A stretch of 64,000 nucleotides of DNA from Phyllobacterium chamaecytisi (lineage in GTDB: Bacteria; Pseudomonadota; Alphaproteobacteria; Rhizobiales; Rhizobiaceae), in the NCBI RefSeq assembly GCF_020164455.1, contig NZ_JAIQWW010000002.1, positions 248,001 to 312,000 on the forward strand, in the 5' to 3' direction. Each line of letters starts with the position of its first letter. The stretch's first letter is position 1. The notes below the pieces were generated by a model. That model was not told the origin of the DNA and made no database searches. It saw only the letters and a list, made by a program, of their open reading frames with translations. Positions 1 to 64,000 of this stretch are shown in pieces. Position numbers and translations under genes: made by a program.

Positions 1-1024
1 AGTTGGCTTTGATGGTGGGAATCTCGGGCTCGAGTTTCTCAGGATCCGAATGCAGAATCTTGATCTTCGACAAAGGCGTGCGATCCGCCTTTTCCTTGAC
101 GTCCGGGTGGAATGATCTCAGCCCGCCGAAATCACTGTTGAGCTGCTGCGCATCGAGCGAAAAGAGGAATGCGTAGAACAACTTGGCGGCATTCGGATTG
201 GGGGCCTGTTTCAGAACCGCTGCATTACCGACGGCAAGCGGTGTACCTTCGTCCGGGTAAACGATCTTGATGGGTTTTCCCTCGTCGATGAGACGGAAGA
301 CGTTGTATTCATTGCCATCGACTTCGAGTGCCCGTTCGCCTTGAGCGAGTTTCTTCGGAGGCTCGGTCGAAGATTGCACCTGCATTATGTTTTGCTTGCC
401 GAGCTTTTCGAAATAGTCCCAGCCAAGAAGCTGACTCAGCACGAATGTCGAAGTCATCACCGTGCCGCTATAACCCGGATGCGCCTTGACCATCTTGTCC
501 TTGAAACGCGGGTCGAGCAGATCTTCCCACGTCTTCGGAGCGTCGGCATCCTTCATCAAGTCTGTACGGTAGGCGATGACGGATAGATGTGCGCGGTAGG
601 CGGCGAAGTTACCGTCGGGATCGCGCTCATCGGCAGGCCATTTGTCGGCCACTTCCTGCGGCACCATGGGTGCAAGCCAGCCCTGGCGCTTGAAATATTC
701 GAAGTGCACTGCATCGGAAGTTTCGATCACGTCTGCATTATAGATGCCGGTCGAGTACTCCTGACCGATGCGCTGGAAGACGCGTTCGGATCCGGCGCGT
801 TCTACTTGTACTGCTATGCCCGGGTACTTGGATTTGAAGAGTTCGGCGAGCTTTTCGGCGACCGCGACGTCGGTAGCGGTATAGAATACTACCTTGCCTT
901 CAGCCTTGGCGGCTGCTTCGAGCTCGGGTGTAATCTGGTAGGGCGCCGGTGCTTCAGCCCAGGCGGCGGGTGAGGCCGCCAGTCCCGTGGCCAAGAGTGC
1001 GGCAGATAGAGCTTTCTTCCACAT
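1..1024 (-). CDS. ABC transporter periplasmic substrate-binding protein (iron/polyamine type), 3' end outside window
   Basis: Partial gene read leftward; the C-terminus lies beyond base 1. The start is the ATG at 1024, with a GGGAGGA ribosome site about 8 bases upstream. The protein opens with a classic Sec signal (MWKKALSAALLATGLAAS, cleavage after AWA) and continues in the style of family 1/6 binding proteins such as FbpA/AfuA (VVFYTATD near the start, TWEDLLDPRFKDK in the middle). It would deliver a small ligand, perhaps ferric iron, a polyamine or a phosphonate, to an inner-membrane permease. The ATPase gene lies 14 bases upstream in the same direction, so the two are cotranscribed; the permeases are presumably to the left. 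The substrate cannot be told from sequence. Confidence 0.85.
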   Translation of the reverse strand, partial: MWKKALSAALLATGLAASPAAWAEAPAPYQITPELEAAAKAEGKVVFYTATDVAVAEKLAELFKSKYPGIAVQVERAGSERVFQRIGQEYSTGIYNADVIETSDAVHFEYFKRQGWLAPMVPQEVADKWPADERDPDGNFAAYRAHLSVIAYRTDLMKDADAPKTWEDLLDPRFKDKMVKAHPGYSGTVMTSTFVLSQLLGWDYFEKLGKQNIMQVQSSTEPPKKLAQGERALEVDGNEYNVFRLIDEGKPIKIVYPDEGTPLAVGNAAVLKQAPNPNAAKLFYAFLFSLDAQQLNSDFGGLRSFHPDVKEKADRTPLSKIKILHSDPEKLEPEIPTIKAN

Positions 1025-1038
1025 GCATAGTTCCTCCC

Positions 1039-2106
1039 TTATTGTGCGAGCGCCCGGCATTTCTCTGGTGGGAAATGCAGCCATACTTCTTGGCCAACCG
1101 GGATCGCAACGTTGACTGGCGCGACTGTGCGCACCGTTTCTCCACCAGCGATTGAAACGAGATAGTCCCGGTGCGAACCGAGATAGATTTGCCGCGTGAC
1201 TGTGCCGACCGTCACATTCGTGTCGGCACTCTTGGGCTTGGCCGACGACAGTTCGATGTCATGATGCCGAACCGAAACTGCTGTTTTTCCGGAAGCCGCG
1301 GTGCTCCCGCTGCCGCATCGGAGCACAAGCCCGCCTTCGCCAATAACGCTATGTTTATCGCCGCGGGTGCCGCTGAGAATATTGGTACCGCCAATGAAGC
1401 GGGCGACAAATTCAGTCTCCGGACGTTCATAGATATCTTCCGGCGAACCTGCTTGCTCGATACGGCCGTCATTCATGACGACGATCATGTCGGCGGTGGT
1501 CATGGCCTCCGCCTGATCATGCGTCACATAGACCGTCGTGTAGCGAAATTCGTCGTGAAGCCGGCGGATCTCAAAGCGCATTTCCTCGCGCAGATTGGCG
1601 TCGAGGTTTGAAAGCGGCTCGTCAAGCAGCAGGATTTCAGGCTTGATGACCAGTGCTCGTGCCAGCGATACACGCTGCTGCTGACCGCCGGAGAGTTCGC
1701 CCGGATAGCGATTTTCCAGCGGAAGGAGTTGTGTGGCCGAGAGGATAGTCCGGACGCTCTTGGTCACTTCCGATTGTGGAAGACGCCGCAGCTTCAGGCC
1801 GTAAGCCACATTCTCGAAGACCGTCATGTGCGGCCATAGCGCGTAGCTTTGGAAGATCATCGACATGTTGCGCCCCTCGGGCGGTACGGTCGAATGAGCT
1901 GAAGATATGGTCTTTCCGCCGACGCGTATCTCGCCCGCATTGGCTGGAACGAAGCCTGCGATAAGCCTTAGCGTTGTTGTCTTGCCGCAGCCAGAGGGCC
2001 CAAGAAGGCAAACGAGTTTGCCTTTATCGACGGATAGGTTGACGCCTTTGACAACCGTAAGCGGACCGTAGCTCTTGGTCAGGCCGTCTAATTCCAGGAA
2101 TGCCAT
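1039..2106 (-). CDS. ABC transporter ATP-binding protein (FbpC/PotA type)
   Basis: 355-residue nucleotide-binding subunit for the importer whose binding protein follows 14 bases downstream. Visible motifs: Walker A GPSGCGKTT, signature LSGGQQQR, Walker B LLLDEP, H-loop THDQAE, then a C-terminal TOBE-like regulatory domain from about residue 240, as in the PotA/FbpC/UgpC group. An in-frame extension reaches 2166, but the ATG at 2106 is preceded by GGGAGGTGG and matches the usual family start (MAFLELDGL), so I chose it. ATP hydrolysis in the cytoplasm would drive import. The gene is transcribed away from the FadR-type regulator at 2333, with which it shares a 226-base intergenic region. Confidence 0.9.
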   Translation of the reverse strand: MAFLELDGLTKSYGPLTVVKGVNLSVDKGKLVCLLGPSGCGKTTTLRLIAGFVPANAGEIRVGGKTISSAHSTVPPEGRNMSMIFQSYALWPHMTVFENVAYGLKLRRLPQSEVTKSVRTILSATQLLPLENRYPGELSGGQQQRVSLARALVIKPEILLLDEPLSNLDANLREEMRFEIRRLHDEFRYTTVYVTHDQAEAMTTADMIVVMNDGRIEQAGSPEDIYERPETEFVARFIGGTNILSGTRGDKHSVIGEGGLVLRCGSGSTAASGKTAVSVRHHDIELSSAKPKSADTNVTVGTVTRQIYLGSHRDYLVSIAGGETVRTVAPVNVAIPVGQEVWLHFPPEKCRALAQ

Positions 2107-2191
2107 TCCACCTCCCGAGTGTTCACGGAACCCGACAGGTCGGTTTTCCGCTGATATTGGCTTCATCGAAACGTACGGAGCAAATTGAAGA

Positions 2192-2272
2192 CTGTCAACA
2201 GATTACTATTTTCAACTTCTTCACATTGAGTTGTAAGAGTGTTTAGAGGGACCAGCCCTGTCCTGTTGACAG
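2192..2272. promoter_or_regulatory. Two inverted 10-base operator-like sites between the divergent transporter loci
   Basis: CTGTCAACAG at 2192-2201 and its exact reverse complement CTGTTGACAG at 2263-2272 lie 61 bases apart in the intergenic region. Each is itself nearly palindromic and is followed by AGAT. FadR/FCD-type GntR regulators often bind short palindromes in their own promoters, so these are good candidates for autoregulation by the gene at 2333 and possibly for control of the divergent ATPase gene. Function is inferred. Confidence 0.45.
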
Positions 2273-2294
2273 ATATCCTACAAGTGGCTATCTA
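2266..2294 (+). promoter_or_regulatory. Candidate sigma-70 promoter of the regulator-transporter operon
   Basis: A perfect TTGACA at 2266-2271 is followed after 17 bases by TATCTA at 2289-2294, a weak -10 match. The -35 box lies inside the right-hand CTGTTGACAG site, so a bound regulator would block polymerase. The ATG of the regulator gene is 38 bases downstream of the -10 box. Confidence 0.4.
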
Positions 2295-2332
2295 GTCTAA
2301 ACTGTACCATCACCGAGATTGGAATCCGCATA

Positions 2333-3064
2333 ATGGCGTTCAAATCCCTCAAGCCTCTGCACCGCGCGCCCCTGCTGCATGTGTCAGTGCAAGAAAGCTT
2401 GCGGGCTTACATCAACGAAAATGGTCTGGAAGCAGGCGCGCCGATGCCGCCCGAAGGCGAACTCGCCAGCCAGCTCGGCGTCAGCCGGAACTCGTTGCGC
2501 GAAGGTATCAAGGCATTGGAGTCGGTGGGTGTTCTGGAGTCGCGGCGAGGTGTTGGCGTCTTCGTCAAGGCATTCTCCTTCGAGCCGCTTCTTGATAATC
2601 TTGCCTATGGCTTGGGCGGGGCGCTGCGACAGATCGAGGAAGTGCTGGAGATTCGCAGGACTCTCGAAGTCGGCTTGATCGCCAAAACGCTGCAGAAAAT
2701 CACTGACGAAGATATCCGGGAGCTACGGCAGGTCGTGGCTCGCATGCGCATCCATGCCGAGCGCAATGAAGCGTTTGTCGACGAAGACAGGCTTTTTCAC
2801 CGGCTGCTTTTCCGCTGTCAGGAAAATGAGACGCTCGTGCGGCTCATCGAGGTGTTCTGGCTCGCGTTCTACAAAGCGTCCGATTTCGTCAATCTGGAAA
2901 ATACAGATCCGATGGCGACATGGCGTGATCATGAGGCGATCGTTGACGCTGTCGAGGCAAGAAATCTCGAAGACGCCCGCAACCGCCTCGACAGTCATTA
3001 CGAGGGGATCGCTCGAGTGATTGCACATAACAAGACCAATACGACAAATGGGAGGATACCATGA
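2333..3064 (+). CDS. FadR-subfamily GntR transcriptional regulator (FCD domain)
   Basis: 243 residues. The N-terminal winged helix-turn-helix is clear (about 15-85; motif GELASQLGVSRNSLREGIKALESVGVL split over the recognition helix), followed by an all-helical FCD ligand domain (about 95-225) with the acidic and histidine positions typical of metal/acid-binding FCD proteins. It is the first gene of the operon and its TGA overlaps the ATG of the binding-protein gene (ATGA at 3061-3064), so it is translationally coupled to it. FCD regulators usually sense sugar acids, keto acids or amino acids, which fits the two DapA-family lyases downstream. Probably represses this operon until its ligand is present. 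Confidence 0.92.
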   Translation: MAFKSLKPLHRAPLLHVSVQESLRAYINENGLEAGAPMPPEGELASQLGVSRNSLREGIKALESVGVLESRRGVGVFVKAFSFEPLLDNLAYGLGGALRQIEEVLEIRRTLEVGLIAKTLQKITDEDIRELRQVVARMRIHAERNEAFVDEDRLFHRLLFRCQENETLVRLIEVFWLAFYKASDFVNLENTDPMATWRDHEAIVDAVEARNLEDARNRLDSHYEGIARVIAHNKTNTTNGRIP

Positions 3065-4641
3065 AACTACGAATGATGGCTTCAGCGCTGGCACTGTCAG
3101 TGGCGCTGATTGGAGGCGTAACATTGGCGCCGGTTGCAGCGCAATCCGCAACCTTGTCGGGTGGATTCGATGTCGGGCCGGGAGGGTTCCAGGGAAACTT
3201 CAACCCGCTCGCGGCAACAGCCGGATTTACCTGGCTCAGTGTCTATTTCGAGCCGCTAGTCACCTATGACGACAAACTGCAGAAGGTCGTCGGTGTGCTG
3301 GCGGATAGCTATGAAGTCAGTCCGGATCAAATGACTTATACGTTCAAGCTTGCGGACGCCAAATGGCATGACGGCAAGCCGTTTACCTCCAAGGACGCGA
3401 AGTTCACCATGGGTCTGGCCATGGACGCGAAATCGGGGTCCGTCCTTGCTGCGAGATTGAAAGCAGTCTCATCAGTCGAAGCTCCGGACGATCATACCCT
3501 GATCGTCAAGCTGAGTGCGCCGAGCGCGAGTACTCTCGACACAATGACCAAGGTGATGATGCTGCCGGAACATGCATTGGCATCGATACCGGCAGATCAA
3601 CTCGCCAAAAACGCATGGTGGTCGACCTCGCCAATCGGGACCGGGCCTTTCAAGTTCACCAAATACGTCACCGATCAATATGTGGAACTTGCCGCCAACA
3701 CTGATTATCGCGGAGGAAAACCGGCACTCGAGCGGGTGATCAACCGATACTTCGCCAATCCGGCAGCCGCGATTGCTGCCCTTCGCGCCGGTGAAATCCA
3801 GTTCACATACGTCGATTCGAACGATGTCTCGACATTCAAGGGCGATGAAGCTTTCAAGGTCATCGAAGGCGACAGCTTCGTGGTCAACTATCTTGGCTTC
3901 AATCATGAGTCGCCGATCTGGAAAGATCCGCGGGTCCGCAAAGCGGTTATGTATGCCATCAACCGCGATGCCATCATCAAGAGCCTTTATGCGGGTGCTG
4001 CCAAGCCGGCCAATTGCGCCTATGTCGCGGACCAGCTGATGCCACAGGGCATTGACCCTTATGCCTACGATCCGGAAAAGGCGAAGCAACTTCTGGATGA
4101 AGCCGGATGGTCGCAGATCAATGGCGACAAGCCGATTACCCTTCTGACCTACTACACGACCCCTCTCGCGACCAATGTGCTCGCCGCCGTGCAAGCCATG
4201 CTTTCGCAGGTGGGGATCAATGTCGTGCCGCGCGCCGTCGATACACCGACCTACAACAGCATCGTCCTGAACCCGAAGCCGGACGTCGCGCAGTTCCAGC
4301 TGGTCTATGCCGGTCTTCAGAACGGGCCTGATGCGGGTAGTATCAATGTCGGTCTCAATGAAAAGCAGATCCCGCCAGCGGGCCCCAATGTGGTGCGTGC
4401 GCGTATGCCGGAACTCAACAAAGCGCTGGATACCGCTCTTGCCGAGCCCGACGCGTCCAAGCGCGATAGCCGCTATCAGGATGTTTGCAAGGTCATGAAT
4501 ACCGACTTGCCCTGGGCAACCCTGTGGGTGGCGAACCGTTATGGTGTTGTGTCGTCAAAGGTCAAGGATTTCATCTGGACACCGGCGCCGGGTGGCGGCC
4601 CCTATCAGGCTCATCCGGAAAAATGGTCACTCGGCGAATAA
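3061..4641 (+). CDS. Peptide/nickel-type ABC transporter substrate-binding protein (family 5)
   Basis: 526 residues, the normal size of DppA/OppA-class binding proteins. Signal peptide at 1-29 (Ala-rich, cleavage around VAAQSA); then the family-5 hallmarks, including YTFKLADAKWHDGKPFTSKD (about 95-115), a PIGTGPFKF block near 200 and a DPRVRKAVMYAINRD block near 295. It binds a solute in the periplasm for the permease pair that follows. Despite the family name, members also carry sugars, opines and other compounds; the lyases in the operon suggest the substrate may not be a peptide. No lipobox, so it is soluble. Confidence 0.92.
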   Translation: MKLRMMASALALSVALIGGVTLAPVAAQSATLSGGFDVGPGGFQGNFNPLAATAGFTWLSVYFEPLVTYDDKLQKVVGVLADSYEVSPDQMTYTFKLADAKWHDGKPFTSKDAKFTMGLAMDAKSGSVLAARLKAVSSVEAPDDHTLIVKLSAPSASTLDTMTKVMMLPEHALASIPADQLAKNAWWSTSPIGTGPFKFTKYVTDQYVELAANTDYRGGKPALERVINRYFANPAAAIAALRAGEIQFTYVDSNDVSTFKGDEAFKVIEGDSFVVNYLGFNHESPIWKDPRVRKAVMYAINRDAIIKSLYAGAAKPANCAYVADQLMPQGIDPYAYDPEKAKQLLDEAGWSQINGDKPITLLTYYTTPLATNVLAAVQAMLSQVGINVVPRAVDTPTYNSIVLNPKPDVAQFQLVYAGLQNGPDAGSINVGLNEKQIPPAGPNVVRARMPELNKALDTALAEPDASKRDSRYQDVCKVMNTDLPWATLWVANRYGVVSSKVKDFIWTPAPGGGPYQAHPEKWSLGE

Positions 4642-4666
4642 TCGCTCGCGCCTGATCGTAGTTCGA

Positions 4667-4686
4667 GGGGTGGCGCTGGCCACCCC
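4667..4686 (+). other. Intra-operon stem-loop after the binding-protein gene
   Basis: GGGGTGGC-GCTG-GCCACCCC is a perfect 8-base stem with a 4-base loop in the 62-base gap between the binding-protein and permease genes. No T-run follows, so it is not a standard terminator. Hairpins at this place commonly protect the upstream mRNA and let the binding protein be made in excess over the permeases. Confidence 0.6.
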
Positions 4687-4703
4687 GGCAAAACGGAACG
4701 AAA

Positions 4704-5663
4704 ATGCTTCAATACAGTCTTCGACGTCTGCTGATAGGAGTAGGCATGCTCCTTGCCTTGAGCGTGCTTATCTTCTTGCTGTTGCGTCTCACCCCCGGCG
4801 ATCCGATCGATGCCTATATCGATCCGAACATCCCGATGTCGCCAGAGCAGCTTTCCGAACTGCGCAGCCAGCTTGGGCTCGACAGACCCTTGCCGGTTCA
4901 ATATCTGGCGTGGCTGCAACAGGCCATTTCGGGGAACCTCGGCTTCTCGATCAAGCGCCAGGATCAGCCGGTGCTGGATCTGGTGTTGTCGCGCATCGGT
5001 CCCACAGTCCTGTTGATGGGATCGGCATTGGTCATCGCGATTATCGCGGGGATCGTCACTGGTGTTATCAGCGCGGTGCGGCGGAACTCGCCGGTGGACC
5101 TCTCATTCTCGGTCTTTGCACTTGTCGGCATTTCGAGCCCGGCATTTCTGAGCGCGCTGATAGGCCTCTATGTATTCGCCGTTCGCCTGAAATGGGCGCC
5201 ATCGGGTGGCATGCTGACGCCTGGTGCGGAATTTTCCATGGTTGACCTGCTCCATCATCTGATCTTGCCCGCAGCACTGCTCTCAATCGCGCAGGCTGCC
5301 CTGATCATGCGCTACATGCGCTCGTCACTGCTTGAAGTTCTCAATCAGGACTATGTGCGTACGGCGCGGGCGAAGGGCGTCAAGGAATTCTGGGTCATCG
5401 CCAAGCATGCGTTGCGCAATGCCTTGCTGCCCGTGGTGACGGTCATCGGCTCGACCATTGGCCTCGCGATCGGCGGCGCGATTTTCATCGAAAGCGTATT
5501 CAATTGGCCGGGCATGGGTCTGTTGTTGGTGAATGCCGTCGAGACGCGAGACTATCCGGTCATCATGGGCGCAACACTGATCATCGGGGCCTGTGTGATC
5601 GTGGTCAACCTTTTGACCGATATCACCTATGCGATCATCGATCCGCGTATCAAGGTCGGTTGA
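4704..5663 (+). CDS. Dpp/Opp-type ABC transporter permease, DppB family
   Basis: 319-residue inner-membrane protein. It has the N-terminal helix ([27 protein letters not shown]) typical of DppB-type permeases, six predicted membrane segments, and the cytoplasmic EAA loop near residue 215-235 ([23 protein letters not shown]) that contacts the ATPases. It forms the translocation channel with the DppC-type protein encoded next. The coding start is the ATG at 4704, preceded by an A-rich weak ribosome site (AACGGAACG). Confidence 0.93.
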
Positions 5664-5664
5664 G

Positions 5665-6540
5665 ATGCTTGCACGCACCCCTTCCCACAGTCCCGGTCCG
5701 ATGGCGCGCGCATTCCACCGTTTTGGCCACAACAAGGCGGCGCTGTTCGGTGTTTGCATCATTCTGCCGATGCTCGCGATGATCCTGTCCTATCCTTTGT
5801 GGTGGACGTTCAAGCCGAACGACATCGATCTGCTCGCCATGAACAGCGGACCGACGGCTACCCATTGGTTCGGAACCGATGGTGTCGGCCGCGATGTTTT
5901 CGTGCGTGTTCTGGAGGGCGGCCGCATTTCCCTGCTGGTCGCTGTAGCCTCGACAATCATCTCGGCGATCATCGGGTTTCTGGTAGGCGCTATATCGGCG
6001 CTTGCCGGTCGCTGGGCCGACGCCGTCACCATGCGTTTCGTCGATCTGGTCATGACCCTCCCGCCGGTCATCTTCCTGCTGGTGCTGGCGTCGATTGCCG
6101 GTACGGGCATCTGGCCGACGGTGCTTGTCATCTCGCTGCTGTCATGGCCACTCCTGTCCCGCATGATCCGCTCGAGGCTGCTTGAACTCCGGGAACGGGA
6201 TTTCGTTTTGGCTTCGCGCGGCATGGGAGCAGGGCTCGGGCATCTGCTGTTCCGGCATGGCCTGCCGAACTCCATCGATATCCTCGTCGTCTATGCGACA
6301 CTCCAGATTGCCAATGCAATCCTTCTTGAGGCCGGACTGTCGTTCCTCGGTCTCGGTATTGCACCACCCGCCGCCAGCTGGGGCAACATGCTCAACGCAG
6401 CGCGCTCGACGGCCGTTCTCGAACAATTCCCCTGGCAATGGCTGTTCCCCGGTGGGGCTCTGGTCCTTGCCGTCCTTGCAATCAACTTTATTGGCGATGG
6501 TCTAAGGGATGCCTTCGATCCTCGCGCCGAACTGAACTGA
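5665..6540 (+). CDS. Dpp/Opp-type ABC transporter permease, DppC family
   Basis: 291 residues; second channel subunit. The frame is open back to 5629, but the ATG at 5665, one base after the dppB-like stop, has AAGGTCGG upstream and gives the usual short DppC N-terminus ([14 protein letters not shown]). The family OppC N-domain is followed by a [20 protein letters not shown] block (about 60-80), five to six membrane helices and the EAA loop ([14 protein letters not shown]) near 185. Cotranscribed with the whole operon. Confidence 0.92.
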
Positions 6541-6558
6541 CAAAGAAAGAAAGCGAAA

Positions 6559-7476
6559 ATGACCAAATTTCATGGGGTTGTTCCTCCCGTCGTAACACCT
6601 CTCAATCCGGATTTCACTGTAGACTACCCGTCCTACACGCGCGTGCTCGAACATCTGCTCGGCGCGGGCTGCCACGGCGTATTCGTTCTCGGATCGACCA
6701 GCGAAGTGGTGTTCCATAACGATAGAACCAGGCAGGAAATTCTCGAACACTCGGTCAAGATCGTCAATGGCCGCGTGCCGGTCATTGCAGGCGTTCTCGA
6801 TGCAACGACCGACAATGTCATTGGCCATGCCAAGGTCGCCAAGGCAGCGGGTGCTGCCGCCGTTGTCGTGACAGCACCGTATTACACTGTCACCAGCCAG
6901 CCGGAGATCATCGACCATTTCCGCTATATCAAGGATGCCGTCGATGTTCCGCTCGTCGCCTATGACATCCCTGTCTGCGTTCACGCCAAGCTGGCTCGAT
7001 CGACTGTGACGACGCTAGCTAAGGAAGGCACCATTATCGGCCTCAAGGATTCCAGTGGCGATGACGGCAATTTCCGCTACGCCTTGCTGGATCTCGCCGA
7101 GAACAAGGACATCTTCCTGATGACCGGCTCCGAGATCGTCGTCGACAATGCGCTGTCGATGGGCGCGCATGGTGTAGTCCCGGGTCTCGCCAATGTGGAT
7201 CCGCATGGCTACGTCCGCCTGTGGGATGCGGCGCAACGCGGCGATTGGGCGGCCGCGCGCAAGGAGCAGGAACGGCTCTGCCGCCTCTTCGAGATCGTCT
7301 GGGTGGCCCAAAGCCGCGTCAGCGGCGGCGCGTCCGGCGTGGGCGGTTTCAAGACTGCCATGCGCAGCCTTGGCATCATTGATACGAACGTCATGCCAAG
7401 ACCGAGACAGGCACTCGATGCTGCAGAATCCGCGAAGATCGACGCGATCCTGCGCTCTACCGGGCTGCTTGGCTGA
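6559..7476 (+). CDS. DapA-family lyase/dehydratase (dihydrodipicolinate synthase superfamily), copy 1
   Basis: 305 residues, one TIM-barrel domain. The Schiff-base lysine sits in [10 protein letters not shown] (about residue 160), the catalytic tyrosine in YDIP (about 134), and the pyruvate/keto-acid pocket in VLGSTSE (about 45-51). The family includes true DapA, N-acetylneuraminate lyase, keto-deoxy-sugar-acid dehydratases and hydroxyproline-pathway enzymes. Its position between permease and ATPase genes of an importer argues for a catabolic role on the imported compound rather than lysine synthesis. I cannot assign the substrate. Nineteen bases separate it from the permease stop. Confidence 0.85.
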
Positions 7477-7484
7477 GGCTGGAT

Positions 7485-8507
7485 ATGGACAAGCGCGCCG
7501 ATCCCATTCTCGACATTCGCGGGCTGCGAACAATCTTCCGCACTCGCGGCGGCGAGATTACCGCTGTCGATGGTATCGATCTATCGGTCGCCGCCGGCGA
7601 AACGGTTGCGCTTGTCGGCGAATCCGGTTCCGGCAAATCCGTGACCAGCCTGTCGGTCATGGGCCTGTTGACCCGCAATGTCGGTGCGATTGCTGCCGGG
7701 AGTATCCACTTCAAAAGCAAGGATGGCGCTGTTCGTGACCTCGTCACGCTGGATGACGAACAGATGCGGAGAATCCGCGGCGACGACATCGGCATGGTGT
7801 TCCAGGAGCCAATGTCCAGTCTCAACCCGGTGTTCACGGTGGGTGATCAGATCGCTGAGCCGATCCGCATTCATCGCGATGCCGACCGGAAATCAGCAAT
7901 GAATTCGGCGGTCGGGCTTCTCGATCAGGTAGGCATCCCCGATGCGAGACGCCGGGCAGGACAGTATCCGCACGAGCTTTCGGGCGGCATGCGGCAGCGC
8001 GCGACCATCGCCATGGCACTGGCCTGCGATCCGACACTGCTGATCGCCGACGAACCGACGACGGCTCTCGACGTGACTATCCAGGCGCAAATCCTCGATC
8101 TTCTGATCAAGCTGCAGCGTGAACGCGGTATGGGCATGCTTTTCGTCACGCATAACCTTGGCGTGGTGGCCGAGATCGCCCATCGCGTCGCGGTCATGTA
8201 TGCCGGGCGCATCGTCGAGGAGGGGCCTGTTGCCGAGGTTTTCCGCAACCCGCGCCATCCCTATACGCTGGGACTTCTGGCGTCGATGCCCCGGCTCGGC
8301 GACGCAACACGTATGAAGCAGGCTGGGCAGAAATTGGCGGCTATTCCGGGCGTTGTCCCCAGTCTTGCTGACATGCCGGACGGATGCGCATTTTCACCGC
8401 GCTGCAGCTATGCAATCGATGCCTGTCGCGCAGCAGTGCCCGCACTCGCCGAGGTCAATACGATGCATCGGAGCCGCTGCATACGGTGGCAGGAGGTGGG
8501 CCGATGA
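7485..8507 (+). CDS. Dpp/Opp-type ABC transporter ATPase, DppD family
   Basis: 340 residues. Walker A GESGSGKS, signature LSGGMRQR, Walker [13 protein letters not shown], switch His in THNLG, and the C-terminal oligopeptide/dipeptide extension with RHPYTLGLL and a Cys-containing tail (CAFSPRC) seen in DppD/OppD. It pairs with the DppF-type ATPase encoded immediately after; the ATG of that gene overlaps this stop (ATGA at 8504-8507). Confidence 0.92.
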
Positions 8508-9460
8508 GCGCTGCGCCATTCCTCACCATCCGCGATCTGGCCAAACACTATGTTTCCCGCGGCACGAAACTCAATATTCTGGAAGGCATCTCCTTCGATA
8601 TCGCGAAGGGGGAAGTGGTTGGACTGGTCGGCGAATCCGGCAGCGGCAAGACAACAATCGGCCGTTCGGTCCTGCGTCTGGTCGAGCCTTCGTCGGGTAG
8701 TGTAGAATTCGATGGCACAGAACTGACAACACTTTCGGCCGCGCAGATGCGACGGACGCGGCCTCGCATGCAGTATATTTTCCAGGATCCCTTTGCCAGC
8801 CTGTCGCCCCGCATGACCATCGGCGAGATTTTGACCGAAGGCTTGAAGATCCAGGGCATCGGCACCCGCAAGGAACGCATGGACCGGGCACGAAACGCTC
8901 TCGTGCAGGTCGATCTTCCCGCCGAAGCGGTCAACCGCTATGCACATGAGTTTTCCGGCGGGCAGCGTCAGCGCATTGGTATCGCACGCGCGCTGACGCT
9001 CGCACCGGAATTCATTGTCGCGGACGAGCCTGTTTCTGCGCTGGATGTGTCGATCCAGGCGCAGGTCATCAATCTCCTGCGCGATCTGCAGCAACGGCTC
9101 GGCTTGACCATGCTGTTCATCTCGCATGATCTCGCGGTTGTCGAATATATTTGCGATCGGGTGATTGTCCTCTATCTCGGCCGCATCATGGAGATTGCAT
9201 CAAGCGCTGATCTTTATGCGCGGCCGCAACATCCCTATACCCGTGCTTTGCTTTCCGCGATCCCGTCTCCGGATCCGAATGCGCCCCGCAACCGGCAAAT
9301 CCTGAAGGGTGATATTCCAAGCCCGGCCAATCCGCCGAGCGGCTGTGTTTTCCGGACACGTTGCCCCGTGGCGCTGGAGGCCTGCGCCCATACGGTACCG
9401 GAATTGCGGGAAGTTTCGCCTGGTCAATTCAAGGCCTGCATCCGCGATGATTTGAACTAG
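8504..9460 (+). CDS. Dpp/Opp-type ABC transporter ATPase, DppF family
   Basis: 318 residues. Walker [10 protein letters not shown], signature FSGGQRQR, Walker [12 protein letters not shown], switch His in ISHDLA, and a C-terminal QHPYTRALL extension with a CVFRTRC cysteine pair. The frame extends upstream to 8384, but the ATG at 8504 ([12 protein letters not shown]) gives the family start and lies behind AGGAGGTGGG. With the DppD-type subunit it forms the heterodimeric motor of the importer. Confidence 0.92.
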
Positions 9461-9469
9461 GAGCTCAGT

Positions 9470-10399
9470 GTGAAATCAGCGGAACATGCGATCAAAGGGA
9501 ATTGGGCCAGTCTACTCCTGCCCATCGAGGCGGACGACAGCATCGAATTCAGCAAGCTTGGCGCTGAAATCGACATCCTGATCGACGCGAAGGTCGATGG
9601 TATCTATTCCAACGGAACCGCTGGCGAATTCCACAACCAGACCGAAGACGAGTTCGATCGCATCCAGCTGATGCTGGCCGAGCGTTGCCGGAAAGCGGGC
9701 ATGCCCTTCATCGTCGGTGCCTGTCAGCCCGATCCAACGATCATGCTGAATCGTGTACGACGCGCCGCTTCACTGGGTCCTGCGGCCATTCAGGTCATCT
9801 TGCCGGATTGGTGGCCGCTGACGGACGAAGAGGCAATCGACTACCTCAACAGGGCGTCCGGGATTGCCAACGGCATTCCACTTATCCTCTACAACCCACC
9901 GCATGCAAAACGCGTCCTTTCGCCAAAGGAACTTGGTGCGATATTGGCTGAAACGCCGGGCGTGATCGGCGTGAAGCTGGCAGACGGTGACTCAACTTGG
10001 TACGCCGAGTCGCGCGAGCATCTGCCTGGCGTCGCGCTTTTCGTACCGGGGCATCACCTCGCGACGGGCATCAGGGAAGGGGTGGCAGCGGGTGCGTTTT
10101 CCAACGTCGCCTGTCTTAGCCCACGCGGCGCGCAGCGTTGGACCGACCTCATGCAAACCGATATGGACGCTGCCGTCGAAATCGAACAGCGCATCTGCAA
10201 ATTCATGGACGAGCACATCGTTCCATTCCGGCAAAAGTCCGGCTATTCAAATGCTGCGCTGGATAAATTGCTTTGCGCCATCGGCAATTGGGGACCCGTG
10301 GGCACGCGCTTGCGTTTCCCCTATCGCTGGATCGGCGAAGACGAGGCTGAACGCCTGCGGGCTGTCGCGAAACAGGAACTGGGCGACATCATGATTTGA
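9470..10399 (+). CDS. DapA-family lyase/dehydratase, copy 2
   Basis: 309 residues, GTG start behind TAGGAG. A TIM-barrel member of the DapA superfamily that is clearly diverged from copy 1: the pocket motif is SNGTAGE (about 45-51), the tyrosine is in LYNPPHA and the Schiff-base lysine in IGVKLADGD (about 165). Two different members in one transport operon suggest consecutive steps, for instance a dehydratase and an aldolase on a sugar-acid or amino-acid derivative, or two related substrates. Last gene of the operon; a small convergent gene follows after 16 bases. Confidence 0.85.
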   Translation: MKSAEHAIKGNWASLLLPIEADDSIEFSKLGAEIDILIDAKVDGIYSNGTAGEFHNQTEDEFDRIQLMLAERCRKAGMPFIVGACQPDPTIMLNRVRRAASLGPAAIQVILPDWWPLTDEEAIDYLNRASGIANGIPLILYNPPHAKRVLSPKELGAILAETPGVIGVKLADGDSTWYAESREHLPGVALFVPGHHLATGIREGVAAGAFSNVACLSPRGAQRWTDLMQTDMDAAVEIEQRICKFMDEHIVPFRQKSGYSNAALDKLLCAIGNWGPVGTRLRFPYRWIGEDEAERLRAVAKQELGDIMI

Positions 10400-10415
10400 T
10401 GAATGAACGCCCGGT

Positions 10416-10631
10416 CTATTTCGGAGCGTGTGACTGGACGACTTTTTTACATTCGGGTGTGAGCTTGTCCAATTGCTTGGCCAGACATTCGATAACCCGC
10501 CCGCCACCAGGCATGACGCCGGGGCAGTATTTCTGAAAGTCCGCCATGCATGCCGCACGTTCTGCGGCAGTCTGCGCCATGGCCGAGCTGCAAAACATCC
10601 CAATTCCAATGACAGTCAAAATCATCCGCAT
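10416..10631 (-). CDS. Small secreted cysteine-rich-repeat protein
   Basis: 71 residues. A signal peptide (about 1-20, ending SSAMA) is followed by a mature chain of about 50 residues with four cysteines arranged C-x7-YC, then 14 residues, C-L and 11 residues to the last C. This resembles the GLG1/FGFR-type Cys-rich repeat found in short periplasmic proteins of rhizobia. The ATG at 10631 sits 5 bases behind GGGGG; an in-frame GTG precedes it directly. Role unknown; two disulfides are likely in the periplasm. Confidence 0.75.
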   Translation of the reverse strand: MRMILTVIGIGMFCSSAMAQTAAERAACMADFQKYCPGVMPGGGRVIECLAKQLDKLTPECKKVVQSHAPK

Positions 10632-10729
10632 CACAACCCCCTACAATTTTTTATGGAGAGCTATCTCTCAGATACGGAATAACGTAGCATCGATCATGCG
10701 TTTTCTGCAAAGGCCAATTGGGGGACATA

Positions 10730-11932
10730 ATGGCCGGAATAAGTGGATTGCACACACGGCAATTTGAACGTTCTTTCGGCGCTCGCAGGAGGTTAGGCTT
10801 TGCCTGCATCACATTATTCGGGCTGGCATTAGCCGGCTGTAATCAAGAGAACACCTACGTTCCCCCACCGCCGCCTAAGGTCGATGTGGCGCTTCCGGTA
10901 AAACAGAACGTCACGCCCTATCTTGAGGTGACTGGTACTACCGCAGCAGTTAACCAGACTGCGCTGGTTGCACGGGTACAAGGCTTCATCGAGCAGATCG
11001 AGTATAATGACGGGGATGCGGTAAAAGCCGGTACCACGCTTTTCGTCATCGAGCCCGAGTCTTACCAGCTAGCGTTGGACCAGGCGAATGCTGCAAAGGC
11101 ATCAGCCGACGCATCTGTAAAGCTATCGCAGGCCGAATACGAACGTCAGGCAGCGCTCGTGGCCAAAACTTTCGCTACACAGCAAGATCTGCAGAAGGCG
11201 GAGGCGCAACGTGAAGCCGACCTGGCCATTCAGCAACAGGCGGGATCCAACGTCAGACAGGCCCAGCTCAATTTAAGCTACACGCAGGTGAAAGCGCCGT
11301 TCGACGGTGTCGCCACCGCGCGGCTGGTGTCAATAGGCGAACTCGTTATCGCGTCCACCACGGCGCTTGCAACGATTGTCCAGCTCAATCCCATCTATGT
11401 CAATTTCAACGTCAGTGAGAAGGACGTGTTGCGTATCCGCGCTGCTATGGCGAAACGCGGGATGACCGCGCAGGATTTGAAAAAGGTTCCCGCTGAAGTC
11501 GGCACGCAAAGTGAAACCGGTTTCCCGCATGTGGGTACGCTGGACTACGTCGCACCCACCATCACAGCGTCGACCGGCATGCTGGCCGTCCGTGCCGTCC
11601 TGCCCAATGCCGATCGGCAATTGCTGCCTGGCTATTTCGTCCGCGTCCGCGTTCCCTTGTTCGAAGAGCCAGGGATGCTGCTGGTGCCGGATCGCGCCAT
11701 TGGCAGTGATCAGAGCGGGCGCTATGTCCTCGTTGCCGGCAAGGATGATGTCGTCGAGCAGCGCAAGGTAGAGATCGGTCAGTTGGTTGGCGAATTGCGT
11801 GTCGTGACAACCGGCGTCAAGCCAGAAGATCGCATTGTCGTCTCGGGCTTGCTGTCGGCCATACCCGGCCAGAAGATAGAGCCACAGTTGAAGAATATTA
11901 GCGCCGTTGCGGCGAACGGCGCAGCGCAATGA
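10730..11932 (+). CDS. RND efflux periplasmic adaptor (membrane fusion) lipoprotein
   Basis: 400 residues. Lipoprotein signal with lipobox LAGC at about 35-40, then the adaptor architecture: first beta/lipoyl half (EVTGTTAAVNQ, VRGFIEQ-like VQGFIEQIEYNDGD), a coiled-coil hairpin (about 105-160, Gln/Ala/Glu-rich), second lipoyl half (SYTQVKAPFDG) and beta-barrel/membrane-proximal domains. It bridges the inner-membrane pump encoded next to an outer-membrane channel of the TolC kind. Its stop overlaps the pump ATG by four bases. A TTG in frame at 10718 is less likely than the ATG at 10730 behind GGGGGA. No TetR-type repressor gene is adjacent. Confidence 0.92.
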   Translation: MAGISGLHTRQFERSFGARRRLGFACITLFGLALAGCNQENTYVPPPPPKVDVALPVKQNVTPYLEVTGTTAAVNQTALVARVQGFIEQIEYNDGDAVKAGTTLFVIEPESYQLALDQANAAKASADASVKLSQAEYERQAALVAKTFATQQDLQKAEAQREADLAIQQQAGSNVRQAQLNLSYTQVKAPFDGVATARLVSIGELVIASTTALATIVQLNPIYVNFNVSEKDVLRIRAAMAKRGMTAQDLKKVPAEVGTQSETGFPHVGTLDYVAPTITASTGMLAVRAVLPNADRQLLPGYFVRVRVPLFEEPGMLLVPDRAIGSDQSGRYVLVAGKDDVVEQRKVEIGQLVGELRVVTTGVKPEDRIVVSGLLSAIPGQKIEPQLKNISAVAANGAAQ

Positions 11933-14900
11933 TCTCGAAGTTCTTCATAGAACGGCCTGTGCTGGCCAATGTGATCGCCATCCTCATGGTCGTCATCGGC
12001 TTTGTTTCCCTGTATTCGCTGCCGGTCGCGCAATATCCGAATGTCGTGCCGCCAACTGTACAAGTCACGACCCGCTATCCCGGAGCCAGCGCGCGCACGT
12101 TGATCGATACGGTCGCATTGCCCATCGAGCAGCAGGTGAACGGCGTTGAGGACATGCTCTACATGCAGTCTTACGCGGCCTCTGATGGCAGCTACGCGCT
12201 CACGGTCACATTCGCCATCGGCACCGATCTCGACGCGGCACAGGTCCTTGTACAGAACCGCGTTTCAGCTGCGCTGGCCTCGCTGCCGCAATCGGTGCAG
12301 GTGCAGGGTGTCAACGTTCAGAAGAAGTCGACGTCGATCCTCGAAATCGTCACGCTGACCTCGCCGGACAGCAGCCACGACAGCCTTTATCTCAGCAATT
12401 ACGCCACCATAGCGCTCAAGGATGAAATCGCCCGAATTCCCGGCGTTGGCAATGTTACGGTATTTGGCGCGGGCCAATATTCGATGCGTATCTGGCTCGA
12501 TCCCGACAAGATGCAGGCACGCGGCCTGACGGCGCAGGACGTCATCCAGTCGTTGCAGCAGCAGAGCGAGCAGGTGACTGCCGGTCAGGTGGGCATGCCG
12601 CCGGCGCCGGAGAACCAATCCTTCCAGTATACGATCAATGTCGAAAGCCGCCTTAATGATCCCGACGCGTTTGGTGCGGTCATCGTCAAGACCGACGCCA
12701 ATGGCGGCATGACGCGCGTGCGCGATATCGGCCGCGTTGAGCTCGGTGCGCAAACCTATAGTCAGGTGTTCAGGCTCGATGGAGCGGATTCCGCGGGCCT
12801 CGCGATTTTCCTGTCTCCTGGTGCCAATGCACTTGACGTGGCCAAGAGCGTAAGCGCCAAAATGAAGACGCTTGCTGCCGGATTTCCGCAGGGCGTTGCT
12901 TATTCCATTCCATTCGACACGACGACCTTCGTCAGTCAGGCAATCGGCGAGGTCTACAAGACCTTGTTCGAGGCGGCGCTTCTGGTGCTGATCGTAATTC
13001 TCGTCTTCCTGCAGGACTGGCGCGCCATGCTGGTGCCCGCGACGACTGTTCCGGTGACCATCATCGGTGCTTTCGCAGCCATGGCTGCCATGGGATTTTC
13101 CGTCAATCTCTCGACCCTGTTCGCCATCGTGCTGGCAATCGGTATCGTCGTCGACGACGCGATCGTCGTCGTCGAGAGTGCCTCGCACAATATGGAGCGC
13201 GGCATGTCCGGCCATGATGCCGCCATCAGCGCCATGGATATGCTCTTCGGGCCGATCGTCGGCATCACGCTCGTTCTCATGGCTGTGTTTCTGCCCGCTG
13301 CGTTTCTGCCGGGTATCACCGGCCAGATATTTTCGCAGTTTGCTCTCGTTATTGCAGCCACGGCGTTCATAAGCGCGATCAACGCCGCAACGTTGAAGCC
13401 GACGCAGTGCGCCATGTGGTTGCGGCCCCCGGTGCCGCCGGAAAGGCGCAACTTCTTTTTTCGTGGCTTCAATGCAGTCTACCAGCGCTTGGAAAACGGT
13501 TATGTCCGTGTGATCGGTTCGATGGTAGCGCGCAGCGGCCTCATGGCGGTGATCGCTCTCGCCATCATCGCCGCTGCCGGTTATGGCATGTCGCGTGCGC
13601 CAACTGGCTTCCTGCCCATCGAGGATCAGGGCTATCTTCTGGCAGCGGTGCAACTGCCGGATGGCGCTGCCCTTGGCCGCACGGAAAAGTCGTTGGAGGA
13701 ACTGGGGCGGGTCGCGAAGGAAACGTCGGGCGTCTCCCAGGTCATCACCATTGCCGGCATCTCTGCCCTCGACAATAATTCAGCGCTCGCCAATGCCGGC
13801 CTTGCCTACATCATGCTCGATGACTGGAGCAAGCGTGGTTCGGGCGAGGACCTGGCTTCGCTCTACAAAACGCTGAACGTGAAACTCAAAGGCGTAGGCG
13901 AGGGCAGGGTACTCGTCCTTCCGCCGCCACCTATCCAGGGCATCGGCAATGCGGGCGGGTTCACCATGCAGACGGAACTGCGCGACGGCAGTTTCGATCT
14001 CGCCAAACTGCAGAGCCTGACGAATACGATAGTGAAAGCGGCTGAATCCCAGTCCGGTATTCAAAGCATCAATGCACCTTTTCAGGCCAATGCGCCGCAA
14101 TATACCGTGGAGATCGATCGGGAGAAGGTTGAATCACTCCAGCTGACGACCGATCTGGTTTTCGATACCCTCGCAAGCTATCTCGGCTCGAGCTATGTCG
14201 CTCAATTCAACAAGTTCGGCCGGGTGTTCCAGATCTATGTCCAGGGGGATGCACAATTCCGCCTGACGCCGGACAGCATCAACAACCTGACTGTGCGTAA
14301 TAAGAATGGCGACATGATCTCGCTCGGAACGGTGTTGACCATCATACCGAGCGTCGGACCCTCTTTGATCAGTCTCTATAATCTCTATCCTTCGGCCTCG
14401 ATCGTCGGCGTACCAGCGGCGACATTTTCGTCGGGCGAGGCGATGAACCTTATGGAAGAGATCGCGGCCGCCACTTTGCCGAATGGCACGAGCTACGAAT
14501 GGACGGCGCTGTCGTATCAGGAGAAGCTGGTCGGCAACCAGATGATCCTGGTCTTCGCTCTTGCGCTGTTGCTGGTCTATCTGGTGCTGGCCGGGCAATA
14601 TGAAAGCTGGATCGCTCCGGTATCGGTGCTGCTTGCCGCGCCGTTGTCATTGATCGGCCCCGTTTCCATTTTCCTGGGTCTGCATGTCGCGATCAATCTC
14701 TACGTGCAGATCGGCCTTATTCTGCTCCTCGCGCTTTCGGCAAAGAATGCCATTCTCATCGTCGAAATGGCGCGCGAATTGCGTGCCTCGGGAAAATCGA
14801 TCATCGATTCTGCAACGGGCGCGGCACGGGCTCGTTTCCGGCCGATCCTGATGACCTCGTTTGCCTTCATCCTCGGCGTGGCACCGCTGGTATTTGCGAC

Positions 14901-15075
14901 TGGAGCCGGCGCAAGTGCCCGCAAGTCTATCGGCATCACGGTTTTCAGTGGCATGATCGCCTCGACCTGCCTTGCTGTTCTCTTCGTTCCTTCTTTCTTT
15001 GTCGTCATGCAGCGCTTTGAAGAGTGGCGTGCCACGCGCAAGCGTCCGGCGGAAGCAAAGGCCTTGGACACTTGA
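11929..15075 (+). CDS. RND (HAE1/AcrB family) multidrug efflux pump
   Basis: 1048 residues, full AcrB size. Begins MISKFFIERPVLANVIAI, has the twin proton-relay aspartates in TM4 (GIVVDDAIVVVES, about residue 405) and the TM10 lysine (ALSAKNAILIVEM), with two large periplasmic loops after TM1 and TM7. It exports hydrophobic toxic compounds using the proton gradient, in complex with the adaptor. No outer-membrane factor gene lies nearby, so the complex must use a channel encoded elsewhere. Resembles the BepG/MexF side of the family, but I do not assign a symbol. Confidence 0.95.
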   Translation: MISKFFIERPVLANVIAILMVVIGFVSLYSLPVAQYPNVVPPTVQVTTRYPGASARTLIDTVALPIEQQVNGVEDMLYMQSYAASDGSYALTVTFAIGTDLDAAQVLVQNRVSAALASLPQSVQVQGVNVQKKSTSILEIVTLTSPDSSHDSLYLSNYATIALKDEIARIPGVGNVTVFGAGQYSMRIWLDPDKMQARGLTAQDVIQSLQQQSEQVTAGQVGMPPAPENQSFQYTINVESRLNDPDAFGAVIVKTDANGGMTRVRDIGRVELGAQTYSQVFRLDGADSAGLAIFLSPGANALDVAKSVSAKMKTLAAGFPQGVAYSIPFDTTTFVSQAIGEVYKTLFEAALLVLIVILVFLQDWRAMLVPATTVPVTIIGAFAAMAAMGFSVNLSTLFAIVLAIGIVVDDAIVVVESASHNMERGMSGHDAAISAMDMLFGPIVGITLVLMAVFLPAAFLPGITGQIFSQFALVIAATAFISAINAATLKPTQCAMWLRPPVPPERRNFFFRGFNAVYQRLENGYVRVIGSMVARSGLMAVIALAIIAAAGYGMSRAPTGFLPIEDQGYLLAAVQLPDGAALGRTEKSLEELGRVAKETSGVSQVITIAGISALDNNSALANAGLAYIMLDDWSKRGSGEDLASLYKTLNVKLKGVGEGRVLVLPPPPIQGIGNAGGFTMQTELRDGSFDLAKLQSLTNTIVKAAESQSGIQSINAPFQANAPQYTVEIDREKVESLQLTTDLVFDTLASYLGSSYVAQFNKFGRVFQIYVQGDAQFRLTPDSINNLTVRNKNGDMISLGTVLTIIPSVGPSLISLYNLYPSASIVGVPAATFSSGEAMNLMEEIAAATLPNGTSYEWTALSYQEKLVGNQMILVFALALLLVYLVLAGQYESWIAPVSVLLAAPLSLIGPVSIFLGLHVAINLYVQIGLILLLALSAKNAILIVEMARELRASGKSIIDSATGAARARFRPILMTSFAFILGVAPLVFATGAGASARKSIGITVFSGMIASTCLAVLFVPSFFVVMQRFEEWRATRKRPAEAKALDT

Positions 15076-15115
15076 GTTTACGACCTATGAGCAACCTAGC
15101 CGCGAACTTCCAACC

Positions 15116-15877
15116 ATGAGTGCTCTTGCAATCGGCGGCGTCGCATTCGTCTGCCTGTCGTTTGCTGTGCTGGCAGGAATATTTCTTCGTGACCGCCTGC
15201 CGAAACATCACCTGAGTACGGACTCAAAAGAGGCAATCAAGCTTGCTACGGCAGTGGTCGGAACATTGTCAGCACTCGCGGTCGGGTTCTTGATCGCATC
15301 GGCAAAGACGGCATTCGATGACGCCGAGGCAGAGCTGAGAACATCGGTGGCGCGCGTGGTCCTTCTCGACCGGGTCATGGCGCATTACGGCCCCGAAACC
15401 AAGGAGGCGCGGCGTCTGCTTGCGGAGCTGGTCAGCTTGCGGCTGCAGGATGCCTGGGTCGACGAGGACCATGATGATACAACGCCGGACGCGCGCAAAA
15501 GCGACCTAGGGATCGAGCCTGTTCAGGATGAATTGCGAGCCCTTTCTCCCGAAACCGACGCCAAGCGCCAGCTCCAGTCGCGTGCCATTGCGATAAGCGG
15601 AGAAATTGCGGAGGCCCATTGGTTGCTCCTTGAGAAAGGAGGCGAAGGTTTGCCCCAGGCTTTCCTTGTAATCCTTGTCTTCTGGCTCGCGTTGCTCTTT
15701 TTCTCGTTCGGGCTTTTGGCACCGGCCAACGCCACGGTCATTGGCATGTTGTTCGTGTGCGCTCTCTCGGTCGGAGGAGCAATATTTCTGATTATCGACA
15801 TGGCTCACCCATACCTCGGCATTATTCAGGTGTCCGATGCTCCGCTGCGGACCGCGCTTGCGCATCTAGGGAGATGA
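15116..15877 (+). CDS. DUF4239-type (bestrophin-like) membrane protein
   Basis: 253 residues. Two N-terminal membrane helices (about 1-24 and 42-62), a soluble middle with acidic and arginine-rich helices (VARVVLLDRVMAHYGPE), and two C-terminal helices (about 183-205 and 212-232). This 2+2 arrangement with the GFLIASAKTAFDDAEAE turn is what DUF4239 proteins show. The frame runs back to 14972 inside the pump gene, but the ATG at 15116 begins directly at the first helix and lies 40 bases after the pump stop, so it may be cotranscribed. Function unknown. Confidence 0.8.
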   Translation: MSALAIGGVAFVCLSFAVLAGIFLRDRLPKHHLSTDSKEAIKLATAVVGTLSALAVGFLIASAKTAFDDAEAELRTSVARVVLLDRVMAHYGPETKEARRLLAELVSLRLQDAWVDEDHDDTTPDARKSDLGIEPVQDELRALSPETDAKRQLQSRAIAISGEIAEAHWLLLEKGGEGLPQAFLVILVFWLALLFFSFGLLAPANATVIGMLFVCALSVGGAIFLIIDMAHPYLGIIQVSDAPLRTALAHLGR

Positions 15878-16079
15878 AAGCCGACCTCCCTCTGCAAGCA
15901 ATGCACAATGGCGGATCAAATTTCCCCTGCCGCCGCGAGCTAAGACCTGTTTTGTGATAGGATGTTTGAAAACAACAGCGTAGCATGTGAGGGAAAAGCC
16001 ACTCTCACTCGGGGACGATGATCGGGCAGGGAATTAAAACCATACCGCGCATATTGAAGCGCCGCATCGGGAGCAGGCG

Positions 16080-17792
16080 GTGAAAATCCTGCGTCGATCC
16101 GCGGATCGCTGGGGCATCGCAGCCATCCCGGCATTTTTGCGGCGTCTTGGCCTTATGCTTCCAGACGGAAAAGCGTTGTCGCCCGACGTGCCGATGAACG
16201 CCCCTGCACTCCCGCTTTTGCCTTATGGCCTCTTGTTGCTCATGAGTGTTGGCGTCATCATAACGGTGTTCGTCGTCGGTGTTGTCGAGAGCCGGGACCG
16301 GATGGTCTCGCAGTCGAAAATCCAGTTGCGCCAGAAGACCGCCCTGCTCGAAGCCTATGTCAGCAAGATACTCGAGGCGAACGACATGGTGCTTCAGGGT
16401 ATTTCGTCCGAGGTTGAGCCGATGTCATGGCCGGAAATTGCTGCCTCGGAGCGTTTGGTCAGATTTTTGGCTACCCAGAAGCAATTTCTGAAGCACTCGG
16501 GCGTTATTGCCCTTGTAGACCGCGACGGCAAACTCGTTTCTACCAGCGAAGGCTATCGCAACAGTTCCCTTGACGTGAACGACCGGGATTATTTCCGCTA
16601 TCATCGGGATCATCCATCGGATGTCACATTTATAGGCGACCCGTTGATTGGCCGCGTGTACGGGCAACCTTCCTTGACTATGAGCAAGGCTCTACGCCAA
16701 CCAGACGGGAAGTTCGACGGCTTGATACTGATCACGATGCCGATCGAATATTTCACCAGACTGTTCGATGGAGCTGCTTCTCCCTCGGACGCTGCTCAAT
16801 TCCTGCGCGGGAACGGGGAAGTCGTGGTGAACGTCCCGTTCTGGGAAGGCGGCGCAATCGTACCTGATTGGTTTCGACAGGCGACAGCCGAGAATCCAGT
16901 GTCGGGTGAGATGCACCACGTTTCTTCGTCGGAAGGCATCGACCGGCTGGTGGCCTACCGGAAGGTCGAAGGTTTCCCATTCTACGTAACCTACGGTATT
17001 GACGAGAATGCGCTGCTTGCTGGTTGGCGGCAGTCGGTACGCGTCTACGGTACCGTTCTGGCCATCGCCCTTGCAGCGTTTCTCGCCACAGCCTGGCTGG
17101 CACGGCGCCGTTCGATTGCGCTGATGTATTCGAACGAGTCGCTGCGCGAAGTCAGCGAACGCCTACTGGTTTCACAGGATGAGGAGCGCCGTTCCATTGC
17201 CAGGGATCTTCACGATTCCACGGGCCAACACCTGATCGGCGCGGCGATGGAATTGGCGAACGTAAAATCCCTCCTGCCCGATAATGACGGCGAAACCTCG
17301 CGGGCGCTGGCGCGCGCATCGAAACTCATTTCGCAAAGCAATCAGGAACTCAGGACACTATCCTACCTGCTGCATCCCCCGATGCTCGACGAATCCGGCC
17401 TTCCGAATGCTCTCGAGCTACTCGTCGTGGGTTTTGAGGAGCGCAGCGGACTGGAAATCGAACTGAGGGTCGATCCCGTATTGGCGGCAAAACGACCCCC
17501 ACCGGGTGTCGAACTCACGATTTTTCGAATCGTGCAGGAAGCGCTGACCAATATCTACCGTCATTCCCACGCCGCCAAGGCAACGATCAGGCTGATCCGA
17601 CAGGGGAGCGGGCCCGATACGATCCTGTCGCTCACCGTCAAGGATGATGGTGTCGGCATCGAAAGGCGAAAGCGCCGGAATGTCGGCGTTGGTCTTTCCG
17701 GCATGGAGGCACGGCTTCGCCCGCTCGACGGTACGATCGATATTTCGACCGGAAAAAAAGGCACCACGATTTCGGTGAAAGTGCGCGGCTAG
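16080..17792 (+). CDS. Membrane sensor histidine kinase, dCache sensor with NarL-type HisKA_3 domain
   Basis: 570 residues from a GTG; ATGs at 16155 and 16194 are possible later starts. Two membrane helices (about 47-68 and 322-342) bracket a periplasmic double-Cache-like sensor (about 70-318; the RDYFRYHRD block is typical). The phosphoacceptor His is about residue 378 in RDLHDSTGQH, followed by a HATPase domain with N, G1 (DDGVGI) and G2 (GVGLSGM) boxes. It would sense a small extracellular ligand and phosphorylate a LuxR/NarL-type regulator. No regulator gene is adjacent; the nearest is the minus-strand gene at 27863. The upstream 15878-16079 shows no clear promoter. Confidence 0.9.
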   Translation: MKILRRSADRWGIAAIPAFLRRLGLMLPDGKALSPDVPMNAPALPLLPYGLLLLMSVGVIITVFVVGVVESRDRMVSQSKIQLRQKTALLEAYVSKILEANDMVLQGISSEVEPMSWPEIAASERLVRFLATQKQFLKHSGVIALVDRDGKLVSTSEGYRNSSLDVNDRDYFRYHRDHPSDVTFIGDPLIGRVYGQPSLTMSKALRQPDGKFDGLILITMPIEYFTRLFDGAASPSDAAQFLRGNGEVVVNVPFWEGGAIVPDWFRQATAENPVSGEMHHVSSSEGIDRLVAYRKVEGFPFYVTYGIDENALLAGWRQSVRVYGTVLAIALAAFLATAWLARRRSIALMYSNESLREVSERLLVSQDEERRSIARDLHDSTGQHLIGAAMELANVKSLLPDNDGETSRALARASKLISQSNQELRTLSYLLHPPMLDESGLPNALELLVVGFEERSGLEIELRVDPVLAAKRPPPGVELTIFRIVQEALTNIYRHSHAAKATIRLIRQGSGPDTILSLTVKDDGVGIERRKRRNVGVGLSGMEARLRPLDGTIDISTGKKGTTISVKVRG

Positions 17793-18142
17793 TCGGGAAT
17801 ACGCTGAAGTTCCCCGATGTCGCGTTGATCGCGCTCTAAAAAGAAGTTGAGGAAAGTACGGACCACTGCGATCGCCGCAATGCGGCCGATGTCGTCCCAG
17901 GCCGGAGTGACCGAGGTTTCGAGGATGTCGGCTGCAAGCTGGAACGTCAGTCCCGCCACCAGCCAGCGCGAATAGCGCATCCACACGTGCCGGACCGCAT
18001 GATGCCCTTCCGGGTGCGAAAACATCACCCTGGTGCCGTTGATAAATGCATCCACCGTGCCGATCGCGATGATGATCAATGCGAAGATGTCGATGATCGA
18101 GACGATTGGTTCCGTGAGCTGGATCAACAGGTCCCTGAGCAT
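17789..18142 (-). CDS. DUF1622 family membrane protein
   Basis: 117 residues with three predicted membrane helices (about 14-34, 58-78 and 84-102) and the DUF1622 pattern RYSRWLVAGLTFQLAADILET. Its stop overlaps the convergent histidine kinase stop by four bases. The gene follows the formylglycine-generating enzyme by eight bases on the same strand, so it appears to be the last gene of the sulfatase operon. The family has no established function. Confidence 0.85.
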   Translation of the reverse strand: MLRDLLIQLTEPIVSIIDIFALIIIAIGTVDAFINGTRVMFSHPEGHHAVRHVWMRYSRWLVAGLTFQLAADILETSVTPAWDDIGRIAAIAVVRTFLNFFLERDQRDIGELQRIPD

Positions 18143-18150
18143 CGCGCGTC

Positions 18151-19122
18151 TTATCCTTCGCTACCGGGCCGGACGATACAGCGGAAACCGAGATGTGAGA
18201 TCGAGGTATCGACGGGCTGCGACATGCGCGCCGCCGGTCTGTAGCGCCGGCAGTAGTTCGGTGCGCAAAGATGCGAGCCGCCCTTGGTCACCCTTCGCGC
18301 GACCTTTATAGAGGGTTGACGCGGATCGAAGCTTTCCTCAAGCGTGCCACCACGCGGATTGTCCGCTGTGCAACAGGGGCTCGTTATCTTGCCGTGCTCA
18401 CGGTACCAGTCGGTGGTCCATTCCCAGACATTGCCGGCCATGTCGAACAGCCCGTAGCCATTGGCCGGAAATGACCCCACCGGAGACGTATACTCGTATC
18501 CATCGTCGAGCGTGTTCCGATAAGGAAAGTTGCCCTGCCAGGTATTGGCCATGTGCTTCCCGTCCGGGGTAAACTCATCACCCCAGACATATTCGGCCCC
18601 GTCCAGGCCACCGCAGGCGGCGAATTCCCATTCCGCTTCGGTGGGCGATTCCTTGCCGGCCCAGCGGCAATAGGCTTCGACATCCTCGTAGGCGACATGG
18701 ACGACAGGATGATCGGAGAGTTTCTTGATTGTGCTGGCGGGACCCCGCGGGTTGCGCCAATTGGCGCCGCGTACATAGACCCACCAATTGAAATGATTGC
18801 TCATGTCGACTGGAGATGAGGGTTTCTTGAACATCGTCGAGGATGGCGCCAGCATTTCCGGCAAAGCGCCCGGATAGTCTTCTGGATTGGCCGGTCTTTC
18901 AGCCAGCGTCACATAACCGGTCGCCTCGACAAAACGGGCAAAGTCGCGGTTGGTTACCGTAAACTTGTCCATCCAGAAACCATTGACCCGGACCCTGTGC
19001 GCAGGGGCTTCCTCGGGGTAGTGATTGTCCGAACCCATGCGAAATTCGCCGCCTGGAATCCACACCATGTTGTCGAAAGGAGCGGTGTTGGTTTGGGTTC
19101 GTTCCGGTTGGTCGAGCATCAT
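18151..19122 (-). CDS. Formylglycine-generating enzyme (sulfatase maturase, SUMF1 family)
   Basis: 323 residues. Family hallmarks run in order: WIPGGEFRMGSD near the start, FWMDKFTVTNRDF, a PTEAEWEFA block and GNVWEWTTDW, then the active-site segment KGGSHLCAPNYC, with the two cysteines five positions apart (about 286 and 291) as in the well-studied enzymes. It should convert the cysteine of a CxAxR/CxPxR sulfatase to formylglycine in the cytoplasm. The ATG at 19122 overlaps the upstream TGA (ATGA) and has GGAG in front; an extension to 19164 is possible. The target is almost surely the sulfatase encoded two genes upstream. Confidence 0.93.
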   Translation of the reverse strand: MMLDQPERTQTNTAPFDNMVWIPGGEFRMGSDNHYPEEAPAHRVRVNGFWMDKFTVTNRDFARFVEATGYVTLAERPANPEDYPGALPEMLAPSSTMFKKPSSPVDMSNHFNWWVYVRGANWRNPRGPASTIKKLSDHPVVHVAYEDVEAYCRWAGKESPTEAEWEFAACGGLDGAEYVWGDEFTPDGKHMANTWQGNFPYRNTLDDGYEYTSPVGSFPANGYGLFDMAGNVWEWTTDWYREHGKITSPCCTADNPRGGTLEESFDPRQPSIKVARRVTKGGSHLCAPNYCRRYRPAARMSQPVDTSISHLGFRCIVRPGSEG

Positions 19123-19988
19123 TTCATCTCCGGACGGAGCGCTGCATGAATGCGAGTGCGCCACCTGACATAAGGTATCGAGACGATAGCACCGATGGCA
19201 AGATGGTAAAGCACGACCGCCATAACAGCCTTCTCGTTGGGGAAATTCAAACTTGCTATGGCAATCGCAACACCAGGATGCCGCGTTCCTGTGGCGAGTG
19301 CGAGGACCGTGCGGTCATCCGGATCGGGACCACCGAGGAAGTGACCGACGGCTACGCCGATAAGCGTGAACAGCACGAGCATGATGACAATTCCGTTTCC
19401 GATTAACGCCCAGATGGCATGCCAGGCGATGAACAGGACCGGTACGACTGCGACGATCAAAAGCAGCGTTGCAAACCGGGAGATCAGGCGTTCGATGCGG
19501 TTTGCTAGGTCAGGCGCAAAATGGCGGACGACGACGCCAGCTACCAAGGGAATGATTATGGAAATCAGCACGACGGAAGCGATAGCGCTTTCGGGTTCGT
19601 GCATATCGATGTTGAACGAACTCCCGAGAAGACTGATGGAGAGGGGAACGAGCACGATCGAAACCAGCGCCGTCGCCACCAGCAGGCCGATCGTATAGGA
19701 GGCCGAGCCGCCGGCCTTCTCCTGCTTGCCCGGCAGCACCGGCGGAACCGGAGAAACGGCGAGCGTAACTAGCGCGATCTTGATGGCCGGGTGGAGATTG
19801 AACAGCAGCGACAACAGCACCACAATTGCGAGCATGATGATATTCATGGAGAGAATTGAACGGACGAAAAGACTTGGTCTGCGGAACAGGTACGTCACGT
19901 CATCGAAGGTCGCACGCAATCCGAGTGCGAAGACAATGAGAAACATGCTCGCATTGATCGCGAATCCGATGATCTGCGCCAGCGTCAT
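19119..19988 (-). CDS. BASS-family (bile acid:Na+ symporter-like) transporter
   Basis: 289 residues, nine to ten predicted membrane helices. The start is the ATG at 19988, 65 bases after the sulfatase stop, with AAGGGAACG upstream; the frame is open further back. Late motifs include ATGTRHPGVAIAIASLNF, which aligns with the crossover region of BASS proteins, and a Pro-rich AVSPVPPVLP loop. Between a sulfatase and its maturase it plausibly imports a sulfate ester or exports the desulfated product; substrate unknown. Arsenite or pantoate-type members are alternatives. Confidence 0.82.
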   Translation of the reverse strand: MTLAQIIGFAINASMFLIVFALGLRATFDDVTYLFRRPSLFVRSILSMNIIMLAIVVLLSLLFNLHPAIKIALVTLAVSPVPPVLPGKQEKAGGSASYTIGLLVATALVSIVLVPLSISLLGSSFNIDMHEPESAIASVVLISIIIPLVAGVVVRHFAPDLANRIERLISRFATLLLIVAVVPVLFIAWHAIWALIGNGIVIMLVLFTLIGVAVGHFLGGPDPDDRTVLALATGTRHPGVAIAIASLNFPNEKAVMAVVLYHLAIGAIVSIPYVRWRTRIHAALRPEMK

Positions 19989-20053
19989 GGCTCGTTCCCT
20001 TGTCAATTGACGGCAGCGGGCGGCTGTCTTGCGAAAGCCGCCCTTGGCGATAT

Positions 20054-21637
20054 TTAGTTGAATTTGCCGCTGCTTGCTTCGGCCATCTTCGCGAGCGCGT
20101 CGTCTATGGTGAAGCTCGCCGCCTTCTGACTGGGTGGGAAATCCTTGAAGGTTGCTGCGAACCTGTCCGCGATCGTGTAAGCGCCAAACAGAATATAATA
20201 GTGATACAGCAGCCACTCATAGTAGCTGTTGGACGTGACGTCCGCCCGCTCGTAGGGATCGGTGCGCAGGTTGAACAGCTTCGGCAGCCGCAGCGGCGTA
20301 AATGGTTCCGCCCAAATCCGCATCGTACCCTGACAGCGTTGCTCCATGAAGACGACTTTCCAGTTGTCGTAGCGAATGCCCAGAACATCGCCGTCGTCGC
20401 TGAAATAGACGAAGAGCTTGCGCGGGCTGCTATCCACTTCGCCCGTCAGATAGGGCAAGAGATTATACCCGTCGATGTGGTTCTTGAAGGGCTTGCCGTT
20501 GGCAGTGTAACCCTTTTTCAGCTTGTCCATCACGTCGGGATCGCCCGCCATGGCGAGGAAGGTCGGCAGCCAGTCATGGTGCTGGACGATCTCGTTTGAA
20601 ATCGAACCTGCCTTGATCTTTCCCGGCCAGCGCACAAGCATTGGAACACGGAAGGCACCTTCCCAGTTCGAGTTTTTCTCGCTTCGGAAAGGCGTCATAC
20701 CTCCATCCGGCCACGAGTTCATGTGCGGACCGTTATCGGTGGAATACATCACGAACGTATCTTCAGTAATGCCGAGTTCGTCGAGATAGTCGAGCATATC
20801 GCCTACGTTCTTGTCGTGATCGATCATGGTATCGTGGTAGGGAGACTGCCAGCGCCCGGCCTGCCCGAGGCTCGATTTCTTCGTATGCGTGAACAGATGC
20901 ATGTGCGTGGTATTGAGCCAGACAAAGAAGGGCTTGCCGGCGCTGTTCTGGCGCTTGATGAAATCCTTGGCCGCATCGACGAAGTCTTCGTCGCAGGTTT
21001 CCATACGCTTGGTGGTCAGCGGTCCGGTGTCCTTGATCTTCTGTTTGCCGACTTTGCCCCAGCGCTTTTCTTCCGTCGGGTCGTCCTTGTCTTGCGCCCA
21101 GGAGTGGATGACGCCACGCGGTCCGATGCTTGCACGCAAGCCCGGGAAATCTTTTTCGGGAAAGTAGTCGTACATCTCCGGCTCTTCCTCGGCATTGAGG
21201 TGATAAAGATTGCCGTAGAATTCATCGAAACCATGGACCGTCGGCAGGAACTTGTTGAGGTCGCCAAGGTGGTTCTTGCCAAACTGGCCAGTAGCATAAC
21301 CCTGGTTTTTCAACAGGTCCGCGATTGTCACGATCTCGGGTTGAAGCCCGGCCGTTGCGCCAGGAATGCCCACCTTGGAAAGGCCGGTCCGGTAGGCGCT
21401 CTGGCCCGTGATGAAGGAAGACCTTCCGGCCGTGCACGACTGCTCACCATAGCTGTCGGTGAACATCATGCCTTCCTTGGCGAGGCGATCGATATTGGGC
21501 GTCTGATATCCCATCAAGCCGCGGCTGTAGCAGCTCAGATTGGAGATGCCGATATCGTCACCCCAAATAACGAGAATATTGGGTTGACCGCCACCCTTCT
21601 TTGGTTTGCTGCTCTTTTTATCTTTAGCCAACTTCAT
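20054..21637 (-). CDS. Type I sulfatase (arylsulfatase family), cytoplasmic, CxAxR type
   Basis: 527 residues. The alkaline-phosphatase-fold core begins with ILVIWGDDIG (metal-binding Asp pair about 27-28); the formylglycine motif is CTAGR with Cys about residue 68, followed by SSFITGQ; later come TDNGPH and GAFRVPMLVRWPGK. All parts needed for sulfate-ester hydrolysis are present. The N-terminus is lysine-rich (KDKKSSKPKK) with no signal peptide, so the enzyme appears cytoplasmic and would act on an imported ester. The ATG at 21637 has AGAGGAG upstream. The maturase gene is in the same operon. Confidence 0.93.
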   Translation of the reverse strand: MKLAKDKKSSKPKKGGGQPNILVIWGDDIGISNLSCYSRGLMGYQTPNIDRLAKEGMMFTDSYGEQSCTAGRSSFITGQSAYRTGLSKVGIPGATAGLQPEIVTIADLLKNQGYATGQFGKNHLGDLNKFLPTVHGFDEFYGNLYHLNAEEEPEMYDYFPEKDFPGLRASIGPRGVIHSWAQDKDDPTEEKRWGKVGKQKIKDTGPLTTKRMETCDEDFVDAAKDFIKRQNSAGKPFFVWLNTTHMHLFTHTKKSSLGQAGRWQSPYHDTMIDHDKNVGDMLDYLDELGITEDTFVMYSTDNGPHMNSWPDGGMTPFRSEKNSNWEGAFRVPMLVRWPGKIKAGSISNEIVQHHDWLPTFLAMAGDPDVMDKLKKGYTANGKPFKNHIDGYNLLPYLTGEVDSSPRKLFVYFSDDGDVLGIRYDNWKVVFMEQRCQGTMRIWAEPFTPLRLPKLFNLRTDPYERADVTSNSYYEWLLYHYYILFGAYTIADRFAATFKDFPPSQKAASFTIDDALAKMAEASSGKFN

Positions 21638-21668
21638 AACTCCTCTCTTTGAACGATTACTCCAGGAA

Positions 21669-22151
21669 TCAGCTGCCCGTTCCATCCTGAAATGGGCCGA
21701 TATCAAAGACCATGCTTGCGACAGCGAAGAGACCGATAAGAAGCAGGATTACTGCCGTCACAAGTGTGTACGAAACCGGATAACGGCTCTCCCCGTGAAC
21801 GATGCCATCCGCCACCATTTCCTCCCGGGTACGTCGAAGTTCGAGCATGAACTGCGTGTGATAGATGATGCCGATCACAAGCATGCATATGCCGAGAAGC
21901 ACAAGCGCCAGTCCGAAACTGCGGGGCGCCCCGGCATGGGTGAGTGTGCCGGCATCGCGCAACTTCTCGAAGAACTGGAATATTGTAAATCCAAAGCCGA
22001 TCAGTGAAAGGGACGTGCGGATCACCGACATCAAGGTGCGGTCGGCGCTCATGCGGGTCCGCTGGAACGACATTCCAGTACGCCGTGCGGACAAGTCCAC
22101 CGAAATCGCATCGGACGGGGATTTTGAATTCGCATGTTCCATGAAGGTCAT
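21669..22151 (-). CDS. DUF202 (YidH) family inner-membrane protein
   Basis: 160 residues with three membrane helices. The DUF202 signature SADRTLMSVIRTSLSLIGFG lies just before and in the first helix (about residue 30-50), with two further helices at about 78-100 and 128-148. ATGs at 22151 and 22142 are both possible starts; the first has AAGG close upstream. It stands 31 bases before the sulfatase on the same strand and is the first gene of that operon. In Escherichia coli, DUF202 proteins YidG and YidH also neighbour a sulfatase (YidJ). Function unknown. Confidence 0.85.
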   Translation of the reverse strand: MTFMEHANSKSPSDAISVDLSARRTGMSFQRTRMSADRTLMSVIRTSLSLIGFGFTIFQFFEKLRDAGTLTHAGAPRSFGLALVLLGICMLVIGIIYHTQFMLELRRTREEMVADGIVHGESRYPVSYTLVTAVILLLIGLFAVASMVFDIGPFQDGTGS

Positions 22152-22455
22152 TGGCCTTGTTCGTCGCGTACACGTTCTCCACTGGAGTGCCCGTTTGTAA
22201 GTACGTAACGGTAACAAAGGCGGGGCCAGAAGAGACGAGGTCATACCTCTACGTTGAACATGATCAGAATATTTTCCGCCCCTTAGGACCTGTCCCCGCG
22301 GTTTTTACCGTAACGTACTCCCGCGGCGAGCATCAATTATGCACTATCGTCCGACAGAAACCGGACGTTCTGCACAACTGCCGGTTCGCCTGCCTTTGGC
22401 GGCATATAGCTCGAATGGATTAGTTCACGACGGAAGCGGAGGTTCAGCATCGGCA
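22152..22455. promoter_or_regulatory. Intergenic region between the sulfatase operon and a small plus-strand gene
   Basis: About 300 bases. It holds GTAAGTACGTAAC at 22197-22209, extended by GGTAAC to 22215, and a related GTAACGTAC at 22310-22318. The same 13-mer, reversed, lies at 28565-28577 in another divergent promoter region. These sit where regulators of the sulfatase operon would bind. The plus frame is open from 22339, so the next gene could begin earlier than 22456. Confidence 0.4.
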
Positions 22456-22722
22456 ATGTCAACGGCTTCATCCCAAAGGGGACTCTGGAAATTGATGCTC
22501 AAACTGCCGGCGATGCGCGGGCAGTTGCAGATGCTCAGCACCCGGAATTCTACTTTGGTAAGCCTCTGCGACGCCTTCGACGAAGCGAGTTCAACCCTTG
22601 ACCGCTTGCGGAGAAATGGCTCCTCGGACGACAGACTGTTGGTGGAATACGAGACCTTGTGTTCCGATATCGAAAACGAAGTTATTGATATTTGCATTGC
22701 GGCGCGCAGCAAAAAGCCTTGA
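22456..22722 (+). CDS. Small hypothetical protein
   Basis: 88 residues if it starts at the ATG at 22456; the frame is open from 22339, giving 127. The region from WKLMLKLPAMRGQLQML to the end looks like a compact helical protein with alternating charge (FDEASSTLDRLRR, YETLCSDIENEVIDI), cytoplasmic and without a signal peptide or membrane helix. I do not recognise a family. It stands alone between a minus-strand operon and the TPR protein gene. It could be a regulator-sized helical protein; existence as a gene is moderately supported by the amphipathic pattern. Confidence 0.5.
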   Translation: MSTASSQRGLWKLMLKLPAMRGQLQMLSTRNSTLVSLCDAFDEASSTLDRLRRNGSSDDRLLVEYETLCSDIENEVIDICIAARSKKP

Positions 22723-22874
22723 CCAATCAATCTGGAGTAGCTCTTTGTTCCCTGATCAATCCTGCTTAAACTAAGTGTCTCAGTATAATTCCGGTGCAAC
22801 CTGGGGTATTCACCCTATGGCTTCTTGGCCTGTTCCGTTCAATTCTGTTCCAGGCTGAAGCACGGGGGTCTGCC

Positions 22875-24620
22875 ATGGAAGTTGACGTCAATATCGACGC
22901 AACGGAAACCGAAGAGGTCACCGAACAGGAGGCGAAGCAGGAATTGGACAGGCTCTTGTCCGATCCCCAGTTTCACTCGACCGATCGCAACAGGAATTTC
23001 CTGCGATTTGTAGCCAGCGAAATGTTCGAGGGTCGTGCTGCTGCGGTGAAGGCCTATACGATCGCGGTCGATGTGTTCGGTCGCCCCTGCAGCTTTGATC
23101 CCACCACGGATCCAATTGTCCGCATAGAGGCGACACGGCTTCGCGCCTCTCTTGCCCAATATTATGAGGCTCACGCCGAAGAAGGCAGCGTCCGCATCGA
23201 GCTGCCGCGCGGACGCTATATTCCTGTTTTTACCAAGGCCCCACCCCAGACTGAAACTCTCGACGAGGCCGACCTTCTTGATGCGCCCGAAATCGGGAGT
23301 ACAAATTCCGGCTGGAAGAGCAGGGTCTTTGATCGACGGCTCGTTCTTGCAGGACTTGTAGCGGCCGCTTGTGGTTTCCTGTGGTTTCTTTCCGGAAGGG
23401 GCCCTGTTTATTCGGAAAAGCCAAATGTTGCCATCGAGATGAAATTGGCCGGTGACCAGACGGACATCGAGGCCGGACTTATCCGCGATTACCTGATGAC
23501 TGCCCTGTCGCAGTATCAGACGCTCAAGCTTGCGGCAGGAGACATGGCGTCGCAAACGGGCGGGATCCGATCGGCAGCTGGATCTCTGTTCGGTTCCCAA
23601 AGTCAAATGGATACTCGCTATCATGTGATCCTCAAATATCACCCTGACGACCACGACCGTGCGGTGTGGTGGCAGGTTGTCAATCCTGCGACGGGAGAAG
23701 CCCTGCGTTCCGGAGTCGAGCGTGTCGAGGTGGGCAGGGGGCCGGGTATCGACGTTCGCTACGAACTGATTGCGGACCTGGCAAACCGGTTCGCCGGCAC
23801 GCGCGGCGTGATCAACAGCCTGGAGTTGACGCGTGAATTGAGGTCGCCGACGTTTGGCAATGGCTGCGTCCTGCGGTCTGCCGTGGCTCTCGAACAGCTT
23901 GATACAAGCCTGTTACAAGAGGTGCAAACTTGCCTCGGTACATCGCTGCTGGACGCACCGAACAATCCAGACATCAACGCCGAACTCGCAATCGTCAATC
24001 TTGAGCTGGACGCGCCTGAAGTGCCGACCGAATTGACCGCGCAGGCACTGACGCTGGCAAATAAAGCCGTTTCGCTCGCCCCTATGTCCGACCGCGCCGG
24101 ATATGCGCAAATGCTGGCACAATTCCGCAATGGTCAGACGGAAGCGGCGTTCGTGTCAGGGTATCGTGCAATGGGACTCAATCCCGGCAATAGCCTCATC
24201 CCGGCTCGGCTAGGAGCTATGCTGTTCGCCGTAGGCCGATGGGCGGAAGGTGCGGGAATGGCAGTCAAAGCCGGGATGGTCGATGGCGCCGCGCCCAGCG
24301 ATGCCGGGCTCACGCTTGCGCTTGATGCTTACCGGCGCGGAGAATTTGCGGAAGCGCTGCTTCGCGTGCAGCAGATGGGCAGATCGGAAAACTATATTGC
24401 CAACATTCTCGAACTTGCGGCAGCGGGCCAGATGAAGAATGCCGGAGATATAAACGAAGCGGCAAAACAGCTGAACGCCAAGCGCAAGCACTTCCCCGCG
24501 TCGTTCCGCTCCGATATGGCTGCCCGCCACTATTCGCCGGAGATCGTCGACCAGCTTGGAGCCGGTTTGACGAAGGCAGGTTTTGTCCTGCCTGCTCCGG
24601 TGGCTGACGCATCCAACTAA
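22875..24620 (+). CDS. Membrane-anchored TPR-like signalling protein with a CadC/cyclase-associated N-terminal domain
   Basis: 581 residues from the ATG at 22875 (GGGGG nine bases upstream; frame open to 22794). The N-terminal cytoplasmic module (about 20-120) carries LDRLLSDPQF, RNFLRFVASEM, AYTIAVDVFGR, FDPTTDPIVRIEATRLRA and LPRGRYIPVF. This is a recurring domain in rhizobia and acidobacteria, where it is fused to TPR, WD40 or cyclase modules and often annotated loosely as adenylate cyclase. One membrane helix follows (about 155-173), then a periplasmic portion with an alpha/beta segment and helical TPR-like repeats (about 360-570). No cyclase catalytic residues are visible. Likely a transmembrane sensor; its output is unknown. 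Confidence 0.75.
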   Translation: MEVDVNIDATETEEVTEQEAKQELDRLLSDPQFHSTDRNRNFLRFVASEMFEGRAAAVKAYTIAVDVFGRPCSFDPTTDPIVRIEATRLRASLAQYYEAHAEEGSVRIELPRGRYIPVFTKAPPQTETLDEADLLDAPEIGSTNSGWKSRVFDRRLVLAGLVAAACGFLWFLSGRGPVYSEKPNVAIEMKLAGDQTDIEAGLIRDYLMTALSQYQTLKLAAGDMASQTGGIRSAAGSLFGSQSQMDTRYHVILKYHPDDHDRAVWWQVVNPATGEALRSGVERVEVGRGPGIDVRYELIADLANRFAGTRGVINSLELTRELRSPTFGNGCVLRSAVALEQLDTSLLQEVQTCLGTSLLDAPNNPDINAELAIVNLELDAPEVPTELTAQALTLANKAVSLAPMSDRAGYAQMLAQFRNGQTEAAFVSGYRAMGLNPGNSLIPARLGAMLFAVGRWAEGAGMAVKAGMVDGAAPSDAGLTLALDAYRRGEFAEALLRVQQMGRSENYIANILELAAAGQMKNAGDINEAAKQLNAKRKHFPASFRSDMAARHYSPEIVDQLGAGLTKAGFVLPAPVADASN

Positions 24621-24653
24621 AGTAACGTCTCTTGGCTACCAAACCCGGAGCGT

Positions 24654-24938
24654 TCACTTCCAAGGTTCGATTTTCGTTACCTTGCTGTTGGTAGCGTTCA
24701 TGGTCAGACTGTATTGCGCGAACGTCGTTTTGTCATCGCAGGTCACCTGCACGATAGTGGGGCCGCCAGCGGATCGCGCCTTGTCGATTCTGGCATCGGT
24801 GATCCTGTCGCACCAGAACCCCGCATTGCGGATGGCGCGGGCCGTTTGCCGCTGGAGCATGCGCGATTGCAGCGGCTCGGCTGCGGCGATCTCGGAGGCG
24901 CAGAGCAGGATCAAAAGAGCTGGCAGAATGCGTTTCAT
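24654..24938 (-). CDS. Small secreted hypothetical protein
   Basis: 94 residues. Signal peptide MKRILPALLILLCASEIAAA, cleavage before EP; the mature chain has two cysteines (FWCDRI and VTCDDK) that may form a disulfide, and ends in a beta-rich TVVQV-like segment (PTIVQVTCDDKTTFAQYSLTM). Such short periplasmic proteins are frequent in rhizobia without known roles. The ATG at 24938 gives the clean signal; the frame is open to 24998. Convergent with the TPR-protein gene, 33 bases apart. Confidence 0.7.
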   Translation of the reverse strand: MKRILPALLILLCASEIAAAEPLQSRMLQRQTARAIRNAGFWCDRITDARIDKARSAGGPTIVQVTCDDKTTFAQYSLTMNATNSKVTKIEPWK

Positions 24939-25315
24939 GCGGTAAGCCTGTTTCAGTATTTTTGCTGGAATCGGCGCGAGAACGCCTTCAGCAATCAAAG
25001 ATGCGTCGAGGCTGAATTTCTTGCAACGATGTTACTGTAACATCGTTGCTGCAGGCGCTATTTTGGACCAGCATCGCCAAGGGCACGGGGTTGCCTCCCT
25101 TCCCCTTGCCCCGCCCGGGCGGGACCGGCGATTGACGAATTCGCTCTCCCTTGCACCCACCGCGAAGTCGGGCAGTTACGGACACGCTCGGGCCCCCATA
25201 TAGTCATTGGAACTGTGGACTTTCGCTGCCGGAACAGGAGTTTTGAGAGAATGCCCAAGTTATCTCTCGTTCGCGCGCTTTTCCGGCTCGTCGCGGGAGG
25301 CTAGAGCAAACTGCT
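24939..25315. other. Non-coding gap with strong palindromes
   Basis: 377 bases without a convincing gene. It contains a near-perfect 27-base palindrome (25023-25049, listed separately) and a 14-base self-complementary CCCGCCCGGGCGGG near 25113-25126 in a C/G-rich stretch. It ends with AGAGCA-AAC-TGCTCT around 25303-25317, which abuts the stop of the next minus-strand gene and may help end its transcript, although no T-run follows. Confidence 0.4.
25023..25049. promoter_or_regulatory. 27-base perfect palindrome, operator-like
   Basis: GCAACGATGTTAC, one T, then GTAACATCGTTGC: 13-base arms with no mismatch. It lies 85-111 bases upstream of the ATG of the minus-strand secreted protein at 24938. 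The core GTTAC-T-GTAAC resembles the GTAAC-containing sites at 22197 and 28565. The symmetry without loop favours a dimeric protein operator over an RNA hairpin. Confidence 0.5.
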
Positions 25316-26497
25316 CTAAAGCAGCAACAGACGCTTCAGAATCGGAGCCAGCTCCTTCATCGGCAGCTGCGTCAGACCGATCGCCACGAATGGGAGCAGG
25401 GCAGCGGCGGAGACGGGCACAAGCGTCGATCGCGTCACCAGCATCGGTGAGAGCTTTTTCGCCGCATCGTAGAGCTTGCCTGGATCGGGTATTTCATCGC
25501 CTTTGATGGTTTTTTCGCCATCGCCGACAACGTTCTTGCCAAGCGTGTTACGCTCGGATTGCCGCTGATAGTCGGTTGCCCGTGCGGATGCTGCGAGTAA
25601 CGTTTGTCGCTTGAGCTTTCCGAGCACACGGGCAAAGCCGATCAGTGGTATGCCGAAATAGGCGAATATAACGGCGAGCCAAAGACCCATAATGGATCCA
25701 AATGCAGTTGCTGTAACTGTCCCGTGCAAGACTTGGTGCGTCAAAGTGCCAGCGACGACGCTACCTACCGCGACGGTGAACAGAATATAGCCGTTGGGAT
25801 AACGGCCGACGAAACTCAGACCGGCATGGCTGTCCGGATGCGTTGCCACAAGCCTTGTCCGGAGCCTTGAAAAATCACGCAGCAATAGCGCCCACACGAT
25901 GTGCCGCAATACCGCACGCAAGAGCAGAAACCAGAAAAGCGTGTTGCTGATGATGATAGACCACCACGCCGCAAGACTGAGGGATCGCCCCTCATCGTTG
26001 ATTGTCATGGCCCAGGACGAGGATGCTTGTTCCTGCATGTTCGATATCAGGAATATCGATGCAAGGATGGCAAGCGTCAAACAGATAGTTTCTCCCAATC
26101 GTGCATCGAGACGCTCACTTGCTTTGCGAATTGCCGCCTTGGCGTTCACAAGTGACTTCTCGTCAAGAAGGTGGCCTGTAAAGAAGTATCTCACCGCGTC
26201 ACTCAGATGGTTCTCTATCTGTGTTTCGGCAAAAATGAACAGCCCGATCGCCAGAAAGAAACGCGAGAAGGTGCCGGGATCGAGTAAGTATGGACGCGCT
26301 TCCAGCGTCCCGAAAGCCGTGCCCGCCACGAGGGTCAACAGAAGTGGTATGCCCCACGCAATGGCTGTTAATATCAACGCGCGAGGCAGGGGCTTGAGAT
26401 CGGTTCCGTCGAGCAGATTTGTTTTCAGCTGCAAGTTGTAAAACGGCCCTCCGCGAAACACGAGGAAGGCCGGATCGTTGTCCTGGTCGAGCGCCAT
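25316..26497 (-). CDS. Hypothetical polytopic membrane protein
   Basis: 393 residues with about seven predicted membrane helices (roughly 40-64, 80-98, 140-155, 180-205, 238-260, 265-287 and 360-380). A cytoplasmic charged segment (about 288-345; KLKRQTLLAASARATDYQRQ) separates the last helix. I do not recognise the family. It follows the esterase-like lipoprotein gene by seven bases and so is in the operon with the response regulator at 27863. Shared transcription suggests an envelope role. The ATG at 26497 opens a plausible cytoplasmic N-terminus (MALDQDNDPAFLVFRGGPFY). Confidence 0.8.
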   Translation of the reverse strand: MALDQDNDPAFLVFRGGPFYNLQLKTNLLDGTDLKPLPRALILTAIAWGIPLLLTLVAGTAFGTLEARPYLLDPGTFSRFFLAIGLFIFAETQIENHLSDAVRYFFTGHLLDEKSLVNAKAAIRKASERLDARLGETICLTLAILASIFLISNMQEQASSSWAMTINDEGRSLSLAAWWSIIISNTLFWFLLLRAVLRHIVWALLLRDFSRLRTRLVATHPDSHAGLSFVGRYPNGYILFTVAVGSVVAGTLTHQVLHGTVTATAFGSIMGLWLAVIFAYFGIPLIGFARVLGKLKRQTLLAASARATDYQRQSERNTLGKNVVGDGEKTIKGDEIPDPGKLYDAAKKLSPMLVTRSTLVPVSAAALLPFVAIGLTQLPMKELAPILKRLLLL

Positions 26498-26504
26498 TGT
26501 CCGC

Positions 26505-27788
26505 CTAATAGCTAAGCTCGGGCGTGGGTGACTTGCTGTTCAGGGTCTCGTTCACCCTGTCGGATTTAGGGCGTCTATATTCGATCTTGTTGCCCTCGAG
26601 CACGGTGAGCGGCGCGGTCACGGTCGTGGCGGCAACTTTGCCCACGGTACCGACGCTTCCGGCCACGACCGCCGTCACGCCGTCAGCGAAGGAAACGTCT
26701 GAATCGGTAAGCGTCTGTCCCGTCACGAGCCGCTGTCCGATGAGCTGGACGATTTCCGGGCTTTCGGCGAATTTGCCGTGGCGCAGCCCGTCATCGGTTT
26801 TGACCTGGGTCAGATCCACGACGGTTATTCCGGCTGCTTCCAGCTTGGTCTTGTAAGGCTCTGCCGCCGGATTGATCGCGCCAAGACGATCGACATCGCC
26901 CGAGATCAACCGCGACACCTTCAAGGCCCTGTCGTCCTGTGACACGAAGATGGTGATTTTCGGCTTGTCCTTGCCAAGTTCGTTCCATTGCCTTGCGAAG
27001 ACATCGACATCGATATCGGGCGAAGCAAGAATCACATTCTTTATCTTGGGCTGCACCCGGCCGTCGCGTATTGCCATCTGCCGCAGCGATTCCATGGCGA
27101 GCCATGTTCCCATCGAGTGAGCCATGACCGTGATTTCCTTGACGTCCTTGTCCTTGGCAAGCGTTTGCAGTCCCTGTTCAAGCGCAGTACGCGAGAAGTT
27201 GGTGCTCTCCTTGTCGTAATTGTAATCGAAGACGCGTGCCCTCGAGGGCCAGGTGAACAGGATTGGCGTTACCTGCGCCTTGGAATCGTGAATGATCTGG
27301 GCGAAGCGGAAAACCGAATCTTCGTACCGGTTGTTGAAACCATGGACGAAGACCATCGCATGCCCGTTAACGACATGCTGGCGGAACCAGGCGCGTCCCT
27401 CTTCGGGGGAATGCAGTTGCTGCACTTTTGTCACGGCAAAGTCCGTTTCCGGATTCGGCGGTACCTTTTTCGGCCACTGGACTGTTCCCGGTTTGCGCTT
27501 GGCATCGGAAGGGATGGATACGGTGATATCCGTCAAATAGGGCGTCGGGCTGCGCTCCCCCGTAAACAACGTCGCCGGATCGTGCGAGGGTACGCGGCTG
27601 GTCACCACGAGCATGTCGACCGTTGAACCACCCGTTGCACCCGTCACGGCCACCGGAGCCATTACGCCTTTGGCATGCCCGGCGCAACCAGCCAATGCGA
27701 ACGTGAGCAAGAGCCCAAGCACCGGCAGTGCGGCCAGGCGACTGCGGGATGGCCGCGGCAGCTTAGCTGCTCCGGAGGTATGATCCAT
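26505..27788 (-). CDS. Alpha/beta-hydrolase (DUF900-type) lipoprotein
   Basis: 427 residues from the ATG at 27788; the frame begins at 27866, where a TTG overlaps the response regulator stop and an ATG lies at 27860. The chosen start puts a lipobox LAGC near residue 35. The hydrolase core shows the strand-turn VFVHGFNNRYEDSVFR, the nucleophile elbow AHSMG and an acid in ILASPDIDVDVF; DUF900 proteins are putative esterases. Likely anchored in the outer or inner membrane facing the periplasm. It lies between the response regulator and a membrane protein in one operon. Substrate unknown. Confidence 0.82.
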   Translation of the reverse strand: MDHTSGAAKLPRPSRSRLAALPVLGLLLTFALAGCAGHAKGVMAPVAVTGATGGSTVDMLVVTSRVPSHDPATLFTGERSPTPYLTDITVSIPSDAKRKPGTVQWPKKVPPNPETDFAVTKVQQLHSPEEGRAWFRQHVVNGHAMVFVHGFNNRYEDSVFRFAQIIHDSKAQVTPILFTWPSRARVFDYNYDKESTNFSRTALEQGLQTLAKDKDVKEITVMAHSMGTWLAMESLRQMAIRDGRVQPKIKNVILASPDIDVDVFARQWNELGKDKPKITIFVSQDDRALKVSRLISGDVDRLGAINPAAEPYKTKLEAAGITVVDLTQVKTDDGLRHGKFAESPEIVQLIGQRLVTGQTLTDSDVSFADGVTAVVAGSVGTVGKVAATTVTAPLTVLEGNKIEYRRPKSDRVNETLNSKSPTPELSY

Positions 27789-27862
27789 GTCGATGCTTTC
27801 ACTCGAGGAAATTGCGGCGGCGGAATAGTGGTAATGCTTGAACATTTCGCGCGAAACCATCG

Positions 27863-28495
27863 TCAAGCCTCGATCAACCGGTTTCTTATGGCATATCGAA
27901 CAAGGGCCGCGGTGGATTTGGCATCCAGTTTCCGCATTGCAGCCGCGCGGTGGCTTTCGACGGTCTTCTCGCTAAGGCCAAGCACCGCTGCCGTCTCCTT
28001 GTTGCTGTGACCCTCGGCGATCAGTTTGACCACTGCCGTTTCGCGCGAGGTGAGAATACTCGACGCAGCATCGGATTTAGCGAGATAGGATGACACGAGC
28101 ATGTCAGACACCGTCTTGGTAAAGAACGGCTGGCGGTGCTCCAATGCTTCCACTGCCTGGATGAGATATTGCGTGGCATCGGATTTCAACAGATAGCCGC
28201 GCACGCCCGCTTCAAGAATATTGCGCAGCAGAGCTTCATTGTCGTGCTGGGTAAATATCAGGACCTCGGTCTTCGGACTGTGCAGCCGGATTTGTCGCGC
28301 CGCTTCCACACCATTGATGAAGGGCAAGGCGTAGTCGAGAATGGCGATTTCCGGTTCGGTCAGTCGTGCCTGTCCGATAGCGTCGCGCCCGTCGGCTGCT
28401 TCGCCAACGATTTCCCAGCGATCCCGCTTCGACAAGATCGCTTTCACGCCTTGCCGGACGATCTCATGGTCATCCGCGATCAGAATCCGTGTCAT
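27863..28495 (-). CDS. NarL/FixJ-type response regulator
   Basis: 210 residues. The receiver domain has the acidic pair ADDHE, the phosphoacceptor Asp about residue 54 (ILDYALP), a switch Thr/Gln in LIFTQHD, and Lys in YLLKSD. The LuxR-type HTH (about 145-205) carries LTSRETAVVKLIAEGHSNKETAAVLGLS split over its recognition helix. It heads an operon with the esterase lipoprotein and a membrane protein. No kinase gene adjoins; the HisKA_3 kinase at 16080 is the right family to be the partner. The 28496-28631 promoter region with two candidate sites separates it from the divergent binding-protein gene. Confidence 0.92.
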   Translation of the reverse strand: MTRILIADDHEIVRQGVKAILSKRDRWEIVGEAADGRDAIGQARLTEPEIAILDYALPFINGVEAARQIRLHSPKTEVLIFTQHDNEALLRNILEAGVRGYLLKSDATQYLIQAVEALEHRQPFFTKTVSDMLVSSYLAKSDAASSILTSRETAVVKLIAEGHSNKETAAVLGLSEKTVESHRAAAMRKLDAKSTAALVRYAIRNRLIEA

Positions 28496-28534
28496 ACCAC
28501 CCCACGCGTCCGAATGGACCCTTTAAGTTCTACA

Positions 28535-28577
28535 CCGGAAACGCTCTTCCGGCAAAAATTAACAGTTACGTACTTAC
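28535..28577. promoter_or_regulatory. Divergent promoter region with a palindrome and a shared 13-mer
   Basis: CCGGAA-ACGCTC-TTCCGG (28535-28552) is a 6-base-arm inverted repeat. GTTACGTACTTAC (28565-28577) is the exact reverse complement of the 13-mer at 22197-22209 upstream of the sulfatase operon. Both lie between the response regulator (start 28495) and the plus-strand binding-protein gene (start 28632), so they could control either or both. Confidence 0.45.
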
Positions 28578-28631
28578 GATAATGCAATCGATGCTTGCTA
28601 ATGCCGATCATATCATGTGGGAGCGTGGCAG

Positions 28632-29603
28632 ATGAGGCAACGATTAACGAGGCTCGGTCAATTTGCGGGATTGGTCCTGTCAGTCTGGATGACGTTTCCC
28701 GCGACTTCAATTGCAGCCGATCTGGTTGTCGCCATGCCGAATTGGCCGTCGGGCCAGGTTACCGCAAACATCATCAAGACAACTCTCGAAGCGAACATGC
28801 ACAAAAGCGTCGACGTCGAGGAGATGGGGACGATGACCGCTTTCGCCGGGCTTGCTTCCGGGGAGGTTGACATACACCCGGAGGTCTGGCTGCCGAACCT
28901 CAATTCACTGGTGGAGAAATACGGCGATAAAGTCCAACTCGCGGATTTCGGCGTTCCCGCCTGGCAGGGCATTTGCACGACCAAGCAGACAGTCGATAAG
29001 ACGGGCATCCATGCGGTCGCCGATCTTCTCGATCCGAAAAAGACCGCAGCCTTCGACACGGACGGCGATGGCCAGGGAGAGATGTGGATTGGCGCCGAGA
29101 CATGGTCATCGACAGTCATCGAACGTATTCGGGCGAACAGTTATGGTTATGCCAAGACAATGCGGCTTCTCGAAATGCCGGAGGAAATGGGCATGGCGGC
29201 GGTCGATGCGGCCGAGGCGATAGATAAGCCGATCATATTTGCGTGCTACAGCCCCCATGTCGTCTTCAAGCTGCATGACATCGTCAAGCTTGATGAGCCC
29301 GCCCACGACGCGTCCAAGTGGCATGTAATCCTGCCTGCGGACGATCCCGATTGGCTGGCCAAATCGAGTGCACCCGTCGCCTGGGATGCCGCGCGCTTCC
29401 ACATCGCCTATTCGAAGGCATTGGCGGCGAAGAGCCCGGAAGTGACCAAGTTCCTTGAAAACATCGATTTCACGCCCGACGAAATCACCGAGATGAGCTA
29501 TGCGGTCGAAGTCGACCGTCAACCGCCAGCCGACTACGCCAAGGCATGGGTCGGAAAACATGCGGACCGGGTGCAAAAATGGTTGAAGGGGACGGCGAAA
29601 TGA
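28632..29603 (+). CDS. Glycine betaine/choline-type ABC transporter substrate-binding protein (OpuAC family)
   Basis: 323 residues from the ATG at 28632 (GGAG upstream); a GTG at 28617 is also in frame. Signal peptide about 1-30, then an OpuAC-type fold with aromatic-rich ligand region: MPNWPSG, EVDIHPEVWLPN, WIGAETWSS, ACYSPHVVFKLHDIVKL. Members bind choline, glycine betaine or related compounds in the periplasm. There is no permease or ATPase nearby, so it is either an orphan feeding a distant transporter or has a sensory role. Its TGA overlaps the ATG of the L,D-transpeptidase (ATGA at 29600-29603), an unusual partnership. Confidence 0.88.
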   Translation: MRQRLTRLGQFAGLVLSVWMTFPATSIAADLVVAMPNWPSGQVTANIIKTTLEANMHKSVDVEEMGTMTAFAGLASGEVDIHPEVWLPNLNSLVEKYGDKVQLADFGVPAWQGICTTKQTVDKTGIHAVADLLDPKKTAAFDTDGDGQGEMWIGAETWSSTVIERIRANSYGYAKTMRLLEMPEEMGMAAVDAAEAIDKPIIFACYSPHVVFKLHDIVKLDEPAHDASKWHVILPADDPDWLAKSSAPVAWDAARFHIAYSKALAAKSPEVTKFLENIDFTPDEITEMSYAVEVDRQPPADYAKAWVGKHADRVQKWLKGTAK

Positions 29604-30289
29604 AAAGAAGTTCCGCATCGTTTCTTGGCATGAAATCAGCTGCTTTTCTGGCTGTAGCAGGATTACTCGTCGGCGGTATCGCGGCGGGATTGGCGCAGGT
29701 TCCGAAGACGCAGATCTACGATACGAAGACCCGGACCTGGATCGCCTATGACAGCAAGAAAGCCCGCAAATATTACGCGGCGAACGGTCAGGTGCCCGAG
29801 GCATTCCGCAAGCAGATGGTTCCGTTCCGGACCGCTGAAAAACCGGGAACCATCATCATCGATGGCAACCAGCATTTCCTTTATCTCGTCAAAGGTGGTG
29901 GTCAAGCCGTCCGATATGGCATCGGCGTCGGCCGCGACGGTTTCGGATGGGCGGGTATAGTGCGCGTCGGGCGCATAGCCGAATGGCCAACCTGGACGCC
30001 GCCCGCCGAGATGGTGGCGCGTGACCCGAATGCCGTGAAGTTCGCAGGGGGAATGCCCGGCGGTCCCGACAATCCGCTCGGAGCACGCGCGCTTTATCTC
30101 TATGAGGGCGATCAGGACACGATCTATCGCATCCACGGCACGCCGGAGCCCTGGTCTATCGGGCTCAATGTGTCGTCGGGCTGCATCAGAATGAACAATG
30201 AAGACATTGTCGATCTGGCTTCACAGATCCAGGTCGGAGCGAAAGTGATCGTGCTCATGCAGGGCGCGTCACTCTACAAAGGTGTTTGA
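29600..30289 (+). CDS. L,D-transpeptidase (YkuD domain)
   Basis: 229 residues. N-terminal membrane/signal segment (about 12-32), then a YkuD catalytic domain (about 80-225) with HGTPEPWSIG followed by the nucleophile motif SSGCIRMNNED. A segment KTRTWIAYDSKKARKYYAANG lies before it, as in rhizobial ErfK-like proteins. It would form 3-3 cross-links in peptidoglycan or attach a protein to it, in the periplasm. Coupled to the binding-protein gene by the ATGA overlap, which suggests envelope-stress co-regulation. Confidence 0.92.
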   Translation: MKRSSASFLGMKSAAFLAVAGLLVGGIAAGLAQVPKTQIYDTKTRTWIAYDSKKARKYYAANGQVPEAFRKQMVPFRTAEKPGTIIIDGNQHFLYLVKGGGQAVRYGIGVGRDGFGWAGIVRVGRIAEWPTWTPPAEMVARDPNAVKFAGGMPGGPDNPLGARALYLYEGDQDTIYRIHGTPEPWSIGLNVSSGCIRMNNEDIVDLASQIQVGAKVIVLMQGASLYKGV

Positions 30290-30312
30290 GTAGCAAAGTC
30301 AGGGGGAAAACG

Positions 30313-30645
30313 ATGCTTTGCAAATCAGGTCGAGGACATTTGAAAAATATCAACTTCATGATCGTTGCGAGTGGTATATTGGCGCTGGCAGGATGTGTGT
30401 CGGACAACAGCCCCACACCCGAAAACATGGCAAGAAACACGGCGCAGACGGCCCCAGCCGATTTGCAACTGGCCTGCGCCAGCGCTTCGGCGACAAAGTT
30501 TGGCGGCGATAGCGCGACGGTCCTTCCCGTGAGCTCGGCGGCGGTGGATGGCGGCAAATATCAGATCATCCTCGACTCCAAGGGCCAGCGTTCGACTTGC
30601 CTGATCGACTCCACCGGAGCCGTCCTGTCTGTGGAAAAGGTTTGA
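30313..30645 (+). CDS. Small lipoprotein, hypothetical
   Basis: 110 residues. The ATG at 30313 has GGGGGAA upstream, after an in-frame extension to 30286 overlapping the previous gene. The signal ends with a lipobox LALAGC (about residue 28). The mature chain has two cysteines (LACAS and STCLI) and a beta-rich C-terminal half with YQIILDSKG and STGAVLSVEKV. It looks like a small periplasmic lipoprotein of a type common in rhizobia. Same strand as, and 23 bases after, the L,D-transpeptidase gene. Function not known. Confidence 0.7.
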   Translation: MLCKSGRGHLKNINFMIVASGILALAGCVSDNSPTPENMARNTAQTAPADLQLACASASATKFGGDSATVLPVSSAAVDGGKYQIILDSKGQRSTCLIDSTGAVLSVEKV

Positions 30646-30721
30646 TGCCCTAACGAACCGACTGCAAGCAATTACCGGGGTGCCGCACGTCGTCAGAACG
30701 TGGAATTTGAGGAGAGCCGCT

Positions 30722-32197
30722 ATGTCATTGCACCAAAAAACGATTGCCATCGTGGCTTCGGCAGCGCTGCTGATGTGCGGGCCGGGCATGCAGGCTTGGA
30801 CACAGACGCAGCCTGCGCCCGCCGCAACAGCGCCGGCCGCACCCGTGGCGCCGGCGCCGGCACTGCTGACTGCGGCAGAACTGCAAACGCTGACCGCGCG
30901 CATCGCGCTTTATCCCGACGACCTTGTGGCCCTTGTGCTTTCAGCCGCGCTCAATCCTCTTCAGATCGTCCAGGCAGCACGGTTTCAGGATCAAGCGAAA
31001 GCCAAGCCGGATGCGAAACCCGATCCATCATGGGACGGAAGCGTCATATCGCTTCTCAACTATCCAACAGTTCTGACGATGATGAACGACGATCTTGAAT
31101 GGACACAGCAACTGGGCGAGGCGGTCGTCAATCAGCAGAAAGACTTGCTGATAGCGATACAGGAACTCCGCGACAAGGCAGTAGACAATGGTACAATCAA
31201 GTCAAATGACCAGGTTGTCGTGGAAACGAACAACGACAACAACGTCATCATCCGTCCTGCCAAAAAGGAAGTGACGTACGTTCCGACCTATGATCCCGTC
31301 ATCTTGACCAGCCCGACCTATGTTGCGACGGCCCCGATCGTTTATGGCGATCCCTATCCTTCGTACTATTATCCCTACGCTCCCTATTGGAGCGGATTTA
31401 TCACCGGAGCGGTCTTCGGTGCGGCGGTCGACTGGGATAATTGGCACTCGTGGGGAGGGGAGGACGTCGACATCGACATCGGTGAAATCAATCGCAACGA
31501 TTTCAATTTTGACAAGAACAATATCAACAACCTCAATTTCGATAGCAGCAAATTCAATTTCGACCGGGATTCCATCACGAACAATATTCGCGAGAACAGG
31601 GGAAACCGGCTCGATCTAAGGGAAAGCGGCGGCCAGCTCGGCAACCTTGGCGGACTCGCGGGAGCCGCAGGTGCCGGTCTCGCGGGGGCTGCAATCGGAT
31701 CGAGAATCCAGAGCAGCGATGTACGCCGCGATGTGCAGAACCAACTGAGGCAAAGGGACGGCGGCAATTTCGCCGGCAATCGTCCCGGTCAAGGTGCAAA
31801 TCGTCCGGCCAATCGCGATATCGGGCAAGGTGCAGGCGCGGGTAACCGCAACATCGGACAAGGCGCAGGGGCTAACCGACCGAATCGGGACAGGCCCAAT
31901 GCAAGCCGTCCCGACCGCCCTCGGCAACAGCCAGCCGGCGGCCGCGTCGATAACCGTCCGAGGCAGCCAAGCTCCCTCGGCAATTATGGCTCTGGTCGGG
32001 ATGCTCGCGCTTCGTCCCAGCGAGGCAACGCCAGTTTGGGTGGCGGCGGCGGACGTCCCAGAGCCCAGGCTGGCGGTGGTTCCAGGGTCCAGGGAGGCGG
32101 CCAGCGCGCCAGGGGCGGTGGCGGCCCCAGGGTGCAACGCGGCGGCGGCGGCAGAGGCGGCGGAGGTCGAGGTGGCGGAGGCCGTGGCCGTCGGTGA
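30722..32197 (+). CDS. DUF3300 envelope protein with Gly/Arg-rich tail
   Basis: 491 residues, ATG behind GAGGAGA. Signal peptide 1-30, Pro/Ala linker, then the DUF3300 core (about 45-270): ALYPDDLVALVLSAALNPLQIVQAARF, DPSWDGSVISLLNYP, MMNDDLEWTQQLGEAV. A Tyr-rich stretch and Asn/Asp repeats (NRNDFNFDKNNINNLNFD) follow. The last 120 residues are low complexity, rich in Gly, Arg, Asn and Gln, ending in several GRGGGGR units. The core is secreted; the tail is probably flexible and may bind polyanions. DUF3300 next to DUF2950 is a common pairing, but no activity is established. Confidence 0.85.
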   Translation: MSLHQKTIAIVASAALLMCGPGMQAWTQTQPAPAATAPAAPVAPAPALLTAAELQTLTARIALYPDDLVALVLSAALNPLQIVQAARFQDQAKAKPDAKPDPSWDGSVISLLNYPTVLTMMNDDLEWTQQLGEAVVNQQKDLLIAIQELRDKAVDNGTIKSNDQVVVETNNDNNVIIRPAKKEVTYVPTYDPVILTSPTYVATAPIVYGDPYPSYYYPYAPYWSGFITGAVFGAAVDWDNWHSWGGEDVDIDIGEINRNDFNFDKNNINNLNFDSSKFNFDRDSITNNIRENRGNRLDLRESGGQLGNLGGLAGAAGAGLAGAAIGSRIQSSDVRRDVQNQLRQRDGGNFAGNRPGQGANRPANRDIGQGAGAGNRNIGQGAGANRPNRDRPNASRPDRPRQQPAGGRVDNRPRQPSSLGNYGSGRDARASSQRGNASLGGGGGRPRAQAGGGSRVQGGGQRARGGGGPRVQRGGGGRGGGGRGGGGRGRR

Positions 32198-32239
32198 CCT
32201 GTCGAAGCCATCACCATTCCTTGTGAAGGGATTAGGAAA

Positions 32240-33169
32240 ATGTATCGCTCAACTTTGAAAATACTTCTCGCTTCCGCATTCCTTTCGATAGCGGCAACGT
32301 CTCCTTTGATTGCGGCGGAGCCTTCGCTTCAACGTTTCGTTGGCGCAAAATCGGAAACTTTCAAGGAACCGGGGGAGGCACTTGATGCTTTGAAGAAGGA
32401 TCTCGGTGCGAAGGACGTCGACGCTTTGGCCAAGGTTCTTGGTCTGAATGCCGAAGCGGCCAAGAAATCGGATGACTTCGATGATCGTTTGACCGACCTC
32501 CAGAAGGCCTCAGGGGAACGCGCCGAACTGAAAGACCGGAAAGATGGCAGCAAGGAAGTCATTCTCGGAAATCTTGCCTGGCCATTTCCGTTCCCCTTGG
32601 TCAAGCAGGACGCCGGCTGGCAGTTCGATACGAAAAAGGGGCTCGAGGAGATTCTGGCGCGGCGGATCGGCGAGAACGAAACCGCGGCCATCGAGACGTG
32701 CCGCAGCTACATCGCGGCGCAGACTGCCTACGCGCAGGAGGATCACGATGATGATGGCGTGCTCGAATTTGCTCAGAAGCTCATCAGTGAAGAAGGAAAG
32801 CACGACGGGCTCTACTGGAAATCGGACGGCGGCGAGGAAAGCCCTGCCGGAAGTTTCGGAGATGACGCCAAGATCGAAGCCAGCGCGAAGTCAGACCGCG
32901 GTTATTTCGGTTATCGCTACCGGATACTCAAAGGCCAGGGCAGCAACATTGCCGGCGGCAAGTATGATTTTGTCATCAATGGCAACATGATCGCCGGACA
33001 TGCCTTGATCGCCTGGCCGGCAATATATGGCGAAACCGGAATCAAGACTTTCGTCGTCAGTCATCATGGGACCATTTACGAAAAGGATCTCGGACCGGCT
33101 ACCGACAAGATGGTTATAGAGATAAGGTCATTCAATCCGGACCATACATGGGATTCGGTTGACGACTGA
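32240..33169 (+). CDS. DUF2950 secreted protein
   Basis: 309 residues. Signal peptide about 1-26 (cleavage after IAA). The DUF2950 pattern is clear: FKEPGEALDALKKDLG, PFPFPLVKQDAGWQFDTKKGLEEILARRIGENE, TCRSYIAAQTAYAQEDHD, GYFGYRYRILKGQG, and TFVVSHHGTIYEKDLG near the end. Probably periplasmic or surface; it follows the DUF3300 gene by 42 bases and is likely cotranscribed. Neither domain has an assigned function; their steady partnership suggests a shared envelope task. Confidence 0.88.
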   Translation: MYRSTLKILLASAFLSIAATSPLIAAEPSLQRFVGAKSETFKEPGEALDALKKDLGAKDVDALAKVLGLNAEAAKKSDDFDDRLTDLQKASGERAELKDRKDGSKEVILGNLAWPFPFPLVKQDAGWQFDTKKGLEEILARRIGENETAAIETCRSYIAAQTAYAQEDHDDDGVLEFAQKLISEEGKHDGLYWKSDGGEESPAGSFGDDAKIEASAKSDRGYFGYRYRILKGQGSNIAGGKYDFVINGNMIAGHALIAWPAIYGETGIKTFVVSHHGTIYEKDLGPATDKMVIEIRSFNPDHTWDSVDD

Positions 33170-33195
33170 TCGCGACGTTCAAAAGGGGGACAGCG

Positions 33196-33984
33196 ATGAA
33201 ACTTTTTAATACTTTGGCGTCGGCGCTTGCGGCCGGTTTGCTGTTTGCAAGCCCGGTCTCGGCGGCCGACATCACGTCGCCGATGGCGCCGGAACTCAAG
33301 CAAACCGAAAAGGATGGTTGGACCTTTGCGGTCGCCCCATATTTCTGGGCGGCGGGCATGTCCGGGGATACGGGTCTGTTCGGCCTGCCCACAGTGCACA
33401 TGGACATGAAATTTGGCGACATCCTCAAAGAGCTCGATTTTGCCGCTATGGCCATTGGCGAGGCGCGCTATGATCGCTACAGCATTTTCACCGATATCAT
33501 GTATACGAAGATCTCCAGTGGCCGGGGCACGCCGCGAGGGATTATCGCGGACAATGTCAGCGTGACCTCCGAAACCTTTGCCGGGCTCGTCGGCGCTGGG
33601 TATTCCGTGCTGCAGAGCGAAAGAGGCAACCTCGATCTTGTCGCCGGGTTGAGGGTCTGGAATGCCAGCACCGAGATTGCGTTTAGCGGCGGCATTCTCG
33701 ATGGTGTGAAGCGTGAAGACAGCGCGACCTGGGTCGATGGCCTCGGCGGCATTCGTGCCAAATATTCGATCACCGACAAGGTCTATTTTACCGGCTGGGG
33801 TCTTGTTGGCGGCGGTGGTGCCGATGTCGACTGGGATGTTGCCGGTGGCATTGGCTACAGTTTCAACGAAAAGGTTTCAGCCGTAGCCGGCTATCGGGCG
33901 CTTGGCGTCGACTATAGCAATGACGGTTTTGTCATGAATGTCGTCGAGCAGGGACCGATCTTCGGCGTCGTTATGCATTTCTGA
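33196..33984 (+). CDS. Outer-membrane beta-barrel protein, hypothetical
   Basis: 262 residues. Signal peptide 1-23 (VSAAD), then alternating beta strands with aromatic residues at strand ends (WTFAVAPYFWAAGMSG, YSIFTDIMYTKI, KVYFTGWGLVGGGG, VSAVAGYRALGVDYSN), ending in Phe (VVMHF), as expected of an outer-membrane barrel inserted by BamA. Resembles a group of unassigned rhizobial outer-membrane proteins. It closes the plus-strand envelope block. ATG preceded by GGGGGA. Confidence 0.8.
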   Translation: MKLFNTLASALAAGLLFASPVSAADITSPMAPELKQTEKDGWTFAVAPYFWAAGMSGDTGLFGLPTVHMDMKFGDILKELDFAAMAIGEARYDRYSIFTDIMYTKISSGRGTPRGIIADNVSVTSETFAGLVGAGYSVLQSERGNLDLVAGLRVWNASTEIAFSGGILDGVKREDSATWVDGLGGIRAKYSITDKVYFTGWGLVGGGGADVDWDVAGGIGYSFNEKVSAVAGYRALGVDYSNDGFVMNVVEQGPIFGVVMHF

Positions 33985-33995
33985 CAGCCAAGCCA

Positions 33996-34012
33996 GCCCG
34001 CCGCGCGCGGGC
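33996..34012. terminator. Possible bidirectional terminator hairpin
   Basis: GCCCGC-CGCGC-GCGGGC lies in the 43-base gap between the convergent outer-membrane protein gene and the minus-strand gene at 34028. It is GC-rich but lacks a T-run on either side, so termination is only suggested by its position. Confidence 0.35.
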
Positions 34013-34027
34013 GGCAAGGCTCGAACA

Positions 34028-34444
34028 TCACATGTCGCACTTCTTGTAGGTGACATACATATTATCGCCGAAGGGGTCGAACCTCTGAAACGTGTTCGCG
34101 TCGACGATCTTGAACGTCTGGGTCATATCGCTTTCGATCATTGAATCGGTGCAGGACAACGTCGCCGACAGCCGGTCCTTCTGTTTCTTCACGCTCTTTG
34201 TTGTGCACACGGCGTTCGGCCCTGTGACCTTGCTGCCGCTGATCAGCAATCCCGTTGAAGTCGAAGCCGTCCGGTCCTTGAACTCGACCGTCTTGCCGAC
34301 CTTCTTGAATGTGTCCTCGCACTTGGTTCCGTTCATGGTCCAGGCGCCCTGCAGATCCTTGATCGTTGCCGCCGTGACGCTCGTTGTCAGGCAGAGACCG
34401 AGGACACCGCCCGCCAATATGACTTTGCCGAATTTGCTTTTCAT
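34028..34444 (-). CDS. Secreted hypothetical protein
   Basis: 138 residues. Signal peptide about 1-26 (cleavage before ATIKD). The mature chain of about 112 residues looks beta-rich and has four cysteines (TKCED, AVCTT, LSCTD, KKCDM), a periplasmic disulfide pattern; LQGAWTMNGTKCEDTF at its start recalls small lipocalin-like domains, but I cannot place it in a family. Convergent with the outer-membrane protein gene. Confidence 0.7.
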   Translation of the reverse strand: MKSKFGKVILAGGVLGLCLTTSVTAATIKDLQGAWTMNGTKCEDTFKKVGKTVEFKDRTASTSTGLLISGSKVTGPNAVCTTKSVKKQKDRLSATLSCTDSMIESDMTQTFKIVDANTFQRFDPFGDNMYVTYKKCDM

Positions 34445-34556
34445 CGAATTTGCTCCGGGATCCGTTTCACCTCGACAACGATAGATGTTCGTCCCGGCGC
34501 TGGGAATGCAGCGGCGGCAAATATACGGCTACGATACGGTAAATGCGCCTCGTGTC

Positions 34557-35666
34557 TTAGGGAACTGCAAGCAAAAGCACGAAGGCGATGAAGACGACCA
34601 GATGCACCATGCCGGTGAGCACGTTGGTCCGCCCTGTTCCGAAGCTGTGGATGCTGATCGAAAGGATCAGCGCCAGAAGTACCGTATCGCCCGACGAAAG
34701 GCCGAGCGTGAGCTCTCGCCCGGTGATAAGGCTTGCCATGCCGACTGCTGGAATGGTCAGCCCGATTGTCGCCAGGGCCGAACCGAGCGCAATGTTGAGG
34801 CTGCGCTGCAATTCATTGTTAAGCGCGGCACGAATGGCGGCCAGACCTTCGGGCAGAAGCACCAGCGTCGCAATAAAGGCGCCGACGATCGCATCGCTCT
34901 GCGCGACGTTCAGCGCAGCAAGGCCATCCTCGATGCCGACGGCGACCTGTTCCGCGAGCAGGACAATGCCAACCAGTCCTATCACCAGGAAAAGCGCGTT
35001 GGCGTAAAGTGCTCGCCTGGATGTATTTCCCGCGTGGATCCCGACATAGGCAGCGCTTTCATCGAGGAAGTCGTCGCGATGGCGCACCGTCTGTGCGAAC
35101 ACGAAACTCGCATAAAGCAGTACCGAACAGAAGCTGACGAAGATGAGCTGGACAGGGGAAAAGCTGCCCGGATCCGTCGAAAGTGTGTAGTTGGGCAGAA
35201 CGAGCGTCAGTACCGTCAAGGCGGTCAGAACCGAAAGAATGGCGCTTGTTCCCTGCCGTTTCAGATCCTGCTGGCGATGCAGCCATGCTCCAAGCGTAAG
35301 ACACAGGCCGACGACACCTGCGCAGACGATCATCACCGTCGAGAAGACGGACTCGCGCGCCAATGTCGGGTTGTTTGTGCCATGCAGCATCATCGAAACG
35401 ATGATTGAAACCTCTACGGTCGTGACGGCGAAGGTGAGCAGCAGCGTTCCGTAGGGCTGGCCAAGACGGAATGCCAAGGCTTCCGCATGCTCAAGGACGA
35501 CGAACACGGTGACGAGCAAAATGGCGAGAGTGATAAGCGAAACGAGAACTGTTACCCATGCATGTCCAGGGCCTCCCGGAACACCAAAGAGCTGTACAGC
35601 AATGGCAAGCGCCAGCGCCCCCAGCGGTACCACATATGACGAAGCCGGCAGGTGACGCGAGATCAT
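34557..35666 (-). CDS. Calcium/proton antiporter, ChaA/CAX family
   Basis: 369 residues with about eleven membrane helices. The CAX signature helix GTLLLTFAVTTVEVSIIVSMML (about 75-97) carries the conserved Glu, and a second such motif, GLAALNVAQSDAIVGAFIATLVLLPEG, lies near 245-270. It exports Ca2+ (or Na+/K+) across the inner membrane against the proton gradient. The ATG at 35666 gives a short cytoplasmic N-terminus; a GTG at 35699 is also in frame. Divided from pobA by about 85 bases, same strand. Confidence 0.88.
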   Translation of the reverse strand: MISRHLPASSYVVPLGALALAIAVQLFGVPGGPGHAWVTVLVSLITLAILLVTVFVVLEHAEALAFRLGQPYGTLLLTFAVTTVEVSIIVSMMLHGTNNPTLARESVFSTVMIVCAGVVGLCLTLGAWLHRQQDLKRQGTSAILSVLTALTVLTLVLPNYTLSTDPGSFSPVQLIFVSFCSVLLYASFVFAQTVRHRDDFLDESAAYVGIHAGNTSRRALYANALFLVIGLVGIVLLAEQVAVGIEDGLAALNVAQSDAIVGAFIATLVLLPEGLAAIRAALNNELQRSLNIALGSALATIGLTIPAVGMASLITGRELTLGLSSGDTVLLALILSISIHSFGTGRTNVLTGMVHLVVFIAFVLLLAVP

Positions 35667-35750
35667 GGGCGCGAATCCAAATGAGCGACTTCCCAACACT
35701 AGCTCGGGGTGTCCGGTCCAGCCATAGACCGATCGAATTAAAAATCGCGT

Positions 35751-36989
<1,239 letters not shown>

Positions 36990-36993
36990 CTAC

Positions 36994-37815
36994 CTATCCC
37001 TTCACCGCACCTGCCGTCATGGAACCGCTGATTTGTCGGTACATGATGATGCCGATGAGCATCGGCGGCAACGCGCCGACGATCATGACGGCCGATGCCG
37101 CGCCCCATTGAATGCCGCCGCCGCTCGCCGCGAAGAAGAACGAAGCGCCGACTGTCATCGGAACAGCCCTGTTTGACGTCAACATCAGCCCGAACAGGAA
37201 TTCGTTCCACGCTGTGATGAACCCGAATATGAAGACTGTTGCCAGTGCTGGACGGCAGACCGGCAACATCATCCCCTTCATTATTCCCCATTTGCTCATA
37301 CCGTCCAGCTTTGCCGCCTCGTCGATTTCGATGGGAACTTCCGCAATCGCGTTGACGAAGACGATCAACGAAAGCGGCAGATTGACGATGGTCAGGATCA
37401 GTCCGAGGCCAAGCTGTGTATCGAGCAGGCCGGCAAACTGGAACATCATGTAGAGCGGGATCGCAAAGATGATCAGCGGCACCGCGCGCAGATTGACGAT
37501 CAGCGGCATCAGGACCTTGCGGCCATATTTGCCGCGCGCAATGGTATAGGCTGCCGGAAAAGTAATGATCATGGCGAGCACCGTGCCGATCAGGGAGGCC
37601 GCCAGGCTGTTGAAGAGATAGGCGAAAATGTTCAACCGGTCGCTCACCTGCAGAACCGTCGCATAGTTTTCGAGGGTAGGGCTCGAAATCCAGAATCCCG
37701 GATTGATCGATATTTCCTTGCCGCTCTTGAAGGAGGTGAGCAGCGTGACGATAACCGGAAAATTCAGGGCAAGAGCAGCCACGGCATAGACGATCCAGCG
37801 CGCGAGTTTGATCAT
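36994..37815 (-). CDS. Carbohydrate ABC transporter permease, MalG/UgpE type
   Basis: 273 residues, six membrane helices, with the C-terminal EAA loop (EVPIEIDEAAKLDGMSKWGIM, about 165-185) of binding-protein-dependent sugar permeases and the usual ending GAVKG. The ATG at 37815 overlaps the stop of the upstream MalF-type gene by four bases. Together with that protein it forms the channel for the amino-sugar-associated binding protein at 38919. The operon provides no ATPase. Confidence 0.92.
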   Translation of the reverse strand: MIKLARWIVYAVAALALNFPVIVTLLTSFKSGKEISINPGFWISSPTLENYATVLQVSDRLNIFAYLFNSLAASLIGTVLAMIITFPAAYTIARGKYGRKVLMPLIVNLRAVPLIIFAIPLYMMFQFAGLLDTQLGLGLILTIVNLPLSLIVFVNAIAEVPIEIDEAAKLDGMSKWGIMKGMMLPVCRPALATVFIFGFITAWNEFLFGLMLTSNRAVPMTVGASFFFAASGGGIQWGAASAVMIVGALPPMLIGIIMYRQISGSMTAGAVKG

Positions 37816-38687
37816 GACGCGGCGCCTTTCCCGCGGCGCGATAGCCATGTCAGCGCGTACAAACCAACGAACGACGCCAGGAACAGGATGACGGAGGCGG
37901 CGATGGCCTTGCCGATCGCGCCTTGCTTGAAGAAGGCCTCGTAGATGTAGATAGGCAGCGATGTGGTCGAGCCGCCGGGACCACTGCCGGTCAGCGTATA
38001 GACGTTGTCGAACACGCGGAATCCATCGATAAACCGGATGAAAAAAGTGAAGATGAGCGTCGGCCGCATCAGGGGCAATTCAATTGCAGTCAAGATTTGG
38101 CGAGCGGAAGCACCATCGATGGCCGAGGCTTCGCGCACATCATCCGGAATGGCCCGATAGGCGGTATAGAAGAGCAGCAGCGCGAAGGGTGTCCACTGCA
38201 ATGTCTCGACGACGACAAGGGTCCAGAAGGCATTTTCCGCATTGAGGAATGACGGGCTGTCGCCAAACCATAGATATAAATAATACGGAACAGGGCCGAC
38301 GAACTCGTGCAGCACGAGCCGGTACATCAGCCCGATCATCGCCGGTGCAACCATCAGCGGCAACATCAGCGGCGCCATGAGCCATGAGCGCTTCTCGATC
38401 AGAGGCGACAGGAACACGGCAAGCCCGAGACCGAGCACACATTCCAGAATTGCCGTGATCACGCCGAAGCGCAGCGAAAACCAGCTGGCACGCCAGAATT
38501 GTCCATCGCCGAGCACCTCGCCGTAGTTCCCGAAACCGACGATTTCCGGGCTGCGCAAATTTGTGAAACTGACGCGGGAAAGGCTGTAGACAAGATCGAT
38601 CAGGATCGGAAGTCCGAGAAAAAGCAGCAGAAAGCCGACCAGCGGGCTCGCAAAAATTCTCCAGCCTTTGTGGTCCAAATCGACCAT
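37812..38687 (-). CDS. Carbohydrate ABC transporter permease, MalF/UgpA type
   Basis: 291 residues from the ATG at 38687 behind AAAGGAAA. Six membrane helices; EAA loop ASAIDGASARQILTAIELP near 195-215; family ending with an ALTWLSRR basic tail. Pairs with the MalG-type permease. A mosaic palindromic element separates it from the binding-protein gene upstream, which may reduce its expression relative to that gene. Confidence 0.92.
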   Translation of the reverse strand: MVDLDHKGWRIFASPLVGFLLLFLGLPILIDLVYSLSRVSFTNLRSPEIVGFGNYGEVLGDGQFWRASWFSLRFGVITAILECVLGLGLAVFLSPLIEKRSWLMAPLMLPLMVAPAMIGLMYRLVLHEFVGPVPYYLYLWFGDSPSFLNAENAFWTLVVVETLQWTPFALLLFYTAYRAIPDDVREASAIDGASARQILTAIELPLMRPTLIFTFFIRFIDGFRVFDNVYTLTGSGPGGSTTSLPIYIYEAFFKQGAIGKAIAASVILFLASFVGLYALTWLSRRGKGAAS

Positions 38688-38712
38688 GTTTTTCCTTTGC
38701 AAATGGCTTGGG

Positions 38713-38903
38713 ATAAGTTGCTCCGCTTATCTCCCCCCTTGTGGGGGAGAAAGGATTTTCTTGGATTTAGCCCTTGCTAAATCCTTAGAAAATCCAAGAG
38801 AGGGGATGTCAAAACTCACAACCCAATCCCCTCTCTGGCGATTTCTAGCACTTAGCAAGGGCTAAGATGCTGAAATCGCTTTCTCTCCCACAAGGGGAGA
38901 GAT
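38713..38903. repeat. Mosaic palindromic intergenic element (RIME-like)
   Basis: The 231 bases between the binding-protein and permease genes are built almost wholly of stem-loops. In order: ATAAG/CTTAT (38713-38730), CTCCCCC-CTTGT-GGGGGAG (38731-38749), an imperfect palindrome on GGATTTTC...TTAGC (38753-38795), GAGAGGGGAT pairing with ATCCCCTCTC (38798-38807 and 38826-38835), GCGATTTC...GAAATCGC (38838-38879), and CTCTCCC-ACAA-GGGGAGAG (about 38883-38901). The outer CTCCCCTTGTGGGG boxes resemble repeats common in rhizobial intergenic regions. Confidence 0.8.
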
Positions 38904-38918
38904 ACCGCGGCGGGAGGC

Positions 38919-40244
38919 CTAAGGCTTCAGGAGTTTCTCCATCCCAGCCTTCGTGTTTGCAAGTGCATCGTCCAGGGTTTCCTGCCCCGACCAGTAGCCG
39001 GTGAATTCCTTCGCCTGCAGTTCGTAAACCGGGAAGGCATTGGCCGATGTAGCGCCGGTCATGACATAGCCATAGGCGCCGGCATATTGACCGAGCGTAA
39101 CGAGATCCGGCCGCTCCTTGGCAATCTTTGCCGCAACATCGGGCAGGAGCGCAGGCGAACCACCGCTGCGGGCATAAAGCAGGGCAGCGTCCTCGGTCGC
39201 CAGCCATTGGAGGAACTTGGCGGCACCTGGCTTGTTCTTGGCGTTCTTGTTGATACCAAGCCCGAGACCATGGATATGGTCAGCCCGCCCGGCCGAACCG
39301 GCTGGGGGCGCAACGATACCGACATTCTCGGCAACCGCCGGAGATTTGGCGGGATCGGTGAGTTCACTGGCTGCAGCATTCCACTGCAGTGCCGTCGCCA
39401 CCTGACCGGAGCCGAACGCAGCATTCGTTTCAGCGTATTCGTAGGACAGCGAATCTTTCGGCGAAGCACCCGCATCATAGAGCTTCTTGTAAAGTTCCAG
39501 CGCCGTCCGGTAAGCCGGAGAGTCGATGGTAATATTGCCCGAGGCATCCATCCAGTCGCCGCCATTGGCACGGGCCACAGACTGCCACACCATGATGTTG
39601 AAAAGCAGGTTCTTCATCTGCAGCACCGTGCCGTAGCGAACCGGGCTTTCGGGATTTACGGACTTGGCGAAATAAAGCGCGGTCGCCGCCCAGTCATCCC
39701 AGGTCCAGCTGTCGGGAGCCTTCGGCTCCAGGGCCTTGCCGAGATATTTCTCGCTGATCTCGGCATATTTGGCCTTGGCTGCCGGGTCGGCGAGCAAGGC
39801 GTCGACGAGATCCTTGCGATAATACATGAAATGCAAGGAGAGATCGGTTGGGACGCCATATTGCTTGCCATCGAACTGCATGGTCTTCAGCACCGACTCG
39901 CCAAATACCTTGGCGGCATCCGGGCCAAGGTCGACTGGCTCCATATAGGAGGCATAGCGGCCGATCGAATATGTCGCGAGAAGATTGATGTCGAAGGCGC
40001 TCGATCCCGCCGCCATGTCGGCCTGCAGTTTGTCGTAGAAGCCGTCGCGGCTATAGAAAAGCAGTTCAACTTTATCCGCGTCGGCAACGCCGCTTTGCGC
40101 GTTGTAAGCTTCGGCAACAGCGCGCAACGCGGTTTCTTCCGAACCGCCCGGCCAGCCTAGAACGGTAACCGCGGCGTTGGCGGCGCCCAAGGATGTCGTA
40201 ATCAGTGCGAGAGCCGATAAAGTGATTTTTGTAAATTTAAGCAT
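38919..40244 (-). CDS. Carbohydrate ABC transporter substrate-binding protein (family 1)
   Basis: 441 residues. Signal peptide 1-24 (GAANA). Family-1 sugar-binding features: YNAQSG... early, PTDLSLHFMYYRKDLVD (about 130-146), SWTWDDWAATA (about 177-187), QWNAAASE (about 275) and AAKFLQWLATEDAA (about 350). It collects a sugar in the periplasm; the neighbouring NanE-NanK fusion and NagR/DasR-like sites point to an N-acetyl amino sugar, but that is inference. ATG preceded by GGAGG. Starts three bases after the NanE-NanK stop. Confidence 0.9.
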   Translation of the reverse strand: MLKFTKITLSALALITTSLGAANAAVTVLGWPGGSEETALRAVAEAYNAQSGVADADKVELLFYSRDGFYDKLQADMAAGSSAFDINLLATYSIGRYASYMEPVDLGPDAAKVFGESVLKTMQFDGKQYGVPTDLSLHFMYYRKDLVDALLADPAAKAKYAEISEKYLGKALEPKAPDSWTWDDWAATALYFAKSVNPESPVRYGTVLQMKNLLFNIMVWQSVARANGGDWMDASGNITIDSPAYRTALELYKKLYDAGASPKDSLSYEYAETNAAFGSGQVATALQWNAAASELTDPAKSPAVAENVGIVAPPAGSAGRADHIHGLGLGINKNAKNKPGAAKFLQWLATEDAALLYARSGGSPALLPDVAAKIAKERPDLVTLGQYAGAYGYVMTGATSANAFPVYELQAKEFTGYWSGQETLDDALANTKAGMEKLLKP

Positions 40245-40247
40245 GTT

Positions 40248-41786
40248 CTAGCCTCCAATAATTGAGTTGGATTGTGCAATGGCGAGATCCGCCGCGCCGA
40301 TTACCCCCGCGTGACGGCCGAGACCGGCACTCACAAGGGTTGGACGCAGCGATATTTTGGGAAATGTAAATGCGCCCCGAACCTGATCGATATAGCCTTC
40401 GGCAAGCCCGATACCGCCGCCAATGACGATACACTTCGGATCGAGCGCCAGCTGTATGTTCTGGCAGAGTATAGCGAGTCTGCGGGCAGAAATTGCGATA
40501 ATATGCGATGCCCAGGGCGCGCCGGACCTCGCTGCGGCGAAGATGGCCGGTGCCTCCAGCTCATAGCCCGCCTTGCAGGCTTCCGCATTCATCCAGTGGC
40601 CGGAAATGCTGTCTTCGAGCGGTCGATGCGAGCATTCGAAGTAGCCCTGAAACAAGCCGAAATGACCGGCGGTTCCTTGCAAGAGCCGGCAGTTGATGAC
40701 GATGCCGCCGCCAATGCCGGTCGAGATCGTGAGGAACACCATGTCCTTCTGCGCGCCGGCGCCAAACCGGTGCTCGCCCCAGGCGGCGCATTGCGCATCG
40801 TTGACTGCAATTGCATCAACGCCGAAAGTATCGCGCAACCTGTCGATGAGGGGATAGCCTTGCGGCAGGTTGAGCGTTGCCGGATTGAGCGCTTGCCAAT
40901 GCCCGTCGACGACAATCCCTGTGACGGCAGCAGCAACCCTCCCGTAGGAGCCGCGCCAGTTGGCGACCTTTGTGGCGATAGCGTCGATCCAGCCGTCGGG
41001 ACCGAGATTGTGGTCGGTAGAAAATTGGACCTCCTCGATGACTTTGCCTTCTTTCACCAGACACGCCATCGTCTTGGTCCCGCCGATATCGATCGCAAGT
41101 ACGGCTTGGTTGGCTCTGCGTGAAAACCCGGCATCGATTGCCTGCTTGAACCACGAGGTGGCATGCTCGGTGCGGGTGATGGCGGAGCCGACGACAATGC
41201 TGAAGGCGCCCCGGCGAAGTGCCTCCGCTGCCTGCTCGGGAGTCCTGATACGGCCCTCCGCGATCACATAAGGGGTCAGTTTCCGCAGTCCGGCGATCAA
41301 CTCGAAATCTGGCGCATCGGGGACCGGTCCGCCGGTATAGCCGGACAGCGTCGACCCAACACAATCGGCACCCGCGGCCAGCGCGGCGCGACCATCCTCG
41401 ACCGACGAACAGTCCGCCATCGCCAAAGCGCCTTTGGCGTGAATGGCCGCAATGATATCTGCGACAGAATCGGGCCGCGGGCGCGATGTTGCGTCGAACG
41501 CGACAATCTGCGCGCCGGCATCGATCAGCGCCACCGCGTCGGCCACATCGGGCGTGATGCGGACGGGCGACGTTTCGAGATCTTTTTTAACGATACCGAT
41601 GATCGGCGCATCCGTCACCTGGCGGACCGCTCGCACATATTCCACAGATTCAATCCTGAGTGCGCTTGCACCTCCGGCGATCGCCGCCAAGGCAAACGCC
41701 GTGACCATGTCGGCACGATCCATCGGGCCGTCCGGAACCGGCTGGCAGGAGACGATAAGGCTGCGTTCGAGATCCCCGATTTTCAC
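40248..41786 (-). CDS. Fused N-acylmannosamine-6-phosphate 2-epimerase / ROK-family N-acylmannosamine kinase
   Basis: 512 residues, GTG start behind AGGA. Residues 1-225 form a NanE-type TIM barrel: IVSCQPVPDGPMD, RIESVEYVRAV, GIVKKDL, MADCSSVEDG and DCVGSTLSGYT. Residues 228-512 form a ROK kinase: ATP loop DIGGTKT (233-239), catalytic Asp about 330 in VNDAQ, and LTISTGIGGG (about 352-361). The two parts would convert N-acylmannosamine to its 6-phosphate and then to the glucosamine epimer, in the reverse order of the domains. Odd point: the ROK zinc box normally CxCGxxGC reads GYFECSHRPLED here (about 381-392), with a single Cys. Neighbours are a GntR regulator and a sugar importer. Confidence 0.9.
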   Translation of the reverse strand: MKIGDLERSLIVSCQPVPDGPMDRADMVTAFALAAIAGGASALRIESVEYVRAVRQVTDAPIIGIVKKDLETSPVRITPDVADAVALIDAGAQIVAFDATSRPRPDSVADIIAAIHAKGALAMADCSSVEDGRAALAAGADCVGSTLSGYTGGPVPDAPDFELIAGLRKLTPYVIAEGRIRTPEQAAEALRRGAFSIVVGSAITRTEHATSWFKQAIDAGFSRRANQAVLAIDIGGTKTMACLVKEGKVIEEVQFSTDHNLGPDGWIDAIATKVANWRGSYGRVAAAVTGIVVDGHWQALNPATLNLPQGYPLIDRLRDTFGVDAIAVNDAQCAAWGEHRFGAGAQKDMVFLTISTGIGGGIVINCRLLQGTAGHFGLFQGYFECSHRPLEDSISGHWMNAEACKAGYELEAPAIFAAARSGAPWASHIIAISARRLAILCQNIQLALDPKCIVIGGGIGLAEGYIDQVRGAFTFPKISLRPTLVSAGLGRHAGVIGAADLAIAQSNSIIGG

Positions 41787-41825
41787 TTCAAAATCCTCGC
41801 TTATGGCGAGAACGATATCCAGTTC

Positions 41826-41857
41826 ATACCAGATTGCAACCAGTCAAAAACTGGTAT
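41826..41857. promoter_or_regulatory. DasR/NagR-like operator cluster before the NanE-NanK gene
   Basis: ATACCAG (41826-41832), then ACCAGT-CAAAA-ACTGGT (41839-41855) continuing to ACTGGTAT. These half-sites match the ACTGGT...ACCAGT pattern known for DasR/NagR-type GntR regulators. They lie in the 70 bases between the regulator stop and the fusion gene, and the last bases overlap the regulator stop codon. Confidence 0.6.
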
Positions 41858-42606
41858 TAGCGGCTTAACTCCGTAACGAAATCGTAGAGATCGCCGCGAT
41901 ACCTTGTTTCGGTAAATTCCACGGGCTGGTCGTCGGCAAGGAAACAACGCCGTTCAATGATAAGCAACGGTGAGCCAACCGCACATTTCAACAGCTCGCT
42001 GTCACGGACCGAAGCGGGCCGCGAACGCAGCCGTTGTATGGCTCGCTGCGGCAACGCACTGCGCTTTGCCAGTGCCTCGTATAGGGAGTCGCCAACGAGT
42101 TCGGGTGATGGCAGAAACTTTGCCGGAACGACTGCAGTCTCGTAGGCGGCGGGCTCCCCGTCAGCGGTTCGTATCCGTTTCAAGCGAATGATATCGGCAT
42201 TTGGCGGCAAGGCGAGCGCCATCGCTTCCGCCGGGGATGGTCGGCTTATTTCCTTGGAAATCCAGATACATCCGGGTTCAAGCCCCCGTGCAACCATATC
42301 CTCGGAAAAGCTGGCAAGGGTCGAAAGCGATTTCTCGACAGGAACGCTTACTTCAGTCTTCGCGCCATGCCGCCGCCGCAAATGGCCATCCTGGATAAGA
42401 AGTTCCAGGGCCTTCCTGACGGTCACCCGCGAAAGCGAAAGAGCCTCCGCCACGGCCCGCTCGCCTGGAAGAGTAGACCCTCGTTTTATGCGATTGCTGA
42501 TGATGAGATCCTGCAGCGCCATCTTCAATTTCTTGTGCAGGGGAATTCCCGTTTCGAACGCATCGATCCGCGACCGGATCTCCGCTAACAGCTGCTGGCG
42601 TTCCAT
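41857..42606 (-). CDS. GntR/HutC-type transcriptional regulator with UTRA domain
   Basis: 249 residues, ATG behind AAGGAGA. The winged helix (about 20-88) has PLHKKLKMALQDLIISNRI, LPGERAVAEALSLSRVTVRKALELL and the wing DGHLRRRHGAKTEV. The UTRA effector domain (about 100-245) includes MVARGLEPG and IRLKRIRTADGEPAAYE, ending RYRGDLYDFVTELSR. NagR and DasR, which sense amino-sugar phosphates, share this architecture. Matching operator half-sites lie before it and between it and the NanE-NanK gene, so it probably represses its own operon until an amino-sugar phosphate builds up. Confidence 0.92.
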   Translation of the reverse strand: MERQQLLAEIRSRIDAFETGIPLHKKLKMALQDLIISNRIKRGSTLPGERAVAEALSLSRVTVRKALELLIQDGHLRRRHGAKTEVSVPVEKSLSTLASFSEDMVARGLEPGCIWISKEISRPSPAEAMALALPPNADIIRLKRIRTADGEPAAYETAVVPAKFLPSPELVGDSLYEALAKRSALPQRAIQRLRSRPASVRDSELLKCAVGSPLLIIERRCFLADDQPVEFTETRYRGDLYDFVTELSR

Positions 42607-42980
42607 GATTTCTCCTTGCCAGCGGTCTTCCCAAGGGCTGGATTTTCACCCTCGCATTATTTTTTTGGAAATCCAACTGGTATTATTGTATGGGCGGTTC
42701 CGGAGATGAAGAGGGCGGAGCAATTGATTTTGCGTAGCAGGTTCTCATTTCTGCGGAGCTCTTATATGAAATCGGGCCATTCTCGCACAGGAACATCCGA
42801 TTCTTGCGCAAGAATTCTTGAATCCGGAACGGTTTTCGCTACGCAGGATTGAAATTTACGTGTGACCAGTTGTAACTGCGGGGGTTCAAACATAATCGAA
42901 CGATCTATTGCAATTTCCTGCGGATCGACCTTTTGTGAAATCCTGCTTCGAGAGCCTGCAAAATTCATGGAAAGAGAGAC
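42607..42980. promoter_or_regulatory. Divergent intergenic region between the GntR regulator and the CPA2 antiporter
   Basis: 374 bases without a gene. ACTGGTAT at 42676-42683 is a third copy of the regulator half-site, placed about 70 bases before the regulator ATG. ATTCTTGCGCAAGAAT (42800-42815) is a perfect 16-base palindrome, nested with CAAGAATTCTTG (42809-42820); it probably serves the antiporter gene. I see no clear -35/-10 pair. Confidence 0.5.
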
Positions 42981-44732
42981 GTGCATCAAGAGGTCTCACT
43001 CTTAGCGACGGTTGCTATCGGCTTTGTGTTTGCCGCGGTCTTCGGCTATCTGGCCGATCGCCTGCGCTTGCCGCCGCTCGTCGGCTATCTCGTCGCCGGC
43101 ATCATGATGGGCCCGTATACACCAGGCATCGTCGCCGATGCCGGGCTTGCCTCGCAGCTCGCGGAAATGGGCGTTATCCTGCTAATGTTCGGTGTGGGCC
43201 TGCATTTTTCCGCCTCCGATCTGTTGGCGGTTCGAGGGGTCGCTGTCCCCGGAGCGCTGGGGCGTATCCTGCTTGCTACCCTGCTCGGCATTGGCCTTTG
43301 TTCGTTGTGGGGCTGGGGTCTTGGTGCGGGTATCGTCTTTGGCCTAAGTCTTTCCGTCGCCAGCACTGTGGTCCTGCTCAAGGCGCTTGAAGAGCACAAT
43401 CAGGTGGACTCCGTAAATGGCCGCGTGACCGTCGGCTGGCTCATCGTCGAAGATCTGGCGATGGTTCTCGCCTTGGTGCTTTTGCCAGCATTTTCAGGTG
43501 TTTTGGGCGGTAATGCGGACGCAGCCGATGCCGCCACGGCGGGTGGTGGTCTTGCCATCACATTGACCATCGCCATAACCCTGCTCAAGGTCGGCGCTTT
43601 TACGGTGATGGCGATATACTTCGGCCCGAAGGTCGTTCCCTGGATTCTCACATTGGTCGCCCGAACCGGCTCACCCGAACTGTTCACACTTTCCGTTCTC
43701 GCCGTTGCCCTCGGCATCGCCTTTGGCTCGGCGGAGATTTTCGGCGTATCCTTTGCGCTTGGAGCGTTTGTCGCAGGCGTCGTCATGAGCGAGTCGCATC
43801 TCAGCCATCGCGCGGCCGCCGACTCCCTGCCTTTGCAGAATGCATTCGCAGTGCTGTTTTTCGTTTCGGTCGGGATGCTTTTCGACCCCTATGTCATCAT
43901 CCGCGACCCGCTTGCGGTTGCTGCCGTGCTGGCGCTGATCATCTTTGGTAAATCGTTGATTGGGTTCCTGATCGTCATTCTCTTACGCTTTCCGATCTCG
44001 ATGGGCCTGTCGGTCGCTGCCGGTCTGGCGCAGATCGGTGAGTTTTCTTTCATTTTGGCTAGTCTCGGTGTTTCGCTTGGCCTTTTGCCGCGTGAGGGAC
44101 AGGATCTGATACTCGCCGGCGCCATCCTGTCGATCATCGTCAATCCACTCGTTCTGCTCGGTGGCGACTGGCTACAAAAGGCCGTTCATCGAAAGTGGCC
44201 ATCCCTGTTTGAACAATACGGAAAGAGCAAGCATGACGCACTTTCTCGCGAGTTGGACCGTATCCGGAAGATCAGCGAAGATAGAAACAGGCAGCATCAG
44301 TTGGAAATGCAGCAGCTGATCGAAACTTTCCCTATGTTTGCCCAGGTTGACGAAAATTCTCAGGAAGAGCTTCTCCTGTTGTTTCGGCCAAAGGTGGCAT
44401 CGCCGGGCGAACGCGTCATCCGCATCGGCGATCGCGGCGACGGCATGTATTTCATTTCATCGGGAGCGGTAGAGGTTCAACTGGAGGACGACCCGGTTCG
44501 TCTCCAGGCTGGCTCCTTCTTTGGCGAAATGGCACTTTTGAGCGGTGGGCGCAGGACCGCGGATGTCATCGCTGTCGATTTTTGCCAGTTCCTGGTTCTC
44601 GAACGCCGGGATTTTAATGTTTTCATGTCGAAGCATCCCGCACTTCGAGCCGCAGTCAGCGATATGGCCAAAGAGAGAAAAGCGATGAACGTTTCACGCA
44701 GGAAGCGCAAGAAGTCTCTCGATGCGACGTAA
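42981..44732 (+). CDS. CPA2-family cation/proton antiporter with C-terminal cyclic-nucleotide-binding domain
   Basis: 583 residues, GTG start behind GAAAGAGAG. Twelve or so membrane helices (about 5-395) of the KefB/YbaL type, including GYLVAGIMMGPYTPG and the VAVALGIAFGSAEIFGVSFALGAFVAG stretch. A charged linker follows (about 405-455), then a cyclic-nucleotide-binding fold (about 460-565) with the phosphate cassette FFGEMALLSGGRRTA; Glu about 516 and Arg about 525, the residues that hold cAMP/cGMP, are present. So K+/H+ or Na+/H+ exchange may be gated by a cyclic nucleotide. There is no RCK/TrkA-N domain of the usual KefB kind. Confidence 0.88.
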   Translation: MHQEVSLLATVAIGFVFAAVFGYLADRLRLPPLVGYLVAGIMMGPYTPGIVADAGLASQLAEMGVILLMFGVGLHFSASDLLAVRGVAVPGALGRILLATLLGIGLCSLWGWGLGAGIVFGLSLSVASTVVLLKALEEHNQVDSVNGRVTVGWLIVEDLAMVLALVLLPAFSGVLGGNADAADAATAGGGLAITLTIAITLLKVGAFTVMAIYFGPKVVPWILTLVARTGSPELFTLSVLAVALGIAFGSAEIFGVSFALGAFVAGVVMSESHLSHRAAADSLPLQNAFAVLFFVSVGMLFDPYVIIRDPLAVAAVLALIIFGKSLIGFLIVILLRFPISMGLSVAAGLAQIGEFSFILASLGVSLGLLPREGQDLILAGAILSIIVNPLVLLGGDWLQKAVHRKWPSLFEQYGKSKHDALSRELDRIRKISEDRNRQHQLEMQQLIETFPMFAQVDENSQEELLLLFRPKVASPGERVIRIGDRGDGMYFISSGAVEVQLEDDPVRLQAGSFFGEMALLSGGRRTADVIAVDFCQFLVLERRDFNVFMSKHPALRAAVSDMAKERKAMNVSRRKRKKSLDAT

Positions 44733-44735
44733 TTG

Positions 44736-47399
44736 CTAATCCGACATCAGCGACAGCGTGGAAAATCCCCGCATCGCATCGGCCACGAGACACTTGTCAG
44801 TCAAGGTCAATCGATTGCCCGTCATGATATCCTGAAATTCCTTGCCATTGATTTCCGCTGGAATATGCACTGCGGTGTCGCCCCAAGCGGGTATCGGCAT
44901 GAAGGGTTCGTGAAACCGTTTCACCGCATCGAACGGTTGGCGGGGCACGGCGACCAGACAATAGTCGGATTCGTGCTTGCGTAGAAAAGCGATGATGTTT
45001 TTCCGCTTCTTGCCGGTAACCTTCAGAGGAATGTATTGGCCGCCGATAAACAGTTCAGGCTTGCGCTTTCGCGCCCGAAGATGGGCGGAGACAAGCCGCT
45101 GTTTGACGGCACCCGTATGCCAATCCTCTAGGAGAATGTTCAAGGGGCACTGATCTGCATAGGAAAGCCGGGCAGTAAGCGCATCGAAATCTATGTCATT
45201 CGATGCCGGAATGTTCGACACGGCGAAATCCCAGGATTCCGCTCCATTGTAGATGACAGGAACGCCGGGAGCAGTTGCCTTGAGAACAGTTTGTGAAAAA
45301 CTATTGAGCGCGCCGGCTATCCAGAAAGGCCGCATCGTCTTCGTGAAGTCCAGAAGGAAAGAACGGTCGGCGAAGAGCTGATCGATATAGTCCATCACGG
45401 CCAACTCATAGGGCTTGTTGATTTCCGTCCAGAAGGAATCTCTCTGAATTTCGCTGATCGCTTTCTGGATGAATGCGCAAAGATCGTTACGGACAGCCTG
45501 CAGACTGTTTTCATCGTCGATCTGCAGCGTCAAAGGCCAGATCGCAGCAAGGGTTTGATAGATCAGCCATTCAGTCTGAGGATCCGGCGCCAGCGTTTCC
45601 TCGATCGTTGCGACATTGCCCGCATGGAGCGTGCGCCACTGCGCCACCGCCTCGCCCCAGATTTCCGGCGCTTCGGACAGAGCGAGTAGCCGCATTCTCG
45701 CATCCTCGCCGAATTTGGTGGTGTAGGAAAACGTTGTCGCCAGCATGCCTTTAGGCGCGACCGTGGCTTTGCGCAGCATCTTTTCGTGGAAAAGCTGCAC
45801 CGAATCCCCGGCATCACTCGAGCGTAATATGACTTCGTCAAGCGCGATCGGCCCACGGCCATATTGGTACGATTGCTCGATTGCCTGTGCCATGACAGCG
45901 GCAGTCAATTGCTGGAATCTCACAATGAATTGGCCGATTTTTCCGTCAGGATCATTCGCCGCTTCCAATATGCGCTGTATGAATTTCAGCGGAGCGGGAT
46001 CGGCAGCGTCGGGGCGTGCCAAAATATCGGAAATGGTGGACTGAAGAATGGATCGATAGGATTCGAGAATTCCCGCCTCATTCGAATAGGTCCGGAAAAC
46101 CGGGAGTTCGATGACGAGATCGCTTACCGCGCGCCCCAGCTCAAGCTCATCGGCGGCATTCGGTTCTATAACGATGAGCAGGTCGACCAGAGCCTGCAGT
46201 TCCGCGGCGAATCTGCTGTGCAGTACAGCTGACTTTGCCCCGCGATAGTGGAGCGTACTTTGCGCACCAATATTGCTGCTGTAGAGTTGTTCGAGCGCAG
46301 CCAGCTTTGCATGATCCACCATAAGGTTCGCGGTCACCGAAATGAACTCGTAGCCTGCGGTTCCATCGACATGCCATGAAGCAGGATAAGGTTCGCCGTC
46401 CAACAGGATCTTGTCGGCGACCAGATAGGCTTTTTCACCGGCGTGCCGGCGCAATTCCTGCGAATATGTTTCAGGATCGGCCAGACCGTCGATCTGGTTG
46501 ACACGAAAACCGATGACTTGACTGATCTCGAGCAGATCAAGTGGAACCTCGTGAAAATCCTTGAATGGTTGTGTCTTTTCGACCTGAACACCGACAGAGT
46601 GCATGGATTCGAACGAGTGGCGGTAGTTCATCCGGCGGCGAGCCTTCTGACGTGTCACCAGACGCCACTTTTGCGCCGAAAGCACGTCTTCGAGCATCGA
46701 GATGTCCTGTGAGATATCTTTCAGTCGCGACGCAAGCACAAGACGATGAGCGAGTTCACTGGTGTCGTAAAGTTCCCGCAACCGGGCATGAAATTCGTCC
46801 GATCGGTGCGGGTCAGCCTCGTTTACTGCATCCAGGAAATCATTCGAGAGAGGGTTGTCGACGCCGCGAAGGATAGTTTCATAGGATTTTGGATACAGCG
46901 GATAAAACACCTCGCCGTAAGAGATGCCGAGGGCAAATTTATTCGCATCGAATTTGAGCTGCAGCGTCTCGGCCTGGACTTCTTCGATCAACGGGCGCTG
47001 CAGAACAGGCAGCGCCAGGCGCTTCTTCCAGTCGACGTCGAAATGATCGGCGTAGCGGCTCTTTGATCCCCATTCGAGAACATCAAACCACCAGGGATTA
47101 TGGTGGGTAGCTGGCAGCTGGTTTGGATTGATATCGACGATGAGGCCCATACCGAACTTGCGAAGTGCAGAATCGAGGGCGACGAAGCCGTCTTCACCCC
47201 CGGCGTCCCTGTCCAGCTTCGTTGGGTTATAGGATTTCTTGCCGCGACCGACATCGATCGAGCTGAAAATTGGAGAAATGGTGAGCGTGTCGATGCCGAG
47301 ATTATTCAGGTACGGCACTATTGCAGCGATGTCATTGAAGGACAGTCCGTTCCTCAATTGAATGCGATAGGCGGAATTGGGTAAGGCCATATTCTTCAC
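44736..47399 (-). CDS. TreY-like (maltooligosyl trehalose synthase family, GH13) protein with altered catalytic residues
   Basis: 887 residues. The whole length follows TreY: YRIQLRNGLSFND at the start, a shape like SPIFSS...GSYNP, NPWWFDVLEWG, FDVDW, NYR (258-260), QVIGFRV (295-300), GTAGYEF (346-352), and EDARMRLLALSE (565-576). But the catalytic positions differ: RIDH is RVNQ (nucleophile Asp to Asn301), EKIL is DKIL (acid/base Glu to Asp329), HDTKR is YTTKF (third Asp to Thr560), and DIVPNH is DINPNQ. No treZ is nearby. The GTG at 47399 overlaps the otsA stop by four bases; ATG 47390 is an alternative. It may be inactive or have a new role. Confidence 0.85.
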   Translation of the reverse strand: MKNMALPNSAYRIQLRNGLSFNDIAAIVPYLNNLGIDTLTISPIFSSIDVGRGKKSYNPTKLDRDAGGEDGFVALDSALRKFGMGLIVDINPNQLPATHHNPWWFDVLEWGSKSRYADHFDVDWKKRLALPVLQRPLIEEVQAETLQLKFDANKFALGISYGEVFYPLYPKSYETILRGVDNPLSNDFLDAVNEADPHRSDEFHARLRELYDTSELAHRLVLASRLKDISQDISMLEDVLSAQKWRLVTRQKARRRMNYRHSFESMHSVGVQVEKTQPFKDFHEVPLDLLEISQVIGFRVNQIDGLADPETYSQELRRHAGEKAYLVADKILLDGEPYPASWHVDGTAGYEFISVTANLMVDHAKLAALEQLYSSNIGAQSTLHYRGAKSAVLHSRFAAELQALVDLLIVIEPNAADELELGRAVSDLVIELPVFRTYSNEAGILESYRSILQSTISDILARPDAADPAPLKFIQRILEAANDPDGKIGQFIVRFQQLTAAVMAQAIEQSYQYGRGPIALDEVILRSSDAGDSVQLFHEKMLRKATVAPKGMLATTFSYTTKFGEDARMRLLALSEAPEIWGEAVAQWRTLHAGNVATIEETLAPDPQTEWLIYQTLAAIWPLTLQIDDENSLQAVRNDLCAFIQKAISEIQRDSFWTEINKPYELAVMDYIDQLFADRSFLLDFTKTMRPFWIAGALNSFSQTVLKATAPGVPVIYNGAESWDFAVSNIPASNDIDFDALTARLSYADQCPLNILLEDWHTGAVKQRLVSAHLRARKRKPELFIGGQYIPLKVTGKKRKNIIAFLRKHESDYCLVAVPRQPFDAVKRFHEPFMPIPAWGDTAVHIPAEINGKEFQDIMTGNRLTLTDKCLVADAMRGFSTLSLMSD

Positions 47400-48796
47400 G
47401 CAACCCGTTCATTGGCGGAGTGCTGATCGCCATGTTGCAGGGCATGGAGATATTCCCGCTGCCACCATTGCGCATCGTGATCGATGACACGCTTCAGAAG
47501 CTTGCGATGGCGCAGTTGCCGCTCTTCCAGCGGCATTGTGACAGCCGTCTTCAGAGCGTGCGCAACCTCGCTGATGTCGTAGGGATTGACAATGAGGGCC
47601 TCGCTCAGTTCCTCGGCTGCACCGGCGAACTTGGAGAGGATGAGGATGCCTGGATCCTTGTTGTCCTGAGCGGCGATGTATTCTTTGGCCACAAGGTTCA
47701 TTCCGTCCCGCAACGGCGTTATCAGCCCGATCAGACTTGCCCGAAACAGAGGGGCCAGCTTTTCCCTTGGAATGTTCCGATTGATGTATTGGACAGGCGC
47801 CCAGTTGAAATCCGCGAATCTGCCATTGACCGCGCCGGCAAGCTGCTCGAGTTCGGCCTTGATATCGGAATAGGCGGTGACATCCTCCCTGGATGGCGAG
47901 GCAATCTGCAAGTAGTCCGCATGCCCCTGATATTCGGGACAAATCTCCAGAAATTTTCTAAAGGCTTTCATTCGGTGCGGCAGGCCTTTCGAATAGTCGA
48001 GGCGATCCGCAGAAATGACCTGGAAGCGCTTCAGAACAGTGCGGCGCATGCGTTCGAGTTCGATCGTATCGTCGGTTCTGGCCGACACTTTCGCAAACTG
48101 CTTCACATCGATGCCGATGGGGAAATGCCCGATATGGATTGTCCGATCGTTGACGCGAACCAGTTCGGGCGAAATGATTGCCGCATCGGAATGTTCTTTC
48201 AGATAGCGATGAAAATTATGGACGTCATTGATCGTCTGGAAGCCGATGAGATCAAACTGCAGCATGCAATATCGCAGCCATTCGTGGCGAGGGACGGCAG
48301 AGAAGATGTCGGCAGAGGGGAACGGAATGTGCAGGAAAAATCCGATCCTGTTCTTGTGTCCTCGTTTGCGGAGCTCAGCGGCCATAGGTATCAGATGGTA
48401 ATCGTGCACCCAGATAACGTCGTCATCCCGCAGATGCGGACTGATCATCTCGGCGAACTTCGCATTGGTTGCAGAATAGCAATCCACGAACTCCATGCGA
48501 TAGTCCATCAGGTCAAGGCGATAGTGAAAGGCTGGCCAAAGCACCTTGTTGGCGAAGCCGAGGTAATATTTTTCGTGTTCTTCGCTCGTCAGTGGGGTGG
48601 TCAGGCTCGTGACATTACCGTGTGCCTGAATTTTGGTTGTTGCGGTTTCTTCGGCGTCTACGACACTTCCGTCCCAGCCAGCCCAAAGGCCGCCTTGAGC
48701 TTTAAGCGCATCCACGATACCGACAGCGAGTCCGCCAATTTGAGTGTTCTTTCCCAAATTCGCCGTGCGATTTGAGATTACGACTAGCCGTCCCAT
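47396..48796 (-). CDS. otsA: Trehalose-6-phosphate synthase (GT20)
   Basis: 466 residues. GT20 hallmarks: MGRLVVISNRTANLG, GGLAVGI, HDYHLIPMA, GFFLHIPFPSADIF, GFQT, the substrate arginine-lysine pair in RLDYSKGLPHR, and late LRDGMNLVAKEYIA. It joins UDP- or ADP-glucose to glucose-6-phosphate to give trehalose-6-phosphate in the cytoplasm. ATG at 48796 behind AAGGGACA; the frame is open to 48832. An EcfG-type promoter stands 35 bases upstream of the ATG, consistent with osmotic/general stress control. The TreY-like gene overlaps its stop; otsB is divergent. Confidence 0.96.
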   Translation of the reverse strand: MGRLVVISNRTANLGKNTQIGGLAVGIVDALKAQGGLWAGWDGSVVDAEETATTKIQAHGNVTSLTTPLTSEEHEKYYLGFANKVLWPAFHYRLDLMDYRMEFVDCYSATNAKFAEMISPHLRDDDVIWVHDYHLIPMAAELRKRGHKNRIGFFLHIPFPSADIFSAVPRHEWLRYCMLQFDLIGFQTINDVHNFHRYLKEHSDAAIISPELVRVNDRTIHIGHFPIGIDVKQFAKVSARTDDTIELERMRRTVLKRFQVISADRLDYSKGLPHRMKAFRKFLEICPEYQGHADYLQIASPSREDVTAYSDIKAELEQLAGAVNGRFADFNWAPVQYINRNIPREKLAPLFRASLIGLITPLRDGMNLVAKEYIAAQDNKDPGILILSKFAGAAEELSEALIVNPYDISEVAHALKTAVTMPLEERQLRHRKLLKRVIDHDAQWWQREYLHALQHGDQHSANERVA

Positions 48797-48830
48797 AAAA
48801 TGTCCCTTGCATGCAGTCAGGACTCTAACC

Positions 48831-48855
48831 AACGCCTCAAATAAATGATGGTTCC
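48831..48855 (-). promoter_or_regulatory. EcfG-type (general stress sigma) promoter of otsA
   Basis: On the minus strand: GGAAC (48855-48851), 16 bases, CGTT (48834-48831). This matches the GGAAC-N16/17-CGTT consensus of the alphaproteobacterial general stress sigma factor EcfG/RpoE2. The CGTT is 34 bases before the otsA ATG. otsA is a known member of that regulon in rhizobia. Confidence 0.8.
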
Positions 48856-48945
48856 GGAAAAAAGTGGCAGCAAGTCAACTTTCATTGAACGATTTCGGGC
48901 CAGTTGAGTTCTCCCATGATGAGAGTTCGAGCAAAGGAAAGAGAT

Positions 48946-49716
48946 ATGCAGCCCAATACGGCGGTTGATGATGCGAGCCACCCACTGCCAGACGATCTGG
49001 ATGGTTGGGCGCTTTTCATAGACATTGACGGCACGCTGATTGATCTTGCGGCAACGCCTGAAAGCATTGTCATTCCTCCAGAGTTACCCCTTCAACTCAT
49101 GAAGCTGTCGCAAAAGGTGGATGGTGCCATGGCGCTCGTGACCGGCCGTTCCATTGCTGCTGTCGACGCGATGTTTGAACCCTATCACTTCACCGTCGCA
49201 GGACTTCATGGCGCGGAAATCCGCAGGGAAAATGCAGAAATTCTCCGGAAGGGGATGGAGGCGGGAGCGCTCGACCGCCCGCGCATGGTGTTGCAGAAAT
49301 TTGCGAGCCGATGGCCGGGTATGGTGATCGAGGACAAGGGCTTGGGGCTCGCCGTGCACTACCGGCAGGTGCCGGAAGCAGCTATTGCCGCTACTCATGC
49401 GGTCGATGGACTGGTCAAGGATCTCGGTTATGGGTGGAAGCGCCAGGACGGCAAGATGGTCATCGAAATTGGACCTGCCGGAACCAACAAAGGCATGGCG
49501 GTCGCGCACTTCATGGAAACTGCACCCTATGCGGGGCGCAAGCTTCTCGTTATGGGCGATGATCTGACCGACGAGACCATGTTCCGCTTTGCCAACGAAA
49601 CGGGAGGACGCTCGGTGAGGGTGGGCGATCCGCCTTTCGAGAGTGTTGCCGAATTCAAGCTGGACTCTGCAAATACTGTTCGATCATGGATCGCCACGAT
49701 GGTGGCTCGGCAATGA
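48946..49716 (+). CDS. otsB: Trehalose-6-phosphate phosphatase
   Basis: 256 residues. HAD-family motif I DIDGTLIDL (about 26-34), motif II VTGRS, and motif IV GDDLTDETMF with the substrate-cap region in between (EDKGLGLAVHYR). It removes the phosphate of trehalose-6-phosphate to give trehalose. The ATG at 48946 has AAAGGAAAGAG upstream; the frame extends to 48904. It is divergent from otsA across 149 bases, an arrangement unlike the usual otsBA operon, so the two may be controlled separately. Confidence 0.95.
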   Translation: MQPNTAVDDASHPLPDDLDGWALFIDIDGTLIDLAATPESIVIPPELPLQLMKLSQKVDGAMALVTGRSIAAVDAMFEPYHFTVAGLHGAEIRRENAEILRKGMEAGALDRPRMVLQKFASRWPGMVIEDKGLGLAVHYRQVPEAAIAATHAVDGLVKDLGYGWKRQDGKMVIEIGPAGTNKGMAVAHFMETAPYAGRKLLVMGDDLTDETMFRFANETGGRSVRVGDPPFESVAEFKLDSANTVRSWIATMVARQ

Positions 49717-49877
49717 TTTTGCGCCGCCGAGTGACCACCCTGACGGGGCTATTGTCTCTGGCTTAATTTTTCCGATTCGCGTATGTTTTGTCTTGCAGGT
49801 TTAGGTCCATTGGTACCGCCTCTAGCATGGTACCCTTGGTGCCTTTCCCGCTCGAAACGAGATTGGGAGAATTGCTC

Positions 49878-50726
49878 ATGGCACAATTTCATGTGATCGC
49901 TGGCGCAAATGATACCAGCGCCTATCCTGAGGTGCGTAAAATCAGCGTGGCCGATGTTTTTGCTGCGCTTCGTCAAGGGCTCGACGATTTTTGGGAGAAG
50001 CCCTCTCACTATGTTTTCCTATGCCTGATCTATCCTGTCGCCGGACTGGTATTGGCGCGCTGGTCGTCGGGAGCCAACGCGCTGCCGATACTGTTTCCGC
50101 TGATGTCGGGTTTCGCGTTGATCGGCCCGTTTGCAGCGCTCGGTCTCTATGAGATCAGCCGCAGGCGGGAACTTGGTCTGGATACATCATGGCAGCACGC
50201 ACTTGAGGTCAGGCGATCGCCTGCCATGCCATCGATCTTTGCCGTCGGTATATTGCTCTTTGCGATCTTCATCGTATGGCTGCTTACCGCCCAGGCGCTT
50301 TACGTCAATCTTTTCGGTCCCGCAGCGCCGGAGTCGATCAGTGCTTTCCTGAACCAGGTATTCAACACATCCGAGGGCTGGCGGATGATCATCCTCGGCA
50401 ACGCGATTGGATTTGTCTTTTCCGTTGTTGTTCTTTGCACCAGCGTCATCACCTTTCCGCTTCTCCTCGATCGGGACGTGGGCGCGTTGGCAGCCGTCGT
50501 AACATCGATCAAGGCCGTGCTCGCCAATCCGATACCGATGCTATTGTGGGGTCTGATAGTGGCCGCGCTGCTCTTCGTCGGCTTCTTGACGCTCTTTGTC
50601 GGCCTGGCAATCTTCATCCCGGTACTCGGCCATGCGACGTGGCACCTTTACCGCAAGGTTGTCGCACCGCTCCCTAGCGCAGAAGTCCAGAACCTCGCGA
50701 AGCCACGGTCTCGAACTCGTAAATAA
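49878..50726 (+). CDS. DUF2189 family membrane protein
   Basis: 282 residues. About six membrane helices (roughly 47-65, 72-95, 128-150, 170-195, 210-230, 238-262), with the DUF2189 N-terminal pattern VADVFAALRQGLDDFWEKPSHYVF and GPFAALGLYEISRRRE after the second helix. ATG 49878 behind GGGAGA; the frame is open to 49788. Located after otsB by about 160 bases on the same strand. Function unknown; the family is widespread in alphaproteobacteria beside respiratory genes, as here with the cox operon. Confidence 0.85.
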   Translation: MAQFHVIAGANDTSAYPEVRKISVADVFAALRQGLDDFWEKPSHYVFLCLIYPVAGLVLARWSSGANALPILFPLMSGFALIGPFAALGLYEISRRRELGLDTSWQHALEVRRSPAMPSIFAVGILLFAIFIVWLLTAQALYVNLFGPAAPESISAFLNQVFNTSEGWRMIILGNAIGFVFSVVVLCTSVITFPLLLDRDVGALAAVVTSIKAVLANPIPMLLWGLIVAALLFVGFLTLFVGLAIFIPVLGHATWHLYRKVVAPLPSAEVQNLAKPRSRTRK

Positions 50727-50740
50727 ATGGAATGCAAATG

Positions 50741-50773
50741 AAAAACGCGGCGCCTATGGGTGCCGCGTTTTTT
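50741..50773. terminator. Bidirectional rho-independent terminator
   Basis: AAAACGCGGCGCC-TATG-GGTGCCGCGTTTTTT: a 13-base stem with one G-U pair, an A-run before and a T-run after. It lies between the convergent DUF2189 and cytochrome oxidase genes and can end both transcripts. Confidence 0.9.
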
Positions 50774-50795
50774 GTGCCTGGAGCTTTTCAAGGCT

Positions 50796-51143
50796 CTACG
50801 GCCCGGTGCCGAAGAAGGTCATCCGGCTCAACAGGACGTAGTGGGATTCCGAAACCATCATCGCCACGAATACCAATACAAGGAGCGGCGGCAGTATGAT
50901 GGCATAGATGAGCGCCAGCCTTTCCCATGCCATATGCATGAAAATCGCAACGATCAGCCCGGCCTTGAGTATCATGAACAGCAGGATAAGCGACCACCGC
51001 AGATAGCCATGAAGACCGACGTAGTCGACCAGATACGAGCATAGACTGAGAACAAAGAGCAGACCCCAAACGACGAGGTAAAGCTTAATCGGGTGCTCTT
51101 GATGTTCAGTATGTACTGCCGGTTGCGTTGCCGGTTGTGTCAT
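50796..51143 (-). CDS. Cytochrome c oxidase subunit IV-type small membrane protein (CtaF/CoxIV)
   Basis: 115 residues with three membrane helices (about 20-40, 48-70, 78-100); the pattern LILLFMILKAGLIVAIFMHMAWER is that of prokaryotic cytochrome c oxidase subunit IV. It assists assembly of the subunit I copper site. ATG 51143 follows a weak AGGG. Last gene of the cox operon, 11 bases after the coxP-like gene. Confidence 0.9.
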   Translation of the reverse strand: MTQPATQPAVHTEHQEHPIKLYLVVWGLLFVLSLCSYLVDYVGLHGYLRWSLILLFMILKAGLIVAIFMHMAWERLALIYAIILPPLLVLVFVAMMVSESHYVLLSRMTFFGTGP

Positions 51144-51154
51144 GATTGGAGCCC

Positions 51155-51877
51155 TCACCACAAATAGAAGAAAGCGAAGATAAAAACCCAGACCAGATCG
51201 ACGAAGTGCCAATAGAGGCCAGTGATTTCGACGATTTCATAATGACCCTTCCGACTGGTGAAGAAGCCGCGTTTCTCCGTGTCGAAATCGCCGCGCCAGA
51301 CCTTCCGGGCTATGATGATCAGGAATATGACGCCGATCGTGACGTGTGTACCGTGAAAGCCGGTGATCATGAAAAAAGTCGAACCAAACTGAGGAGCGCC
51401 CCACGGATTTCCCCATGGACGAACACCTTCGGAGATCAACTTGGTCCATTCGAAAGCCTGCATTCCTACAAAAGTTGCGCCAAATAATGCGGTCAGCAGC
51501 ATCAATAGCGCCGTCTTGCGGCGGTCGCGCCGGTAGCCGAAATTGACGGCCATAGCCATCGTACCGCTGCTGCTGATGAGAACGAACGTCATTATGGCGA
51601 TCAGAATCAGGGGGACTTCCGTTCCGCCGATATTCAGCGCAAAAACCTCGCTCGGATTGGGCCAGGGAACAGTCGTCGACATGCGGGCGCTCATATAGGC
51701 CAGCAGGAAACAACCGAAGACGAACGTATCGCTGAGAAGGAAGATCCACATCATGGCCTTCCCCCAGGAGACGTTCTTGAATGTTCGCTGGTCGGAAGCC
51801 CAGTCGGAAGCGAAGCCACGCAGGCCGTCAGGCCGGGGCGGGGATACTCTGGTTTCGGTTTCCACGACGTCGGTCAT
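51155..51877 (-). CDS. coxP: Cytochrome c oxidase subunit III family protein (second copy)
   Basis: 240 residues from the ATG at 51877 (GAGGA upstream). Membrane helices with subunit III motifs: WGKAMMWIFLLSDTFVFG, GMQAFEW, ITGFHGTHVTIGVIFL, and a terminal EITGLYWHFVDLVWVFIFAFFYLW. This is the fuller of the two subunit III proteins in the operon; by order (II, I, III, III) it corresponds to CoxP of the Bradyrhizobium coxMNOP alternative oxidase. Supports electron and proton transfer in the aa3-type complex. Confidence 0.9.
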   Translation of the reverse strand: MTDVVETETRVSPPRPDGLRGFASDWASDQRTFKNVSWGKAMMWIFLLSDTFVFGCFLLAYMSARMSTTVPWPNPSEVFALNIGGTEVPLILIAIMTFVLISSSGTMAMAVNFGYRRDRRKTALLMLLTALFGATFVGMQAFEWTKLISEGVRPWGNPWGAPQFGSTFFMITGFHGTHVTIGVIFLIIIARKVWRGDFDTEKRGFFTSRKGHYEIVEITGLYWHFVDLVWVFIFAFFYLW

Positions 51878-51887
51878 TGTCACATCC

Positions 51888-52592
51888 TCAGGTCAACAGT
51901 TGCCGGCAGATATCGACGAAATCATTGGCCCAGCCTGCGAACAGCGCAAAAATGACCAGCCAGACGATGAGCATGAAATGCCAGTACATGGCGCACAGTT
52001 CGATGCTGAGCCGCGCCTCCTTTGGCGGTTCGCCCTGCCATACGTTGAACGTCGTCCGGCTGAGCACCAGAAGACCACCAAGAATGTGCAGTCCGTGCAT
52101 TCCCGTGATCAGATAGAAAAAGCTGTTGGCAGGATTATCGGCGAGGACATAGCCCTCAGACACCAGCTCGTGCCAGGCGAACAACTGCCCGGCCAGGAAG
52201 CCGATCGCGGTCACGAAACTTGCAAGAAGCGCGATCTTCATGGCGTTGGCATCGTTTTGCTGCGCCGAGGATTTCGCCATCTCCAGAGCAATGCTGCTCA
52301 CGACGAGCGCAGCCGTATTGACCCAGAGGACGCCGGGCAGGGGAATGGCCCACCAATCCTGCAGTCCCATGCGCATGAAGTAGGCACTGATGAAAAGTGT
52401 GAACAACGCGCCGACCACGGCGAGAAATACGCCGAGGCCAATTTTTACAGTCGGTATCTGTGACCGCGTAACCGGGAAAATGTCGCTGGCTCGTGCGGAC
52501 TCTAGCCATGGTTTGGAGGTCAGACGCTGCTGTGCCATCCACCAGATGATGATGGACGCCAGCCCCGCCAGAAAGATCAGGATTGCACTCAT
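51888..52592 (-). CDS. coxO: Cytochrome c oxidase subunit III family protein (first copy)
   Basis: 234 residues; its ATG overlaps the subunit I stop (ATGA at 52589-52592). Five to six helices with MRMGLQDWW, GQLFAWHELV, FFYLITGMHGLHILGG and CAMYWHFMLIVWLVIFALFAGW. Matches CoxO in the coxMNOP order. Two tandem subunit III proteins of different sequence are characteristic of this alternative oxidase type. Confidence 0.9.
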   Translation of the reverse strand: MSAILIFLAGLASIIIWWMAQQRLTSKPWLESARASDIFPVTRSQIPTVKIGLGVFLAVVGALFTLFISAYFMRMGLQDWWAIPLPGVLWVNTAALVVSSIALEMAKSSAQQNDANAMKIALLASFVTAIGFLAGQLFAWHELVSEGYVLADNPANSFFYLITGMHGLHILGGLLVLSRTTFNVWQGEPPKEARLSIELCAMYWHFMLIVWLVIFALFAGWANDFVDICRQLLT

Positions 52593-54367
52593 GACGCGTG
52601 CTCTCGCGATCGGTTCTCGGGATCCGGCTCATTCTGTGGAATGAAATCCTCGGGAGCGCCGGGAACGCTGTAATCATAGGCCCAGCGATAGACGACCGGC
52701 AGTTCCTTGCCGAAATTGCCATGCGGCGGCGGCGTCGTTGGCGTCTGCCATTCGAGCGTCGTTGCCCGCCAAGGATTTCCCCCCGCGTCTTTTCCGTGTC
52801 GCAGACTCCAGGCGGCATTGAACAGGAACAGGACTTGTGCGGCACCGACAGTCAGCGCCATCATGGTGATGAAGATATTCAAATCATGCGCCGATGGCGG
52901 GTTGACCACGGATTCGCCGAGTTCGTAGTAGCGGCGCGGAGCCCCCAGCAGACCGAGATAGTGCATCGGGAAGAAGATCAGATAGGCGCCGAGGAACGTC
53001 ACCCAGAAATGAATCCGCCCCATGGTTTCATTCAGCATTCGCCCGGTGATCTTCGGATACCAGTGGTAGATCGCCCCGAAGATCACCATGATTGGCGCAA
53101 CGCCCATCACCATGTGAAAATGTGCAACGACGAACATCGTATCGGAAAGCGGAACGTCCACGACGACATTGCCGAGAAACAGTCCCGTCAATCCTCCATT
53201 GACGAATGTAACGATGAAGCCCAGCGCGAACAGCATTGGTATCGTCAGGTGGATATCGCCGCGCCATAGTGTGAGCACCCAGTTGTAGACCTTGATGGCG
53301 GTGGGAACCGCGATGATCAGGGTCGTCGTGGCGAAGAAGAACCCGAAATTGGGATTCATGCCGCTGACATACATGTGGTGTGCCCAGACAACGAAGCTCA
53401 GCGCACCGATGATCACGATCGCCCATACCATCATCCGGTACCCGAAGATATTCTTGCGGGCATGGACGCTAATGAGGTCGGATACGATACCAAAGGCAGG
53501 CAAAGCGACGATATAGACTTCGGGATGGCCGAAGAACCAGAACAGATGCTGGAAAAGGATCGGACTGCCGCCGCCATGTTGCAGCTGCGTGCCCATCTCG
53601 ACGATTGCGGGCATGAAGAAGCTCGTGCCGAGGACGCGATCGAACAGCATCATGACGGAGGCGACGAAGAGGGCAGGGAAGGCGAGCAGCGCCATGACCG
53701 TCGCGGTGAAAATGCCCCAGATCGTCAAGGGCATGCGCATCAATGTCATGCCGCGCGCGCGTCCCTGCAGAACTGTGACGACATAATTCAATCCGCCCAT
53801 GGTGAAGCCGATGATGAACAGGATCAGCGAACTCAGCATCAGTATGATGCCCCAATCCTGCCCGCCCGGCGTGCCGGAAAGCACCGCTTGCGGTGGATAG
53901 AGCGTCCAGCCGGCACCCGTTGGTCCGCCCGGTACGAAGAAGCCCGCGACAAGAACAAGCACGGCAAGAAGGTAAATCCAGTAGCTCAGCATATTTGCGT
54001 AGGGAAACACCATGTCCCGTGCTCCAAGCATCAGCGGGATCAGGTAATTGCCGAAACCACCCAGGAAGAGCGCAGTCAGGAGATAAATCACCATGATCAT
54101 GCCGTGCATGGTGATGAACTGGTAGTAGCGGTCGGCATCGATGAAGGTGAAAACGCCGGGGAAAGCAAGTTGCAGCCGCATCAGCCAGGAAAGGACAAGC
54201 GCAACGAGGCCAATCGAAATGGCTGTCAACGAATACTGGATGGCGATGACTTTGGCGTCCTGGCTGAAGACGTAGGTCGTCCACCAGCTATGCGGGTGAT
54301 AAAGCTCCACATCTTCGACTTCCGCTGCCGGAATGGGGTCGTTGATGCTGGATGGAATATTGACCAT
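52589..54367 (-). CDS. coxN: Cytochrome c oxidase subunit I
   Basis: 592 residues, the catalytic subunit with twelve core helices. Heme and CuB region is intact: FWFFGHPEVYIVALPAFG (proton-channel Glu), WAHHMYVSG, and HFHMVMG for the heme ligands; the D-channel entry GNYLIPLMLGARDM is present, so it is an A-type proton-pumping oxidase. It reduces O2 to water in the inner membrane. ATG behind GGGAGGG; follows the subunit II stop by 49 bases. Confidence 0.95.
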   Translation of the reverse strand: MVNIPSSINDPIPAAEVEDVELYHPHSWWTTYVFSQDAKVIAIQYSLTAISIGLVALVLSWLMRLQLAFPGVFTFIDADRYYQFITMHGMIMVIYLLTALFLGGFGNYLIPLMLGARDMVFPYANMLSYWIYLLAVLVLVAGFFVPGGPTGAGWTLYPPQAVLSGTPGGQDWGIILMLSSLILFIIGFTMGGLNYVVTVLQGRARGMTLMRMPLTIWGIFTATVMALLAFPALFVASVMMLFDRVLGTSFFMPAIVEMGTQLQHGGGSPILFQHLFWFFGHPEVYIVALPAFGIVSDLISVHARKNIFGYRMMVWAIVIIGALSFVVWAHHMYVSGMNPNFGFFFATTTLIIAVPTAIKVYNWVLTLWRGDIHLTIPMLFALGFIVTFVNGGLTGLFLGNVVVDVPLSDTMFVVAHFHMVMGVAPIMVIFGAIYHWYPKITGRMLNETMGRIHFWVTFLGAYLIFFPMHYLGLLGAPRRYYELGESVVNPPSAHDLNIFITMMALTVGAAQVLFLFNAAWSLRHGKDAGGNPWRATTLEWQTPTTPPPHGNFGKELPVVYRWAYDYSVPGAPEDFIPQNEPDPENRSREHAS

Positions 54368-54416
54368 CTATTGCCCTCCCTGTGTTCGCTCTTTCTCCCG
54401 AAGAGCGGTGCCGTTT

Positions 54417-55235
54417 TCACTGTGCCGTCTGTGGTTCTCCGGATGCTGCCATCATCTGTGTGAATGTCTGCTGTTGCTGCAGCCAGGTTTGGTAGTCGGC
54501 CTCGTTGTCGACCACCACCGTTCCACGCATTTGCGGGTGCCCGACGCCACAAAGCTCGGCACAAAGGACTTCGAACGTGCCTGTTCGCGTCGGAGTGATC
54601 CAGAAATAGGTGACCATGCCGGGCACCATGTCCATTTTCGCCCGGAATTCCGGCACGTAGAAATCATGCAGGACATCGATCGAGCGCAGCACCATCTTCA
54701 CAGGCTTTCCTATCGGAAGATGCAGTTCGCCGCCCTGAATGATGATGTCGTCGAGCCCCGCGCTGTCGTTCTTGTTCACGCCGAGCGGATTTTCCGCAGT
54801 GACATCACTGGTTTCCGACGTTCCGAGCTTGCCATTGGCTCCAGGCAACCGAAAGCTCCAGAGCCACTGTTGGCCCACGACTTCAACTTCGGTCGCATCG
54901 CTCGGCACATTGACGAAACGGTCCCACACGAACAAACCGGGCGCAAGCATGGCGACAACGCCAATGGTGGTCACCGTGGCGAGCCAGAATTCAAGCTTCC
55001 TGTTTTCCGGTTCATAGTGCGCCCGGTTTCCTGGTTTGTGGCGGAAACGCAAGACGCAATATGCGACGAACAAGACCACCGCGACGAACACGAAACCGGT
55101 GATCCAGAAAGTAATGATGATTGTATTATCGATGTATTGCCAATTGGACGCGATCGGCGTCCACCACCAGGGACTCAAAAGATGAAACAAGACTGACGCA
55201 ACTGCAACAAAAGCAAGAATAAAGACTACAGCCAT
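54417..55235 (-). CDS. coxM: Cytochrome c oxidase subunit II (CuA)
   Basis: 272 residues. Two membrane helices (about 3-25 and 38-62), then the periplasmic cupredoxin domain with VEVVGQQWLWSFRLPG and the CuA motif CAELCGVGHPQM near residue 220. No cytochrome c extension. The ATG at 55235 follows GGAGGGG; the frame is open to 55298. First gene of the operon, corresponding to CoxM; it receives electrons from cytochrome c. Confidence 0.94.
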   Translation of the reverse strand: MAVVFILAFVAVASVLFHLLSPWWWTPIASNWQYIDNTIIITFWITGFVFVAVVLFVAYCVLRFRHKPGNRAHYEPENRKLEFWLATVTTIGVVAMLAPGLFVWDRFVNVPSDATEVEVVGQQWLWSFRLPGANGKLGTSETSDVTAENPLGVNKNDSAGLDDIIIQGGELHLPIGKPVKMVLRSIDVLHDFYVPEFRAKMDMVPGMVTYFWITPTRTGTFEVLCAELCGVGHPQMRGTVVVDNEADYQTWLQQQQTFTQMMAASGEPQTAQ

Positions 55236-55450
55236 TCTATTGTCCCCTCCCTGCCGGAATCGGCTGTGGACATGAACTCGCAATCCGTAGAACCTCACCC
55301 TAGCATTTCAGAAACGAGAAATACAGGTAGTCGTCTCATCGAAAGTATCGGTGCACAGAATATCGGAAACGTCGCCGGAAATTACTCTCGTCTCACCGCC
55401 GCGCCGCCGGCGCGGCGCCGGAGTTGGAATATTGGTCCGGTAAGCGTTAC
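55236..55450. other. Intergenic stretch upstream of the cox operon with a GC hairpin
   Basis: 215 bases between the DUF1428 gene and the oxidase operon, which run in the same direction. GCCGCGCC-GCC-GGCGCGGC (55398-55416) is an 8-base perfect stem. It may end the DUF1428 transcript, although no T-run follows, and the cox promoter must lie between it and 55235. No clear promoter motif is seen. Confidence 0.4.
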
Positions 55451-55804
55451 TTACAGCTCCACGATAGGCGTAAATCCGCCGAAGATCATACGCTTGCCGT
55501 CGAAGGGCATGTTGGCCACGTCGCCTTTCAGGCGAGGGTCCGCCATCACCTTGGCATTGATGGCATCACGCTTTTCGCGCGATTCATAAACGATCCAGGA
55601 AAAGACGACGATCTCGTCGTCTTTTGCCTGCACAGCCCGCGGGAACGAAGTAACCTCACCGTAGGGGACATCGTCGGCGACGCACTCGACAAAGGCGAGC
55701 GCGCCGTGCTCTTTCCAGACCTCTCCCGCCGTACTGGCGAGTTCCTTGTAGGCTTCCAGCTTCGCTTTCGGAACGGCAAGTAAGAAACCATCGACATAGG
55801 ACAT
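55451..55804 (-). CDS. DUF1428 family protein (YbaA-like)
   Basis: 117 residues. The DUF1428 pattern is plain: MSYVDGFLLAVPKAKLEAYKELA split over the first strand and helix, then EVWKEHGALAFVECVADD and a final MIFGGFTPIVEL. It is a ferredoxin-like dimeric fold without a known activity. ATG 55804 behind GGAGG. Alone between the cyclase and the oxidase operon. Confidence 0.9.
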   Translation of the reverse strand: MSYVDGFLLAVPKAKLEAYKELASTAGEVWKEHGALAFVECVADDVPYGEVTSFPRAVQAKDDEIVVFSWIVYESREKRDAINAKVMADPRLKGDVANMPFDGKRMIFGGFTPIVEL

Positions 55805-55870
55805 AGAAAACCTCCACTTGATTGACACGACCACAGGACGTTGGCGCAAGCAGAAATCCTACATCGTCGT

Positions 55871-57736
55871 TCAAATTTTGTCGTCGCTGCGCCACAGCCA
55901 GATCGTAACCGAGCCGGAGCGACCGCGTATTTCCGTTTCGAGCGGCCCACTCAGAACGCCAGTCTTGTACGGTTCGCTGTCCGGGCCCGCGATGTGCAGG
56001 ACATCGGTCGTAAGCGCGAGTTCCGCGTGATTTTTCTTGGCTACTTCCATAAGCCGGCTGGCGACGTTGACCGTATCCCCGGTCGCGGTGATCTGCTGGC
56101 GATCGCCGCCGCCGAGCCGCGAAGCAACCACTGTGCCGAAATGTGCACCCAGTTTGAACCCGATGCGCGAAGCGGTCGAAGCGGGAAGCGAGGCGAGCCA
56201 CAGTTTCGTTCTGTTGGACAGCCGTACGCAGCAGAGTGTGGCATTGGCCGCGTCTTGCGGACTAGGTTCCGGCAGACCGAAAAGGATCATCGCGCCGTCA
56301 CCCATGAAACTCGTAATGGTTCCGTTGCAGGCCGCGACTTCCTCATCGACCAGCTCGTAAAAGCCGTTCAATAATTCGCGCGTGGCATTAGGCCCAAGAA
56401 CCTCGCTGAGGCCGGTAAATCCGGAAAGGTCGATGAAAACCACGGCGGCGTCCTGACGGACGGGCTCGGCCAGAAAATCGGGGTTTCTTGCCAGCCATTT
56501 TCCAAGTCCCGGCGCTTGCACGCTTTGCAGCATCGCGCTCTGCCGAGCAAAATGCTGCGCGCGGCGGCGATCGAGCAAAAGCTGGCTTGCTCCGAATAGA
56601 AGGAGCGGGGGGACTGCGGCCGCAATAGGAATTGCGGCGCTGAGCCAGATGCCGTTTGCGAACGCGACCATATTGATGACAAGCCATGCGCAGACCACCG
56701 CGACTATTGCGGCAAGGCCAATGATACTGCGCCGCCACGCAAGCAGTCCCACGAGAACGATCGGCAGACCGACAGCAAAGCCTGCATCGATAAGCCGGAT
56801 ATGACGATCGCGGACTGTGGCATCGCCCGCTATAAGTTGGGCTATTGCCGTTGAGATGACCTCCACGCCGGGAAGCACCTGATCGAATGGTGTCGGGAAA
56901 ACGTCGCCGCCGCCGGTTACCGTCGTTCCCAGCACGACAATCTTGCCGGTAATGTCCTTGGCCTCAAGCTGACCATCCAGCACGGCAGTGGCGCTGATGG
57001 TTTTTATCGTACCCCTCGGGCCATAGAAGGTCAGAGGAAACGATTGGCCGATATCGGTGCGGATGTGGCGTTCACCCAGTGCGATGCCGCCGGGCTCGAA
57101 TACAGGGTCGACTCCGGCGGCAAGCGCAACTGCACGCAATGGAAAAGAGGGCTGGACCTCGTCACCCTTCTTGAACAGCATCGGGATAAATCGCGGCGTT
57201 CCGGATTGATCGGTTGCGACGTTCACAATCCCCATCGGCGAGACATCGGCAAATTCCTGCTGCGGGAGTAACAAGCTGACAGCATCCGGAATGCGATCAA
57301 GTGCGTCGTCGTGTCCAGGCTCTATCAGTTGCTTGCCACTTGCGAACACGGCCGCTCCCGCCAGAAGTGTCGTAGCTTTCTTGAGCGACGCCGCGAGCTT
57401 CCGGTCACCATCTTCCTGACCGCGATCCACCAGAAGCAAATCCAGCGCAATGACTTTCGGTTTGAGCTCGGCAATTGCGTCGACGACAGCAGCGAGCGTC
57501 GAGCGGGGAACAGGATAACTCCCGACCAGCGTCACCGTCGGGTCGTCAATGGCTATGATTGTGACAGCATCCGGTGCCGGCTTTTTGCCACGGATATTGG
57601 TGCGCAGATCGGCGAAGGTAGCCTCGACGCGTTCCAGAAACCAGGTGTTTCCCCTGATGTGCATCAGGCCGAGCCCGCCGCCCCACATGCCCGCAAGGAT
57701 CAGTGCGACCAGTATCTGCCGTGCACGACTGGACAT
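55871..57736 (-). CDS. CHASE2-domain class III adenylate/guanylate cyclase
   Basis: 621 residues. N-terminal signal-anchor helix (about 8-26), a periplasmic CHASE2 sensor (about 35-315; DAVTIIAIDDPTV, KVIALDLLLVDRGQ, VVLGTTVTGGGD), three helices (about 325-395), then a class III cyclase domain (about 430-610). Both metal-binding Asp are present (VFIDLSGFT and GDGAMILFG), as is the transition-state Asn/Arg in GDTVNVASRL. It should make cAMP or cGMP in response to an envelope signal. The FecR-domain gene ends six bases upstream on the same strand. Confidence 0.92.
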   Translation of the reverse strand: MSSRARQILVALILAGMWGGGLGLMHIRGNTWFLERVEATFADLRTNIRGKKPAPDAVTIIAIDDPTVTLVGSYPVPRSTLAAVVDAIAELKPKVIALDLLLVDRGQEDGDRKLAASLKKATTLLAGAAVFASGKQLIEPGHDDALDRIPDAVSLLLPQQEFADVSPMGIVNVATDQSGTPRFIPMLFKKGDEVQPSFPLRAVALAAGVDPVFEPGGIALGERHIRTDIGQSFPLTFYGPRGTIKTISATAVLDGQLEAKDITGKIVVLGTTVTGGGDVFPTPFDQVLPGVEVISTAIAQLIAGDATVRDRHIRLIDAGFAVGLPIVLVGLLAWRRSIIGLAAIVAVVCAWLVINMVAFANGIWLSAAIPIAAAVPPLLLFGASQLLLDRRRAQHFARQSAMLQSVQAPGLGKWLARNPDFLAEPVRQDAAVVFIDLSGFTGLSEVLGPNATRELLNGFYELVDEEVAACNGTITSFMGDGAMILFGLPEPSPQDAANATLCCVRLSNRTKLWLASLPASTASRIGFKLGAHFGTVVASRLGGGDRQQITATGDTVNVASRLMEVAKKNHAELALTTDVLHIAGPDSEPYKTGVLSGPLETEIRGRSGSVTIWLWRSDDKI

Positions 57737-57742
57737 GGGTGA

Positions 57743-58273
57743 TTATTGACCGAGACGCGCCATCAATGCGTTGACGCGCGGTTGGGGCCACCGCTTCACA
57801 ACAAGGGCGCTGCTGCTTTCGTCGACATCAACGCCTTCACCCGGTCCGAGCACTACCGCCGCGGGCGCAGCCTGCCGCCTGACGCTGACCGCACCTCTGA
57901 CAACGAAAACTGCCGTCTTGCCCGCGCTGACATCGACAGCCCATTTCGTACCCCGGACCGCCGCAATAGCCTGCGGTGTGTCGACTACGAATCCGGATGG
58001 CGACTTCGGAGCATCGAGCAATATTGCCTTGCTCCGGGCCCGAACCGCATCGACGATACCGTCACGGCTGCGGTCCAACAACGTGTACCGTGCCCCGCGC
58101 TCAGCGGTAATGGTGAGGCCGCCACGGCATTTCAATATCTGCCTTCCGGTCCCGCCGACTTGCGTCAGCGCGCATCCAGAATTGGCGGATTGTGCCGAGG
58201 CAATTTCTGTGCCGAGCACAAAAACAAAACCAATGGCCACCGCCGCGCGAAAAATTCCCGCCATTGAGTCCAT
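57743..58273 (-). CDS. Periplasmic FecR-domain protein
   Basis: 176 residues. Signal peptide about 1-28 (cleavage ASA), then a FecR-type beta domain: LDAPKSPSGFVVDTPQAIAAVRGTKWAVDVSAGKTAVFVVRGAVSVRR. It has no membrane anchor or cytoplasmic part, so it is not a classical anti-sigma regulator. Rhizobial genomes often pair such proteins with CHASE2 cyclases; here they share a transcript, suggesting FecR modulates the CHASE2 sensor in the periplasm. Confidence 0.88.
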   Translation of the reverse strand: MDSMAGIFRAAVAIGFVFVLGTEIASAQSANSGCALTQVGGTGRQILKCRGGLTITAERGARYTLLDRSRDGIVDAVRARSKAILLDAPKSPSGFVVDTPQAIAAVRGTKWAVDVSAGKTAVFVVRGAVSVRRQAAPAAVVLGPGEGVDVDESSSALVVKRWPQPRVNALMARLGQ

Positions 58274-58396
58274 GGAGATTGCCCCTGTTCACCGGCACCA
58301 GAATAGGCGCGGTTTCACCTGTAATATAGAACCTCCGGAGGGCATTTCAAAGCGCTGATAAGGTTTTCTCTTCGGTATCGGCTTCGCTAAATCGGG

Positions 58397-59335
58397 TTAA
58401 TTCTCCGTTGCTGGGTATAGCCGGTCGATTGCCGGCAGGCACTGCGCGCCTTTACGGCTGAGGAAATCCTGGAATGCGCGCATGGCCGGTGACATGGTCC
58501 GGTCGGTGCGTACGACGGAAAACCACTGGCGGCGGATTGGCATGCCGATCACGTCGAGCATTACGAGCCTGCCCACATCGAGCTCCAGTGCGATCGTGTG
58601 AGCGGAAATAAAGGCGATGCCGAGCCCGGCCATCACCGCCTGCTTGATCGTCTCGTTTGACGACATTTCCGTGCCGAGATCATCAAGCCGGCCCGGCAGT
58701 TCGCTCAGGAAAATCTCCAGCGATATACGCGTACCCGATCCCGGCTCGCGGATAAGGAAATGCTCCTGTGCGATGCGTTCCTTGGTGATATCGCGGCATT
58801 TGGCGAGCGGATGATCGGGGGCGGCGATCATCACCAGCGGATGATCGCCGAAAACCGCCGAACGCAACGGCACATCCTTCGGCGGTCGGCCCATCAAGGC
58901 GAGATCGACCGCATGGCTTTTCAGCCCGGCAATCGTCTCGGCGCGGTTGCCGATAGCGAGCTTTATGGCGATATCCGGGTGTTCCTTGCGAAAAATCGCC
59001 ATCAGTTGCGGCGCGAAATACTTCGCCGTCGATACGACGCCCAGTGTCAGACTGCCGATGCGCAACCCCTTTATCGCATCGATCTCGTCTTCGAGCAGGC
59101 GCAGCCGTTCGTCGACCATTTGCGCAGCATCGAGAAAAGCTAGCCCGGCGGCGGTCGGCCGCAGGCCCTCATTTGTGCGGTCAAACAGGATGATATTGGC
59201 ATCTTCTTCCAGCAATTTGAGCTGAATCGTTACCGCCGGAGGCGTCAGCCCCAGCGCATTGGCTGCGGCGGCGATCGTGCCGTGCTGCATGATCGCCTGT
59301 ATCGCCCGCAGTTGTTTCAAATTCAAGTTGCGCAT
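58397..59335 (-). CDS. cbbR: LysR-type regulator of the Calvin-cycle operon
   Basis: 312 residues. N-terminal HTH (about 1-60; LKQLRAIQAIMQHGTIAAAANALGLTPPAVTIQLKLLE in two runs) and a periplasmic-binding-protein-like effector domain. Divergent from cbbF across 117 bases, the standard position of CbbR, which activates cbb genes when reductant and carbon signals allow. A palindromic ATTTA-N9-TAAAT site lies between them. Known CbbR proteins answer to phosphoenolpyruvate, NADPH or related metabolites. Confidence 0.92.
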   Translation of the reverse strand: MRNLNLKQLRAIQAIMQHGTIAAAANALGLTPPAVTIQLKLLEEDANIILFDRTNEGLRPTAAGLAFLDAAQMVDERLRLLEDEIDAIKGLRIGSLTLGVVSTAKYFAPQLMAIFRKEHPDIAIKLAIGNRAETIAGLKSHAVDLALMGRPPKDVPLRSAVFGDHPLVMIAAPDHPLAKCRDITKERIAQEHFLIREPGSGTRISLEIFLSELPGRLDDLGTEMSSNETIKQAVMAGLGIAFISAHTIALELDVGRLVMLDVIGMPIRRQWFSVVRTDRTMSPAMRAFQDFLSRKGAQCLPAIDRLYPATEN

Positions 59336-59352
59336 GCATAGCAGTTAATAGA

Positions 59353-59371
59353 ATTTATCGAGTACGTAAAT
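59353..59371. promoter_or_regulatory. Candidate CbbR (LTTR) binding site
   Basis: ATTTA-TCGAGTACG-TAAAT is a 19-base inverted repeat that includes a T-N11-A LysR box (T59356 to A59368). A second AT-rich box TAAATTTTA follows at about 59376. Placement between divergent cbbR and cbbF matches known CbbR operators. Confidence 0.55.
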
Positions 59372-59452
59372 ATAATAAATTTTACTAAGTGTGGTCTGCG
59401 TGGTTCCATACCCAAAGTCTGATGCGGAGATAATCGGACAGGGAGGACTACC

Positions 59453-60502
59453 ATGACCACGGCAACACTAGATGCCTTTCTTGGATCCTATGCGGAGAGC
59501 GGCGATACGCAGCGCGCTTCCGTCTCGCTGGTCGTGCGCCAGCTCTCCCTGACTGCGGTCAAGATCCGCAACACGATCAATCAGGGTGCACTTGGCAAGG
59601 CCTTCGCCAGCAGCCAGGGCAGCAAAAATGCTGATGGCGATTCCCAGAAGGACCTCGATATCTTCGCAGACGACATGTTCCTCGAGGCCATGCGTCAGGC
59701 TCCTGTTGCTCTTTATGGCTCCGAGGAACTCGCCCATCCCGCTTTGCTCGACCCAAGCGCACCATTGGCGCTGGCGATCGATCCGCTGGATGGCTCATCC
59801 AACATCGACACCAATGTCTCCATAGGGACCATCTTCTCCATCCTCCCGGTGGCAGGCCAGCCGGACAGCGAGCCTGGCGCATCGTTTTTTCAGAAAGGCG
59901 ATCGCCAGCTCGCTGCCGGTTTCTTCATTTATGGGCCGCAACTTGCCTTGGTGCTCACGCTTGGCAGCGGCACGCATGTATTCGTGTTTTCGGCACGGCT
60001 CGGAACCTTCGTTCAGGCCTATGCCAGTATCGTTATTCCTGACCGCGCCTATGAATTCGCCATCAATGCTGCCAATTACCGGCATTGGGACGAGGCGGTG
60101 CAGCTCTATGTCGATGACTGCCTGAAGGGTAGCGAAGGACCGCGCGAGCGTGATTTCAACATGCGCTGGATCGCATCCCTGGTTGCGGAAACCTACCGGA
60201 TCCTCATGCGCAGCGGCGTGTTTCTCTATCCGGGAGACAGGCGCAAGGGCTATGGCGACGGCCGTATACGTCTCGTCTATGAAGCCAATCCCATTGCTTT
60301 TCTCATCGAGCAGGCGGGAGGCGCTGCGACCAACACGGCATGCCGCATACTCGATCTGACACCGAAGACCATGCATCAGCGTGTGCCGTTCATCTTTGGT
60401 TCGGCGAGGGAAGTAGCCCGTATCAGCCGGTATCACACCGAGCCCAGCAACATCGGCGAACGCGCGCCGCTGTTCAGCAAGCGTGGACTGTTCAGGGTTT
60501 GA
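59453..60502 (+). CDS. cbbF: Fructose-1,6-bisphosphatase class 1
   Basis: 349 residues, ATG behind GGAGG. Class 1 FBPase marks: GSEEL (about 86-90) and the metal-binding DPLDGSSNID (about 106-115), with KGYGDGRIRLVYEANPIAFLIEQAGG near the end carrying the sugar-phosphate Tyr/Lys and the Glu. It hydrolyses fructose-1,6-bisphosphate (and often sedoheptulose-1,7-bisphosphate) in the Calvin cycle. First gene of the cbb operon; 15 bases before cbbP. Confidence 0.95.
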   Translation: MTTATLDAFLGSYAESGDTQRASVSLVVRQLSLTAVKIRNTINQGALGKAFASSQGSKNADGDSQKDLDIFADDMFLEAMRQAPVALYGSEELAHPALLDPSAPLALAIDPLDGSSNIDTNVSIGTIFSILPVAGQPDSEPGASFFQKGDRQLAAGFFIYGPQLALVLTLGSGTHVFVFSARLGTFVQAYASIVIPDRAYEFAINAANYRHWDEAVQLYVDDCLKGSEGPRERDFNMRWIASLVAETYRILMRSGVFLYPGDRRKGYGDGRIRLVYEANPIAFLIEQAGGAATNTACRILDLTPKTMHQRVPFIFGSAREVARISRYHTEPSNIGERAPLFSKRGLFRV

Positions 60503-60517
60503 GTGGAGGAAGAAATC

Positions 60518-61390
60518 ATGTCGGCAAAGCACCCAATCATATCGATTACCGGCTCGTCAGGCGCGGGAACGACCTCCGTGAAGCGCATCTTCGAGCAGAT
60601 TTTCCGCCGCGAACATATCGAGGCCGCTTTCATCGAGGGCGACGCATTCCACCGGTATGACCGCAATGCCATGAAGGCAAAGGTTGCGGAGGAAGAAGCC
60701 AAGGGTAACCCCAATTTCACGCATTTCCATGTCGATGCCAACGAGTTGAACAAGCTCGATGAAGTTTTCGAGGAATACGGCCGCCGGGGTACGGGCCAAA
60801 CGCGTACCTATATCCACGACGAAGAGGAAGCCGCGCAATACGACGCGCCGGCGGGCACGTTCACCGAATGGCGCGATTTTCCGCCAAGCACCTTGCTCTT
60901 CTATGAGGGCTTGCATGGCTGCGCTGTAGCGGAGGGCGTCAACCTTGCCCGCCACGCGGATCTGAAAATCGGCGTCGTTCCGGTGATCAATCTCGAATGG
61001 ATCCAGAAGATTCATCGTGATCGTTCGACCCGCGGATATTCCACCGAGGCGGTCATGGATGTGATCCTGCGCCGGATGCCGGATTATGTGCGCTACATCA
61101 CGCCGCAATTCACGCTGACCGACATCAATTTCCAGCGCGTTCCCATTGTCGATACGTCGAACCCGTTCATTGCGCGGTGGATCCCGACACCGGACGAGTC
61201 GATGCTGGTGATCCGTTTTGCCCGGCCGCGCGGGATCGATTTCCCCTATCTGCTGTCGATGATCCACGATTCCTTCATGTCGCGGGCCAATTCGATCGTC
61301 GTCCCCGGCAACAAGCTGGATCTCGCCATGCAACTTATCCTGACGCCGCTGATCATGCAGTTGATCGAACGCAAAAACCGCGCCTCGTGA
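60518..61390 (+). CDS. cbbP: Phosphoribulokinase
   Basis: 290 residues, the bacterial short type. P-loop GSSGAGTTS (about 12-20), [10 protein letters not shown] (about 41-50), and FYEGLHG with the catalytic Asp/Glu region. It phosphorylates ribulose-5-phosphate to the RuBisCO substrate, the signature step of the cycle. ATG at 60518 after GAGGAAG; the in-frame extension to 60503 is not needed. Confidence 0.95.
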
Positions 61391-61401
61391 AGGAGATAGC
61401 G

Positions 61402-63414
61402 ATGAATACGCAAGCTTTGCTTCAAGAAACGCCGGAAACCGAAACCGTTTCGGAACGCGATATGGCAAATGCCATCCGGGCGCTGGTTATGGACAGCGTC
61501 CAGAAGGCCAATTCCGGGCATCCCGGCATGCCGATGGGCATGGCCGACGTCGCAACGGTTCTCTTCAACCGCTTCATCAAACTCGATCCATTGCATCCGC
61601 AATGGCCGGACCGTGACCGGTTCGTTTTGTCGGCTGGGCACGGCTCGATGCTGCAATACGCACTGCATTATCTGATCGGCTATCCCGACATGCCGATCGA
61701 GGAACTGCAGCGTTTCCGCCAGCTGGGAGCAAAGACGGCAGGTCATCCGGAATATGGTCATGCGCAGGGCATCGAGATGACCACCGGCCCGCTCGGACAA
61801 GGTATCGCGACGGCCGTCGGCATGGCGCTTGCCGAGCGTTTGCTGGTGCAGCGGTTCGGCGAGGATATCGTCGATCACCATACTTATGTGATCGCAGGAG
61901 ATGGTTGCCTGCAGGAGGGCATAAGTCACGAGGCGATTGATCTTGCCGGTCATTTGAGACTGTCGAAGCTCATCGTCTTCTGGGACAACAACTCCATCTC
62001 GATCGACGGGCCGACCTCTCTTTCGACATCGATGGATCAGTTGATGCGGTTCGAGGCGGCGGGTTTCGATGTCCAGGAGATCGACGGCCACGACTACGAA
62101 GAAATCGCCGACGCCATCGCCCGCGCCAGGTCTTCTGACCAGCCGTCGCTGATCTCGTGCCGAACCATCATTGGCAAGGGCGCGCCGAATCTGCAGGGAA
62201 CCGAGAAGACCCATGGTGCGCCTCTGGGCGACAACGAAATCGCTGCAGTGCGTCAGGCAATCGACTGGCCGCATCAGCCATTCGAGGTTCCCGAAGAAAT
62301 CATCGAGACCTGGCGCGACGTGGCCCGTCGTGGAGCCGACGAGCGGCGCGAATGGTGTGTACGAATGGGGGCATCACCGCATGGGGACGACCTCAGGCAG
62401 GCCGTTCAGAAGCAGTTGCCGGCGAGCCTGTTTGAAGAGCTTGGCGCTTTCCGCCGCGAACATGTCGAGAAGTCTACCAAGGTCGCGACACGCAAGGCTT
62501 CGGAAATGGTGCTTGGTGTGATCAACAATGCTACCGATCTGACGATTGGCGGTTCGGCTGACCTTACCCACTCAAACCTGACCGTTACGCCCGGAATGCG
62601 CGACGTCACACCGCAAAGCTTTTCCGGCCGCTATATCCATTATGGCATCCGCGAACATGGCATGGCGGCGGCGATGAACGGCCTTGCCCTGCATGGCGGC
62701 TTCATTCCCTATGGCGGCACGTTCCTGGCCTTCGCCGATTATGCGCGGGGTGCGATGCGTCTCTCGGCGCTGATGGGCCAGCAGGTCATCTACGTCATGA
62801 CACACGACTCGATTGGTCTTGGTGAGGACGGTCCGACCCATCAGCCGATCGAACATCTGGCGATGCTACGGGCAACACCCGGCATAAACGTGTTCCGTCC
62901 TGCCGACATCATCGAAACCGCCGAGTGCTGGGAGCTCGCGCTGAAATATTCCGACCGGCCGAGTGTTATCGTCCTGTCACGCCAGAATCTCGCGATGCTG
63001 CGTCACGTTCATGCGGAAGAAAACCGGTCCAGCCGCGGCGCCTATGTCCTGCGCGAAACAGGGGAACCGCGCGCAATCACGCTGATGGCGACTGGTTCGG
63101 AAGTCGAAATTGCCTGCACCGCCGCCGACATGCTGCGCGGTCAGTACAAGATCCCGGCAGCCGTTGTCTCGATGCCGTCCTGGGAGTTGTTCGAAGCGCA
63201 AACCCCGGCCTATCGCCGCTCGGTTCTGGCGGCGGCGCCCCGCATCGGTATCGAAGCCGCCGCCCGCTTGGGCTGGGATCGCTGGATCGGTGAAAAGGGT
63301 GCCTTCATCGGCATGCAGGGCTTTGGCGCCAGTGCCCCGGCGCCGGATCTCTACCGTCACTTCAATATCACGCCTGAAAACATCGTCGCCACAGCGCGCA
63401 AGCTCATCAACTGA
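61402..63414 (+). CDS. cbbT: Transketolase
   Basis: 670 residues, full length. Thiamine-binding motif [20 protein letters not shown] with DNNSISIDG (about 155-200), [15 protein letters not shown] near 75, and the pyrimidine domain with [13 protein letters not shown]. It moves two-carbon units in the regeneration phase. ATG 61402 with AAGGAG upstream, 11 bases after cbbP; the long open extension to 61177 overlaps cbbP and is not real. Confidence 0.95.
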
Positions 63415-63433
63415 ACTGAAAGGAGTATTGATC

Positions 63434-64000
63434 ATGGCCCGGATTACCTTGCGACAATTGCTCGATCATGCTGCCGAGTATGGTTACGGCGTGCCCGCCT
63501 TCAACATCAACAATATGGAGCAGGGGCTTGCCGTGATGGAAGCTGCGGCAGCCTGCGATGCGCCGGTTATTCTGCAGGCGTCGCGCGGTGCCCGCTCCTA
63601 TGCCAAGGATTTGATGCTGGCGCGGATGATCGATGCGTTGGCGGATATCTATCCATCCATTCCGATCTGCATGCATCAGGATCACGGCAATGACGAGGCG
63701 ACTTGCCTGACCGCGGTTCGCCATGGCTTCACTTCGGTCATGATGGACGGCTCGCTCGAAGCCGATGCGGCAACGCCGGCCTCATACGAATACAATGTCG
63801 AGATCACGAAGCGGGTCGCCACCATCGCCCATTGGGTCGGCGTTTCGGTCGAAGGTGAGCTCGGCGTGCTTGGTTCGCTCGAAAGCGGTGAAGCCGAGGC
63901 TGAAGACGGTCATGGTGCGAGCGGAGTACTCAGTCATGACCAGCTCTTGACTGATCCGGATCAGGCAGTGGATTTCGTGCTGCGCACCAAGGTCGATGCG
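63434..64000 (+). CDS. cbbA: Fructose-bisphosphate aldolase class II, 3' end outside window
   Basis: First 189 residues. N-terminus [30 protein letters not shown] and the catalytic HQDHG (about residue 82-86; Asp and zinc His) and [10 protein letters not shown] (about 140) identify class II aldolase of the cbbA type. It condenses triose phosphates to fructose-1,6-bisphosphate. ATG behind AAGGAG, 19 bases after cbbT. The operon should go on with the RuBisCO genes, as in Sinorhizobium. Confidence 0.93.

Follow-up and report, generated by a model that had tools for sequence, protein, structure and literature searches.

Trehalose is a known stress protectant, and many Phyllobacterium isolates are derived from plants. 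To our knowledge, OtsA is usually taken to work without a protein partner. Two yeast proteins attached to the trehalose-6-phosphate route, Tps3 and Tsl1, descend from the TPS/TPP family itself. They are described as putative regulatory proteins of that route (PMC9635654). In green plants a noncatalytic isoamylase paralogue, ISA2, is reported in which at least four of the five catalytic-site residues vary in every member examined, the nucleophile included; the protein is described as kept by selection and bound by its partner, ISA1 (PMC12510319). In Mycobacterium, the GH13 trehalose enzyme TreS forms a hetero-complex with maltokinase, which is also an enzyme of trehalose metabolism but a different one (5jy7).

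The closest of the described systems is TreY (maltooligosyltrehalose synthase; GH13; solved as 1iv8, 5zcr, 3hje, 6lcu, and 6lcv), which resembles in both sequence and fold a protein, here called pTreY, encoded in the 64,000-nucleotide stretch of Phyllobacterium chamaecytisi DNA that we analyzed (the window). Unlike TreY, pTreY carries Asn/Asp/(Thr or Ala) in place of the Asp/Glu/Asp triad, has four altered motifs, and is linked to otsA. It is, as ISA2 is reported to be, a GH13 protein with altered catalytic residues that selection retains, but the partner of ISA2 is its own paralogue, whereas the candidate partner of pTreY is an unrelated GT20 enzyme, and pTreY is bacterial. Tps3 and Tsl1 are candidate regulators attached to the trehalose-6-phosphate route, as we propose for pTreY; pTreY, however, derives from TreY (GH13), which belongs to the other pathway, and shows no TPS/TPP descent in Pfam or NCBIfam. 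In the TreS-maltokinase complex both partners are catalytic, whereas pTreY is proposed to be non-catalytic. The genes concerned are the following.

44736..47399, minus strand: pTreY, 887 amino acids, altered catalytic triad (open reading frame, TreY profile, fold, and homologues)
47396..48832, minus strand: otsA, GT20 trehalose-6-phosphate synthase, directly upstream of pTreY (TIGR02400, 544 bits, slightly below the cutoff of 564.85; PF00982, 424 bits)
48904..49716, plus strand: otsB, trehalose-phosphatase, divergent from otsA (TIGR00685, 156 bits; PF02358; same place in 13 of 13)

The pTreY reading frame opens with GTG and contains no internal stop. An initial annotation had stated that the protein follows TreY from end to end over 887 residues, and this is what was observed: the TreY profile TIGR02401 was matched at 617.2 bits (cutoff, 498.65) over positions 1 to 833 of 838, and 9 of 9 diverse pTreY members matched it with E values of 1e-20 or less. 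All Pfam and NCBIfam matches were of the GH13 or TreY type, with the sole exception of a weak match (E value, 0.089) to another glycosidase. A structure model (pLDDT, 89.3; pTM, 0.90) was compared with the PDB, and its best five matches were five TreY entries; in the predicted structure the full-length TreY fold is retained. The overlap with otsA that had been claimed holds in part. The GTG start gives a 4-nt overlap (GTGA), and five other species could have their start at this place too, but in the remaining seven there is a gap of 19 to 47 nt between otsA and pTreY under the chosen pTreY starts. An alternative in-frame ATG lies three codons downstream of the GTG; the RefSeq copy from P. zundukense starts at an in-frame ATG three codons later, with a gap to otsA of 5 nt.

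The positions that correspond to the active site of TreY are as follows.

46497..46499, minus strand: Asn301 codon, where TreY has its nucleophile Asp (all 13 members have Asn; AAC and AAT codons)
46413..46415, minus strand: Asp329 codon, where TreY has its acid/base Glu (all 13 members have Asp; GAC in 12, GAT in 1)
45720..45722, minus strand: Thr560 codon, site of the third TreY catalytic Asp (Thr in 7 and Ala in 6 of 13)
47118..47135, minus strand: DINPNQ (residues 89 to 94), site of TreY DIVPNH (V91N switched to an invariant residue; H94 relaxed)

Alignment by phmmer with the solved TreY 6lcu placed RVNQIDGL opposite RVDHPDGL, DKILLDGE opposite EKIIEGDE, and FSYTTKFGED opposite TTHDTKRSED. 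In TreY the same three columns hold Asp/Glu/Asp in 67 of 67 aligned rows (62 distinct sequences, some rows being one gene fetched twice). The 67 rows do not include loci L030, L124, and L125, nor 19 of the 32 that were read from a scan of 84,980 species (see below); of these, L030 was intact, as were 18 of the 19 scan loci, with L091 as the exception. Neither 6lcu nor the 67 rows revealed a shifted register that would restore Asp/Glu/Asp, and such a shift is ruled out; the initial placement of Asn301, Asp329, and Thr560 at the catalytic positions is confirmed, as is the reading of DINPNQ for the DxxPNH motif. The description of the protein as lacking its catalytic carboxylates is correct for sites 1 and 3 but not for site 2, where the change from Glu to Asp leaves one carboxylate in the triad. 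A literature search for mapped TreY catalytic residues found none, so the roles of the three positions (nucleophile Asp, acid/base Glu, and third Asp) are those we take from general GH13 knowledge, together with the conservation in 67 of 67 rows.

Further inspection revealed that the HGYD, NH, HD, and VDPDNRR motifs of TreY are all altered in pTreY. Half of the TreY-conserved columns are kept (50 of 101), Arg299, Lys330, and Asp304 among them. Asp329 and N521D, the latter a new carboxylate, show no variation among the 9 diverse members compared. Relaxed positions include 302 (Gln/Glu/Gly/Asp), 94 (Gln/His/Arg), 54 (Lys/Leu/Arg), and 717 (Tyr/His/Gln/Arg), which presumably line the -1 site, as in other GH13 proteins. 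From these sequences we strongly infer that TreY catalysis has been lost in pTreY, which would then be unable to isomerize maltooligosaccharides to maltooligosyltrehalose.

The initial annotation had found no treZ or glycogen genes nearby, and this extends genome-wide within the reach of three profiles. Profile searches of the window's genome detected no other GH13 protein (PF00128), GlgA (PF08323), or GlgP (PF00343), PF00128 being a profile of incomplete sensitivity that missed pTreY itself in two genomes (G305 and G266). As TreZ, GlgX, and GlgB are all GH13 proteins, none of them is indicated either, and TreY chemistry seems to be without both substrate and TreZ in this genome. When 12 pTreY genomes were surveyed, nine showed no other GH13 protein; two pTreY species other than that of the window have a GH13 cluster and a separate, intact TreY in it.

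In order to determine the distribution of pTreY, related genomes were searched. The protein is present in 13 of 20 Phyllobacterium genomes, at 44 to 98% identity to the window's protein. The initial annotation had proposed asking whether the altered triad is conserved among homologues and always beside otsA, and both hold in 13 of 13: the triad is Asn/Asp/(Thr in 7, Ala in 6), and the open frames are 867 to 899 amino acids long. The pTreY group is monophyletic (SH-aLRT, 100) and in a quick tree of TreY sequences joins L031 (SH-aLRT, 89%), both on long branches. The 84,980-species scan, which relied on two peptide patterns that a diverged pTreY could escape, returned 44 loci. Ten were pTreY (nine titled Phyllobacterium and one 'Rhizobiales bacterium isolate AFS078673'), and the other 34 (32 read, 2 fragments set aside) gave 31 intact triads and the frameshifted and unreadable L091. 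In the family search, 98 of 297 genomes matched, 4 of them pTreY genomes; reading the loci of 26 others showed an intact triad each time, and the remaining, unread matches have at most 38% identity over their length to the window's protein, with short N-terminal pieces reaching 46%. The order search matched 151 of 397 genomes (best non-Phyllobacterium score, 722 bits versus 1552), and the triad was intact in all 27 loci read among 29 non-own loci. The class search matched 41 of 385, with a best non-own score of 666 bits (compared by score alone). A wider pTreY clade beyond Phyllobacterium was not found in the family, order, class, and 84,980-species searches. Literature titles and abstract openings mentioned no non-catalytic TreY and gave no account of the otsA-pTreY locus; in passages of the Phyllobacterium onerii genome paper, trehalose appears as a phenotype and an entry in a pathway list only (PMC10891626).

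Judged by substitution rates, pTreY is under strong purifying selection. Its dN/dS was 0.066 to 0.142 in the eight usable of nine pairs, two of the higher values being at dS > 1, and was about twice that of OtsA; the comparisons omit the OtsA of the G299 pair and the saturated G300-G063 pair. The neighboring Kef antiporter gave 0.050 to 0.073 in five. Asn301 and Asp329 have been maintained despite synonymous codon changes. The distribution of constraint along the protein has shifted in four segments.

47229..47291, minus strand: residues 37 to 57, site of the TreY S-x-H-G-Y-D loop, variable now (entropy, 1.27 versus 0.46 bits in matched TreY sets)
45195..45266, minus strand: residues 712 to 735, site of the TreY VDPDNRR loop, variable now (entropy comparison with TreY; residues 731 to 734 have pLDDT < 50)
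45078..45185, minus strand: residues 739 to 774 (..LLEDWHTGAVKQR..), newly constrained, candidate partner or ligand site (entropy, 0.99 versus 1.90 bits; a control for window choice was run)
44844..44960, minus strand: residues 814 to 852, newly constrained, towards the C terminus (entropy, 1.09 versus 1.81 bits)

Two active-site loops have thus lost constraint and two C-terminal segments have gained it, and the shift exceeds that seen in each of three control clades of TreY. Neither catalytic region III nor region IV has become relaxed; region III is about as constrained as in TreY, and region IV is tighter (0.24 versus 0.37 bits in matched TreY sets). In a 36-residue scan, the most relaxed stretch of pTreY was residues 250 to 285, outside the active-site loops.

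The association with trehalose-6-phosphate synthesis was assessed from gene neighborhoods. In 13 of 13 Phyllobacterium pTreY genomes, pTreY lies directly behind otsA, with otsB divergent. The same arrangement holds in 10 of 10 named loci, whereas OtsA/OtsB was found in the fetched flanks of none of 36 other TreY-type loci. The window's further neighbors, Kef and GntR, recur in 5 of the 12 other neighborhoods fetched, and otsA and otsB recur in all 12. pTreY occurs in 13 of 14 OtsA-positive Phyllobacterium genomes versus 0 of 6 without detected OtsA (hypergeometric P = 1.8e-4, with kinship ignored and fewer independent events than apparent). The main branching is alike in the OtsA and pTreY trees, and of 100 OtsA columns conserved in 29 other Rhizobiaceae, 87 are unchanged in all 9 diverse members of the genus. 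One genome, G303, keeps otsBA and has no pTreY, probably through a single loss, and OtsA is therefore not strictly dependent on pTreY. An OtsA interface was sought among 27 residues that set apart the OtsAs of pTreY-bearing genomes, and none was found because 23 of them are also present in the G303 OtsA; there is thus no sign of an interface lost together with pTreY. The otsA-pTreY linkage may reflect shared expression alone.

The reading that we favor, and to which we give about an even chance, is that pTreY is a Phyllobacterium TreY pseudoenzyme in a fixed otsA-pTreY pair, repurposed as a non-catalytic OtsA partner or sensor. We call it a pseudoenzyme since its motifs are altered group-wide (13 of 13) and selection has preserved it; catalytic inactivity we infer. 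The role with OtsA is proposed from genomic evidence. A partner of this kind would bind either OtsA or one of its effectors (a sugar nucleotide, a sugar phosphate, or a glucan), with segments 739 to 774 and 814 to 852 as candidate sites, and would set OtsA activity or stability under stress, as noncatalytic ISA2 of GH13 would act on ISA1 or Tps3/Tsl1 on yeast trehalose synthesis. The initial proposal of a conserved, re-purposed TreY-fold protein is upheld in its claim of conservation and of a tie to otsA (triad in 13 of 13, purifying selection, adjacency in 13 of 13, and absence from the 6 OtsA-negative genomes).

Other explanations were weighed on the same evidence. Co-expression could be the whole of the link if pTreY were a carbohydrate sensor or store-binding protein acting elsewhere, in transcription, transport, or the cell envelope. 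This is consistent with the retained fold, the surviving half of the TreY-conserved columns, and the pairing with otsA in 13 of 13, but the tie to otsA and otsB holds across species with differing further neighbors, and we consider it unlikely. The invariant Asp329 and N521D, together with the unrelaxed regions III and IV, leave room for some chemistry. pTreY might catalyze a reaction by a new mechanism or at another site (Asp329, Asp521, Arg299, and Lys330); its substrate could be trehalose, T6P, or some further sugar of the OtsA branch, and the kept columns with Arg299, Lys330, and Asp304 would accord with this. A new site in the old pocket should, however, fix positions 302, 94, 54, and 717, and these are relaxed; a new activity we regard as distinctly improbable.

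That pTreY still works as a TreY, either weakly or with assistance from the substrate, we regard as highly improbable. It passes the NCBI equivalog cutoff of TIGR02401, site 2 is still a carboxylate, and the P. zundukense record annotates treY, but the nucleophile and the third Asp are gone in 13 of 13, the HGYD, NH, and HD motifs are altered, and the window's genome has no other detected GH13, GlgA, or GlgP. It is hardly credible that pTreY is what remains of an earlier treY now decaying in one lineage. The initial annotation had named a lineage-restricted decaying gene as a finding that would weaken its case; the restriction to Phyllobacterium is what the searches made have found, and the dN/dS of twice that of OtsA and the one probable loss (G303) point the same way, but decay is contradicted by the dN/dS range itself, by frames that are open in 13 of 13, and by the same substitutions despite deep divergence in a fold predicted to be intact.

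If the favored reading of pTreY as a non-catalytic OtsA partner is true, bacteria have evolved a dedicated partner for OtsA out of an enzyme from a competing pathway. We tentatively suggest, at somewhat less than even chances, that a whole TreY (GH13) was captured from one trehalose pathway and now serves OtsA (GT20), to which it is unrelated, as a non-catalytic subunit for regulation or sensing. Bacteria would then have their own equivalent of the fungal regulatory subunits, built on another fold, and this would be, within the searches made, the first non-catalytic TreY branch. OtsA with and without pTreY, and genomes with both pTreY and an intact TreY, offer natural contrasts that make the question directly testable. 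An annotation error also comes to light here: the protein of the window scores above the NCBI equivalog cutoff for TreY, and its P. zundukense counterpart is labeled malto-oligosyltrehalose synthase. Pathway predictions would wrongly credit such species with half of the TreY-TreZ route.

The initial annotation had placed Asn301, Asp329 and Thr560 of an 887-residue protein at the positions that hold the catalytic triad in maltooligosyltrehalose synthase (TreY). This protein and its Phyllobacterium homologues, a group of 13 members, are here called pTreY. The following genes of its neighborhood are considered:

44736-47399, minus strand: pTreY
47396-48832, minus strand: otsA, GT20 trehalose-6-phosphate synthase
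48904-49716, plus strand: otsB, trehalose-phosphatase
42981-44732, plus strand: Kef/CPA2-type cation:proton antiporter with a terminal cyclic-nucleotide-binding domain

The placement was borne out by alignment to the solved TreY structure 6lcu, which paired RVNQ with RVDH, DKIL with EKII, and SYTTKF with THDTKR, and by an 80-row alignment. In the latter, the catalytic columns held Asp, Glu and Asp in 67/67 TreY rows (62 distinct sequences); the pTreY members held Asn (13/13), Asp (13/13), and Thr (7) or Ala (6), so that the altered triad is common to all 13. The claim that every carboxylate is lost holds for the first and third sites but was too strong for the second, where E329D keeps one. 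At a threshold of at least 97%, 101 columns were conserved among the TreYs. Nine diverse pTreY members keep 50 of these unchanged, share a single different residue at 8 (V91N, D301N, E329D, T348A, T510S, N521D, T558S, and R563F), and are relaxed at 43. Relaxed positions include Tyr54-Asp55 of HGYD, His94 of NH, His302, and His559-Asp560 of HD; we take such motifs to line the -1 subsite and, likewise from knowledge of GH13 enzymes, assume the job of each catalytic residue. We consider it very likely that pTreY lacks TreY catalytic activity. Descent and fold place it in the TreY family, but its catalytic residues are not those of a TreY.

pTreY was present in 13/20 Phyllobacterium genomes, at 44 to 98% identity to the window's protein and down to 41% among members. 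Carriers include Phyllobacterium trifolii, onerii, endophyticum, bourgognense, brassicacearum, sophorae, and pellucidum, two other Phyllobacterium strains, one Rhizobiales bacterium genome, and P. zundukense, where the gene carries the annotation treY and its locus lies on a 394-kb plasmid. Two of the pTreY genomes encode a separate, intact TreY (30 to 34% identity to the group). In a quick tree, a branch of 0.95 changes per column, with SH-aLRT 100, separated the group from the other sequences. A lineage-restricted, decaying gene had been named as a result that would weaken the initial reading; decay was not what we found. The dN/dS ratio of pTreY was 0.066 to 0.142 overall (8 usable of 9 pairs) and 0.066 to 0.103 when the window was paired with five relatives; values involving the G299 species or genome G310 are rough, as dS exceeds 1 there. 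OtsA gave 0.030 to 0.075 (7 usable pairs) and the Kef antiporter 0.050 to 0.073 (5 pairs). Change at the Asn301 and Asp329 codons was synonymous only (AAC or AAT by species, and GAC, once GAT), indicating that the residues are kept and not the codons. By these measures pTreY is a conserved group and not a relic.

Homologues were found always beside otsA: pTreY lay directly 3' of otsA, with otsB divergent, in 13/13 members, while more distant neighbors varied. OtsA and OtsB adjoined 10/10 group members among the named loci and occurred within the fetched flanks (up to ~6 to 7 kb; shorter on some contigs) of 0/36 other TreY-type loci. OtsA was detected in 13/19 genus genomes searched, and the twentieth has OtsA by its pTreY neighborhood. 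pTreY occurs in 13/14 OtsA-positive versus 0/6 OtsA-negative genomes, one of the latter (G301) being only 88% complete (hypergeometric p 1.8e-4, counting genomes without correction for kinship). In the exception, G303, otsBA is present and an exonuclease-like frame, named from its sequence, occupies pTreY's place. The G303 OtsA clusters with four pTreY-bearing OtsAs (support 92/81, under the 95/80 mark), which suggests that pTreY was lost there. The main branching is common to the OtsA and pTreY trees. The reported overlap with otsA stood for the window (4 nt), and the same is possible in five relatives, but it is not genus-wide, since with our own start choice seven species have a gap of 19 to 47 nt; the RefSeq start of the P. 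zundukense pTreY is a later ATG.

TreY is described as converting linear glucans to maltooligosyltrehalose, from which TreZ, also a GH13 enzyme, releases trehalose (PMC11046441). The earlier remark that no treZ or glycogen genes are near could be extended genome-wide: pTreY was the sole match to a GH13 profile in the window's 6.36-Mb genome, and profile searches of that genome detected neither glycogen synthase (PF08323) nor phosphorylase (PF00343). Nine of the 12 pTreY genomes in a GH13 survey of the genus had no other GH13 protein, one (G266) had one, and two (G299 and G304) had a GH13 cluster including the intact TreY, as counted with a model of incomplete sensitivity that failed to pick up the pTreY of G305 and G266. 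There is apparently little room for TreY chemistry in the window's genome. The intact TreYs of G299 and G304 share 58% identity, versus 77% for the pTreYs of these species, suggesting that they were acquired separately.

Sequence entropy was compared with 343 sets of nine family TreYs matched for mean identity (0.47 to 0.56), comprising 342 random, hence overlapping, draws from 21 TreYs and one clade. pTreY was more variable at residues 37-57 (1.27 versus 0.46 bits), residues 712-735 (1.29 versus 0.45), catalytic region I (0.66 versus 0.28), and region II (0.34 versus 0.20), and more constrained at residues 739-774 (0.99 versus 1.90) and 814-852 (1.09 versus 1.81). Region III was about equal (0.51 versus 0.54) and region IV tighter (0.24 versus 0.37), which argues that the old site was not simply abandoned. 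Because the segments were chosen after a scan, three equally divergent TreY clades were scanned in the same way as controls. With 21 residues, the largest gain and relaxation were 0.71 and 0.54 in these clades and 1.15 (745-765) and 1.03 (717-737) in pTreY; with 36 residues, they were 0.53 and 0.46, and 0.81 (738-773) and 0.71 (250-285), respectively, the last stretch not being an active-site loop. A change of job from the pocket to another surface would be expected to look like this, with 739-774 and 814-852 as candidate surface or contact sites.

Since it adjoins otsA, occurs in the genus only with OtsA, apparently has no TreY chemistry, and has a glucan-gripping fold, pTreY is most likely a pseudoenzyme serving OtsA. 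Its fold is one made to grip alpha-glucans, and pTreY may bind OtsA and may tune it to a carbohydrate signal. OtsA itself is probably active, as 87/100 conserved columns are kept in all nine diverse members; the window's OtsA scored 544 bits, just below the equivalog cutoff of 565. Against a partnership, however, the G303 OtsA, which lacks pTreY, resembles the other OtsAs. A less likely reading is that pTreY catalyzes some reaction of its own, to which three features would point: Asp329 is invariant, Asp521 is newly gained, and region IV is tight. For a pseudoenzyme serving OtsA, the nearest published precedent found is ISA2, a GH13 paralogue, although not a TreY, described as having altered catalytic residues, being kept across green plants, and being bound by ISA1 (PMC12510319). 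Yeast Tps3 and Tsl1, to which a putative regulatory role in the trehalose-6-phosphate route is ascribed (PMC9635654), likewise are not TreYs. At the level of titles and abstract openings, no report of a noncatalytic TreY was found; pTreY would be a new case of a known kind of protein.

In the quick tree, the row nearest to pTreY was a long-branched TreY of Rhizobium sp. L1K21 (loci L031/L069). Its triad is intact, with HDTKFSED for HDTKRGED and ESLA after the YQG motif, where other TreYs mostly have ExxD; OtsA/OtsB were not found within its fetched flanks. The P. zundukense locus (L179) lies on NZ_CP104969.1, the 394-kb plasmid, to which the window's contig (397,739 bases) is near in size and equal in local gene order, whereas the G310 locus lies on a 3.95-Mb contig; the otsA-pTreY cassette may therefore have switched replicon within the genus. 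The Kef antiporter gene, convergent with pTreY, adjoins it in 5/12 other neighborhoods fetched. Beyond it lies what looks like an operon for amino-sugar or sialic-acid uptake and use:

38919-40244: sugar-type solute-binding protein
40248-41786, minus strand: N-acetylmannosamine-6-phosphate epimerase (NanE) fused to a ROK-family sugar-kinase domain, 512 residues, adjoining the genes on either side
41857-42606: GntR/UTRA regulator
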